DNA of 64,000 bases from Pisaster brevispinus (lineage: Eukaryota > Echinodermata > Asteroidea > Forcipulatida > Asteriidae), in NCBI GenBank assembly GCA_023634235.1, contig JAMKCF010000007.1, positions 17,676,592 to 17,740,591 on the forward strand, in the 5' to 3' direction. Under the pieces are notes generated by a model. The model had not been told where the DNA came from and made no database searches. It saw nothing but the letters and a program-made list of their open reading frames with translations. Positions within the stretch are counted from its first letter, which is position 1; each line of letters starts with the position of its first letter. A program made the position numbers and the translations under genes. Positions 1 through 64,000 of this stretch are shown here, in pieces.

Positions 1-490
1 TTTGTCTTTTGTTTTAATAGTAAGGAATGGAATTCGAAATAATCCCCAGCATGAATGCGTTCAAACGCACATATTTATTGTTGGCTACAGTTTGCCTTTG
101 TGAACTTGCTGAGGTTTCCGTGTGTATAGTAGGAGCGATCCAAAGCGGTTGTTGATCCCATTGTCAACTGCGTTGATGGAGACCTTGATCTTAAAACACT
201 GGGGTAATGGGAGTGATTGACTGGATGCCCTATAGCCTGGCTGTTACCCCCCATGTCCTAGCCTGGTCTTTACAGCCACGGCCGTGTATGGCTTTACTAA
301 TGAAAACCTCCAACCCTTGGATCAAGGAATCTCATGAGTTGCTTGCAGTGAAGAAATGGTGATTGGCGAATAATTTTTGAGACTCCAGTCGTCACTCCTA
401 AGCCATTTAGTTCATCCACATCAACATAACAGAACCGAAACTTTAAGTACAACAGCCTGTAACATCATATTTGTTTAATGATTTGGGTTT
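1..490. other. Non-coding stretch, no gene recognised
   Basis: I see no open frame of useful length, no splice-flanked coding segment and no RNA gene here. It borders the tail of the tRNA-centred repeat that starts at about 475. Confidence 0.5.
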
Positions 491-670
491 GAACGAAGGA
501 AAATTGACTGGAGCGGGACTTGAACCAACGACCTCCGGATTAACGTACCGGCTCTCTACCAACTGAGCTATCCAGCCCTATGTTGGTGGTCTCCCTATTA
601 ATCAATATCTTTGTTCGGGGGTGCCAGTCAGAAGCCATTCAACCGTAAGCTGGCGTGATGCCAGGGATCA
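475..670 (-). mobile_element. tRNA(Asn-like)-derived repeat, copy 1
   Basis: On the minus strand, 506-577 folds as a complete 72-nt tRNA cloverleaf. The acceptor stem GGCTGGA pairs with TCCAGTC, the D arm is GCTC/GAGC, and the anticodon arm CCGG/CCGG carries a loop ACGTTAA with anticodon GTT. The T arm contains GGTTCAAGTCC, a good B box. No CCA is encoded. C instead of T at position 33 and a T-T mismatch at the base of the anticodon loop argue against a functional tRNA. The tRNA lies between the inverted motifs GAACGAAGG (491-499) and TCTTTGTTC (608-616). In tRNA orientation a body of about 90 bp precedes it and a short tail follows. At least four more copies occur in the window. I call it a tRNA-derived SINE-like repeat; the exact family is not known to me. 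Confidence 0.8.
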
Positions 671-679
671 CACTCATTG

Positions 680-1257
680 TAATTTGTGTTACATTTGTTT
701 TAAGAACTATTATAATATTAAGATCTACATATTGAATATTGTTGTGATGACCAAAGATACAACGCCTTTAAAGCTACCCCATCCACTAGGGGAATGTTGT
801 TCCAAAGCTCCTCTCAAGATATATATAGACACGCCAACTATACGAGGTTGTCAATTTTTAATTGCCAATGATTTACGCGTCTGACGGAATTACGCAAATG
901 CTGGGGCATAATTCCTTCGTCATACCACAGCGCTGGAGTGTTGTGTACGGTGTGGAAACCGCGTAGGTCACCATGAAATTCGTGCCCATAAGATGAAGTA
1001 CACCAACGTAAAAGAGATGGTTGACTGTCGTAAAGCTAAGTGAACAAAGCAGCACAAAGCTGAAAGCTTTACTTGGATAAAATGGTTACAACACTCAAAA
1101 TAGAATCACCGCATTGGTGAGAAAGTTTAGTTAGTAGTTGTGCTCAAGAGGGCCCATGTTATCGCACAGCTTATACCAGTACCACAGCATTCTGCAGTTA
1201 TGGCAAACCTAAGTGCAAAACTCTGCAGTAAGCAGAGCCATGAAATGGGGGCCTGCA
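680..1257. other. Non-coding stretch, no gene recognised
   Basis: Two short open frames overlap on opposite strands near 621-1055. Neither shows a domain, signal peptide or splice context, so I treat the stretch as non-coding. Confidence 0.4.
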
Positions 1258-1422
1258 GCCGATTTCACGGAACGCTAGGATTAATCCTATCTCGAGTTAG
1301 GACGAGTAACTAGTCCTAACTTAGGATTAATCTTAAGGTTTACATGTTTAGTGCAAGGCTGGGACTCGTCCTAAGTCCTAAGATTAATCCTAAGTTAGGA
1401 AGAGTTTGGTGAAATCGACGGC
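1258..1422. mobile_element. Foldback MITE with GCCGATTTCAC termini
   Basis: GATTTCAC at 1261-1268 is mirrored by GTGAAATC at 1409-1416, and the outer bases GCC/GGC extend the inverted termini with small gaps. The interior is itself palindromic, with repeated forms of TTAGGACGAGT and TTAGGATTAATC in both orientations, so the whole element can fold into a long hairpin. There is no coding capacity. The closest relative in the window is 48881-49015, which shares both terminus and interior motifs. Confidence 0.75.
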
Positions 1423-4400
1423 TGATTTTTAAAGCAATAATGTATGATAAATGTAATCAATGTTTATTTAAACATAACACAATTAAACAAACAAAATTAA
1501 ATTATAGGCAGCCCAGATTGTTTAAGAAGCTAACTCAAAAAATACCTGAAAATTTATACTTTAAATTTAAATAGCCTTTTTTTTTTGACTCGAGAAAATT
1601 GTAAGCTTCGTTTAATTTAGGTGGAAGTTAGTTAGAATCTAAGTATGATTTTTTCCCTTTTTTCGAAATCTTGAAAATAACAATTTCACGTCCATCTGCC
1701 ACGTATAGTGACCTGTTACATGTTTTGTTTGTGTGTGCATTGCTCCTGCCATATGCAGAATGTGTTGTGTTTTTATGTGTGTGTTTTTTTTTCGTTTTGA
1801 AACGGCATCATCTGTCCAAACTCGTTCAGAAAAAGAAGAAGAAAAAGAAAACACAGATAACAAACTTGGTTGATATTACTATTCTGAATTGTATAGGCTA
1901 GCATTTTTTTTTCCTGAAATGATTCTAATTTTGTGGAGATATTTTCTCGTTGGTTTGTGCATTGCATCCATTTCTTTAAAACCGGCCCAACGTTTCCTTT
2001 TACCGAGTATTCAGGAAAACAGTTTACATTTATATAACACATATGCAATCTTTTGGAACTGATTAACGAAAAAATTGCTTGCATAGGCCAATATATATGT
2101 AACGCCTGGAGCGCCCCATATTTGTTTTAGTGTGATTTTTTCCCCGGGGGTTTCATCACCGATCAGGTCTGAAGAAGAACTGACTCCTTTAAGTTGAAAG
2201 TTTATTATAGAACCCTTTAGAGTATCACTTTCTAACTCGACATTGACCTTTATCACTAGTATCACACCGAGGTTCAAAGGTGGGAATAGTCTGGTCTCCG
2301 TCCTACCCGGGAATCGTAAGTGCGAGCATTATCGTGTAAAGGGAACCTAACACCTATAGCGGCACCATGCTGGAGGCGTGTGGAGTAATGGATACGGATG
2401 CGTATTTGCAATGTGTTTGCAAATACGCTGTAGGGCCTACCTCAAGTATTACTGTTGCTATATTTTCAGCTTAACAAGATGTGCAAAGCACGTTAATGCA
2501 AAGCCAAACGAACTAAGCAAAGGTTTGACCTTTATGACGTCACGGTTCTCTTCCATTCCAAGCAGCTCAACTTGAGGTTGTTCTGAAAATAGTCAGACCT
2601 CTGTCACGGATCACCGCTATAATCGTATTTGCTTCTACAGGGAAGCTATATACCAACAAAGATGGCTTGATAAAGGTCACAGACAAATTGTATATACAGT
2701 TATTATACATGGATATCAAAGTAAATGATGGCACTTCACCTCGGCAATGGTATACTTGGCTAACTTGACGAGGCGTCACTCATCACTCTACGCACGGTTT
2801 AGATATTTGTACACGCGATGTCAAGCTAGCGTTACATCCTTGGTGCATGTATTTCACCGCTGCTGTATATTGTTTTTCTACAGCAAGTTTATGCATTGGT
2901 TTTTATTTTCAGAGGGTTCGGAGGTAGACAAAATTTTCTTCTGTATCATTGTCAATGAAAATACATTTTCTTTTCTAAAAAAAGAACAAAACATTAACAT
3001 TGTAGACTATTATAAGACGGCGTGATATTTATTTTGATCAGGACATTGTCAGTTTCACACATATCCGCATGAATGAGTTGCTACAGATAAGCGAGTTACC
3101 AGAAAAGTTCCATGTGAGTGACAAGTTCTCCTCTGACTCTTGATGGAAAAAAAATCGCATAGTGCAATGGAACTTTACGGTAAACAGCTCGTGAAAAAAG
3201 GCAAGTTTACACATCATTTAGTTCACAACAAACACACGGTTTGGGAAGAAGAGTTGTGTCCTGCTGTCAACAGGAAATTAACACAACATGGTGACACGTT
3301 CAAAACATCTTAACGAGACATTCGTCCTCGGGAAACAAAAAATAACAATAGTCTGGCGTTGATGCAGTATGTTACTAATTTCTCGTCATTATTTTGAAAT
3401 AAAAAGTTGCTTCTATAACTCCGTGATACCTTGTCAGTACCCGTTTCGTTACCAGTTTCGAGTCAAACATTCTAAACGCTCTCTGTGTGGGTACCATCAA
3501 CGCACTAATTATAGAGCAAGGGGCGTAGGGACCCTATTGTTGTTTTGAAACAAAGCATTACGAGGTTCTTTTGCGCAAAGTAGGCTTAAAGTAGACGCGA
3601 TTTGTCAGGAGTTGTTCTGATTTCAGGGTTTTTCACCGATCTCCCTGCGACTTCAGAGTTTCTCGAGAGAAGCAAACTTGCCTTCACAGAGGTGAGAAGA
3701 CTTGCCCCTTGTTCTTTTTGAAAGAATTTAGAGAGTCTGTAAACATCTAACATGTAAAATTATGTTTATTTAGGGCACCTCCTTTCCACACCAAGTGGAA
3801 GTTGATGTCAAGTTTTCAGGATTTTTCATTTTCTTACAATCTCACCCCAGTTAAAGAGACACCCGTGCAGCTATCATTAATGGATTGGGTTTTTTTTTTT
3901 TTTGCGTTTTAGTTTCCGTGGTTATAATTACCGCGCTAAAGTTCCCCCTCAAACATATGTAGAAATGTGGACAGGGAAATTGAGAACATATCTGAATGTA
4001 AATAGTTCGGCACCTTCCATGGAATGTTTATAAAATGTAATATTATTTCATGGCAAAATGCAGAATAAACGCAGTTATTCCCACTGTCAATTTCTTATCT
4101 GAATTGGCTAATAAATAAAAAGAACAGCAAAACTGTCATCAGGCATTTTTCTTGCCTTTTTTTTGTCAATTTACTATGTCACCATGTTATGCTCAATGAG
4201 TAAGTTCACGGCAGCCGAGTTGTTTACTTACTGTATGCACAACACGTACGCGCCCCTACGTGTGAAGTCCGGATGTAACATTGGCCCGTGGATTTTACAA
4301 ACAGACAGGCTGCAGTGCAGTTTTTTCCAACATTCATCATACTCTATCCGTTAGAATGAGGTCAATCAATGCCTGCCCTCATAACCCCAAACAACACATG

Positions 4401-5040
4401 CTTCAACTGCTTGACCAGGGTTCAATCCAACACAATTAGAACAAACACACCTTTCAGCCCATGGGATCTTCTGGTTTTGTTTTAGGAAGAGGGGGTCGTC
4501 ACGTACCATCTGCATTTCATGGGATTTAAATGCACTTAAAGGGCACATTTCGTCTCAGAATGATTCGGCGCATCAAATAGCGACCTTTGGGTATACACAA
4601 ACTTTTCAAAACACGAGCAGCTGAAGGTTACGTAGGCCTATGCCTTGCTCTCTTTGATTATTAGAAAACAACATTTGTTCATTTTAATGTAGAATCTAAA
4701 TGCCAAGGTGTCCATTATTTTGGCTGGACATTAATTTGTTTTTGTTTTGTTAGCAATTGTTAAGCTTTAGGTGAGTATGAATGTTGTACGCGATGAATGG
4801 TGTATCGCTAAGCTAGACCTTTATATTGGTCCACCCGTAATGACTAAAACACCGTTCAAGTGTCATGTAAAAGAAGTGAGGCCCGAAGGGGATTAGTCTA
4901 ACAACTTTGGGTTCTTAATCTGTATATAAAGTGTTTGCCGATTCACACGGGCAACATAACATATTATCAACATCATATTATGATAATTTTGGCAGTCTAT
5001 CAGACACCGTCTGTCTGTATAACATTAATCCTTTCACATC
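1423..5040. other. AT-rich non-coding stretch
   Basis: No coding exon is supported. Visible details are a 12-bp-stem hairpin at 2400-2428, a perfect TGACGTCA at 2535-2542, a poly-T run near 3891-3903 and a TAGGCCTA palindrome at 4633-4640. Open frames of 60-103 codons are scattered on both strands without domain content and are probably chance. Confidence 0.5.
2400..2428. repeat. Short perfect hairpin
   Basis: GCGTATTTGCAA (2400-2411) pairs with TTGCAAATACGC (2417-2428), giving a 12-bp perfect stem around a 5-nt loop TGTGT. The arms contain ATTTGCA(A), an octamer/POU-like core, in both orientations. It is too short for a microRNA precursor. Role unknown. Confidence 0.6.
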
Positions 5041-5046
5041 GTTTGT

Positions 5047-5820
<774 letters not shown>

Positions 5821-7240
5821 ATTATTATACAGTTACAAACAACTAGTAAATTAATGTTTAGGCCCCTACAGTGTTCAAACCAAAATATTAACAAATATAG
5901 AATGAACTAAATATTGTATTATATGAATATAAATAAAACTATAAAATACCTAAAAACGTGGAAATATTTATCAAAACGTCACAGCAGCCCACATCACATA
6001 TAAACCACCATCTATTCCTCGAGAGATAAATCTTGATGGAAGTCGTAATTTAAGTCAGCCCAGGAAGAACTCAAGACGAGAAAATTACCTGTTAGCTTCA
6101 ACTTAGCTTACAAAGACTAGTGTACTCCATTATTACCCGTGCCTTGAATCAGTGCGTGACGTCTGATAACGTCCCAGTCTGCATGGTCATGAAATATACA
6201 CGCCGTGTATCGCTGTCGACTAAGCAGGCTTAGTTATTTATGCACTGTAGACATAAGTCTGTTGAAAGTTAATGAAGCCTCGCACTCGTATACACTTTGG
6301 AATTAGATGTGAGGTAGAGAAAAAAAGGGTAAATTACCATAGAAAATTGTCTTCACTTATATAGAAATAGTTCCATGTTAAATAGTCTAGTTCTTGATTT
6401 GTAAATAAGACCCACTAGTTTTTATTACTATGTGCATTGATTACTATTTGTAATTGAAACAGGTCTTTAAATGTTTTAACATTTTAGATGATTTTGATAG
6501 TCAGTTTGCATCGATGTCAGACGTTTACACGATGACAGCGCACTGACATTTTGCTGGTAGTATTTGCAAAGTGTGTTTCTATTTGAAGCCGCTCTCAACA
6601 GATCGTTTAAAATAAATGCATTATATTTTTTGCTGGCTACGGCAGAGATAAACAAAAGTATGGCATAATGCGGTTATATCATCTAATTAAGAACGACCGT
6701 TTGAAAAAAAACCAAAACAAACTACAACACCTCACGCATCCCATCGTTATATGCACTGAATCCAATATTCAACAATGGCTTGTTTATTTCGGGTAGGTCG
6801 ATCTTGACCTTCGGAAATCGAATCGCGTGTCGATTGGACGTGTTTGCAGGCGACGTTTGTTCCTCGCTTTGCTATTTTAATGGGTCGAAGTTTGAATTCA
6901 CTTTTCGTGATGGTTTCAAAGGATGTATCAAAAATACTATTGTTCGCAAAAAACCCTGACCGTTTTAATACGCTTATTAATTTAGAGTTATTTATTTATT
7001 GTTTGTTTATGTACCTATTTCTGTATTCATTTCTGTAGTTCTTTCTTTAATTAGATGATTTATTTATTTAGGTAATTTATTTTTTTAGGCCTAATTATTT
7101 ATTTATTTATTTAACTACTTATTTATTTATTATTATTATATTTTTTTCTAATTTATTTATTTATTAATGATTTTTTGTAAACAACTTTTAAATATTATTC
7201 AACTTTTTAAATTAATATTTATTTATTATTACTGTTTTTA
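5821..7240. other. AT-rich non-coding stretch with TTTA repeats
   Basis: 5821-6840 shows no gene. From about 6990 to 7215 the sequence is dominated by TTTA/TTTATT low-complexity repeat, which ends at the next tRNA-centred repeat. Confidence 0.5.
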
Positions 7241-7249
7241 TATGAGGGG

Positions 7250-7760
7250 CGGGGTTTGAACAAAGACACATCGACTAGAGCAAAAATCGAACCTGCGACC
7301 TCCGGGTTGACGTGCCAGCACTATAACTCAGCTATCTAGCCCTAATGTTGGCGGTTTTCCTATTTTGTCAATATCTTTGTTCGGGGGGGGGGGGTGTGGG
7401 GTGCCATTCAGAAGCCATTTATCCTGTAACTGCCGTATAGCAAGTGATCATACATGACTTTACGAGGCAGCAGAGGGATTACCTTATCAGGGAAAGCGAC
7501 TTCTTTAAATTCAAGTATACAAAGTTTTACACCACTAGGGAAACTGAATGTGTAAATGTTTAACATAATATTGGGTTAAACTAATACAATTTACTAGAGC
7601 GGGACTTGAACCAGCGACCTCCGGATTAATGTGCCGGCGCTCTACCAATTGAGCCATCAAATCCTCATGATTGCGGTCTCCCTATTTTGTTTGTATGTAT
7701 TTGTTCGGGGTGCCAGTCGGAAGCCATTTTATTAATGTTTGACACCATCTGTTTTTCTCT
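7250..7760 (-). mobile_element. tRNA(Asn-like)-derived repeat, tandem dimer
   Basis: Two tRNA-like segments on the minus strand, about 7273-7341 and 7592-7663, lie 319 bp apart start to start, with a homologous body and tail between them. GAACAAAGA (7258-7266) and TCTTTGTTC (7374-7382) flank the first tRNA, as in the other copies. Both tRNAs have substitutions in the acceptor and D arms, so they are decayed. A run of 13 G interrupts the body next to TCTTTGTTC at 7382. The spacing matches the 317-bp dimer at 40.2-40.6 kb, so dimerisation is a property of this family and not an isolated event. Confidence 0.8.
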
Positions 7761-8984
7761 TTTGGAAGCCCCACCCACTATGGATTTCTGTAGTAAATCT
7801 CCAGTCAAACGAAACATAAGTTGATAGGGTTATTATTATTGCAATAACTCATAGATGTGCTTCCGGTATTTTCATCGTGCGTCTCAAATCCCCATTAATA
7901 TAATTTATTTTCTTATATGCGTGCGTAAAAACCAACACGCTAGCCGTGAATTGTACACATACCACTTCCGACCCGACCGGCCAGGAAGGATGATGGAAGT
8001 TCACCACTAATCCAAGAAGGTAACGACCGCCAATGACAGGCGTCGTGTACGTATTGCTGACATTGTTCCAACAACACACTACAACAGTTGTCATATCACG
8101 CTCCGTCAATGCATTTCAATGCAGATTAAGACAGAAGCAATTTACTCGTTGCTTTTAAGGCAATGTCTCACGAGGCAATTTTCCAGGCAATCTACTCTAA
8201 CTCATTCATATTTCAGTTTTTTTCTCATTATTTTCTTATAGTTAGTTACAGCCAGAAGACTATATTTTATGCTGCCGAAGTGTTCCTTGTTCATGCACTG
8301 CAGTTTGCCGCCGCACCGAGTCGTCCAGATTGACTTGACCTTTAGTATCAGTCATTATTACAATTCAGCACGAGGTTTTATAATCGCGAAATGCCCAAAT
8401 CATTAGGTCACTACAACGTGAAAGGGATGTTTGTTAGTGACGCTCACATCTGTAATTAGACAAAGTTGTAGTTACGAAGGTACAACATTGTGGAAGCGTA
8501 GGCCTAGTCTACATAAAGACGTCTAGTTTATTTGACCACACTCCATAAAAAATATGTACCAATTCAGGTGATTGGGTTTTCGAGAAAGCAAGGAAAACCG
8601 TTTAGTATGCGGGGTGTTTTGAAACAAAACGTCAACGGGAACGTGGAGAAAGATTTTTGCGGACGTAACGTGAAAAAAAGCTATCGTATAAAACTTGCCA
8701 TTTTTCACGTTAATACGTCACGCGGTCGACCGTATAACAGTTCGCGTTCCTGTGAACGTTTTAGTGTCGACCACGTAACGTGAGTGTCTATTTCTTATTT
8801 TGAAAACTTAAACATAAATCCAGTTTCTGTTTAGTTTCAGATAAACGTTTTCTTACGATAGCCCTACTTGGTTCTGGTGTCAGGTTATAATGTAGGCCTA
8901 AATGTTAAAAATGATCAATGAAGCGTTGTATCAATACCGACATGTATCACGTAATTGGTACCTAAGCTTTGCTAATGTCATACT
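7761..8984. other. Non-coding stretch, no gene recognised
   Basis: No supported exon. Contains a 12-bp-stem hairpin at 8666-8712 and two TAGGCCTA palindromes (8499-8506, 8893-8900). The open frame at 8532-8783 overlaps the hairpin and has no recognisable domain. Confidence 0.45.
8666..8712. repeat. Inverted repeat, 12-bp arms
   Basis: TAACGTGAAAAA (8666-8677) is the exact reverse complement of TTTTTCACGTTA (8701-8712), separated by 23 nt. It could be a stem-loop or the remains of a small foldback element. No target duplication is evident. Confidence 0.6.
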
Positions 8985-9134
8985 AGGGCTCGATTTCACA
9001 AAACACTACGAATCATCTTTGTATGAGCTGTCAGTTATACCATAATGATTTGTAGTGTAACGTCACACTTTGTGTAGCGATTAAGATTGATTCGCCGTGA
9101 AGACCAATCAAAGCTCGTTGTGAAATCGAGCCCT
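8985..9134. mobile_element. 150-bp MITE with 17-bp terminal inverted repeats
   Basis: AGGGCTCGATTTCACAA at the left end is mirrored exactly by TTGTGAAATCGAGCCCT at the right end. The interior shows no coding capacity and unlike the 1.26-kb and 48.9-kb elements is not filled with TTAGGACGAG repeats. The terminus GGGCTCGATTTCA is shared with the element at 27981. I do not see a clear target-site duplication, so the superfamily is open. Confidence 0.85.
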
Positions 9135-9649
9135 GAAGATATGCTCTCTAAAACCTCCCGGGGATTGAGGTGCCTGGGATCCCAGGTTCCAGGAGGTCCG
9201 GCCCGTTCCCGGGTCAGGTTTAAAAAATGGTATCCTAACTGTACAACCTCGTTCCCAGTGGTGTACAATCTCGACGCGCCATTTTGTTTTCTTTCCCAGA
9301 ATGCGTTGCTCGTTCATAACCCCTGACTTTAAAATAACCAAATTCGCAGAACGCACTGTAAAAGGACGCATCAAGTCATGGAGCAACTGGCCACCCTCTC
9401 ATTCTTTTTCGATCTTACTGAATGCAGTTTAGGGTGACCATGTAAAAACATGATTCATTTGAAATGTATTGCGTCAAAATACGTGTATTTTTACACGTGC
9501 GTACTAAGCGCCCGACAAGCGCCCTAGAAGCGCTCGAATGTTTTTAACAATCGTGCACGCAAAGCAGTACATTTTTGTTAGCCAATCAGCATTGGTTTTC
9601 AGTGTTTCCCTACCAGGGGTTTAGCGACGAGAGGTATCGATACGGCGCG

Positions 9650-9800
9650 CTGCCCATGGTAGCGAGGCTGCTAACTATGGATTATGCGTTAGTATGACCC
9701 ATTCTGGGGTTAATTGGACACAAATTACGGCTCATACTGACCCAGAAATGGGTCAGGTCTCACGGTACTCAGAGTCCAGGTCAATTCTGTCCCGGGATTT
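9650..9800. repeat. GGGTCA/TGACCC dispersed repeat, fragment
   Basis: Contains TGACCCAGAAATGGGTCA, an inverted pair of GGGTCA half-sites, followed by CAGGTCTCACGG and CAGGTCAATTCTG. The same order of words occurs at the ends of the copies at 24.6, 42.6 and 60.3 kb. This copy is truncated on the left. Confidence 0.6.
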
Positions 9801-12210
9801 CAAATAGGCCTAGAGCATGGTGACGGATTTAAAAACTGTGAACTTGATAATCTGCATCAAAAACTACGGCGCTCTAGAAGTGTCATACCACTTAACCCCA
9901 GTATGCGATAATGCCCCTATGCTGACTTGGAATAAGTAGAGTTGTCATGATATTCTCACTGAGACGACTTATTGATCGTAAAGAAGTCTACTTATACAGT
10001 GATAGCTTATCTCACAAAGACACTTCCTGAATAGGGCGACTTATCATCTTAGTAGAATGTCTTGACGAGATACATTAATGGTAATTCAACTTCTTTGGTT
10101 CCATAAGACATCTTCACAGGGTTTAAATTACTAGGACAAGTTGACATCTCAGCATCAGTAGTCCTGGTTAGTGAGACAAAATTATCTCGTCATCTGGGTA
10201 AAATTGTTTGTCACTCGTGAGGCTTTTAGAGTCGGTTCATTGACCTATCAATAGTATAAGTAAGTGTCTCCCCTATTCATTCTTTACGGTTGCAAACTAA
10301 TGAAGTATTGCATAAATCAAAAATTGTTGTGAATATTCATGAAGCAGTACTACAGGTCATCCGGCGCCAATTCATTGTAGGGTGTACTCCAGGGATGTGC
10401 CTAATTGGCCATTGCAGTTTTTATGAGGAATGTCATAAATATTCATGTAGTAAGTTGACATATAAGACGCATTTGAGAGTTTGTGCACATGACCTAAAAA
10501 ATGCATATTTTGTAAAACGGCATCGCCTATATTATTATAAAGTTAATGTCCATCTGTTCGTGTTGTAACCTTTATGCTTACTGCAGGTCAAAGAACAGTT
10601 GTGCAAACTGTTGCCAACATTAAAGGGACTACGTGGAGTTCACAGCGACCGCTAATATTTCTGCGAACTTGTTGGCACTCTGAAAACAAAATTAATATGA
10701 ACTGACAATCCAAGTTGATCGAGTTAATGGGGCGCGGCTAGAAATCGTAAGAAGTTAGCTACAATAAATATGCAACTGATAATTTAATACAAAATAGACA
10801 AAAATACGTAACCCCCAAAAAGTATAAACATGTATTATCTGGAATATATTGTTTTTCTTTTGTTTTGTTTCTTCTTTGAGAAACAAAAATAATAACAATC
10901 ACAACTACACCTTTTTCTGCTACAGCTTGGTGTACCTTTTGAACTTGCTATTCATTCTGAGTTCATTGAATATTTATATTTGATTGTCAGAGATTTTATG
11001 AGTTATGAACTGGAACTGTGTATTAAACAACCAAACACGTCTGACTCAAAACCTGACAATCTCTCTATTGAGACAATTCAGTAATAACTGTATTTACCTA
11101 GGTTTACCCGATCCCCATTTTGGGGGGAAGAGGTACACGGGAAAAGTAGAAGAAAACGCAATCAAGACCGCCCTTTACAATTACCTTTCCTGACCTGTGT
11201 AACAATTTTACAGTGCTAGTGTATACATAATGCATACAGTAAAAAGACATTTGCAATTATTGCAAAACTATACAAAATGAATGAGTTCTAGGTATCTGCT
11301 GATGGTGGCTTCCATTTGATGAGACGGTTGGAGGAGAGGAGAGGGGAAAATCCAGGGCAGTGTAAATTCACTCCTGATATCCTTTTAAGAATTCATAATG
11401 ACGATTAAGCTGTGCGCTGACATCGCGACCCAATTATACTGGGAACGAGATCATGCGACCTATTTACTACATTCTGTTTTTAGTCTTACTGTTTATTTTT
11501 TAATTCAAAATGTCCGTGGCTCAAGGCTGTCTTTAGCCTTGCACGACCCTTGCTTCGAAGGAAGTAAAGGCATCTCAAGGAAAAATATGCTTTTGGTTCA
11601 TGGGCATGTTGAAGGAATCGCGGGAACTAGGGTAGTTTGAGAGCATAAACGCATAAGAGAAAAATTAATTTGTTCACTAATTGCTATATCACCGAAAACA
11701 GGTGTTCAGATATTACATGCCAAGTCTGGATTTTTGAAATAGTATGAATCCTACTATGACACGTCTAGACACCTTGTTTGTCGAGCTCCTAATTTGATGA
11801 CTTGTCATTTTATTGTTTAGACACAAAATCAACACAAAATAGATTAGGGTAGGCCTACGTCATCGACCAGCCAAGCTACCGGGGTCACTTTGGCGTATGG
11901 AGACTCTTTGGATAAGGGGTTTGGACATGGGGTTGATTTGCCCAAAGATTTACACACAAATAAAACATAAATTGTTAATACCCGGTAAAAAGGAATTGCT
12001 CTTGTTTTGCATTGTCTGTCAATTGTTTCTTTTCTTTGTGCGGTTCCCAAATTTTCTCCACTGTTCACCATCAGTGGTAACTAGTAACACGTTCAAATAT
12101 GGCACAGAGACACAGTGGTAAGAACATTTGGTGGTACTAGTGTTTGTTTCCATACATTGAATCAGAGCATTTTTAATTGAGACCAAATATGTTACTTTTG
12201 TGACATGAAA
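9801..12210. other. Non-coding stretch, no gene recognised
   Basis: About 9950-10260 repeats words such as GACTTAT, GAGAT and TCTCGTCA in both orientations and may be a decayed foldback repeat. The rest is AT-rich with no supported exon. Contains TAGGCCTA palindromes at 9805-9812 and 11850-11857. Confidence 0.4.
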
Positions 12211-12213
12211 TCA

Positions 12214-12251
12214 TTTTTTTTTTTTTTTTTTTTTTTTTTTGGGGGGGGGGG
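12214..12251. repeat. T27-G11 homopolymer junction
   Basis: 27 T (12214-12240) are followed directly by 11 G (12241-12251). The same arrangement, T22G8, occurs at 21863-21892. Lengths may be affected by sequencing error. Confidence 0.85.
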
Positions 12252-12974
12252 AATGTGGAAAAACTAAGTTATCGTTACTGCTAATATAATATGTCTCTTT
12301 CAAGCAATCTATAAGGTATCAATATTGGCAATTGGTTTCAATGAAAATCACAGTAGAAATGTGCAAAGGGATACAAATGACATGAAGAACCAATGCTTTT
12401 TGGGGCAACAGCTCAAGACAATTATAATGCCCTCTTCTGGCGATGATTCTTAGTTTTATATGGCAATCTCAAAGTTACTATTGAGCTGAATGTTCTGCCT
12501 AAAGGGAAACAGCATTTGCTGATCCGTTTTAGTACGATGTGATCGTGCACAAAAAGTCCTGATATTTTTTTCAATTTTTTTTAAACCAGAGGATTGGATT
12601 GAATTTACTCTTTCAAAAAAAAGAAGATGTTTTTTTGCTTTCACTGAAAATGTCAGATTGAAGGCATCACCCTCTTGTACTTGTGCGTCCCCAAACCTGC
12701 ATTTTTAAGCGTCAGTAACTACCAGATTATGTGCTTTAAGAAGATGTGCTTGTCGTGTCCTAGTTTTTTGCTTTGTAATGATGTGCCTGTTGATTGTGAT
12801 ATTATAATGGCGGCTCCGTGATTTGGGGACACCGTAATCAGATTGTGGGAATTGCCTGGGAATAATCTGCAGTACCCTGGATGAGCCACGCAGTGGTTAA
12901 AATAATGGTTTAAACATTTACCGTTTGAATCTCAAGTCTGACAATTAGTACGCCTTCTGATTAAAAACACCCGT

Positions 12975-12994
12975 TTTGTTGTTGTTGATGGTGC

Positions 12995-13025
<31 letters not shown>

Positions 13026-13365
13026 TTGTTTTATTGTTGTTGTTTTAGATGTTGTTGGTCTTGTTACTGCTGCTGATGTAGATTTGCTGCTGCTGTTGTT
13101 TTTGTTATTGATATTGATTTTTGCTGTTGTTGCTGTTGATGTTGCTGTTGTTACTGTTGTTTGTTTGCTGTTTCTGTTGTTGTTCTTTGTCTTCTTTTTC
13201 TTTTCATTTTGTCAACTTCGTCATCGGACACAAAGTGCTGTCATCGTCATCAATTGATATGTCGGGTTGTGTTGTTTGTTGTTGGTGCTGTTGTTGTATT
13301 GCTGTTGCTGTTATTTGTGTTGCTGTTGTTGTTGTGGTTGTCACTGTTGTTGTTGTTGTTTTAGT
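12975..13365. repeat. Degenerate TTG/CTG/GAT microsatellite
   Basis: Imperfect TTG-based repeat with GAT, CTG and TTT interruptions over nearly 400 bp. A short non-repeat island lies near 13200-13265. The leucine-rich and valine-rich frames are translations of the repeat. Confidence 0.85.
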
Positions 13366-14915
13366 TCTATTGATAAAGAGACTTCACTCTCCATTATTGG
13401 TCAGAAACTTTTCGTGGTTACTTCATGATACCGCAAGCAAGCGATAAATTCACCGGCGTACCTTTAATTTGTTTTCTCTCTTTGATATGGTTGGGAAGGA
13501 ACCTGTGGAAGAAAACCCGACTCTCTTTCGGCCACTCTCGAGGCTTGTTTTTGGCCTTGGAGGAAAAATAACACCTTTTCCCGCTCTGTACCGCAAGCAA
13601 GAGGCTTGTGCAAACACATTTCCAAACACTTTTGTTATTGCACGGTGGTATATTCACCTGAAGGGAGCACGACAACAATTTAATTAGAGGAAGCAAACAT
13701 AAAATTGTCTCCCTGCCGATGGTTGATTTTTTTGGGGTAATGTTTCGTTACAGAACAGTTCTGGGTGACAGACTATGACTAGTCTGGTCACGGATTGAGT
13801 ATTGGATATAACAAGAATTAATGTGCACAACAACAGAGCAAACTGGTGGTTTTCCATTATGTTATTGTCTTCGTGATGTTTTAAATTATTGCCAATAAAA
13901 CCGGCCGTCTGCACTGATACGCTCATTCGACCGGAAAACAACCGTCCTGGCGGTTTCTTTACATTTTGGTTTTCGCGGTTCAAATATTCACGGTTTATTA
14001 TTAGAGTGTGGTTTGTTAAAATGAGAGACACTTCATTTAACCTAGTGTTGTTTTGGTTCCAGTGAGCTTAAAGGAAGCGGATGACATTGAAAAAAATATG
14101 AATACTTGAAATACAGTTTTGAGAAAATATGAGTAAACAATTTAAATTTGATCGAGCGAGCCCGTAATCCGATTTACACTTTTAAAGTGAAAATCTGTTG
14201 ATGTAACAAAACAGTGAAAACATTTTAATGTGGCTTTTTCCCCTCGTGACTCCGGTGACTGATTAAGCTTAAATTTTCACTGGTTTGTTATTTCATGTAA
14301 AAATTCGGATCACTCGAAATGCAGATTCTGGACTTGCCACGTAATTGTTAGCCGCATGCTTTGAAGGGCAGGGAAATTGTTTGTTTACCTGGACATCTGT
14401 TTGTACTAAATAGCTATATGCATTTTAAGAAGCCTTATATACACGTGGAATTTAACATTTCTGGACGAAGGTTAATTTCAAACACAGTGTAGTTTGAACA
14501 TGATGAACGGTTGAATGTATGTTTAGTTGTAACTCTTTTATTGTATTGTTGTACTATGTTTTCAATCAAAATACTATATTTCAATAAACATGAGTAATAA
14601 GCCGCTTGCACTGATGTCATGTACGTGAAAAATGTTCCCTGATACTCTGTGTTGATGCTGATGTTGTTGTTGGGGGTTTTGTTTTGTTTGTTGTTGTTTT
14701 TTTGATAGCCGATTCGAAACCTCTCGAAAATGTACGCACCTTGTCAAAGACTAAATCGTACTTCTGCAATTGTGTAGAAATTATAGTTGGTGAAATGCTA
14801 CCGAAGCGTTAGAGGGACTTTGACGGTGAAATAAAGACAAATTCATATTTATGACTTGCATTTCATTATTATGACTTCAGACTCGTAACTAAAACTTGGG
14901 GTTGAACAAAGAAGA
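13366..14915. other. Non-coding stretch, no gene recognised
   Basis: Includes a small TTG/T-rich tract near 14655-14705. The open frame at 13684-14031 (minus, 115 codons) has no recognisable motif and no convincing splice context. Confidence 0.4.
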
Positions 14916-15015
14916 ATAGACTAGAGTTGGTTTTGAACCAATGACTTCCGGACTAACGTGCCGGCACTCTATACCAACTGAGCCATTTACTAGTTGTTGG
15001 CGGTGTCCTTATACT
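14890..15015 (-). mobile_element. tRNA(Asn-like)-derived repeat, decayed copy
   Basis: The minus-strand tRNA-like segment at about 14919-14992 keeps the B box, anticodon arm and D arm but has a degenerate 5' acceptor side and an extra base in the D region. GAACAAAGA precedes it at about 14904, as in other copies. The body is lost beyond about 15010. Confidence 0.7.
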
Positions 15016-18000
15016 TGGTTAACCAAGTCAGTTTCGCTTTTGATTTAATACTTGATAATTACGATTTAGCACACGTCATAATTATTACTTTTATCTCATA
15101 ACTATGAATTAGTCACAACTCATAGATACGACACAATTCATTATTATAACTAAAATAAATGTGAATTTTTTTAGATATAAGTCATAACTTTAAGTCTGAA
15201 ATAGAAGTCAAATTTATGACTTCAAGTTATTCCGTAAAACGCAGATTAGTGCAACCGTTGCTGTTTTTTCTTTAAGTGTACTTCGTTGAACCTTCCGTAG
15301 AATTTTACTAGGTACACATATTAAACATTGTAATTTTACATAGCAATATCACGTGTGAGATCTCGTGCGAGGTATCGTGTGAACACTACACTTTCCTTTA
15401 CAGAGTACATCACAATAAACATCTCGACCAAGTGGGACTTGAACCTGCCCACCTTACGAGATCAGTTCAAGTCGTATGTAGGAAACAGACTACTTTCTCA
15501 ATTATCGATGCCTAGACCTCTACCCCCCCCCTTTCATTCTCCCACCACGGTCACACAGCAAATTATGCTGGCTATATAAAACATGATTCTGCGATATGCC
15601 GGCCACGCATCCAATTATGGTCTGATGCCTTGACGACTCGTATATATAGATTGACAAGCATCATCCTTGAATTTTAGACGTGGCTTTTACCACTACGGAA
15701 GCAATAATCGGTCGCATCGTGCTGATATTCTGTTGAAGGTTTTGTTTACTCTATGATAAATGGCTGGCTATTATATTAACCAATACTAAACGCATCATCA
15801 TAAAAAAAATTACAGCCCCCTGTGGAAGCGTAGAGTTATATGAAATCGATGAAAATTTTAAAATGTCTATTCAAGGTTGTGTGATGTTATTTAAGCAGTT
15901 GTTTACAGCCAGTAGTTTGATGTGAGCCCTACACATTCAGGCTAGACATCATGCTAAAGCGGTACATCATTATGCCCATTGCCACTTCATTCAGTGGCAA
16001 AACAATCCACACCCGAGAGCCCAATGATAAGGCAGTTCATTCAGCATGCATTTTTTAATCAAATTGAGGCACGCTCGACACGTCAAGATGACGTCATTGC
16101 TGCCATTGAGCATGTGGCTTGACAAGGGTATGCAGTGTTGTTCATCGTCTCGCGGATGCACTAGTTGTGGATACAACTCACACTAAGAAGTCCATCATCA
16201 AGCTCATATAAACAGCAGACAGACAAAGAAAAAAAACCAGTTGAGTTGACAGAATTGATTTTTAAAATCCCTTCTTTTCACCGTGACATTAACATAATTT
16301 ATTTTTGTATACCTTTTTGGATATAATTTTCATGAAATTTACCACTTGTGATCTCATCGAGACAAAAACGCCGGGGCCTCGATTGTAAAGATTGTAAAGA
16401 TTGTAAACAATAAGAAATGTATAATTCTTTTACATATTTATTCTGTTTGACATTTTATACGAACTCCTAATTTCTTATACAATTTGGGCAAGTGTTTTCA
16501 GGTGATTACATTAATTATATAAAAAAGGAAATAGCAATAACAATAGCAATAACAGTTTGACAAAGATAAATATTCTTTATAGAATTGGAGCCCCTTTTTA
16601 AGATAAAAAGGGAAGTGGTAATATTTTACGAGGAAACTGTTCAAACCGACGTCATTAAAATGTTTAATAAAACAACATATTTTCCCACGATACTGGAAAA
16701 ATCAACAGGTTTTAAAACATGGGTCAACCATGTTAAAATTCAAATGTGGTATATCCACAATGTCTGTTAATATCTTGAAATGATAATAGAGATTATTTCT
16801 TTTTTAAATGTTGTGTAAGTTGTCGAAGAGCATAATTTTTACGAACAGTGTTCAGGTGAGAAGCAGTGCGGTGTGTACAAAATTGCATGCTTAAGCCACC
16901 CTTTTACGAGAGCAACAAGTGTCTCGAATTAACTATGAGTTATTTTGTAGGAGAAGTTTAATCGCCACTTATAGATGAAACCCCGCCCCTTCCATGACAA
17001 GAGATATCTTCAAGTCAGAATTGCCACCTTGAAAATAAAACCGTAGCTTTACGATAACTACAGGGGCCTCTGCAACCTTCCATTGACAATACAAGTTGAT
17101 TTAGCGTTCATTGAACGACATGTTGTTGCCAAGTCGGGCAATTTCCCATCATTTTTCCCCTTTCCCTCAATAAAGGCTGATCACAATTTAGCTATTATTA
17201 TGTCCATGTCCTTGACCGACACAGGCGTATCCAGTATAAAATGTTTCTAGACCACAATAACCTGTAACTATCAGCGCACAGCATCCATTAAAAAACCAAT
17301 GTCCGATTTGTGGCTGATTTCACAAGAAAAATTAGATTAAATTTGTATAGGGCTATTTTTCCTAGATTCAAGAAAAGTTACAAAAGTTCATTTTGAGCTT
17401 TTGTATGAAAAAAATCTGCTATGGTTTGTGGTTATCTGAAAGTTAAAACATGAGTTATTCTCATGACCCCGTTATTGATTCACGTTCATCTTCCACGTGC
17501 TAACAATTGTACATGCTATATAAATTTTGTTAGTTTTCCTTTTTAATGCTTTCGTATGTGCTTCGTCTTGAAACAGCACTAGTTCAGAGAGAGAGAAAGA
17601 AAAAGACAAATATATGGCCCACTTTTTGCCGAACATTTGTTCGGCAAAAATCGGGCCAGATAACTTTGATTAATTTCAAGTTACAAAGCTTAATTTTACT
17701 AGAAGAATAGGAAGAAGAAAGCAACTATCAAATTTACCAAATAACGGTCAAAATCACTTTACACGACAATGCAGTTTTACCTAGCAACTTTGCAGCAACA
17801 TTTCAATGTAATTAGCACATTGTGTGGCCCAACAACCTGACTGGAAAAGTCTCCCGGTCCAATCACATGATAAATATTCAAATGGAGTTGTTTTCCAGAA
17901 TCGAAGTCCAAAAGATTGTGCATAAAATCTAATACAAAACTTTAACTTAACGAAACTGTGGAAGTTAGTTAGGCACCATATGAATTTGGCTTATAAAGAT

Positions 18001-20060
18001 TATAGGTAACTGGTGAAACCGTTCTTTGTACATTCAACTAAAATGATGAGTATGTTCTGTTGTCAACAGCTATAGACCCCCCCCCATTTTCAGTGTGTTC
18101 GGTATTATTTTAAAAACATGATATTATTTACTTATTCTATCGTGAGCTTAATAACTATTAATTTTGTTATTAGTTTGTCCGTATTGATTTACACAATGTA
18201 GTAAGCGTGAACTTCATTGACTTATATTAAACACGTTCTGCAGTTCTGCAGTATTCATTTGAATAGTTCCCTCGTAGCCAGCACGTCGGCATTATGTCAA
18301 TATCCTTGAAGTTATTATTAGTGGAGATTATTTATCAATTTTTCTTTTTCTTTTTTAAATTTTCCTGTCAAGTAAGTTCGCATCCACACACAATAATGGC
18401 ACCAATTATTCTAGCCTGGCATCCCGGTTTGGTTTGCTCTTATAGAAAGCTCAAGAACGGTGACTAATTCCGAAATGTTCCCACTCAGCACACAGTCAAG
18501 TTTACTTCACATATTAAGCTAATTACATTACGGTTAATTGATCATTTAATACTGTGGCCAACTGGCAGAAACTAAACATCAACCATACCCATTGGTGGAT
18601 AAGGAACAATTAAAAAATGTTAACAGATGGTCCCTGAGCGACATTTGTACATGACTAGATGATAGGATTGCGTATTGATCGAGGTGTGATGGATCTTACC
18701 GAATATGTAAACAAACATGCAGCGAGTATGACGCAAAACGGGCTAACGTGTTATTTGTTATACCGGACTGTATTCTGTTTCTGTGTCAAGCAATTACACG
18801 CTTGGCTATACTTTCTATGGTCAAAGCAAACAAACAAACTGAAACAAAACAACTGATAACACAACTACACGGAGAAGTTGCTCTGTGCATTTGATTCTGT
18901 CCTTAAAATGCCACTCTTTAAAAAGTATACGTAGGGAGTAATAGTTGACTTTGAAAAAAACCCAGGTATGGTGGCCCCTGAGCGATACAAACAACCTAAA
19001 TATTTTGTGGAAAATTTCACAACTTTTCCTCAAAGTTGCAAATTCGACAGTAAATTCTGCGACTTTTCTCACAGTCACAAATTTTGACGTCGAGTTTCAT
19101 GTCTGCGACTTAATCCCAATGGCATCAAAGGGACACCGTGAAACTTATTTATTGAAACCAACAATCATGAGGGAAAGTTCACGAGTCGCCAACTAGTTTT
19201 TTTTCCAGGAACCTGTCTGTCAAACCAAGTGTTAAACTGTGCAACTCACCACGAGCATAATATTGTGTTCATGTCACGTCATCTTTCATTTCACTCGAGC
19301 ATCGAAGTATGACGTCAGATGCTGTTTCAAAACGCGCCTAAAACACGTAACATGAGAAATTACTTGCACATTGCTGATGGATGTGAGATAAGGTCGGTGC
19401 CCCGGCGAAAATGAGTTTTTAATGTTTAATTATCTACCACATCATTAGTGGATTTGTTCGTGCAATACCTAAAAAAACGGAAGCTTGTAAATTTCTCATT
19501 TCTATAGTAATGTGTATACAAATACCTAAATTTCCAAGTCAAATCTGCCAACAACAAAAAACCGGACGTAGCATCGTGAGCTAAAATAAATTGTGCTGAC
19601 AAGTTTAGCACGTGCAATTAAAATGAATGATAACGACATATGTCTGTTTTCCTCTTCTGTGGGAGGAGCCATATGTGACCTAAACAAAAACTAGATCTAT
19701 TTTAATGACGGTAAATATGGACATTCATCAGTTTATCAAGAGCCCATCGGCAATTGGTTAACCTCTTTCCATTACTAATCACGGAGGGAACAAACCTAAT
19801 GAGACTCAGGAAATACAATCAGCATTAAAAAAAAACGAGCACCAGGGTCTTTGGTGTTTTGCCAAACCTATAGCTGCAGTAATATTCACAGCTGGATCAA
19901 AACATGATCTGCTCGCCCTTGGTTTGTGCTTGCATAATAATTATGACTGTGACAAATAGCATGCAAGGAGAACGTGGACCAGGAATGGTATATGTGTTCT
20001 ATTTAGAACCTGGCAGACTGTATATTTATGTGGACCTTCAGCCTGTGGGTATAATTTTTA
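15016..20060. other. Long non-coding stretch
   Basis: No coding exon is supported over 5 kb. Visible items are perfect TGACGTCA at 16089-16096 and 19310-19317 and a strong hairpin at 17615-17658. Open frames of 60-85 codons occur on both strands without domains. Confidence 0.45.
17615..17658. repeat. Strong hairpin with nested GGCCC arms
   Basis: TTTTTGCCGAAC pairs exactly with GTTCGGCAAAAA around a 4-nt loop ATTT, and GGCCC (17616-17620) pairs with GGGCC (17653-17657) after a small internal loop. The total is about 17 paired positions. The loop is too short for a typical microRNA. It could be a cruciform-forming site or the relic of a tiny foldback element. Confidence 0.65.
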
Positions 20061-20074
20061 AAACGTCCTTTACC

Positions 20075-20430
20075 TTCCTCCAAGGGCGTCGATCGCTACT
20101 GAAAAGTAGGGGGGACGGGCGAGCAAGTCTTGAAAAAATACATCTTACATAATAGGCCCAAAATACCCCTCTGCGCGTGGTCCATCAGAAAAAAAGATGA
20201 AAATAAAAATAAAAAATTCCACCGTTTGTTCGCTATTCTATTATTTGAACAAAAATTGTAATGAAATATTAAATCAAGAAAATGGTGAATATTTTTATAT
20301 TTTGTTGCATATTTCTAATGAACAGTCAATCAAAAAGAGGGGGGATATCTGATAAGCTGTACCCTCCACTCTAAAAAGTGAGGGGACGGAGCCTGAGAAG
20401 AAGCTCCAGCCAAACCCGTGGTTTCGAAAA
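20075..20430. repeat. Possible dispersed repeat with GGGGGGACG words
   Basis: GGGCGTCGATCGCTACTGAA followed by AGTAGGGGGGACGGGC, then further right CCTCCACTCTAAAAAGTGAGGGGACGG, suggests a degenerate repeat with C/G-rich ends. The phrase GTGGTTTCGAAAAGG near 20418 recurs near 63078. Boundaries are uncertain. Confidence 0.3.
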
Positions 20431-21780
20431 GGGCCTACATGTGCCCAGGTAGACGTCTGACTTAGCAATCGTGCCACGTGGACAAACTAACGCGTTCATC
20501 AGAAATTAGAAAATAGCACACATACACACGCAACCTTACGGATCCGGTTTGTGTGGTCCTACTGGTGTTGTCCTAATATTATTTCTTTTTTATTGTAGGG
20601 GTCTAGGCTGAACAAAGAATTCCCTTGTGTGGTCCATTGTTTCATTGCATGAAAGACCCCACAAGCGCACTCCCGTAGGTTCACACACACGTACTGCCGC
20701 TTCAAAACTTAACATTGGACAGACACCAGTCCAATATGAATAATTATCGGACGTAGCATTTGTCCAAGCAGGGAAGGTCGTGTCACGGCAGACAATGTCG
20801 ATGTCTACATGGAGTCGTCGAATACTTGTTGGTGTGTAGGATGGACAAGTTGTCGTGTCTATTTTGTGCTTATTTTGAACAGGATAACTTCGATAAAACC
20901 AAACATTATGGAAGTGTTTGGTTCCTACATTGCCGCAGAACTTGACCCGAGGTAAAAGTGGGTTTTTTTTCTGCAGTTTTTTTATGCGGTATCTGAAAGA
21001 TAGGCCTACAACGGTGAAATGTGGGGGGTTCAAGCGAACACATTCCTTCAACATTGATAAGATTTCAGTCAGAAAGACTTATGCGGTGAATTGGAGAATT
21101 GGTACTGGTATAAACTTTATAAACAGTGAGATGTAAGATTGAAGTAAAAAAACAACAACAAAACACACCAACAACACACACACAAAACCCACCACAAAGC
21201 CGATGGCTCGTTTTGTTTACAAGTTTCAAAATGCTGCTCAAAGATTTGATATAAATTAACGGGGCAAAAATTCAAGTAAAAACAACACATAAAATGTTGG
21301 TTTTGTCACCTTTGTACGCACAACTATACCTTGCCCAGTCTTGTTTTTTCCCTCAAGCTGGCATGGTTGGAAGGAGATCTGAAATAAGCCGATTATTTCG
21401 TTCTCAACCTCCATCGCACAATTCCGGGTGAGGAAAACAAAATCCCCTTCGTCTTCACGACCGGTTTAACAGATCTCTTACACCCGGCTCGCACGTCATC
21501 AGGAATTATCTATTCTCGATTTGAGAACATCCTATCAATGTTTTATACTCTGAGTCTATATTTGGGCTTTGGGGATTTAATACCGAAGTAGGTCTGTAAG
21601 AGGTTATTTTGCCCGGCGCTAATGCACAACCCCGTATATTCACTGGGCTCCTAACATCGGACATTCACCCCTGTTCACACCAGAGAAGAAAGTCAAGGAA
21701 GGGACCGGTGGGAATATTCTGTTTTCACAGTACGAGTTGTAAACTCTCGAAAGGTGTAAACATGTACGCATGAGTCCTTA
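20431..21780. other. Stretch with one 154-codon open frame, coding status unsupported
   Basis: 20590-21054 on the minus strand is open for 154 codons. The translation has no signal peptide, no membrane segment and no domain I recognise. I list the stretch as unannotated and not as a gene. Confidence 0.35.
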
Positions 21781-21782
21781 AA

Positions 21783-21892
21783 GTGATGTTTGTTTTTGTT
21801 TTGTTGCTTGTTTGTTTGTTTGTTTGTTATTGTGGTCGTTGTTGTTGCTGTTGTTGTTGTGGTTTTTTTTTTTTTTTTTTTTTTGGGGGGGG
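21783..21892. repeat. TTG/GTTT microsatellite ending in T22-G8
   Basis: A TTG/GTTT-rich tract runs into 22 T (21863-21884) and 8 G (21885-21892). Confidence 0.8.
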
Positions 21893-24190
21893 TCCTAGTT
21901 TTGTGAGGACTGCATTCTTTCAAACTATTAAGGGACAAGTGTTTTCAATATTGCCTTCTCGGACGTGCAAGAAAGACACACAATGATGGGGTTCGCCACA
22001 CTCTCTTTCTCTCTCGATAGTGACACGATTTTGTTGATTATTTCGAGTTGATTTTTGGGGAAATCAAAGTGCACCTTCAACAAGGTAAGCGTGTAAGCGC
22101 CCGTCACTTACAATGCTCAATAATATGTGTAAGACAAGGGAGCAATCACTGCCAAATGGCACAACCGAGATTATTGTGAAGATGACGTAAGGTGAATTGG
22201 GTTAGTGTGTACAAACAACTTTAGTTTAATATCCTTAACTGTGTAAGCACCTAGTATGGGTTCATTTTCTGATACACATTGTTTGTATTAAGCCATATTT
22301 CCTGTCAAGGCTTTACTCTTCGAGCACAGGGATATTTTCATTAGAACGAATAAATAAATATCCCGAAACCATAACCACGTTACGAGAGGCTTGGACTTGT
22401 TTGAGTCTGATCAGAACGAACGGACATGCCGAATAAAAACAACACGTTTTACAGGGAAATTGCTGTACTGTTTGTTTTTTATAAGCCCGAGTGAACAGAC
22501 AGACCCGAGGCACCTGATTATTTACTCCGTTGTAATTATTAGCCCGCTGTATCTACCTAACCGACTTCGCTCCGTTGCGGTGTGCAAAGATTTCACCCTC
22601 GTCAATCTTCAACCTCTCTCTCAATCCAATACCCTCTGATCTCTCCCCACGCTGTGATGAATACGTGTCATTTTCGATCTTGTCGGTCGAGGATGCCGTA
22701 ATCTATGGGGCCCTGGGTCAACACGTGCTGTATTTGATAGGTGGAGTTGGCGTACAGTAAAATGTGCACGCACTCATTGATGAACTGTACATGTTCAAGG
22801 ACCAACGCAGACTATAATTTAGAAATAACTGACTATTATGTCCCAGTTGAATGCCCCGAATTGTGCTAAGAATATCTCATAGAAAAGGGAGATCGCCCAA
22901 GCATGTATTGCCTTTTGGTCGAGAACCGTGCGATAGTCTTTTATAAATGTTTAACTCTGCGATGCTTGACTAAATATGACATTATCATATTATTAAAATT
23001 AATATTACAGTCATATTTCTAGCTGCTTTATTAACAACTGGCGGCTGCCAGTGTACGCTGTTTGAAGGTTAAAATGAAATAACACACTGTGCTTTTCACT
23101 GGATACTGATTTTGTAATTTCAAATTCAACTGTGTTGTAATGACTACCTTGTTGAACGTACAAAGATAGCATGATTACGGGAATAAAAGCAAGATTGGAA
23201 TACCAATTAATACTGATACCTTAAGGCACCTTTTGTCTTTAAAAGACCACCCTGATTGAGCATTGTAGTCTGTGAGCCCCACTTTATCCATGACACCGCG
23301 TTTAGATTGACGTAACAATGAAATGCTTATGTATTTCGATTATCTTACCAGTAAATCGGTAACGTATTCACCCGCAAGATATGAGCTCAACCCATTAGAC
23401 AATTAAATTGCTATGGGTTATATAGAATAGAAAGTACACATGCTGGTCGGGCACAGTAGTCTCTGGAATGTGCGCGTTGCTATCTACTGAAGATAGCTGA
23501 TAAACGACGTTTCAACTAACAATTGACACGTGTCAAACTTCGTTAAGCCTGCAGGACAGATTTTTTCTAAGAACAAATTCTAAGAGCAGATTTTTCTAAG
23601 AGCAAATAAATTTTAGCAAAATTATTTTACCAGCCAAAACGCCATCAAGTTAAAGTTGTTGCAGTTGGGTGCTACTATCTTTTTTCGCTCAGCTAAAACA
23701 TTTCCTCATCAGCATTCTTAACTGCAGATGCCGTAAATTAGACTTATACTTGAGATTCTTTGAAACTTCAGGTCAAACATTTTCTGTTGCTCATGAAATT
23801 CTCCAGTAACCTTCTTGAGGTGCAGGATTTAAAGTTCATACATATGTACGAAGGTCCACTACAATATTGCTATTACACAAGTATGTTATTTAACGAAAGA
23901 ACTAGAACTGAGTCCAGTCAGAACGAATCACAAAGTCTGTCAACATGGTTCTTTGTGAGGTCTGATATCCTTATAAATGCCCAAATCGTACCACTTACAT
24001 TTCTCAGTGGTTTGCTGTATGGATTGTTTCTCAGTGTGACTATCATAGGCAAGGGACCACCATGTGCAAATTTAGGATGCCGTTTAATAGTATCGGATGC
24101 ACGCAAAATCAACCTAATATAGAGGCTGTAAAAGAGGTTTTCTGAGTTGATTTCCCCGTATTGGTGGGAGAGAAACGGGGTGTTCCTTGC
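21893..24190. other. Non-coding stretch, no gene recognised
   Basis: No supported exon or repeat boundary. The 120-codon frame at 23760-24122 has no domain content. Confidence 0.4.
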
Positions 24191-24200
24191 AGGAACAGGC

Positions 24201-24548
24201 AGGCATGCAACTCTTCCGCGTTTCCGCGGATTTCCGCGTTTTTTAAAAATGATCAGCGCTAAAAAAAAAAAAAATCGAAAAAAAAAAATATATATATATA
24301 TATTTTTTTTTTGGCGATTTTCTTTTTTAAAGCCTTATATATGCTTGGCAACAACAATGTACAACCACAATAATGTGAAATAAGCCTAGTACATGCTAAG
24401 AATGCACCTAAGAGCATAATAAACCTCAAAATTTTCTAGGGTACCATTGTGGATCTCATGTCCCTTGGCGTTTTGGCTGCCTCGCTCCGCGCTTGCGTTG
24501 TGCCTTTGAAAATTTCCTCTCTTTTTTTCATCGGGCAGTTGCATGCCT
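24201..24548. mobile_element. 348-bp non-autonomous DNA transposon with 8-bp target duplication
   Basis: The left end AGGCATGCAACT (24201-24212) is the exact inverse of the right end AGTTGCATGCCT (24537-24548). The octamer GAACAGGC flanks the element on both sides (24193-24200 and 24549-24556). An 8-bp duplication fits the hAT superfamily; the alternative reading is 13-bp ends beginning CAG with a 6-bp duplication AACAGG. The interior carries CCGCG repeats near the left end and an almost perfect A-TA-T palindrome at 24261-24331. No transposase is encoded. The intact flanks suggest a comparatively young insertion. Confidence 0.85.
24261..24331. repeat. A/T-rich palindrome inside the 24.2-kb element
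   Basis: AAAATCG followed by an A run and (TA)n is mirrored by (TA)n, a T run and CGATTTT. It is expected to extrude as a cruciform or hairpin. Confidence 0.7.
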
Positions 24549-24599
24549 GAACAGGCCATCAGACTTCATTTAATTGAGTGACAAATAACTCATAAAAAC

Positions 24600-24815
24600 T
24601 CCCGGTCGGAATTGGACCGGACTTCGGGCCCAGTGTGTCTGACTCATTTCTGGGTTAGGCTGACTCTGAAAGTGGTCAAAGATGGGACTTTAACTCGAAT
24701 TTGGCGTTTTTTGACCCATTTCTGGTGAATTTTGACTCAGAATCTGGGCTGATTAAGAAAAGGGTCAGGCCTCACGGAACCTAGATCCGGGTCATTTCTG
24801 ACCCGAAGCTTTAGA
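24600..24815 (+). repeat. GGGTCA/TGACCC dispersed repeat, full-length copy
   Basis: About 215 bp that aligns word for word with 42641-42850 and 60300-60500: an initial CCGG...CCGG segment, then CATTTCTGGGTTAGGCTGA, TTTTGACCCATTTCTGG, AAAGGGTCAGGC and a terminal CCGGGTCATTTCTGACCCG. At least seven GGGTCA or near-GGGTCA half-sites are present in both orientations. No terminal inverted repeat or open frame is evident. Confidence 0.75.
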
Positions 24816-27800
24816 GTTTGCAGCTGAAGTACAGGTGGTTCCCACGGAGGAAACACCATCATGGCATTGGGTCCTGCCAATCATGTATCGGGGTATACAT
24901 ATCTAATCGTATTTGAGTAAAGCTTCTAGGACTAGTTGACATTCCCAAGCGTTGGGGATATGTTATTGATAGCTCCGTTGAAGTGTTTGTACCTTTTGGG
25001 GGAAAAAAACTACCGTGTTTTTTCTTTACTTTGTTCAGGGCTGTTTCTTATGAGAACGATGTTACTCCCACTTAGTCATAGCAAGTAACACACAGCCAAA
25101 TTCAGTAAGTTGTGTCATGCGACACTGTGCGTCAGATTGTGTTTGCTGTCTACTGAAGATATTTGAGGAACTGGCCCTGTACCTACCCTTGATGCCCGCG
25201 AGTTTGTATTTTAAGTTAAATAATGCTGCAACATATTGATCGCCGCGAGGCCTCCACGATGACAAGAAAATAAGATAAACAGGTAATCAACAAATATACA
25301 GAGCATCAATAATGAATCAGAAGACCCCCCTTTAACGTTGTTTTTACGTTCAATCTTCCAATTAATATGTGTACATAGGAGCCACGCGCTGCTGGCAAAA
25401 TCTGCAGACCGAAAAATTAAGAAGTCTTACACTACAGTGAGATTGGTTTGCAAAGACGGGAACCGCCTTAATTTAGAGCAAAGTGGCTCGTGCGGACATT
25501 TCAACCGGGCGTGGGTTTGATTTAAATGTTGGAGTTGGTTGCTGGGGGCTTTCTCTGTAAACCAGGTCACGCATTTCTACCAAACGTTACGACGTAACAC
25601 CTGACGGTCACCATCTTAAATGATCACCATCAAGTTCAATTTTAGTTTGTCGTCCGCGCGTTCAACTACTTTACGATGGGGATGATAATCATTTCGGGAC
25701 AGCTTCGTCACGATCTAAAGATAGAGCAGAAGTTGTATGACTCTTTTAACCTTTTTTTTTATTCATGAAAGTATGACCCAGGGGTGAAGCGAGCTGTCAC
25801 GTGTCAATGTTCACTGGCAGCAAACATTTTAAAATTCAAGAGAGTCGCCTGAGTTGGGCACGTACTATTTAGCATATCTCGGTCGGGTTCTTACCACGCA
25901 CTTGCTCACCTTAAATATACGTGATATCCATTCCTGTGTTTCTCTTACTCTTTCTCTTATAGCCAGATATCCAGGGAACCTGGCCATGAACTATATAGCA
26001 GCTGAACAGATGTTCCCAAAGTAGCACCTGCAAGTAGAGGTTCGATTGCACCTGGAACATATACCTGCATTGAAAAGGAGAATATTGAAAATAGTGATTC
26101 TATTGTATACTAAACCCCACGGTACCTGGAAACATGACTAATGCAGAGACTTCATCGTAGTCTTTCCATTGTTTTTTGGACATAGAAATTAGCAAGGGTA
26201 AGTGAGTATTGTTTGTGTTAGTTTAGTTCTTAAGATATTTTTGAAGCTTGCAATTCGTTCGCAAACCCATTATAGGTCCACAATTATTCAAAATAATCAA
26301 GTTCAAATAATTCCATTTAATTTTGTTTGTCAGATCAAGCATGAAATATAATATTATAAAAGCTTAAATGAAAACATAAAACACTTCAAAAACATACAAA
26401 TAAACAAACAAACAAAAAACACCCCAACACCCCAACAGGAAAAACAACACTAATAAACAAAACAGTAAAGTACATTCTCTGTTGGTTTTTTACTTTAAGT
26501 GTAAGTAACCAATAATATTGATGTTGTAATCTCATCAATTGTTGCAGTTATAGATAGGGAGGGTTTGTGTTAGCGAGAACCTAACGGTTCAAAATGGCAA
26601 AAACATAGACTGTTGAGAAATTGTAACAAAAACAGCCGTCGGCCAGTATTGACTGGTTCCTTTACCACACGTAAAGGTACTAAACATAAATTATTCAGAA
26701 AGTCAGATACTGTTGAACATTACTCGCATGAAAAATAATGCAAACAGTGAACCAGTAACTGTTGACTTAAATAGTATTTTACAAAACAAAAGGGAATGAA
26801 AAAATAACCAGCTTTCAGGCATACTCTTTATATTTGCTTGGTTTAGAGTTTCAAATAATAACAATTCATGGGTTAGACACACGCTAAAGGGATTGTTAAC
26901 ACTTTCATACCCCGCTGACAAAGTGCTTTTTGGATTTAACTCGAGTTTTGTACCTGCTCTCCTGCCATGACGTCAAAATGTTATTCTAGGTAACAGTGGC
27001 GTTATACAATATACTGACTTGTGATGTAGTTTCACTGTGCGTAATCAATACGAATGAGTCGAGATTCTGATGAAAATGATGATGATATGACTAATAACTT
27101 TGGCAAGTGCTGGATGTCACACAGTGCAGACGTCCAATAACTTCATTGTTATTAACATGTGCATAATAGTAGGCTATTAATTAAATCCAATCATATATAA
27201 ATAACAACATGCCGTCTGTTTTACAAAACAAGTTGTGATGTTTGCAGGCCTGGCGGGCAAAATTGATATATGATAGATTCATTTAATTACACTGAATAAA
27301 TAACAGGTCGGCAAATCTTATAAAAACAACACATGCTACAATATCGACGAGGAACACATTACTGGCTCATATCCGGCGACACGGACACGCCCACACCTAT
27401 AATAGACATGCACCGGTGGCTTTTATCAGGTCCCTGATGAAGAGCCACGCCGTGTTACATTGGCATAGTGCAGTGTTCAAAGAAGTGAATCGATCGGTAC
27501 GCTAGTCTAATTTCGTTGGATCGATGAAGGCCATACGACCAGGAATTCCTTCACTCCGACGAGCTAATAATCAACCTTGCCCTGCTCCTGACATACAAAT
27601 AGAGGAGGCCGATTAGCTCCTTCCACCCCCCCCCCCCCCCATTTCCAGCACTGTTGCTGCTGCATCGTTGATCATAAAACTAGAAGTGACTTACAGGATA
27701 ATGGGAACTCATAGTGGAAGTGTAGTGGGGCAGTGAAGACAACAGCATCTTGTTGTCCCGAACATATAAGATTTATACACACACAAAATATCAACAAAAA

Positions 27801-27975
27801 TCAAACAGCCTGACTTTTTGTATAGAATAACTCCTACATCTGAAATTATTTATGTCTTAATACCTACATTTAGGCGTAAAGCATTGTAAAACGTGTAGTG
27901 CTTTCCAAATTTGATGAACAAAAAGTACGCAACAGATTTCTATAGGAGTCGAACAATGGCCTTCTATAATGTAGA
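24816..27975. other. Non-coding stretch, no gene recognised
   Basis: A perfect TGACGTCA lies at 26968-26975 and a C15 run at about 27627-27641. No exon is supported. Confidence 0.4.
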
Positions 27976-27980
27976 CCATG

Positions 27981-28395
27981 CAGGGCTCGATTTCATAGAG
28001 CTGCTTAATTAAGCACAAAAGTCGCTAAGCACAAATCAATTTTGATTTACCAGAATTAGGTTACACTGCTAAAAACTGGGGTGTTAAAATTTACACCATG
28101 GGTGTTATCGAATACATATGTACATATTTACCCAAGTGAGAATCACAAATAGGTTGTGAGAATAACACCAACGTAATTGGGTTGGCAGAAATTAGTGTTA
28201 TTTTAACACACTATGATGTAAATTTATATTCTTTTCCTGGTGTCTATACATGACAACACCCATGGTGTCAACTTCAGAACCCCAGTGTACCAACCAAAAT
28301 ACTGTGTCACACTGTGACCGTGCATGGTTCCCTGCTAATTTATGTTTAGCAGAAATTTATTAAACGAACATTTCTGCAAATCTATGAAATTGGCT
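27981..28395. mobile_element. Foldback element, GGGCTCGATTTCATAGA termini, split by a nested insertion
   Basis: The left end CAGGGCTCGATTTCATAGA faces TCTATGAAATTGGCTTCC at the right end, and the subterminal GCTTAATTAAGCAC and TGCTAATTTATGTTTAGCAG words repeat in inverse. The element is interrupted by the smaller foldback element at 28063-28288. No coding capacity. It shares its outermost sequence with the 8985-9134 element. Confidence 0.75.
28063..28288. mobile_element. Nested foldback element, ACTGGGGTGTT termini
   Basis: ACTGGGGTGTTAAAATTTAC at the left faces TGGTGTCAACTTCAGAACCC then CAGTGT at the right; the two ends are imperfect reverse complements over about 24 bp. The interior repeats GGGTGTT, TTAACAC and GACAACACCCATGGTGTCAA in both orientations. 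It sits inside the outer element at 27981-28395, so it inserted later. Confidence 0.75.
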
Positions 28396-28399
28396 TCCA

Positions 28400-31300
28400 G
28401 TCTAGACTAGTATGAGACAACCTTCAGCTCACCCGAAACCTTTACATTATTATTATTACTATTTTGTTATAAATTTCTGGTAATCAAACAACAGAACCAA
28501 CATGCATTAATTTGTTTTGTGTTGTAGCGTCGCATTCTGTGCTCGCCTTATTGTAGAGTGCTGTTTGGTATTAACGAGTATTCATCGTTTTGAGAGGTGT
28601 ATGGTTGGTGTTTGATATGGAGACTAGTTGTTTGTTGAAGGTGCTAGTTTTCATGCGTCGGTTTGAGTTCTTGTGTGCCATCTGATGAATAATGTAAAAT
28701 TAATTAGCGTTAATTTGGTTTGAGTTGTCCGTTGCTAGTATGCGTATACTCGTACCGAATAAATGTCACACTGTTTCTAGTTCAATGTGGTTATTGATTA
28801 ACCGAGTTAATCAGTTTTCTGTTTTTCAATCGAATACTTGCAATACAAAAATTTAGACGGCAGAAAGTTTGCCCGCTTTTTTCGAAACAACGTATAAAGT
28901 AACGGTGTCTATTGGAAATATTTTTGAATATCGCCTCGTGGCACGTGCGTGTGTAAACCGCCGTAGCGCAAGCGGTGCATATTCCGTGTGGGTGAGTTAA
29001 CACAGTGCAAGTGATGTGAAATAACAAAACAATTGAACTGAACTGAGTGACAATTTAAAGTTTCTCCGATACAAAAGAATTGACAGGTGGTGGCGTTATC
29101 GGCGAGGGCGTTGACAACCAGACAAATGTAGACATGGGATTACTAAAACCTGTTTGCAGTCTGCTCGTTAATCAAATTAAAATAATATGCGAATAAATTC
29201 GGTTTTGAAAAATTGGAAGCGTCGTTTTTGTTGCCGTAATCGTGGTTTTACCCACCCCACCCCCGCAGCAAACATTTCAATGATTGAAGTAAATTACCAA
29301 TAATAAGAACAGATCTTCTCTTGGTCCAGGGATGTAAAAGCGAATTTAAAAAAAACACCTCTTTGGTGAAGAGCTAGGATGTTAAATTATTTTTGAACTA
29401 AGAAAAATAGATGGAATTTTTAAGAGGATGTGTCGTTAGCAGAGATCTGGAGCTGAGGACGAAAAGACCATCTCCCGCGGGTTTTTCGTTTGTAGTGGTT
29501 GGGTGGATAATTGGGCAGGTAATGATAGGGTGGTTCGAATGTGCGATTGTTGCGGAGGTGACTTTTGCCAAGTCTGTTTGCAGAGAGCACCTACATGTAC
29601 ATATACTACTATTTAGACATTGGTCCAATAGCTGAACTTAATACGATTTTTAACATCACAGCCGAGCCGCCAATGCTTGTCCAACTCAAGTTGGCTGTTG
29701 TTACCGTTTTGTTATGAAAACAAAGACAATTTTAAATCCGTGTCCATTTGTCAAATCGAAGTTGTTTTTCGAGAGCTGGATTTTCTCTTTCGTTTCCTTA
29801 ATTAGTTTACCTCAGATGGTAACCACCTGAAAGGAAAAAAGGTTCCTCTTTAAGATCAGTTAGATGTCTGCGAAGACATTGACTGGATGTGTGTTAACAG
29901 GAGGTCATAGTTGAAGCTACAATCCCGGCCATACCTCGTTTAGCCCCGGTCCCCGTTCAATGTTGGCTTTCGTTGCGCGGTCTGCTGCCCTGCATGGGTT
30001 AAACAACATTGGGCAGGGGAGCGGGGGAGGGTTTGTTTATTGTCACGTGACACAAGCATTTTGGCCAGGAGGACTGTAGTTTTGGTGTACACTTTGTACG
30101 TATGATTGCACACCCTGGCTGATGCAAATGTTTGCTGAGTTCGAGCTATAGAGTTACTACAAATTATGCATTCGTTCCAGAGTTTTACAACCGACAGGTT
30201 GCATGGTCTACAGGATCACGTTTATTGTAATGGAGATACGATCGTAGTTGTGAGTCTATTTTCTCGTTCCAGCTACACTTACTCACTGTATGTTCGTCCA
30301 GACTGTAAACAATAGTGTCATTTGGATCAGTGCACCGTTTTTAGGAAAGTATCAGACTTCAATATGAGAATCAATAATTATTTATGACATTTAAGCATGA
30401 CCAAGTTTTGCAGCAAATCGTATTATTTGCTTACTGGGTTATGTATTTCGTATCAGCCTATATGTGCATCTGTATAAGCGATGTTGACATTTTTCTTCAG
30501 TTGAATTATTTATTAGGTGTTCTGAGTGAAGCTTAGAACACTTCTTGTTTTTGTTCGTTTTTTATTTCCTCTATTCAGAAAAATTGTATGTTTCTTTATT
30601 CGTAACAACATACAACTTGTGGCACTTTTAGTATTCGGAGTTAGATATTGCCATAAAATGCACTTAGGTTTGTAACCTTTTGTTGAAACCATCTTGACGG
30701 TAAGTGGTAACCATAATGCTCAACACATTGCATCGATCCGCAATGCACATAGTCGCCGTGCTCAGCAGTCACCATGATATTCATACAATGCCCTTCGGAG
30801 CCCCAACCCTACACAATGTCAATTCTCAGCACCGATCTTCCTCCTCGTAGGCGTATCAGATGGACCAAGAAAACATTTCACGACCCACTCACTACATTTT
30901 CGGTCTAAAATCCTGCAGATTACCCGGTACTCACGAAGAGAGCCGTATCCACGTACGGTTTCCCAGGGACCCTTATAATACAACTCTTAACGTGTTAGTC
31001 GTAATGCCTTCGCACGGCTACCTGTTTATAAGAAAAGTGGCATCGAACTCGTAGCAACCTCTTCACACACACCTTGAGTTCTCTGAAATCATGGCCTATT
31101 TATAATATTTCTTGCAAGTTTGGGGACGCGGTCATAATGCCTGGATTGATGAGGTGCAATTATGCATCATTATCACTTTGCCTTCGGGCGTACGATCTTA
31201 GCTAGAAGTGGGGAAAGTATATCAGCATATCTTATTTCTCTGTACACAATAGCTATTAATGGAAACCAGACGATCAGACGGGCCTAAATGCGGCTCAGTA

Positions 31301-33595
31301 AGGATTTTAGGCGCCAACTTTGTACTTGTAGACAAATTCGAGGCCATGTGCGCATGACATACGTTGGACAAATAATCAGCCAGCAGGGTAGTCCAAGTAT
31401 TTATAAACATAAATACATAATCAGTGCATACAGTCACGTCTTTGCAAATTAAAATGTGCACTCTCGTAATTATATGCACACAGCTTAGAATATGTAGAAC
31501 AAAGTTGACAAGATAATTGTACCTCATCATTCGACCCTGTAGCAGAGTCTTTCTCAAAGACCTTCTCATTTAAGACCTAGAGGAAGCTCTGCTGGACTTG
31601 AATCGTGATGTCAATATTCTCTTCTATTTTTCCTTCTTCAAATGAACACTTATAGGCCCCTTAGGTTGGTAAACAGTATGCTGAACTAACTCTACTTTCG
31701 CAGTTAGCAACTTGACAAAGAAGTTGCGTAACAACAAATCTCAAAAATTGCCAAGCAGAGCGAGAAACATTTATAGTTTTAAGTAAAATAATACGTTTTA
31801 GGACGAAACACGGAATTTTCAATCTCCATGAAACATCAATTGACCATATTTTTGACCGCATCAGGGCGCTGTCATCAGGGAATGTCTTGCGTCACAATAG
31901 CAGATTTAGCTTATTATAATTGCCTGTTTGTAGTTTTCTTGCACCAGAAATACATAAAAAATAGCAATAAAAAAGTGAAAAAACCTTGTTTGTTTACTTG
32001 TTTTTCATCATGTGAAATTTATCCACATACGCCCTCACGTGGTCAAAAATACGGCGAATTATTGTAAATCTGAAAGCTCACCCATCATAAAATTCATAAC
32101 ACCAATCTTCAAGTAAAATACTTTGATCTTTAATTTAACAAATGCCAAAGAGGGTCTCAAGGTCAAATTGAGTTTTAAGAACATCAATTTCCAATATATT
32201 GTTGGAGTCATTTTCCGATAAATGGAGTCTCTATTTTTCCGTTTATATATCGAAGCCGGTGTAAAATGTCACTGTGTATGGTGCCCTTCAGGTACAACTG
32301 TTGGGAAACTGCAAAAAAAATCTCCAGTGGAAAAACAGATGACCAGGCCCGCCTTCCTGGTGTCCTTGATCCCATGATGATTATTTAATCGGGGCCCGGC
32401 GCGCACAACATTAATGTCAACACGGTTCCAGAAAAGGTCTTTCCCAAGTCCCACACATCTTATGACACGCTTCACTGACATTCAGTGATGTATAGGCATG
32501 TCTGATGTGCCGCCATTATCAGCACATAATGCTATTTCAAAGCGCACTCATCGTCAGTTTGTGAGTTAGTACCCTCGATCCCATGCAGAAAGTTAAAGGC
32601 GAAATGTATGCAATGCCAAGTAAACTGCCTGCCATGAAACACCATTAGTCCTCCAGATAAGTGTAACGATTTTTCGTCCTATAGATTTGCGGTAAAAGCA
32701 TGGCACTTGGTACTCATATATTATATTGTACCAAAACATGAACAATTATATAATAGTACAATGTCTAAAATGGCCTGCATCGGAAGCAATTTGTTCAAAA
32801 TCGCCTCCATTTCATGAATCCTACGTCAAGATTTTGAGCTGATCAAATAGGTCAAAAGTTTGTCTATGTGACAAGTTGAATGATCTATAGTTTAAAAAAG
32901 AAACGATCGTCAAAAGTAACACGAGCGTACCATAGGTTTGCCATTTTCAAAATGGTAGCCCTTTCTCCCGAAAAAAATACACATATCGTTATTGGAGAAG
33001 TATAACAAATCTATAATCTTCATTTGGTGTGAACGATTTGATTAGTCTAGCTTTAAAAAAATGCAAATCTTGTTGAGCTTACGCCAGAACCGACTTTATA
33101 TCATCACATGACTTACCACCGCACCTTTAAACGTAGTAATTGGTAAATTTGTACTCACTATACCCGCCATTTTAACCCTAACAACTTCTAGGGGCAACAA
33201 GCTCATCGTGCCAATGTTACTTCAAATAATAATATTACGAAAGAAAAAAACCCACATTTATTGGGAAATGTTGTGGACATATCACAAAAGAAGCCATCAT
33301 GCCAGTATGTTGACATTAAGGTATCCTCTGTGCCAATTTATTTCTTAATCACATTTCAAGGATATGCTAGGCCAAGCAAAAGACTCGGGGATGAGCCTCG
33401 TTCCCCACGGCTATGCGGGGAGGAAGCCGCTAACTTGACGGTCGATTTAAGCAGTCTGCCCCAATGCTAATTAAGCCGTGTTTACCATGTGTCGTGGAGA
33501 GTCTTCTGTTTTTTCAAAAAGCACACGTGAATTCTAAAAGAAAAAAAAGAAAAAAAAAGATAGGGGTATTTTTAATGCAACAAAACATCGTGAGT
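28400..33595. other. Long non-coding stretch
   Basis: No coding exon, RNA gene or clear repeat boundary is supported. Isolated open frames of 60-115 codons (for example 31222-31569, minus) lack domain content. Confidence 0.4.
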
Positions 33596-33599
33596 GTTG

Positions 33600-33775
33600 G
33601 GTGGTATGTGACGTCGCAAGGTCTGGTGACGTCAATCGTGATTTGGCGGGGAAGCGAAGGAGGAGATATTGCATTCAGCGAACGCGGGAAAACGTTTATT
33701 GCGGATGGATGAACTAAACGGACTCGGCGCTGGAACGGAGTCAAATTTTGGGCGCGCGGTTTTCATTTTGAGTTT
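33600..33775. promoter_or_regulatory. CpG-rich promoter-like patch with CRE and E2F-like sites
   Basis: A local rise in CpG and G+C against AT-rich surroundings. It contains a perfect CRE TGACGTCA (33627-33634), an E2F-like TTTGGCGGG (33642-33650) eight bases later, and GGGCGCGCGG near 33750. This is a plausible core promoter or enhancer, but no first exon is evident downstream. Confidence 0.3.
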
Positions 33776-36355
33776 ACTGGGTTAATCAATCATGAATTTG
33801 AATGCTATGATCCACTGAAGTGCATTCAAGTATAGGGGGTGTGCTATTTTAGTATCTTAGAAATGTGTGTCACCGGGTGAAAAATATTTATAGTTTTTAT
33901 AGTCTAGTCTCCAAGTCAGCGGTCGTTTTTTGTAACATTTGGGATTCAAACCAAAGTGAAACGGCAGTGTTGCTTGCAGGAACCTTTATTGGCTAAATTG
34001 AAACTGCAAACTTCTGTTTGGACCCGATTGTATAATAATTGTTCTCATATTGGAGATAACAGTGAATTTCCTTGTTCTAATACGTTTGTATTTGTTCTTC
34101 CTCTTCTTTTAATATTATGTTTACCAACATTTTATCTCATTATTCAAGCGCTCCGTAAGTTAATACTCGCCTCATAACTAAAACCTTTTAAACGATGCAA
34201 CTATTTTTGCACATCGTGTCAGCAGTCGCCAGTGCCGCCTACAACCTACTTCTAAAAAAAACCTAATTTATGCTCAATTATTTCACAGATTAAACCAAAG
34301 GGAACGTTTATACACAAGTCATTGACATAAAGACTGCAGCCTATTCTATTGCAACAAGAGGAAATTCCTACTGTGTTAGTACTTAATAACCAGGACGATT
34401 CCTTTCAGTAAGAATCTCCCGAATTCTGAAATCTACTCAGCGGCAGTTGAATAAAGAGCCCAGGCAAGTTCTCGAGAATAAATGTACACGCCTGCCACCC
34501 CCCCCCCCGTCCCGATGGCGATTCTTATAAGATTTGAACGAAATGGACATAATTTACATGCATTATTTGACAAGCTATGTCCCCTCCATAATAACACACA
34601 GGCCAATGCACAGGCGCAGGCAGGATATTAAACGAATTACACTTGATTTGCGGAGCAGGATTGGAACAAACAACGTCATCAGAGAGTCGGGGAGAAACGC
34701 GTTTGGAGACGGTTTGAATTCGTTATCACCCCCCCCCTTTTTTTCCCCTCCCAGGCCTTATGTCCCCATCTCGCTGTACCTGGTCATTAGTTGCTATTTT
34801 TAATATATGTTGTATGATAGATGTTCCGGGTTGACATTTCAATTTCTATCAGTCCAGCGTGTACTTTTACGGATTTTTTTTTTTTTTTTTTTATTATACA
34901 GACCCGTTGTCATTGCGGGGGATTTTAATTACGGTCTCTCCGCTCTCATGGCAGACGGATGCTAGTGACGCGCTCACAACAATATTTGTCCCTGCATTGT
35001 GATCACTTCGGAGTCAGGGCTTGACCCGGGGTCGGGTGCGTGTTGAACTCCAGGCAGTGTTCTTCAAATCAGGTTCTGCTGTTATCAGAACTCGATTTCA
35101 CCGTAAGGTTCATTTCGACACGAACTACATGTGCGTTGAACCAGTAAGTTGCTGCATCACGCGACTTTTGACTTATTACAAAGAACAGGAAAAAACACGT
35201 ATGTTTAAAGGTATATACACAGGATCGGTGGAGCTGAAAATATAGTCGTAGAGAGTGTTAATGTTTTGTGTGATTTAGCATGTAAATGAAATAACAAGCC
35301 TGTGAAAAATTGGGCTCAATCGTTTGTTTGGGTGAGAGAAAACAGTGAAAACATGCACAATTTGCATATAAGCACAATGTCCGTAATACTGTGGTTCCAA
35401 CTGAAATCAGCCGTTGCTGTTTTTTTTATTTTTAGATTTTCAGATACAGTTCTGTTTTGATTATAACTGCATTTCAGAGGGAAATATTTTGACAAAATAA
35501 CATAATACTAGTTAATACATTCACAAATACACAAATGGTTCTAGTATGAACTTCATAATAAGTAGGCTTTCGTACTAAAAGTTAATCGGTAACGTTTTTT
35601 ATCCGTACCAAACCTGTATAATACCCTTGAAATGGTCTGTTAGAGCAGAGCAAGGGGGTCCAAAACTATTGTGCGTGGAACAAGTAGTACTAGTAACTTG
35701 GCACATACAACATCAACTTTATCACCCCCCCCCCCATTCTGAGTCCAAGAGAACCACTATAGCCCAGGTCAGTATTCATAGTTTGTGAATGAGGCGAAAG
35801 AATGCACCTATTGTCAAAAGTATACGGTTCTCAGGACACGTCCAGAGCGTGCACACTCTTGACACGGACAAAATAAGATCACTTCCAGTTTATGAATCAT
35901 GCTAGCCCGTCCGTAAACTGGACGGTGACCAGGGAGCGTTGCACTGTTCCAACATGATCAGCAACGACATCAAATCAATTATTGTATTCTTGATGCGTTT
36001 GACCGGAGCGACACACATGATCGTGATCGTAACACAAGCCTCGAGCGTTGCACTATTAAAACTCTGTTTTTTAAAACTGATATACCGAGAACCGGATCGT
36101 GCTCGGGAGTGCTCGTTACACGGACTGAACAGTTGCCTCGTTAGTTCTACATGGACGAAGTGATCCAATCTGCAAGTGTGCTTGCCAGTATTATTTACCT
36201 GTTCAGTCAGGCACGAATTGCACATTTTGTTCGTCAAAGTCAGGTTTGTATCGTGAGATTGTCATGTCGCCCGTATGCCATATAAATTGTTGTTTGTGAT
36301 TTCTATTTTTAACAACAAGGACGATTCGTTTTTGATGGTACGGTGTGCAAATTTT
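33776..36355. other. Non-coding stretch with several homopolymers
   Basis: C-runs near 34498-34508, 34729-34737 (followed by T7) and 35726-35736, and a T19 run at 34874-34892. No exon is supported. Confidence 0.4.
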
Positions 36356-36560
36356 ATAATGGTCGACCAGTTGAGATCACCGGACTCCGGCTCTGGTGTT
36401 TCTGATCAGCAGAGTGTGGGTTTCAGTCCCGGTCGTAGCACTCGTGTCCTTGAGCAAGATACTTGCTTTGTCCTTCGGATGGGACATTAAGCCGTAGGTC
36501 CCGTGTACTAGGATCGGTTGTGCAAGTAAAAGAACCGCATTTATCGTAGAGAGTGGTTCA
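36355..36560 (+). mobile_element. Second SINE family, tRNA-type head with a conserved core
   Basis: The head GGTCGACCAGTTGAGATCAC...GGGTTTCAGTCCCGG has A-box and B-box-like words of a tRNA-derived pol III promoter. It is followed by GTGTCCTTGAGCAAGATACT and CCTTCGGATGGGACATTAAG then GCCGTAGGTCCCGTGT. From memory, the last two words are the core of SINEs found in many marine invertebrates; the family name would need a repeat library. Only one copy is seen here. The 3' end near 36560 has no clear tail. Confidence 0.65.
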
Positions 36561-39560
36561 CATATATAGCAAGCACCCATGTTTACAGGTTTCCTCAGGC
36601 TTACAAGCTACAGTGATTAAGTTCACTTATAATGCATGGTTTCATTACCAGAGCGTAATTAAATAACCATTATAACAATACTATTAATAAACAATATTTC
36701 TGCACCGAATTGAAGGTCTGCGGCGGTTCTCCAGTTTTCATTGTCAATTTACCTCATAAGACACTGAAACAACTCATAAATTATTTGTTAACTTTTGCAT
36801 TATTTTCTGTGACTCCTGACGACTCCTTTTCAGTCTGGCACTGAACTGATTTGGTACCCCCCCCCCCTCCTTTTCCATTTCTTTTCCCTCTGGTAGCTTA
36901 ATAACTTTATAACTCCAGTGTGTAAATAGGGACAATTGGTCCCACGTGATGGCTAAAAGGCAGAGGGTCTACACGCACTGTCAAACCTTTCAGAAGAGTT
37001 TCTTGATTAATCAAATTAATTAATTTTGGACCTGACGTATATGGATGGCTAATATCCGTAAGAATCAGCCATCGGGGATTTTCCTTCAAGATCGGCCATG
37101 TGATTTTAATACAGGATGTGCCGCTCAAAGGCTGTACACAACATTGGCAAGATTGAAAGTATAATAAACATTCACATATATGTTCACATCACCCCTACAT
37201 TTTGAAGAAGTCCAATTTGGAAATGTCCCATGAAATACTTTTGCTTGAATTTGTGCGGATTTTCTTTTTGTTTTTAAAGGCAACGATAGTTTTTTTTATC
37301 TCGTAACAGAAACCCTAAGTTTGAAAACAATGAATTTTTTTAAATAGTGTCACTAGTTTTCCTTGTGAGTCCTATGAGCGGTTGGAATTGGGCGTAATTT
37401 GGTTTGTTATTCCACTGATCTTTCAGGACTGTTGTCCACTATATTATGCTTTTAACATTTTCAGTGACTTTCCAGCGCAGTGCACAGTTGACATATCCTT
37501 TACTAGTCTGTCAGCATTTTGTCTAGCTTTTATCCGAATTGTTTTCATTCATTATTGGTATTCGTACGTAATTTGATTTCGAAATATTGGGAATCTTTTT
37601 ATACGCATTTCCCCCATTTTTTTAAATGTAGCTTTGGTTTGAGTTTCGATAAATAGAGGCCCAAATCCTATGATGTGGCACGGCTTATAACTTAACTTAA
37701 ACGTACAGACTTTATGCGCATGACGTCATTTGATTTAGGGTGCCCTCGGCTAGAGGTCAAAAGAAAATTGCTGATTGGCCCAGCATGTGTGCAGCGCGAT
37801 CGTACATGTGAGTTTTCATTTTTTCCACTGTTTCATCAATAACCTCCAAGGTGGCGTTGGGATGACGTCAGTGCATAATTAAGGGCTCTTGCGATTCAAA
37901 CAGCTCAGAAACACTGGGTGGTGAACATTAGTGTGTTCATGTGCAGGCGTATAGCTTAGAATGCAATTACAATTTATCCATAATAAAACCCACGCAAACT
38001 ACTCGAAATAACTGCTTCGCAGGGTCAGCGACCACTGCGGCAAAACACACGTATATAAATATAGAAAAAATCTTACGGAATAAGCTCCCCAGAGGGACAA
38101 CACCTCAACAATCAAACACTAGAGAAGGTATTCATATTCAAAGAGAACCAACTTTTGCATTATTTGATATCTTCCTTGCATTAACGGTATAACATTGGGC
38201 AAGCATTCCATACGAATTGTAGACCTGAGAACAAGAGATGTCAACACAATGTAGGGACTTGAAACACTATGTGGGCTTACACACGTCCACACAGTGTTTT
38301 CACCAACGTTGAAGAATATCTTGTTTTCCCATAAGCGCACAGAGCAAAGTATGTCAGAAAGCCCAGAGTGTATGCAATACAGAGCTGTAATGCGGGTGTT
38401 TTGGAGTACATATTTAAACTTTTGGACGTTTCTTAAAGTCAGGGTGTACTTTCGGTAATTAGTCCACAAGTTAACGACTATAAAAATTTACTTGGTAAAG
38501 ATCACTAAAGAGCTGTTGGTATTATAAAACATTGTAAGAAACGACCTCCTTTGTAGTAATGTAGTTTTAGAGAGAGAAAAAAGAAGACACCAGAGAGGAG
38601 AAATGTTGCTCGAAACCCACAGTTCCTTTGTTGGATTTGCCGTATTCAAAATTAGAACTGATGGAAGTCTGCAAACTCTCTGACGGATCAAAATTGAACC
38701 TATCTTTAAAATACTGTATATCTAGTTTTACGGCGTTTGGCGGCCAAGCTTTCCACCAAACAAGTCGATGAGACGTGAGTTTGACCCGTGACCCATCACT
38801 CATAGCTGGAATTATTGAATGTAGAGCTCGTTGAAGGTCACGTGCAAGCGTCTTAATTGGGCGCGAGTAATAATGTTCAGAGCTCATTAATTACGCAACT
38901 AGTTCGAGTGTAGATTAAAGGGAAATAGATCGATGGCTTGAATTGATCGTGAAATAAATACGACAAAGTTGACATGCTGGGATTGTTTAATAAACAATGA
39001 TTAGCTTTTCCCAGTTTTTTTATTTATTTATTTGTTATTGTTGAACTTAAACCATTATGTTAGTAGAAATCTGCATCAGTCCTTCTTGTAAATTTGTTTT
39101 ATATTTGTTATTTTATTGAGCATGGAAATCATGCCCAGCTCATGATTTTAAGGAGGCGTAACTTGCATCAAGTCCTACTAGATTGATTTGATAAATGTAT
39201 GATTATACTGCATTATAACGATTTCAATGTGCCACTATGATTGTGGAAAAGACATTTGGAATCAATGAACAAGGGCTAATCAGAGAAGCAGACATTTTAA
39301 AAACGCCAAACTGGTATGTGCTTTACCTTGATTCAAAGGGACTGTGTGTACCCGATTGTGATTTAACTTCCCTGGATGCAGAGAGACTAAGAATAGCAGC
39401 ATAAATGCCAACCCCGCTAAAGCTGTGCCCTATCTTGATTCAAAGAAATTAAATAATTAAGTTCAATATATAAACCCTTGTTTATATTACACTTTTGCTA
39501 CAAATCAGTACAAATAATGTACGTTTTTACAAGCATTTCGGGAGAATTTGGACTTTAAGA
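36561..39560. other. Non-coding stretch with two CRE octamers
   Basis: Perfect TGACGTCA at 37721-37728 and 37863-37870, 142 bp apart, and a C11 run near 36857. No exon is supported. Confidence 0.4.
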
Positions 39561-39567
39561 AACTAAT

Positions 39568-39655
39568 CAACAACAACAACAACAACAACAACAATAACAA
39601 CAACATGAACAACAACAACAGCAGCAGCAACAGCAACAGCAGAGCAACAGCAAAT
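39568..39655. repeat. CAA/CAG microsatellite
   Basis: (CAA)n with AAT, ATG, CAG and AGCAG interruptions, the reverse-strand form of the TTG repeats elsewhere in the window. Confidence 0.9.
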
Positions 39656-40220
39656 TAGCTTCGGACAGGAATCATTTCGGACATATCATCGCCTATATAG
39701 AGCTGAACTTCTGAGTTCCAAAGTTAAATGGGTTCCAAGGCAAATTATACTGAAAAATAAATTCTGAACCTCATACTTTAGGTCTCGATAAAGGCAAAAC
39801 TTCGGTGGCCAGGAAATAGAAAATACGGAAGTAATCGATGTATGAATTGAATGACCCTTTTGGCTCGATTGGCAATAAGGAAGTGAATCTTGCTATTAAG
39901 GCTATTGTATTATCGTCGTAGTTTCTGTCAAGGCGAAGCTCCTAATTCTCTCCAGGTTATGAATTACGTATTGATCCTCGTCCTAGAAATTTATAAGTCA
40001 AGGCTTTTTGATCTCCGGTGAAGTCCTTGGGAGGACGAATCTCAACTTCATTTTCTTCAACCCAGAATTTTCCATTTTTCACCTGTTTGGCTTTTCTGTT
40101 TAGTTGGGAATTATTCTTTGTTAGTTCTTAGACAGCCTGATAATTCCAATGTCGCTCGGTTTCATAGATGGGGTGGCTTTTCTTACGTTCAATACATTCA
40201 AACATTAATTTCATGTTTAG
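39656..40220. other. Non-coding stretch, no gene recognised
   Basis: AT-rich, ending in a (TA)n run at about 40221-40242 that abuts the truncated first unit of the tRNA repeat. Confidence 0.4.
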
Positions 40221-40244
40221 TTAATATATATATATATATATCGT

Positions 40245-40625
40245 TGGTCGTTGGTTCAAGTCCCGCTCCAGTCAATTTTTCTTTGTTCAAACCCAAACTA
40301 TTTAAATAAAATTTCCCAGACACTTTCCCTTGTGGTTTATTACTTGATATTTAATATTAAAAAGTCGCATCCCCTTAAGGTGATCCCGTGGCTGCCGCTT
40401 CCCAGGTTGAATCGTAAACGTGGGTGTGATCCCTGGCTACACGGCAGTTAACGGTTGTATGGCTTCTGACTGGCACCCCGAACAAAGATATTGATTAATA
40501 GGGAGACCGCCAACATAGGGCTGGATAGCTCAGTTGGTAGAGCGCCGGTACGTTAATCCGGCGGTCGTTGGTTCAAGTCCCACTCCAGTCAATTTTTCTT
40601 TGTTCAAACCCAAACTATTTATATA
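40245..40625 (+). mobile_element. tRNA(Asn-like)-derived repeat, tandem dimer, best-preserved copy
   Basis: The second unit holds a full 72-nt cloverleaf at 40519-40590 with all seven acceptor pairs (one G-T), intact D arm, anticodon GTT and B box GGTTCAAGTCC. The first unit is 5'-truncated and starts inside the tRNA T arm at about 40247, next to (TA)n. The direct repeat TCGTTGGTTCAAGTCCC starts at 40248 and again at 40565, a period of 317 bp. The tRNA is bracketed by GAACAAAGA (40480-40488) and TCTTTGTTC (40597-40605). The order is body, tRNA, tail, so the tRNA sits near the 3' end of the body in contrast to ordinary SINEs that start with the tRNA. Confidence 0.85.
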
Positions 40626-41820
40626 TATTTTACTGTAATTTGTTTCCATGTTAAATTCACAACTATGTTTCAGATACTATATATCACAATATCAGCAGGC
40701 CTACTTTTTTCTAAGATGAGAGCTTTAGATTTCCACTAAATCTGAAACTGAATCTCGTTGGAGGGATTTATTGTTAGAAGATGCCGAATGCTATTAAGAA
40801 AGTCTCCGAGATGACTTCAAATCTTTTAAGATGCTTATCACTAACCGCGGTAAAGGTTTTAAACCATGCGGCACAACCTTCATAGTTTCACCCACAAAAA
40901 AAGGAAGAACGAAGAAGACGAAGATGTTAATCAAAAAGTAACTAACAGGGGTGAAATAATGGACGGAATAGAAAAAGAAGGGAAAAGGGTGTTGAAAACA
41001 ACGTAGACTTCTTCATTAAACAAACCAAAGCTCTTAAAAACGCGATCAACTGTACTCAAGAACAAAACGTCAAAAGTTTGAATTCGAAAGCGGAAGTTCA
41101 ATTTGCCATAAGTGTTCTTTTATACGTCGTTCAAATCAAACTGTTGCCCCGAACAAAGACTAGATATACAAATCATTAACATGTCAAACAAAGCACATGA
41201 TTTCGTAACAATGCTTTTTGTTTTGATTGAAATCATGTCATGTTTCTTCAAAATATGTGTCTAGAATATTGATCAGTGCCTGCAATGAATCGAAGGGCAG
41301 GATCTAGACAAAGTACTATAAATTACAAAATAAAATTGTATCCATTACTTCCCTTTAAAGTGACACTTGACAGGTCACGCTCTGATACGCACCCTGGTCA
41401 GGGTTAGGAAATGCAAGTTTCGCGGGTCAGATTTTTGTATAAGGCAAACGGATGAGTCGAGCTGTGTGAGCTACAGATACCATAGAATGTCAATCGTCTG
41501 GCTGTATTGTAGGCTCAGGTTGGGCCCCTCGTCCTTTAACCCCAATGGACGAGCGAGTACAGCTTGCCACCAGTCTTGAGTCAATGATTTGAACACATTT
41601 GCACAGTAGTGTTGCTATGTTTGTTCCTTTGTTCTACCTCGAATGTTTTAGTCTAATAGATGGCTTGGGTTGCTTTGTTTTTATTTATGTTCTCTGACTG
41701 TATCTTTGAAGTGGTGACAAAGGGATTGGTTGTGAGGGAGTATCACCCAACATGACCACAACGGTCCTTGGTTCAAACGTCTGTTAGTCCTGAGGAAAAC
41801 ATTAAAGAATCCGCCACTCG
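40626..41820. other. Non-coding stretch, no gene recognised
   Basis: Purine-rich in part (40900-41050). No exon is supported. Confidence 0.4.
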
Positions 41821-41824
41821 GTAG

Positions 41825-42420
41825 AAAACAATCAAAGGAAAGAAAGGTGAAGAAAACAAATCAAAGGAAAGAAAGGTGAAGAAAACAAATCAAAGGAAAG
41901 AAAGGTGAAGAAAACAAATCAAAGGAAAGAAAGGTGAAGAAAACAAATCAAAGGAAAGAAAGGTGAAGAAAACAAATCAAAGGAAAGAAAGGTGAAGAAA
42001 ACATATCAAAGAAAAGAAAGGTGAAGAAAACAAATCAAAGAAAAGAAAGGTGAAGAAAACAAATCAAAGAAAAGAAAGGTGAAGAAAACAAATCAAAGAA
42101 AAGAAAGGTGAAGAAAACAAATCAAAGGAAAGAAAGGTGAAGAAAACAAATCAAAGGAAAGAAAGGTGAAGAAAACAAATCAAAGGAAAGAAAGGTGAAG
42201 AAAACAAATCAAAGGAAAGAAAGGTGAAGAAAACAAACCAAAGGAAAGAAAGGTGAAGAAAACAAATCAAAGGAAAGAAAGGTGAAGAAAACAATCAAAG
42301 GAAAGAAAGGTGAAGAAAACAAATCAAAGGAAAGAAAGGTGAAGAAAACAATCAAAGGAAAGAAAGGTGAAGAAAACAAATCAAAGGAAAGAAAGGTGAA
42401 GAAAACAAATCAAAGGAAAT
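41825..42420 (+). repeat. 29-bp minisatellite, about 20 copies
   Basis: The unit contains GGAAAGAAAGGTGAAGAAAA plus CAAATCAAA. Units vary mainly at one site (AAAGGAAAG against AAAGAAAAG, the latter clustered at 42005-42110), at ACATATC and AACC variants, and at a 1-bp shorter CAATC form near the two ends. The strand is almost pure purine apart from T and C at fixed positions. The clustering of variants suggests expansion by block duplication. Confidence 0.95.
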
Positions 42421-42640
42421 CATTACTACGTTAGGGTGACCCAATCACCCTCACTCCACGTAATGTTGTGCTCCCTATGCGCTTTTAAAAACTAGGTGTA
42501 TCACGAAAGAGCAAAAAGAGTAAAGTCGCTGCTCATGTTGTTAATGATTTGAAACAATTACAATTTTTCTGCACATGTCAGCCCTCTCTTGTACAATAGG
42601 AGGAAGTGGTGAAATGTTTAATAGTTGACTCTTCCAGGTC

Positions 42641-42850
42641 AGAACTTGACCCGGATTCCGGGCTCCAGACGCCCTCACCCATTTCTGGGTCAGGCTGACC
42701 CGGTCAAGTTTTAAAAAGGGGTTAAAACTCGCATTTTGTGTCAATGAAACCCATTTCTGGGTCAATTTTGACGCAGATTCCGAGTTGTACTGACCCTAAA
42801 AAGGGTCAGGCAACGCAAGATATGGATGAACTCTGACCCGGAGGTTTGTT
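42641..42850 (+). repeat. GGGTCA/TGACCC dispersed repeat, full-length copy
   Basis: The sequence begins GAACTTGACCCGGATTCCGG, continues CCCATTTCTGGGTCAGGCTG then ACCCGG, repeats CCCATTTCTGGGTCAATTTT, and ends AAAAAGGGTCAGGC...CTCTGACCCGG. Same order as 24600-24815. It is the clearest copy for counting GGGTCA half-sites. Confidence 0.8.
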
Positions 42851-43053
42851 TAGAGAGTATACAATGAAACTTCTGCTCGATAAAGCTCAGGGCAGTTGAA
42901 GGTAGTCGAAGCGATTGCAAAATGCTGCGGCATAATTTCAGTTACCCAAAATCATTGCACCTTCTTTTCGGTTGTGCCTCACTCTCCAATAGTAATAATA
43001 CTCGTGAATTGATTGTCAACACGTGTGGTTAACGTTAGCTATCGCTGTCATTT

Positions 43054-43200
43054 GTCAATATCTTTGTTCGGGGGTGCCCGTCAGAAGCCATTCAACCTGT
43101 AACTGCCGTATAGCCAGGGATAACACCCAAGTTTCCGATTTATTAAACCCTTGAAGCGACAGTACAAAGACGCCCTCAAGAGGATGCGACTTTGTATATA
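43054..43200 (-). mobile_element. Body fragment of the tRNA-centred repeat
   Basis: TCTTTGTTCGGGGGTGCCCG at 43061 through ACTGCCGTATAGCCAGGGAT and the GGATGCGACTTT word matches the bodies at 0.6, 7.4 and 40.4 kb. The tRNA part is absent, so this copy ends at the inverted motif. Confidence 0.75.
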
Positions 43201-43880
43201 AATTCGAACATTTTTACTTAGAAACTGAATGCATTATGTTATTTACCCAAGCCCAGCTTTAAAATATTTTTAATGTTTTTGCATCAGCCGAGCTTTGCAG
43301 AAAAGACCACCAGCATATTTACACAATCCAACAGGATCACTTCATAAAATTGACATTTAATGGAAAGAGGGTGGCATTTAGGAATGTGCCTGTAAAGTAC
43401 ACTGTCTATTCAAACGTGGATTGAAAGTTGTGGAAAGAGGACATCGTGATATGATTTGTCTTATATACCAACTTGAATGATATTTAAAATGTGCGTATTT
43501 TGAATGAAACGAGCGTGCAAAATAAAAGTGAAAGGTAAGCCTATCACATTTTGTAAGTTAACCGGGTATTTATTGTTTATATGTGTTGATATTTGTTTTT
43601 AGATACCGTCATTATCTTTGTCCTGATTCCGGTGTTGAGTCAGTGCTGATAAATGAATGGTGATATTAAGTTGTTTGTTGTTTGATGAGTTTGCAGCTGC
43701 TTGGCTAATTCGGGATGCACGCGCTTCGCGCAGTCCAGCGATTGTTCCACTAGGGTCTTTCTTATTAACCCCCGAAGTGACTACGAGACCAGAGCTCATC
43801 TTTGCATAGTGCATGGGGGCCGGGGGGGGGGGGATAGAATACCTGTAGATTATATATGTGCTCATCAAAATTACCTATGC
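43201..43880. other. Stretch downstream of the candidate signal-peptide exon
   Basis: Holds a G11-12 run near 43819. On the minus strand an open frame at 43599-43868 could be a further exon, but its frame does not join the upstream candidate without assumptions. No confident gene. Confidence 0.3.
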
Positions 43881-43888
43881 AATGCGTG

Positions 43889-44025
43889 CTTTTTGCGTTC
43901 CGTTTGTTAGCAGATGCCACTTGCACTTCGATATCAGTTCGTTGCCGATGAGTTGCAAAAGCTATGGCAAAAAGACAAATAACACAGCATACAGAAATCA
44001 ACAACAAGTTTTGAAAACGTTTCAT
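43889..44025 (-). CDS. Candidate first coding exon of a secreted protein (partial)
   Basis: Reading from 44025 downwards, an ATG opens a protein that begins MKRFQNLLLISVCCVICL followed by FAIAFA. This is a typical signal peptide: a short basic start, an 18-residue hydrophobic core and a small-residue cleavage region near residue 24. About 20 polar residues follow, including a dibasic KR (…ASANKRNAK…) that could be a processing site. The frame then meets ATAG/GTAATT, a good splice donor, at about 43888, giving a phase-1 exon end. Downstream exons could not be identified. The start context has T at -3, which is weak. It could be a peptide-hormone or other secreted precursor, but the call rests only on the signal peptide and donor, and chance is possible. 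Confidence 0.3.
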
Positions 44026-44199
44026 TAATTGTCACAAATTAATTAGCATCCATGTCAATATCGCGTTGATGGATCATTACTGGTGACATTTGTTACAATT
44101 CCCTATCTCCAGTTTGGAGACAAGTTATGTGCGTGTCTATTAAAAACTTCTTAGAAATAATTAACTGAAAGAGGACGGACTCATATCATATTATTTTTC

Positions 44200-44310
44200 A
44201 GATGGTGTTGCTGTTGCTTTTGTTGATTTGTTGTTATTGTTGTTATCAATCTTATTACTAGCGCTGTTATAGTTGCTGTTGTTGCTGCTGCTGCTGCTGT
44301 TGCTGCAATA
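44200..44310. repeat. Degenerate TTG/CTG microsatellite
   Basis: TTG and CTG triplets with interruptions, including a run of five GCT triplets near 44285-44300. Confidence 0.85.
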
Positions 44311-44519
44311 TACAGTATGCTGTTAGTTAACAACTTTCTGATCAGCAGTGTTCCCAATAATTGATGAGAACACACTGGGGAAACTCCCAAGTTATAAAAA
44401 ACATTGCGACCATTTAAGTGCGCGAGTTTGTTTTCTTCACGCGTTAAAGCAATGTAGGTTGGACGAAGTGCTCCCCAAAAATAGTCGAATACGCGCGATA
44501 ATAGCACGGTCTATTTTGC

Positions 44520-44539
44520 CCACGTGAGTTGTCACGTGG
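44520..44539. promoter_or_regulatory. Paired E-box palindrome
   Basis: CCACGTGA, GTTG, TCACGTGG: two CACGTG E-boxes 12 bp apart in a perfect 8-bp inverted repeat with a 4-nt spacer. CACGTG with T or A flanks is the site class of USF, MITF/TFE and related bHLH-zip factors. The target gene is not identified; the nearest candidates are the exons at 43.9 and 46.4 kb. Confidence 0.45.
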
Positions 44540-45996
44540 ACGACAGTACACCAGTGGTCTCTTTGCATGACCTAGTCGTGGACTCGGTGAGATCTTACCA
44601 GATAGTGGGCCCGAGAGCGAAAGTGCAGAGGGTCACGAGGTCTTGTAATTAAAACGGGTGGTTCTGATCGCCCACTATGGTGATCTGATTTACGACAAAG
44701 GTGGGTGTGATGTGACAGTGATGAACAACGCGGTGGACAGTTTAAAGCACTTATTTCATATCAATGTCACGTCGTGTGAATTCGGACAAGGATCATTTCA
44801 TTGTGCTGTAAGGAATCTTGTCATGAAGCAGCTGCAACCATCAGTGGTCATCCGTTCTTTTCGCCGCAGTTGTACGAGGTTGCAAAAGCACATCGACCCC
44901 CACATTTACAATAAAACACCCCCACGTAGTATGCATAGTACAGTATGTGAACAGTATTTGGATGCTTTAAGTCCATGCCCGGCCAGTTGCCGATTACAGA
45001 CAGGCCCGTAGAGCAGTGGACAAGAGTAGTTTCTGAACTGAAATGATTACTAACTACAGTTGTTTTCTCAATTATAAGAGTGGTTCCGACTATTACCGTT
45101 TCAGCAGTAAGAACTTTGGGTAGTTTGACTGTTCTTGTCATTGTGCTGATCCACATGAGCTAAAAGATCGATGGAAACCATCATCGTCTTAAGGAGACCA
45201 ACCCTTCTTCGTTTACAGATTGTGCGCCATGCACTCTTTAAATGTTAGTGTTGCACATCAGTCGTCTTTATTCGATTCAGTCCTGCGCGCATTGACAATG
45301 CCCTATGTTGTTCCGCCTGAAATGTTGCCGTTGTTAAGAAATTGTGAACTTGAACATAAAACCTGATTTGCGTTATTTATTGCGAGGGTTATGTACTGAA
45401 TATTTCTTTGCAGGAACACAGTACGGCAAGAGCGACAATCATAGTTTGTAGTTCTTGCTGTCGCACCGTATCGTTTACCGTGAACGTTTTAATTAGTTTT
45501 GTTTGTATTTTTTGTATGGCTTCTTTATTGTGACAAACAGAGAAGTCTATAATCTAATCAAACCTAATCTAATCTATAATTTATGACTAACAAGCTCCTC
45601 GGAACAACCACTTAAAAAATATAGAGCCACCACCATGTTTGTAAATGTTGCCCAATCGTATACACACGGCTACAACTACAGGGTTGGGGCTACGTCAAGA
45701 CCCACTGTTCAGGTGAAGTGCAGGGTTACGGAACTGTACAGAGTATATTTTGTGTTGGTTTCTAAAGCTTCTTCTTTTTTTTGCTTTTTTTTTTTTTAAA
45801 CCATTTCTCCTTTCTAATAACTTTGATGTCTTCTGAAACTTGCAGGTAACCGTCTCTATCTATTGGATATTGTGTGAGTAGAGGACGCAGTCATCGAGCT
45901 GCAAAAGTTATCTGCATCCAGTTGTCACCGCCAAACGATGACGCTCTCGTAAACAGCTAACGTGTGTGAAGTCGTACCAACCTTCACCAACGATGA
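44540..45996. other. Region upstream of the 46.4-kb gene
   Basis: Overlapping open frames at 44658-45011 (+) and 44848-45156 (-) contradict each other and have no domain. A T13 run lies near 45787-45799. Contains no confident exon but may hold untranslated exons of the downstream gene. Confidence 0.35.
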
Positions 45997-46004
45997 TGAC
46001 GTCA
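45997..46004. promoter_or_regulatory. CRE (TGACGTCA) upstream of the 46.4-kb gene
   Basis: A perfect CREB/ATF octamer about 360 bp upstream of the predicted start codon, in a locally less AT-rich segment. It is one of twelve such octamers in the window, so its specific relevance is uncertain. Confidence 0.35.
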
Positions 46005-46344
46005 CACAGTGGTCGCTTCTATTCAATGGAGTTTACTGCAGCGCAGGCAGTTCGTGAAATCACCAATCGCGTATGAAAGTGTTCTTCTGAGTCAGCTATG
46101 ACATATGCACTTGGTGCCATGTGAAATCCGATGGTCGATGTTGATGAGACAACTTCGTTGTGTGTGCGTGTGTGTCGCCGCTTTTGTTAACTGCATTCCA
46201 CACAAAGCAGGGATTAACACAAGTGGGAGTATGGGTACTACAATCAATATCACGATGGTAAACACTCTGTGTTTGGTAATTTGGACTGTTCGAAAGCGGT
46301 GGGCCTATTCTTTACCCACCGCTGTAACCAGACTGTGTTGGTAT

Positions 46345-46353
46345 TTGTCTAGG
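46345..46353 (+). other. Possible 3' splice site ahead of the coding exon
   Basis: A T-rich stretch, TGTTGGTATTTGTCTAG, followed by G places a plausible acceptor seven bases before the preferred ATG. It would exclude the upstream in-frame ATG at 46105. Unverified without transcripts. Confidence 0.35.
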
Positions 46354-46359
46354 GACACA

Positions 46360-46755
46360 ATGCTCCTCCACGCTCCACTGAACACTCCCCTGCGTATCCT
46401 AACGCTTTTACTGTGGTGCAAGTTTTCACTGGTACATTCAGCACCAGCCTTGTCCGAGATGTCCGAGGAGGAGTACCTATCTGCTTACAGCTCCATTGAA
46501 AATATTCGCTCACCTGCTGACGGGGACGGGCCAGGCTTCAAGTTTGCTTACGAAGGGTCTGCAGTTGCTACAAACATGTACGAAGGAGTCATCATCTGTC
46601 TGCTGGCCATCACAGCCTTCGTTGGACTCGTCGTGTGGGTTCTGAAGTCGAACTTTGAAGAGAGGCAGACTCGGCGAATGAGACGGGAGGCTTCACTGAG
46701 GGACAGGAACTCTAACGTGAGCCCCTTGATGACACCCGACTCGGAGGAGTCATGA
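46360..46755 (+). CDS. Small type I single-pass membrane protein, unrecognised family
   Basis: 131 residues. Residues 1 to about 28 form a signal peptide with core LRILTLLLWCKFSLVHSA and a likely cut after HSA. Residues 29-75 are a short acidic ectodomain with tyrosines and serines. Residues 76-95 (GVIICLLAITAFVGLVVWVL) are a transmembrane helix followed by a stop-transfer lysine. Residues 96-131 are a cytoplasmic tail rich in Arg/Glu (ERQTRRMRREASLRDR) ending in proline-directed Ser/Thr sites (SPLMTPDSEES). The orientation is inside-positive, as expected for type I. The ATG has A at -3. Just upstream TTTGTCTAG/G at 46344-46353 looks like a splice acceptor, so the 5'-UTR may come from earlier exons. 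The frame is open back to an ATG at 46105 (216 codons), but that extension has no signal peptide at its start and reads as non-coding. AATAAA at 47867 is a possible poly(A) signal. Family and function unknown. Confidence 0.65.
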   Translation: MLLHAPLNTPLRILTLLLWCKFSLVHSAPALSEMSEEEYLSAYSSIENIRSPADGDGPGFKFAYEGSAVATNMYEGVIICLLAITAFVGLVVWVLKSNFEERQTRRMRREASLRDRNSNVSPLMTPDSEES

Positions 46756-47872
46756 CGGCAGGCGAACCGTCCACGAACTTCATCTTCTGTATATAACAAC
46801 CAATCTGTGTTGTAGTACGCCGCACACAAGCCTGTGTATTATATCACGTCTGTATGGTAACATGCAACATGTCTATTCCAAAACTATCGGGTTTGACAAC
46901 CACCAGAAGACCCAATCATAGCATACATCTTTGCCCACCGAAGACCCACCTTGTTTGTTTTTGGAATGTCGCAACTCTGTTAAAACGTCTACTTTATATC
47001 CTGTAGAAGTTTCGTTTGTTCATCGAAGTTTTCGTCATATATACGGTGTACACATATTCATCAATGATATCCTGATTGTCATGAGACACGAATTTTCTTA
47101 CAAGGACTGAGTGATGCAGGTGCGAACATGACTGGAATATTAGGAAAAGAACCGTGTGGATGGAGTGGGGAGGGTTACACGGTGACCATCGCAGTGAGAG
47201 CTTCGTGTGAGAAAACTTTAAAAAAACTCGTTTCAACATGGTACGCCATTCAACGTTTGTCTTGTTTTGTTGACTTTTTTTTCCACGCACAAACTGCCAC
47301 CATTATTTCATAACTTTCCAAGTGAGTAACAATACACGCAAAAACCTAGTCCGGGTTGGAGTCGGTTCATTGTATACGCTTCACTCAACACATAATCCGG
47401 CATTGTACAACGGCACTTATAACCATTTTCACAGACCGCTAATGGAGACAGAACAACACGTATCAAGTAAACAACTTAGCAGTTCTCAGCACAATTCACC
47501 GCTTTTTTGTGAGCAGGGCTTTGGAAACCTGTCGCTTAAAACTGTTAAAAGATTAACCCGGCTCGCCTGCACTCAAGTAGGCCCCACTTTTTAGTCACTA
47601 TTGAAATTGATATTGTCTAAAAAAAATATTAATAATAACAAAAAGTCACCAACAAAATGTTTGCAAAAAAAAAGGAAAAAAGAAGATAGAACATAAGTAT
47701 TGTTTACCTTGTAAATACCTGTAACATGTACTTCAAACTACGACATTTTATGTACCCGACATGTTTTGTAGCAAATGAAACGGCCGTAGAACTTTTTTTG
47801 GCCAGTCTGTTCTGATGAACCGGATTGTTTTCTGACCGGAGAGGATTTCCAAGGTTTTGCTCCGGGAATAAA
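46756..47872 (+). other. Likely 3'-UTR and downstream flank
   Basis: Non-coding sequence following the TGA at 46753-46755. The first canonical AATAAA I find on this strand is at 47867-47872, with another at 48248-48253. Either could end the transcript, or a variant signal closer to the stop could be used. Confidence 0.3.
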
Positions 47873-48420
47873 GCTAAGAAAAACACCGTCACGTCGTTGT
47901 TAAAATCTTGAGCACAAAATCATATATATGTATAAATGTTAGATATATATATATATACATTCTCGATGCCGTCCCTGGTCACCATGGTGATCAGGATTCG
48001 GGGAATTTAATTAGATGTGCTGGCAACATTTGCAAAAACACGTTTCGCCTCAATCCGGTTCTGATATGTATCAGAAGGAGTTTGTTCCGCTAAAATGGTT
48101 TTTCATCTTCATAGAATTTCGGCAACTGGTTTATGCCCTACCGCAATTCGTTTTCCAACGGGAATTTTTTCTTTTCTTTTTTTTATTTTATCAAGTAAAC
48201 ATCAGTTGTGGTAAATTGTATGTAAATTTGCATTCGTTCTTTTCAACAATAAAGAGAGATATGTATTGAAAATTAAGCTAACAATGGTCCAGAGAGTACT
48301 TTTTGCTATGAGGAAGCTAATATGTCATTACCGAAACGATTAATAAAAAATTGGTTTTTGAAGCGCACTTTCTTTTATAAATTAATCATGCATTCTAAAC
48401 ACTTCCTGGACAGGATTAAT
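47873..48420. other. Non-coding stretch, no gene recognised
   Basis: A (TA)n run near 47942-47958 and the 12-bp palindrome TCACCATGGTGA near 47980 are the only structure seen. Confidence 0.35.
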
Positions 48421-48660
48421 CCCAATCAGGTCCGTGGGAGCCCGACCCAGTAATGGTTCAGTATGGACCGGAATCTGTGTCGAAATTAACCCGAATTTGG
48501 TTAAAACAGAACCGAAAACGAAACAAAACAGTTAATGCAGAACCTGAGTTGAAATCCCATGTTTAACCACATGCCGGGTCCACCTGACCCGTTTAGGCCC
48601 CTGGGGGCGTTTAGGCCCCTGGGGACCACAACCTGGGTCAATGCTGTCCTGTGAGTTTTT
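48420..48660 (-). repeat. GGGTCA/TGACCC dispersed repeat, diverged inverted copy
   Basis: GACCCAGTAATGGTTCAG, ATGGACCGGAATCTGTGTCG, then CCTGACCCG and CTGGGTCAATGCTGTCC follow the same word order as the other copies read on the opposite strand. A local tandem GTTTAGGCCCCTGGGG is inserted near 48587-48625. Confidence 0.5.
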
Positions 48661-48880
48661 AGAATGTGGTGCTACAGCAGCGTGTGCACTGATTAAACTT
48701 TGTGAAAACACCGCTAAGGAATTAGATACAGTATATGCTTGTGTAAAGAACAGTAGCCTTCAGCTCTGTTTTGAAAGTTTGCAGAGAAATAATATTCCGG
48801 ATATGAATCGTGTAGTTTATTTCATACAACAGTTTCATTGTGTGAACAGGCCCAGTCACAATAACGTACTGTCCTGGAAT

Positions 48881-49015
48881 CGATTTCACAAAGACAGTCC
48901 TAACTGAGGACAGTCCTAGGAGTTATTAAAAACTTAAGGCTAGTCCTAAGTTAGGACGAGTAACTCGTCCTAACCTAATTCGAGATAAGACTAGTCTTAA
49001 CTCTTTGTGAAATCC
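48881..49015. mobile_element. Foldback MITE with CGATTTCACAAAG termini
   Basis: GATTTCACAAAG (48882-48893) is the exact inverse of CTTTGTGAAATC (49003-49014). The interior consists of forward and reverse copies of GTCCTAAGTTAGGACGAGT and GACTAGTCTTAACTC, so it can fold along its length. It is the same family as 1258-1422 by both termini and interior. No coding capacity. Confidence 0.85.
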
Positions 49016-50195
49016 TCCCCTGGGCCCGGGAACAACTACATGTAGGAGTAATGGGAACCCAGAACGAAGCGAGTCGCCGTACTGCTTTATCTTATGCAAG
49101 TCCTTGATGTGGTCGGGTGCTAGGTCATGACGTGATTTGTACACCTGATATAATTATGGAGCCGCCGGTTTGACTTTGTTTTCTCGTAATGGCACCGCGC
49201 TATATCTACCCTGGTAAATCGTTCTAATTCCAATAAATACATTGCGTTTAACGACAACGGCAACGACTCAAGTTTAATTTGTTTCAAATGGGGGAGGCTT
49301 GTTACCAATTAGCTCAATGATAATTACTCCAGTTTGAATTCCGAATGAGTTGTATTTGTTAAACAATCTGGGTTACTATGTAGGCCGTCGACAATAAACA
49401 CAGACACCCAGCATTGATGATTTAATGTCCCTCTGAGATGTAACCATGGAAACGGGAATTAAATATCACAAAAGAGAGATCTTAGCATAATTTTATTTCT
49501 GTGGCAATTTCTACAAGCAGTGACGTCATTCGAGATCACAATGTGATCAAAAATGAGTTGCATGAACTAATGTTATTGCAGCGACGAACTCAAATTCAAT
49601 TTACCTGGTTACAGACCAGATGCTAGGCAAGAATTGAAGGTAGGTCCATAGATTGGTAAATACTAGAACATAAAAAGACCATAAAAACTTACTTGGTGAG
49701 AGAAACTGCAGCAGCTGAAAACTCAATTATTTCAAGAAAGGAATCCTTTCGAAGTAACATGGTTTGGAAAAATTTTTCCCCAACTCATTTGAATCTGAGA
49801 AACGATTTATGCATGAATCGTTTCTCAGATTGCTGAGGTGTGTTGTTCGTTCGCAAATGCTGCGGCCAGAGATGCAATAAATACCCGTTGTCAGTTTTCT
49901 AAACGTGGATGGATACAACCTTCTTGTAGACACTGTACTCGGCCAAATTTTCGCATGTGACTTTTATACACCAGCTAGAGCACGGTCCTAGGTCTGTGCG
50001 TGCAGTGTCCATTCACACAGCACGCACAGATGATCGTGGTGTCATTTTCACGACGTTGTGTTGTTTTGTCGCTGGTCTCGATCGTAGTCACAAAAAGACC
50101 ACTGACCCGTGCTTGAGCAGGGGTACATTTCACACGATCTGAACTTGACAACGTTGCGTTCTTAGGACCATGGACCCCCTGCTTATTTTCCTCGC
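49016..50195. other. Non-coding stretch with a strong hairpin
   Basis: Holds TGACGTCA at 49521-49528 and the hairpin at 49785-49838. No exon is supported. Confidence 0.4.
49785..49838. repeat. Strong hairpin, 16-bp perfect stem
   Basis: AATCTGAGAAACGATT (49792-49807) and AATCGTTTCTCAGATT (49816-49831) are exact reverse complements separated by TATGCATG. A further CTCA/TGAG pairing outside an internal loop extends the stem to about 20 bp. A single transcript across it would fold into a roughly 54-nt hairpin. That is short for a metazoan pre-miRNA, so a structural or foldback origin is equally possible. Confidence 0.7.
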
Positions 50196-51350
50196 GTGAA
50201 AATGGCTTTTCAAAGTTTTCCTTTAAATCGATATGACGTTGACAAACACCAATCTATGACCCTACCCGAAAGTGGAAAGTCATCTTTGATCTTCTTTTTA
50301 CATCAATCCACAATACGTGGCCTGTTATGGCATATTGGGATGTTGTTTATCCAGCTGATTTTGGTTCGAGGCAACCATATCTGTTTACGGTTTCCCCCCT
50401 CGTGCTTCAGAACTCGGGTGATTAAGCTCACTTATGAGGCATTCGTCCTTGGTTCCGTAGACCCACATAACATTTTTTTTTTTGCGTATTATATGCTGAC
50501 GTCACACTGTAACGAGCAATCAATACTCGGTAATTACAAGATCGAACACCTACTTCAGGGACATGTTTACTTGACATAGATCATCAGAGGATATATTTCC
50601 TGAAATAAATTAAGCTGACTTGGAAGATTATTTCTTCGAACTATTTTACAAAACGAAGTTGGATTTTCTAAAAATCACTCCGAGGGTCATCTTCGAAAAA
50701 GGATTTTAAAAGTAGGCCTATCAGGTAAATTAAAAGCTAAATTAGACTAATCGCCATGATTGGTTAAAAACTCTGCCAGTGAAGTTGACCTTAGTACGGG
50801 CTCACGCTGTTTTGCTATGAAAACAAGGGATGTGGTGACATCTTCTAACCCTTACTACTCGACAAAACAAAGTTAACATTGTACTTGCACCATTCTTCAC
50901 AATCAATAACATTTCGAAAGTGCATTCCCGTTTTGTTGATTATGGATTTTCGGATGGAACTTCGATTTGTGATTATTCAAGAATGCAAACTGAACAACCC
51001 TTGAGATTTTAATGCACCGTCTGGTACGCAGGTTTCTATTAAGAAGACTTGCTGGCAGTCTGGTTCCAGTAATGACATCTGATGATGATTTGCATGTATA
51101 ATTAAGAGGTGGAACGGCTTTGTAACGGCAACAATAATAAAAAAAACTGATAGTTTGAGATGACTGACTGGTATAGTTATGAAAATTTTTTATGACCGCT
51201 GGATCCCAATTTTTCAGGCTGTTAATCGGAAAATATTGCTTTCAACGCAGGTTATGTGCATATTTAACGAACCGGTAGAAGTTATACTGCACGTCATTTC
51301 ATTGTTTTGTAATTGTTGTGTTTTTATTATTTTGATTTAGTGATGTATTT
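50196..51350. other. Stretch with a 127-codon open frame, coding status unsupported
   Basis: The plus-strand frame at 50196-50579 has no domain and contains a T-run (FFF) and a TGACGTCA at 50497-50504. I do not call it a gene. Confidence 0.35.
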
Positions 51351-51359
51351 TTAATGGTT

Positions 51360-51700
51360 AACACCTCTATCGTATATCTTTATTTATTTATTTATTTATT
51401 TATTCTGCATTCTTTCTTTCTTATTTTTTTTTTTTTTTTACTTATTTAATGTATTTTTTCCTTCTACTTTTTGTTTATTTTTGTTTATTTTAATTTTATT
51501 ATTTATGCGTTTTGTTTGAATTTTATTTTAATTTTATTATTTATGCGTTTTGTTTGAATTTTATTTTAATTTAAGTGTTTTGTTTAAGGTTTTTATTTTA
51601 ATTATAATTTTTTAAATAATGTATGTTTCATTTGTTTATATATATATATAAGTTGTCATTAATATTTGTTATTTATTTATTTATTTATTTATATATTTCT
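51360..51700. repeat. TTTA/TTTTA low-complexity tract
   Basis: Long T/A-rich low-complexity sequence. A segment with ATTTTATTATTTATGCGTTTT and TGTTTGAATTTTATTTTAAT is duplicated directly at about 51490-51530 and 51532-51572. Confidence 0.85.
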
Positions 51701-52570
51701 TGAAAAGAAAAATCTTTTCTTTGTTTTCTGGTGCAGCTGAGCTGGATTCTTCGCAGCTTTTTTAAACCGTCGGTCACAGGGACAGATTTGTATGAAGCTT
51801 GTTATTGGAAACTGGTGCTTATTCTGCCACAGTGATCCGCCCTCGCACACCATCGAGCCAATCCAACATGCTAGCTAAACCCCATGGACAGACGCAGCAT
51901 ACAGGGTATATCACTCTCCTGAAGACAGTCAGAGCATGCTGGTGCGAAACTTCTTAGTGTAAACCTCCGTGGTTGATTTAATTTTATTTTAAACATCACT
52001 GCAATTCACAGAGCTTGATGTGCACTGTGACTCCGCAAAGCTTACAAGAAAATGTATTAAAGAGTATTTTTAAAAACATTCCGCTTTTAGCCACCTTAGT
52101 TAAGCTGTGACGACAAAGGTTATAAGATGTAAATAGTTTTAAGGGGTAAATCAGGGTTCTGCCCACGTAGGTCGGTGCCGGAAAACCCACCCGGCACTCA
52201 TAATTCCCCGACCACCACTGACGGAATTTTCTCTTTTTCCGATCACCACAAATTTTCAATTTTTTGTGAATTAAATTAATTGCCAATGTTAATTCTTGCC
52301 AAAGTATTATTTACTGAATATGTAGGTTTTTTAAAAGAAAATCTCCCCGTAAATTCAAGATATCCAGCTCGTTTTCTGTCAAACGTATTGCCCTACTGTC
52401 ATGTCGTTATTTGCACACAACTTAGTGAGTTAGACAAAACCCATGCATCAAAAGGATGAAGTCTGGCTCCGTTATACTCAACATGTACATATTCCGATAT
52501 ACAGTCCAGACATAGACACAGTATACATTCTACAGTTATTGGTTCTATAGAGTCTGGCTCTGGAGTTTTT
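51701..52570. other. Non-coding stretch, no gene recognised
   Basis: The minus-strand frame at 51996-52286 (96 codons) may be a repeat relic but I cannot name it. Confidence 0.3.
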
Positions 52571-52574
52571 ACAA

Positions 52575-53145
52575 TGCTTTCCCAGCTAACACAATACGTT
52601 GTTACAACATTGCACAACGTTGTGATAAGGTTGCAATTTGGTCGATGGGATGACACCGTTTTGACTACGTTGCATAAACGTCAGATCGTAACGTGATTTT
52701 CAACCAATGTTGTACTTTGGTTGCATGTTGGTAACTTATGCAACGTTACCGAAAAGTTTTATATGCAACGTTTTCACAACACTGTTTTGGGGTATGATTA
52801 TTACAAACTAATACTTAGTTAAGGCAACAACGTTGTGGATAAGTTGCATTTGGGTCTCATTAAAACGTAGTAATTATGTTGTGACGAGGACGTTATCTGC
52901 ACGTTGTATTTTGTTTTTATCAAAAATCATTATTTAAATTGTGGCGGGCACGTTGTCTTGACGTTGTATTTTGGTCAAATTAAAACGTGGTATTTAAGTT
53001 TCGGCTGTACGTTGTCTTGTCGTTGTATTTTGGTAGGCCCTATCAAAACGTAATGGCTAAGTTTTGGTCACGTTGTCATCACTTTGTATTCTGGTTTTGT
53101 ACAAAAACGCAGTGTTCAAGTTGTGACAGCCACGTTGAAACAAAA
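52575..53145. repeat. Degenerate tandem repeat, 60-bp period, with ACGTTGTATTTTGG core
   Basis: The core ACGTTGTATT recurs at 52901, 52961, 53020 and (as ACTTTGTATT) 53081, and AAGTTGCATT lies at 52841, giving a period of 60 bp. Each unit also has TCAAAACGTRGTATTTAAGTT and a GTGGCNGGCACGTTGTC word. 52575-52800 has the same words in less regular order, with AACGTT palindromes in both orientations. Confidence 0.8.
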
Positions 53146-53226
53146 TTAGTTGTTTCCAACTACATGTGTACATCCAAACCAAAACAACATGTAAAGTATA
53201 CATGAAAATGAAAATATTTTTAATGG

Positions 53227-53287
53227 CCTCACGTTTCGACCCCTTTTAGCTAAACAAGAAGGACTCTACTAGAGTCGAAACATGAGG
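53227..53287. mobile_element. Tiny foldback element
   Basis: CCTCACGTTTCGAC (53227-53240) and GTCGAAACATGAGG (53274-53287) are inverse with one mismatch, around a 33-nt centre containing AAGGACTCTACTAGAG. It is probably a minimal MITE or stem-loop. Confidence 0.6.
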
Positions 53288-54245
53288 TAATAAATCATGT
53301 TTTCAATTCAAAAGAATAAAAGTATGTCGTCACTCCCGCAAATGTGTTTACTGGTTAATGAATGTACACAATAGTGTCTTGACTCCGAAGTTTAATGTAG
53401 TCATACATTGTATTAGAATAAACCTTTGCAGGCAGTCATGCCACAATTCATGTTTACTTTCAATACGCCTTTTGTCAAGGTTACTGTGAAGCGTTCAAAT
53501 GTACAAATGTATGAACTGGTTAAAAGTCTGGTGTCTAGCACTTTTTAAAGCCATGGGTTTTGTACACACATACAAAACGCGCAATGAATGATTTCATGGG
53601 GACCTCGTCTAGCGTTTTTGGGCCAACAACAAGTTATAAAATATTATCCCACAAGTACATAGTCGAAAACATTTTGATGATCGGACCTATACTTTTTGAG
53701 GTATGATGGTCTCAAGATTGGCTAGTTAAATATTCGTGTCTTTATAACTAAGTCAATTAATTTATTAAATTAAGCTAATTGTGTTTTCTGGTAATTTCAA
53801 GACATAAGCTTTGATAGGATATTAGATCTGGCTTTCGTATTGAGCTAAGTATGACTTTAGGAGAAGACAAAACTGGTGAACAAATGTCCTATGGGATTTT
53901 GACCGAAATAAAGAATAAGAATAATGGGAAAGAAAAACAAATAAAAATCTCGACAAAAAACAAAACCTGTTCTGACAGTAGGTCTGCCTCTACCCCACCC
54001 CGCACCGCCCATTTTTCCCGCCACACACTGGGCACAACCCTGGTAAATACGAAGTTTACCCCAAAACTGTTTTTACTCCCCGGCCATTGCAACGACTGTG
54101 AATAAACTCATAAAACTCCCCCAAACGCAGCTATGCCTCCCTTCAAAGATTGTTTATCCAGCCCTAATGTCTGACATTATAAAGAACTTTAAACGAACAT
54201 AGGTGGGCAAAATGGGGAGGGGGAATCATTGGAAATCTTCGTTCA
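53288..54245. other. Non-coding stretch, no gene recognised
   Basis: AT-rich, with no supported exon before the GAA array. Confidence 0.4.
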
Positions 54246-54248
54246 AAC

Positions 54249-54644
54249 GAAGAAGAAGAAGAAGAAGAAGAAGAAGAAGAAGAAGAAGAAGAAGAAGAAG
54301 AAGAAGAAGAAGAAGAAGAAGAAGAAGAAGAAGAAGAAGAAGAAGAAGAAGAAGAAGAAGAAGAAGAAGAAGAAGAAGAAGAAGAAGAAGAAGAAGAAGA
54401 AGAAGAAGAAGAAGAAGAAGAAGAAGAAGAAGAAGAAGAAGAAGAAGAAGAAGAAGAAGAAGAAGAAGAAGAAGAAGAAGAAGAAGAAGAAGAAGAAGAA
54501 GAAGAAGAAGAAGAAGAAGAAGAAGAAGAAGAAGAAGAAGAAGAAGAAGAAGAAGAAGAAGAAGAAGAAGAAGAAGAAGAAGAAGAAGAAGAAGAAGAAG
54601 AAGAAGAAGAAGAAGAAGAAGAAGAAGAAGAAGAAGAAGAAGAA
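54249..54644. repeat. GAA/TTC trinucleotide array, 132 perfect units
   Basis: 396 bp of uninterrupted (GAA)132, a pure purine strand. Forward frames read as Lys, Arg or Glu runs and the reverse as Ser/Phe/Leu runs; none is a protein. Long GAA/TTC tracts are known to form intramolecular triplex (H-DNA) and to impede transcription and replication. Confidence 0.98.
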
Positions 54645-55150
54645 TTAAACTGTATTTTACTCATCAGTTGTACAATGACTATCACAACTTCAACCAGTGA
54701 CACACGCGCCTTCGTAGACAATGGGATGATTATGGAGCCCCCCCCCCCTTCACGCTAATGAGCCTCGGAAGTATAAGCTACTGTGACGTCCGGACAAGGG
54801 GACTCTGTCGACTGCAAGGTGACGTTCGCTTATTATTTAAGTTAATGGATCTGCATTTCACATTTACATATATATATATATATTTCAAGCTCATGATGAT
54901 ATTAACATCCCGAGGACGTGTACCTCATTGCTCCCAGCGTGAGGTATGCAGTCGTAAGGGGAGGCTGTGTAAAGATGCACGCGTGGCATGTGGGGTCATG
55001 GAGGTCATGGAAGAAAGAATGGCGAGGCACACCTGAAGTTGCGAGGGACATGGAAGGCACGGCAGCGATAAGATACTAGCCGTAGACGACTGTTGTATTA
55101 CAATCGCAGTACTAACGCACAACAGTAGTTGACTCCACGACCGGTTGGGC
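54645..55150. other. Non-coding stretch, no gene recognised
   Basis: A C10 run near 54739 and (TA)n near 54866-54882. No exon is supported. Confidence 0.4.
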
Positions 55151-55152
55151 CA

Positions 55153-55412
55153 TTGTGCACAAGCGCCATCTTAAAAATAATTTACCGCAATGCATCTTGG
55201 GAAACCGAGTACAGTTAAACGGTAAATTAGGCCGCCATGATGGACGCCATGTTGTAGTTTACATGTACTGCCGGTTTTGTAGCTGTGTACCACATTGCTT
55301 CAAAATCATCGGACCGTGATGGTTGCCGGTGTTGCTTGGACTCGGGTTTCACCAGAAGTCCTTTCCGCGCTGATTTTGCGTATTATGACATACATATGGC
55401 CTATAGTTTCAG
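55153..55412 (+). repeat. Left arm of a long inverted pair
   Basis: Starts GTGCACAAGCGCCATCTTAA, then CCGCAATGCATCTTGGGAAA and CCGAGTACAG, ATGGACGCC, and a segment encoding VAGVAWTRVSPEVLSALILR. The right arm at 58190-58443 carries the same words in inverse. Both include AAGATGGCG-type (YY1-like) and TTTCCCAAGATGCAT (Staf/ZNF143-like) words on the opposite strand, so a promoter-derived repeat is possible. Confidence 0.7.
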
Positions 55413-58189
55413 ACAATGACATTTGCACAAACGAACTTTCTACTATTGTTTTATTCCAACCATTTGCATACAAATTAAATCGTTTGCTTGGATATGACTT
55501 AACCCAGATTTGATTTCAACCATCTGATATCCTATGTATACACACAACATTGTCCCCTTGTCCTAATACGCACTTTGAATCACGACAGACAAATCTGGCC
55601 ATCTGGGAAAGATATGCAGGCAAATTGCAATTTGATACGGTTGCCACTCCTTCCAAATGTGAATTAAGCGAAACAATACACTTTGTGATTGCCTTTTAAT
55701 GAAGGCATTTCTCAAACAAACAGTAATGACAGTACATTACACCACCAGCCGTTTTACATTCTGAAACTTAGTCAAAGTTGTATCAGTAGCTCAAGGAGAC
55801 CCCCCCCCCACCCCAAGTGAAAAATAATGATAACAGTAATAATAATAATTATAATAACAAAAACAATATTAATCCAATAGTAGGATAAATGATATTAGTA
55901 TGACAACCAGTGCTTAATTCGATTGCCACAATCGTGTTAAGCCCAACAAGAAAATACATTGTGTAACTGAGGACAAAATCAAATGAAATAGTTGCTCGGT
56001 GTTATGACTATAAAATAACATGACCGCAAAAGTTGATGACATGCCTACTCATTTGTTACATTGTGTGTTCATTGGCAAACTTAGAGGAAGAAGATGAGCT
56101 CACGCTTCCTAAAACAAAGATATACTTTCTTCATTAGGGTATTTCACAGCACCCTTTGCCATGGACACAATCAAAGATTACTTATTGATGAAACGCATCT
56201 TCTTCTTCTTCTTTTTTTTTTTAGGAAGGGGCAATTTGTTTGAGGAGAGGGCACTTCCAAAGAAAACTATGATGTCTTTGGGATACTGTATAACAAGACT
56301 TAATTAGGCAGGCCAATGGGTGGACATGTGAGAGCCTGCGCCTGGCATTTTACGTTTCTTTGAAAGCCATAATTTTTTTAGAAGAGTAACTATGATTAGA
56401 AAACTTGCGCGTACAACCATTTGTGTTTCGAACATAATCCAGCCGTTTGTTTTTTTTTTGTTTTTTTCATCAATTACCTCAAAAATTAATCATCTGTCCC
56501 TCTAGTCTCCTTCGTCAATCTATTGTCCGTGAGCCCATCACTTATTGCCGTATATAATCCATTATCAAATTTACACCAAGATGCACACCGCATCGATGAT
56601 CGTATAAGTCACGCTGGCTTCGTGCCCACGTATTAAAAATAGCCGGACTGACACGGTCATTTACATTTATAAATACAACGTATTATTGCTTTAGCAGCGG
56701 TCAGGACGAGTACTAGGCTACAGTTGCCAGCGGCATATGGTACGCCTATTATTATGTTCCTTGCCAGAAACTGTACCAAGAGCATTTTATAGTAATTACA
56801 TTTGAATAATATGAGACCCGTGGTGAATGGATGGTAAATTATGGCATTGAGATGATATTGCTTTTTACATCTTGAAAAGTCATACCAACTGTGTTTATCT
56901 CCATGTGGAGAAGAGCGTTATAATTGACCGCGTGAAGGGTCGAGTTGACTGTCCTCTGGCACAGTCCCAGTACCGTTTATCTTTTAATGTCCACCATTTT
57001 GCTTTCCTCCTTATCTACGCATCATTTCAGTCTGATGCCGTAGGAAGATAGTTTGGTGCATGGATTGACAAATAGAGCCGCATGTCAATGTTTCAAGTGG
57101 AGGTTGGGGTTGGCAGAGGGGGCCACGCCCCATGCGATAGTTTATTAGTGTACGAGTACAGGAAGGCCCTTCCATGGCAAAACAGCCCAACTCAAAAATT
57201 TTTGGGTTTTTACATCAGATCATTTCTGGGTAAATTGAGGGTGCGTTTCCCTTTTCAAAGTTTTAAAGGCATACTCTGTATAGTTTCTGAATATAACTTG
57301 TCCTATCTCAGCCTCTTTTTACACTTTCATACCATTTTTATGGCAATACAGCTTATCTCTGTACTTGCTTTTCTCAAAATGTCAATTTTTGAGTTAGGCT
57401 GTTTTACCAATTGCTGACCTACATCAGCTTGCATAAATGCTGTTAGAATACTCAGTCTCTCTGTGTCGTTGGACACACTTTGTACGAGACTGCCTACCAT
57501 GGACCTATATTGAAAGGGTACCTGCTCCACTGCCTAAAAAGTACCATCGAAAGTACTGTAACACAGGTAGACCCACGAGGATGTTGCATAAACTACCATA
57601 TTGTCAGATATAAGTAAGCCCAAAACAAACAAAATGTACAAATAAAATAATAATCATAATAGTAATTAAACACATACAACTTTTAGAAAAGAATACTTAA
57701 AAAATATGTATATATATATTTATCAACTAGTTAAACAAACTTATCGTGTTTAACTGAAGACGAAGTTTATTATCAAACAGAGTTTAAATATCATTTTGTG
57801 TGATTTTGACCTACTACGGTGACAAGCACACGGGTCAAATAATGCTCCAAATTCCCATTGCAAACAACCCTCATCCTGAAATCATGTCATCTACGAGAAG
57901 ATTGATTTGAAACAAAGTCTTAGCCTTGAGAAGCAGAATAAGTGCGTTTAAGATGACATTTTATGATTGAAAACCCCAGTGTCATCAATTTCAAGTTGCC
58001 TCAAGTGTGTCTAACAATTGCATTCGTTTCCTTCAATGGTTTTCGAAAGAGCGGTCATCGGTGAAAGAAAAAACAAAACAAGACAACAACAACAACAGCT
58101 AAATAAATATATGGAATATAATTAATGGTAAGCCATTCCTAGCAACAACCTTAGCATCAGTCATAGCCGAAGGCTTGTAGCTGTAGCCG
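55413..58189. other. Interior between the inverted arms
   Basis: No transposase or other recognisable protein is encoded. It contains a C9 run at about 55801, a T9 run at about 56212 and scattered short frames; the longest, 57082-57417 (+, 111 codons), has no domain. If the arms are the ends of one element, this interior is degenerate or non-autonomous. Confidence 0.4.
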
Positions 58190-58443
58190 CCAATAGCCCG
58201 TATGCATGTTCCCACGCGCACGATCGACGCGCAAAGGAGTATGGGAGAAATCCGAGTCCAAACAAAGCCAGCAACTATCGTGGTGCACTGAATTTGAAGC
58301 AAAATGTACTCGACTACAAAATCTGGCATATTTACATGGAAACTACAGCACGGCGTCCATGTTGTCAGCTTGGTTTAGATTTACCTGTACTCGGTTTCCC
58401 AAGATGCATTGCGGTATATTTTTAAGATGGCGTTTGTGCATAA
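58190..58443 (-). repeat. Right arm of a long inverted pair
   Basis: Reverse complement aligns with 55153-55412 through nearly the whole length. The corresponding minus-strand frame reads VAGFVWTRISPILLCASIVR against VAGVAWTRVSPEVLSALILR on the left, with no frame-breaking indel over that stretch. Either a shared coding remnant or simple homology explains this. Confidence 0.7.
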
Positions 58444-58613
58444 TAGACCTTTATCATCTTGACTTTTCTCCAATCCAAACCATTGTAACCAAACCGAGGC
58501 TGGAAGAAAAAAAATAGTCTGGTCCCTTCCTTGTGCAATGAATGTTAGCATTCATTACTGCTGTTGGATACAGGGAACATTACCAAGATGGTGGTAGCAT
58601 GATAAAGGTTTAT
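58443..58613. mobile_element. 171-bp MITE-like element
   Basis: The left end ATAGACCTTTATCAT (58443-58457) faces ATGATAAAGGTTTAT (58599-58613), a 15-bp inverted pair with one mismatch. The interior contains GAATGTTAGCATTC, a small palindrome. It abuts the right arm directly. Confidence 0.6.
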
Positions 58614-59030
58614 AGGCTATTGGGATAAGGCCTATATTTCGAGTCGGCACAGCAAGAGCGCGTGAGGTTTAGCCATTTTGCTTCTGGGTTCAGAGGAGGC
58701 AATTTTCTCGACAAACTTGCCGTGCTAAAATGATGTGGAAGAGTTCGACAATAGCATGGCTTCAAACATCGGCCCTTTCTCGTGTCGAACCATTACAACA
58801 ATTCTAATTTGACGAACTTGACATTACTTACGAATGCTCTTTTTCTTTCGAGCTGTTAGAATAGACTGGGCAAGTCTCCTGCAAGTCACACGTGACGTCC
58901 CTCCCTAAAAAAAGGGGGGAACTTGAAATAGATACTTCCCAATAGACGCCATCTTTACGGGACAATTGCATGTTGGTTTGCAGGTGCGTCAAGCACTCAA
59001 ATTATTAACGCAGCTGTAAATGTTGGCATT
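58614..59030. other. Non-coding stretch, no gene recognised
   Basis: No exon or repeat boundary seen. Confidence 0.4.
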
Positions 59031-59034
59031 TTTG

Positions 59035-59375
59035 TCGCGTTAATGCCGCGTTATTGCTGCCTCATTCTTGCCTTATTATTGCCGAGTTATTGCTGCATTG
59101 TTGGCGCGTTAATGCCTCGGTATTAGGAGGTACTGCCGCGGTACTGCTGCGTTATTGCCGCGTTGCTGTCGCGGTACTGGTGTATTATTGCCGCGTTAGT
59201 GCCGCGGTGTTGCCACGTTATTGACGCGTTATTGCTGCACTATTGCTGCGGTAGCGGGAGGTACTGGCACTGTACTGCTGCGTTATTGCCGTGGTACTGA
59301 CGCGTCAGTGCTTTGTTCTTACTGCAATGTTGCTGCGTTATTGCTGCAGTATTGCGCAGTACTGCCGCGGATTGC
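59035..59375. repeat. Degenerate 12-bp minisatellite, GCCGCGTTATTG-like
   Basis: About 28 units of roughly 12 bp alternate between GCGTTATTGCYG and GCGGTACTGCYG. CpG-rich in an otherwise AT-rich region. The ORF at 59221-59418 is a translation of the repeat. Confidence 0.85.
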
Positions 59376-60295
59376 TGAGCTCAACTTGAAGTCCAATGGG
59401 CATCAGCGCGATATTTGAAAGGGCCTGACATTCTGCTGCATATCTTCCACGCTCCAGGGGGTACATTTTTGTTTGTTTTAGGAAGACTAAATCGATGCCT
59501 ATGCCCTGTTTTCTATTAAAAAAACATAAAAACATCATCCGATCAACATGTGGTGAATTCACTCAACTGGATGATCCTGTTTACTGTTTCATAAATCCCC
59601 ATACTTTGTAAACCTTTCAGGCAGTTATATTTTTCTGGAGGATTGGAACTTTTGAATCAGTAAAACAAGTTTCTCTCTCTCGAACAAATACAAATCCCTT
59701 CTTTCAATCTAAGCTAATACCGTCTAATGTTCGAATGTCTTTTTATATTTTTTTTAATTCAAACATCCACCAGAACCTTTAAGTATTCACCCTATAATAA
59801 GTGACCCTTTTATAAGCATTTTGAGATCGAGTTAATGGGGAGCAAGTAACGTATAGCAGTTCCAGTGATCGTTAATTGTCTCTAGAAAGCACAGTGGCCA
59901 TGATTTTTAATGCACCTGTATTGACGACAGTTTCACCTTGGCCTCTAATACTGGTGGCGTTTTTGTAAATGCGAATCGCTATTGCGATAATTAGTGACAT
60001 GCTCTATAATGAGCATTGTGTCCTTTTGTGTACGTCAAGCGTGTTTTTATATTAGATGCCATGTTTTCGCTGGTAGTTTGGGCACCTAATTACTGGTAAC
60101 TTGGACCACGTTTTTTTTTAACGGATCCAGGTTACCATCAAGAAGCGGTCTCTTCACTTGTGGATGGGTTTGTTATTAGTTGGCGTGCAGTGGGCATAAT
60201 ATAGCCACTGATTGCAGCTGGCCAAGTCCGTATGTCGCACTATCGTAACTCGTATCTGCTGGAGTTGTCTCTCTACACTTCTAAAAACTTCCGAA
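59376..60295. other. Non-coding stretch, no gene recognised
   Basis: No exon is supported. Confidence 0.4.
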
Positions 60296-60299
60296 TGAA

Positions 60300-60500
60300 A
60301 GATGACCAGGGTTTGGGTCCTAAGGCCCATATTCTGGTTTAGACTGACCAGGAAACTGGTCAAAAGTTATATTTTGACGAGCATTTTGCGTCATTTTGAC
60401 CTATTTCTATGCCACTTTTGGTACATATTCAGGGTCATTGACTCTGAAACGGGTCAGGCCCCGCGAAATCTGGATCCCGGTCAATTTTGACCCGAGAATA
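60300..60500 (+). repeat. GGGTCA/TGACCC dispersed repeat, diverged copy
   Basis: Follows the order of the 24.6- and 42.6-kb copies: GACTGACCAGGAAACTGGTC, TTTTGACCTATTTCT, ACGGGTCAGGCCCCGCG, and the end CCCGGTCAATTTTGACCCG. Confidence 0.7.
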
Positions 60501-60604
60501 TTCTAAGTGTATTGGTTGAGCCGTGGCTCTTATGTGATATGTTGGTATTTTAATCATTCAAAACAAAATGTGTACAATTTAGTATAAAGACAACTAAACA
60601 AGCT

Positions 60605-61330
60605 CAACCAAGAATGCAAACGATCTGGACTTATTAGTGCACAAAGGAAAGATAAAATTCATGACCAATACCTCTTTTCAAGAAACTCTCAAGGATGTGT
60701 GTTGTTTTCGGAGGGTGCAGAGAAATCCTCCGCGACAGAAATCTACCAATATCACTGAAGAAAAAGGTGCATGATCAATGCGTACTCCCAACAATATCTT
60801 ATGGATGTCAAACATGCATGGGCGATAATTCAGTACATACATAATGAATTGGTTACCACTCAGAGGGTAATGGAAAGAATAATGCTAGGTATTACACGGA
60901 GAGACCAGAGACCTGTCCAAGCAATCAGAGACAAAACAAAAGTGACAGAAATCACAAAATATGTCCAAAAAATGAAATGGAAATGGGCAGGGCACGAAGC
61001 AAGGACGACAGACAGCAAATTGAATAAAAACCACAGAATGACAACCCATAATAGGCAAAAGATCCAGAAGTAGACCCCCCCCTAAAAAAAAATAAAAATA
61101 AATAAATAAATAAATAAATAAACAAATAAATAAATAAATAAAAAAGATAGAGATATGGAGAAGAACGCAGGGAAGACCTGGACTAGAACGACCAAGGCAA
61201 GGGCAACATGGAGGAATCTGACAGAGGGCTAAATCCTGCGGTGAAAGGACGATACCCAGGTACAAGGTACAAGGTACAAGGTACAAGGTACAAGGTACAA
61301 GGTACAAAGTACAAGGTACAAGGTACAAGG
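60605..61330 (+). pseudogene. 3' end of a LINE reverse transcriptase, RTE-like, frameshifted
   Basis: 60767-60825 in one frame reads VHDQCVLPTISYGCQTC; from about 60850 the +1 frame reads QRVMERIMLGITRRDQRP, then IRDKTKVTEITKYV and MKWKWAGHEART. This order (YGCQT block, MERxMLGIT block, KWxWAGHxAR block) is the thumb/C-terminal region of non-LTR retrotransposon reverse transcriptases of the RTE type. After an A-rich (AAAT)n insertion at 61085-61145, another frame gives RRNAGRPGLERPRQG, the expected GRP motif. At least one frameshift and the inserted low-complexity tract make it inactive, and all upstream domains are absent (5' truncation). Clade assignment is from memory of motif patterns. 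Confidence 0.8.
61257..61330 (+). repeat. 7-bp tandem repeat GGTACAA, about 10 copies
   Basis: Tandem GGTACAA with one AGTACAA variant, directly downstream of the LINE fragment. Short tandem tails are typical of the 3' ends of RTE-type LINEs, so it may be the element's tail. Confidence 0.85.
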
Positions 61331-62640
61331 CTATAACATTAAAGGGGAATTTAACTGCGGACTCGACCAGAGAGAAGTGTGCGCACAAGAGGGAGGTGTT
61401 CGCCGAGGTTCAAACTGAAATCTTTTCAAAAATGTGTTGTATATATAAGTTTGAACTGAGCGTCTTTCTCTGTATATGACAGAAACATCGCCTCGGTAGA
61501 AGTCATTTTGGATATGAGATACCAAATCGTTACTGTGGCCCGAGGTCAATTAAACCGTGTGGTCTTATGGCATCTTCTCGGAATACTAATTTGTTCAAAA
61601 TTCTAAGTTCCCGGCTACGGCCAAGCCGAAGTTTGTATTATGACGTCACAAAGTGCTCAAATTCTGTCATTCTTTTCTTTGTTCTTTTTTCATTTCGGCA
61701 GTCAAGTAATTAGGTATCTCACTTCACTTCCCAACGGACATTTTCGATGGACCCAATCTTGGAAGTTAACAACTACGGGAAGGTGAAGAAGGCCTGCAGA
61801 GAGACGACACGCCTGTTAAAGGCGGCCATCCACGGCTGTCAATTCCATCTTCTCGCGCTCGATTTCAGGAGTCCGAATGAATTAGCCCATCTCTTTGTTG
61901 AGCAAGGGTCATTAGGCACAAGAAGCGAGATTAATATGTTGGCGTGAACTCCCTTCTCGGTGCTCGGGGGACGCACCCGTTTGTCCCGAAAAAAAGAAAT
62001 CCCACACTTGGCTTGATAATGCAAACAGTGGATGAACAGGACGACAAACTAACTTCTAATTGCATAGCATTAGCCTTGCATTTCCAATCGCGTCCATATG
62101 GGCCATATTGGGCTCTTAGTGTCCATGAGGCAGTGAGTAAAGTTCTATGCCATCTGCTCACGTTGTGCGTCAGAAAGCGCGAAATAAGGCGTCAACGAAA
62201 AAACTACAAAAGTTGAAAGTAATATTCGAGAGTCGTTTCCAATGACTGCTTTGCGAGGTACATCATGCTCGTGTTTTTTTCTTTCTAAAACGTTATTTTC
62301 ATTTCTAAATTGTTAATTAATAAAGCGTTGTTGTTGCTATTGATTGTAAGTTGTTGTTTTTTCATCTATGTACGTCGTCCTATGTTTGTCCGTTTGTCTT
62401 TTCTCTGTCTGTCTCTGGCTGACTGCTGAAAGCCTTGGTTAATCAAATCAGTCTTCATACTCAACTTGTTTCGCTTTTCCAAGCCCATATATATTTCAGT
62501 ATATTCTAATCATTATTACCTTGTATATTGCATCACGAGATTGTTTACGAGAGTGTGAAAACATATATAAGTTGACTCGAAGTGGACGTCTCTTTTTTAG
62601 AAGTTTGACATGGACAAAAAAAAAGATGAAAATTTTCAAA
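61331..62640. other. Region with CRE and a 66-codon frame, weak exon candidate
   Basis: TGACGTCA at 61641-61648 lies 99 bp before an ATG at 61747 opening a 66-codon frame (start MDPILEVNNYGKVKKACRET). Its GGGAAG/GTGAAG after codon 12 resembles a splice donor. No domain is recognised. I cannot separate a real 5' exon from chance. Confidence 0.2.
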
Positions 62641-64000
62641 TAGTTTAATATTAATTAATCCGTTTAGCTATTGAATGATTGTGTTGTTGGGTTCTGCGAG
62701 AGAACGGCAGCAATCGCTGTCGTCTGTTTGTATGACACATTTGTCCGGGCTGTGTGTCTTGATTTTTCATTGAAGTTTGCCGCGACTTTCTGACGTCAAC
62801 GCCAAACCCAAGGACCAACGTAACGTAATGGGACTCTGGACAGTAATTATGTGTGTACCGCACACAGAAAAGATTGATCAATTGTCTAAACAGCCGCCAA
62901 ATGTCCCGGATCAGGGCATTTTCGGGTGGGGAAGAACCAGTAGTGTGTCTTTTCGAAACGATTACACCTGTTCCGTCTTAGGCTACGGCTACTATAAGTA
63001 ATGTTAAAAACGTGCACCTCTGGTAGGGGTCTCCAAGCAATGGGGACGAGCCCTAAGCCGGATCTGAAATCAAGTCGTGGTTTCGAAAAGGCTTATTTGA
63101 CAAGGTTGACAATACATTTTGTGAAGAAGATTCAATCTACTTAATGTCCTACTTGAATACAGAAAAAGACGACCCCGCCCCAAAAAGGCATTAACAACAA
63201 CAGACAAACAAGCAAACAAAAACACAAAAACAAACAAACTAACAGCTAAATTGTTTTTTGTTATTGTCCGCCTTCTCTATTTAGAACGTTACAAAATTCA
63301 AACCGCCTTTTTATTACTGGTAAATTGATATACAGGTCATGTTCTTTTGTTACTAACAATAAAGTACTTTCAGCTGTTTGCACCAGCAACAAGCCGAGGA
63401 TTGCGGATCTTAAGCCGTTCAACAACATCTTCAATACTGGAACCAATCTATTTTGGGACGTCAGTAGCTGCCGGAACGCATCAATATGAGACAACAAATT
63501 TAAAACAATAAATTTGAAAGACCGGTGGGGACTAAAATACTCCCAATGGTCATGATGGACTTGTCTTGTTACATAAATAGCTGGTGAGCGATTTACTAAG
63601 CGCATTGTAATCAGTAACCCCTAAAGAAGCTTATATCGAGAAAGGTAATTAATGGATTACTATAAAATACTTATTAGCATGACACGGGTAATTTCACACA
63701 AAAAACTCTTATATTGATGGTCATATTTTTGAAAGACTGGAAGCAGTAAAGACATTCGAGGTGTTATACATTTGAAGTTAACATTTAAAGTAACCTTTTG
63801 ATCGCTTTTTAAGCATTGTTCATCACAATAATTTTGACAAGTCACATTTGTATCCAAATAAAGTTTACCTGAATTCCTTACTTTTTAATGTTTATACGTA
63901 TATATATTTTTTTTTCTCGAGTTTCCTGCTATTTTGTTCCATTATTGGCATTTATTGGGCTTGATATAATAGTATGTAGCCCGTGGGGATGTAACCCATT
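62641..64000. other. Non-coding stretch to the window end
   Basis: TGACGTCA at 62791-62798 and a (CAAA)n-rich tract near 63195-63245. The minus-strand frame at 63261-63605 (114 codons) has a hydrophobic centre but no recognisable domain. Confidence 0.4.

Follow-up and report, generated by a model that had tools for sequence, protein, structure and literature searches.

Penelope-like elements (PLEs) transpose by a route that is described as poorly understood (PMC11167929). In the account given for the Poseidon PLE, both target strands are cut and extended, AT-rich DNA is preferred, and reverse transcription has two adjacent internal start sites on the RNA, which explain an optional tail of 30–40 bp in genomic copies (PMC11167929, Frangieh et al. 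2024). PLE copies are reported as partial tandems and as inverted pLTRs, the latter most often head-to-head, with a tail on one inverted pLTR and a target-site duplication of 9–10 bp (PMC3846280). Animal non-LTR retrozymes, as outlined in PMC7229834, are noncoding tandem repeats of 150–450 bp, ranging from dimers to long arrays, without LTR, PBS or PPT, and are defined by a hammerhead. Helenus (TRIMp3) is described as a group of TRIMs with a tRNA in their LTRs (PMC10886601, Kojima 2024).

The locus described here lies in a 64-kb stretch of DNA (the window) and carries a 317-bp unit that recurs in arrays across the genome and resembles each of these systems in part. Like animal retrozymes, the unit is noncoding and tandem, and among known systems these come closest to it in size and tandem organisation; unlike them, it has no detected hammerhead (type I) and carries a tRNA-like domain. 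Being short and noncoding with a tRNA-related part, it also resembles tRNA-derived SINEs, but its tRNA-like domain is not at the 5′ end, and it occurs as exact tandems and head-to-head arrays with two 3′ ends. With Helenus it shares a tRNA within the repeated part of a retroelement, whereas its units abut directly, without LTR boundaries or an internal region, and its candidate duplications in the window are longer than 4 bp.

The likeness to PLEs lies in architecture. As in Penelope and Poseidon, the arrays show partial and full tandems, 5′ truncation upstream, head-to-head inverted copies, two 3′ end classes (an optional tail) and AT-rich targets and, like a PLE of this genome, they are associated with (TA)n. 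Unlike PLEs, the unit is 317 bp long and protein-free, has no hammerhead that we could find and a tRNA-like domain instead, and reaches a run of 30 units. Because 317 bp is too short for an ORF with reverse transcriptase (RT) and GIY-YIG nuclease, we say that the unit works like a PLE and do not file it as one. The published PLE signature combines partial tandem copies with head-to-head inversion, AT-rich targets and an optional 3′ tail, and on this analogy we consider the unit to be, with a probability of roughly 0.78, a non-autonomous retroelement inserted by Penelope-type machinery. Three of the features that point to such machinery, namely the (TA)n association, the two 3′ ends and the head-to-head joints, had not figured in an earlier, sequence-only reading of this DNA.

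Scans of viral contigs and genome contigs, and a search for exact strings in papers, found no relatives outside this genome; in the phage-sequence scan, the best 20 of 614 matching records overlap annotated tRNA genes. No tRNA-bearing PLE-like repeat appeared in titles or abstract openings among the literature records listed, and Repbase or Dfam may already name the family.

The unit and its copies in the window

Self-comparison of the window yields five family loci, of which the array at 40246–40619 is on the forward strand and the other four are on the reverse strand (Table 1). The forward array comprises 1.18 copies of the noncoding unit, 57 bp plus one full unit, and therefore has a single full tRNA-like domain; the start of its truncated unit falls within the T arm of that domain. 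The older array has two tRNA-like domains 319 bp apart, its upstream unit being cut on the 5′ side. The sequence-only reading had taken both for head-to-tail dimers with periods of 317 and 319 bp; the periods hold, but neither array is a full dimer (1.18 and about 1.5 units), and the three remaining copies, all on the reverse strand, had gone unmentioned.

Table 1. Features of the five family loci, in window coordinates
Feature	Position	Strand	Basis
5′-truncated unit (unit positions 261–317)	40246..40302	+	blast to 317-bp unit
Full 317-bp unit	40303..40619	+	97–98% identity to consensus of 85 genome units
Left inverted-repeat arm GAACAAAGA	40480..40488	+	sequence; pairing with right arm
Right inverted-repeat arm TCTTTGTTC	40597..40605	+	sequence; alignment
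tRNA-like domain, anticodon GTT, base 33 = C	40519..40591	+	ARAGORN; Rfam 54.9 bits
T5 run, pol III terminator-like, directly 3′ of tRNA-like domain	40593..40597	+	sequence
(AT)n, 5′ side of array	40224..40241	.	sequence; genome-wide (TA)n association
(TA)n immediately 3′ of type I end AAACTATT	40620..40628	.	sequence
Older array, about 1.5 units, period 319	7252..7727	-	self-comparison
tRNA-like domain of full unit, older array	7272..7341	-	Rfam 34.9 bits
tRNA-like domain of truncated unit, older array	7591..7663	-	Rfam 36.8 bits
Candidate target-site duplication AAAAACAG past 3′ end of older array	7232..7239	.	mate 7749–7756
Single 5′-truncated copy with tRNA-like domain 505–577	482..676	-	Rfam 46.9 bits; self-comparison
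Body-only copy, ends before tRNA-like domain	43050..43196	-	self-comparison
Old copy, just tRNA-like domain and 3′ tail	14896..15012	-	self-comparison

Within the unit, a body of about 180 bp precedes the tRNA-like domain, and the domain is bracketed by the inverted-repeat arms, both as had been noted from the letters alone. An inverted repeat of 9 bp with this geometry occurs in 173 of 20,000 random window placements. The (AT)n on the 5′ side of the array is probably part of a target microsatellite.

In a comparison restricted to the 3′ domain, both halves of the older array differ from the family consensus at 23/158 (14.6%) and 25/157 (15.9%) positions, and those of the younger array at 6/155 (3.9%) and 1/53 (1.9%). 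The halves of each window dimer are thus equal in age, so the dimers are not chance neighbours, and we reject chance adjacent insertions as their source. Together with the 317-bp arrays found genome-wide, this supports the earlier proposal that a composite tRNA repeat is spreading in tandem form.

The flanking direct repeats measure 9, 8 and 8 bp at three of the five loci and 5 and 4 bp at the rest. Repeats of at least 8 bp, seen at 3/5 loci, occur at 2.2% of 5,000 random placements; locus-by-locus shuffles give 0.07–0.10 for three loci and 0.43 and 0.70 for the others. One of the three candidate duplications of 8–9 bp is TATATATAT, and the copy at 482–676 has a candidate 8-bp duplication, AAACAAAT, at 469–476 and 693–700. 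Two of the three stand 17–23 nt in front of the point where clear homology begins at the 5′ side (17 nt for the AAACAAAT mate; the mate of AAAAACAG lies about 20 nt ahead of the first recognisable homology), and copies in (TA)n are unreadable for duplications. The evidence from target duplications is therefore weak. We rejected a hAT-like DNA transposon with 8-bp duplications, as the left ends vary among copies and the inverted repeat is internal.

ARAGORN calls the tRNA-like domain a 73-nt tRNA, in agreement with the earlier reading of its anticodon. Decoding tRNAs have U at base 33. By manual reading of the alignment, the five tRNA-bearing window units compared all have C at base 33, the sixth window unit (40246–40302) beginning 3′ of this base and standing outside the comparison. 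Pair 31–39 is open in the same five units, and the remaining stems of the domain vary among them, partly with both sides changed. From C33 in the five aligned units and the unit context, we reject a functional tRNA gene: judged by its sequence, the domain is not a decoding tRNA. Annotation tools nevertheless call such unit copies tRNA genes. Among 85 full genome units, all drawn from the first of the two locus samples described below, the anticodon loop reads ACGTTAA in 78, the 5′ part is invariant in 85, 83 keep both bracket arms intact, and in 80 the T5 run directly follows the domain; these units are near-identical, and unchanged features are therefore no proof of selection.

The tRNA-like domain occupies positions 217–289 of 317, with array 3′ ends at 317 or about 48 nt beyond, and it ends 28 nt ahead of the first inferred RT start site. 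Coming directly after the domain, the T5 run would be expected to halt pol III ahead of the body, which leaves the domain badly placed for making a full-length transcript; as a terminator-like sequence, the run speaks against full-length unit RNA being produced by pol III via this domain. A 129-nt hairpin that includes the tRNA-like part folds on itself with z −5.2. Compared with the predicted rod, a forced cloverleaf costs 14 kcal/mol in the window copy at 40519–40591 and 13 kcal/mol in 505–577, a difference on which we base no argument. The whole 317-nt unit has z −2.0 when linear and z −2.0 as a circle against mononucleotide shuffles, and we set aside a viroid-like rod argument because this fold is just mildly better than shuffles.

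Inside the units, tRNA is the sole Rfam family at gathering score. Sub-threshold matches to miRNA, lncRNA and one plastid family (E 0.6–4.6) were taken as chance, no ribozyme family was found inside units (Rfam, E up to 5; E up to 0.5 in four loci), and the hammerhead motif CTGANGA is absent from both strands of the unit consensus. A retrozyme with a known ribozyme was rejected, no hammerhead having been found in the units. Outside the units, a Hammerhead_1 match of 25.8 bits (gathering 34) lies at 3918–3963 (−) of locus L010, just past the (TA)n of a six-unit array.

Several other features of the window were recorded in passing. The body-only copy has a 3′ end that matches neither 3′ end class, and a processed or deleted form is possible. 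An ORF at 46102–46755 (+) has two homologues, of 92% and 77% identity over 73% and 80%, and its last 102 residues resemble, by eye, a small single-pass membrane protein. Simple repeats include (GAA)132 at 54249–54644 (100% matches), a TTG array of 770 bp at 5047–5816 and a 29-bp minisatellite of 20.7 copies (98%) at 41823–42419. Peptide fragments at 60588–61070 resemble the end of a LINE RT by eye only.

Ends, joints and uniformity of the genomic arrays

The assembly searched comprises 549.7 Mb in 512 contigs. A diagnostic 34-mer of the unit (at most 2 mismatches) has 1,454 genome matches, 733 forward and 721 reverse, with a control of 0, and the junction between the type I 3′ end and (TA)n (at most 1 mismatch) has 169, again with a control of 0. 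We read 64 loci in two sets and counted 109 arrays (at least 60 bp, at least 92% identity; others dropped). Set 1 consists of the best 40 of 2,757 candidates, including the window copy, and is biased to best matches and young copies; set 2 consists of 24 loci from 100 listed places among the 1,454, all exact matches and all on contig C1. Probable duplicated segments (L016/L017, L057/L058 and L059/L060/L061) were each counted separately.

The two ends of the arrays behave differently. A 3′ end is readable in 106 of the 109 arrays: 54 end at unit positions 312–317/1–3 (class I, terminal sequence ...CAAACCCAAACTATT), 34 at positions 38–60 (class II, ...TTCATGACTTGATA), about 50 nt away, and 18 elsewhere, outside both inferred start sites. 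TATATATA lies within 30 nt of the 3′ end in 43/54, 32/34 and 2/18 of these, respectively, at a background frequency of 0.5–0.6%, so that 75 of the 88 class I and II ends, whose two points lie in an AT-rich stretch, adjoin TATATATA/(TA)n. The 5′ ends of the 109 arrays, by contrast, fit a uniform distribution along the unit (KS p=0.87). Among the 53 readable arrays outside head-to-head pairs, TATATATA is within 30 nt of the 5′ end in 29 and absent in 24. In locus L062 (about 2295 onward), telomere-type ACCCTAACCCTAA repeats adjoin an array at its 5′ edge.

Neighbouring arrays are likewise joined with a preferred orientation. Within 60 bp we counted 27 head-to-head and 8 tail-to-tail neighbours (binomial p=0.002, with some joints coming from duplicated segments), the latter with essentially (TA)n between them in 7/8. 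The head-to-head joints fall in 26 of the 64 loci, with none in the other 38; 13 overlap by 1–9 bp, 2 are flush and 12 are separated by 1–43 bp. When both outer ends of a head-to-head pair could be typed, 12/17 pairs have one end of each class (p=0.053), so that a tailless arm paired with a tailed one is the commonest combination. An earlier grouping, of set 1 only and under other limits, gave 49 groups: 28 single, 15 head-to-head pairs and 6 others.

Contig C1 gives a view of array length. The 100 listed places there fall into 27 clusters, of which 13 hold a single place and the largest holds 32. Same-strand neighbours are exactly 317 bp apart in 53 of 63 cases, 29 of these 53 lying within one 30-unit run. 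That run belongs to the largest cluster, with 30 places in one orientation at exact 317-bp steps followed by 2 in the opposite orientation (G000, C1:13749732–13758958, ending in L068 and L069). Only the two ends of the 30-unit cluster were read, and L045 begins within its cluster. The G000 cluster is a nascent satellite, arranged head-to-head. Of the 28 loci in the contig-C1 sample, 11 have a head-to-head joint, 19 have an array longer than 347 bp, and 7 have one array only, of at most 347 bp. The sequence-only reading had named a picture that would count against it, of tailed monomers beginning with the tRNA and brought together by chance into dimers; this does not describe the family as a whole, although short single copies do occur, as in the 7 loci just mentioned.

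Units of one array tend to share a template. The distance between units of one locus is 0.0075 for the 83 same-strand pairs and 0.0063 for the 20 opposite-strand pairs, compared with 0.0144 between loci (3,467 pairs). Typed at six common sites of polymorphism, 13 of 21 same-strand arrays with at least two full units carry one haplotype, whereas shuffling gives a mean of 1.9 uniform arrays and a maximum of 7 in 5,000; with 11 sites, which include alignment edges, 9/22 loci are uniform against 1.1 by shuffling. The remaining 8/21 arrays are mixed. In the five arrays with at least four full units, 6/26 variable columns are common to two or more units; the two arms of L047 differ from each other; and the strictly nearest unit is in the same locus for 19/71 units, a figure depressed by ties among near-identical units. 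These four observations argue against a perfect single circle for each array, and multimeric or switching templates, or later exchange, must have had a share in array formation.

We weighed three other origins against these data. One is a satellite spread as DNA, in which extrachromosomal circles or unequal exchange produce arrays that re-enter fragile (TA)n tracts. The exact period, the 30-unit run and the greater likeness of arrays within than between loci all suit it, and unequal exchange may well have lengthened the long arrays. The polarity does not: re-entry of circles should give like ends, whereas 88/106 3′ ends fall at two points and 5′ ends are uniform, and head-to-head joints outnumber tail-to-tail ones by 27 to 8. 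We therefore regard spread as DNA as quite unlikely for the family, while the growth of long arrays by unequal exchange may have occurred.

Still less likely is a tRNA-related SINE moved by a LINE, with dimers arising as the RT jumps between linear RNAs. The tRNA-like domain, the 5′ truncation and the 8–9 bp candidate duplications at 3/5 window loci would fit, and proper SINEs are reported to be able to form tandem multimers (PMC10702118). However, the tRNA-like domain is at the 3′ end and is followed by T5, there are two alternative 3′ ends and head-to-head arrays, and random jumping would mix haplotypes, whereas 13/21 arrays have one. An ordinary SINE was rejected, given the 3′ tRNA-like domain, exact tandems, head-to-head arrays and two 3′ ends. 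A Helenus-type TRIM, an LTR retrotransposon with a tRNA in its LTR, is highly improbable: it would account for a tRNA inside the repeated part, and tandem arrays are reported for one Helenus (PMC10886601), but the units lack fixed repeat boundaries or an internal region, their 5′ ends fall everywhere, they form head-to-head arrays, and the window candidate duplications are of 8–9 bp against the 4 bp given for animal Helenus (PMC10886601). The same spread of 5′ ends, absence of an internal region between units and head-to-head arrays led us to drop the earlier suggestion of a small LTR-like product.

A Penelope-like element at the same targets and a possible route of insertion

Insertion by Penelope-type machinery, our preferred reading, would need a PLE protein, and ORFs for both of its parts stand beside unit arrays: one with RT similarity (L013:2–1813; RVT_1, E 2.9e-10) and one with GIY-YIG similarity (L046:3730–4899; E 1.8e-7). 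A 59-bp piece of the PLE 3′ end lies within 60 bp of an array in 23/63 loci. Counted within loci that had been picked for the arrays, 39/47 PLE 3′ ends are followed by TATATA, and so are 12/16 of those more than 150 bp from any array, against a background of 2%. Unit arrays and PLE both sit beside (TA)n. The unit has no 11-mer in common with any of the three PLE stretches compared, so that its link to this PLE consists of a common target and end structure and not of sequence. Besides this lack of common sequence, the 24 arrays without TATATATA near the 5′ end, the 38 loci without a head-to-head joint, the mixed haplotypes and the 18 3′ ends outside both start sites count against the Penelope-type reading.

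A route consistent with these observations can be proposed. The PLE protein, with RT and GIY-YIG nuclease, would cut both strands of a (TA)n tract, and each DNA end would prime cDNA synthesis within the element RNA at one or other of two sites, inferred from the array 3′ ends, that lie beyond the tRNA-like domain. The RT would then travel round a circular RNA or along a multimeric one, producing tandem cDNA until it stopped at random. Joining, often across a few shared bases, would finally link the two cDNAs to each other or a single cDNA to the opposite target end. A rolling-circle RNA template is possible. The tRNA-like domain may serve as a recognition signal for the RT or for an RNA-processing enzyme, and some of the (TA)n next to the arrays could be a tail that the RT itself added.

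A more specific version, which we think unlikely, has host tRNA-processing enzymes replacing the hammerhead. RNase Z or RNase P and tRNA ligase would cut multimeric array transcripts at the tRNA-like domain and close 317-nt RNA circles, which the PLE protein would copy in rolling-circle fashion, with target-primed reverse transcription starting at each of the two ends of a (TA)n break. If this version were true, the unit would be a ribozyme-free, tRNA-driven counterpart of retrozymes, and a tRNA-like domain doing the hammerhead's job would tie the origin of tandem repeats and satellites to tRNA processing.

Under the broader Penelope-type reading, the unit is a short, young, noncoding element with more than 1,000 genome matches, whose ends would record where the RT started, where it stopped and how the cDNAs were joined. 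It offers a way to test whether the template of PLE-type reverse transcription is a circular or a multimeric RNA, and whether extension of both target ends takes place in vivo.

Two minor observations concern the PLE and its neighbourhood. At 1937–1995 of L009, and similarly elsewhere, the PLE 3′ end has CTGACGA...GAAA around a short stem, with the look of a minimal hammerhead by eye; Rfam gives no hammerhead at PLE 3′ ends at E up to 0.5 (L009, L013 and L044). At 2896–4314 (−), L041 carries a 473-aa ORF that resembles an RT but is of another kind (RVT_1, E 0.006, below the cut-off), at whose start a PLE 3′ end and (TA)n can be seen by eye.
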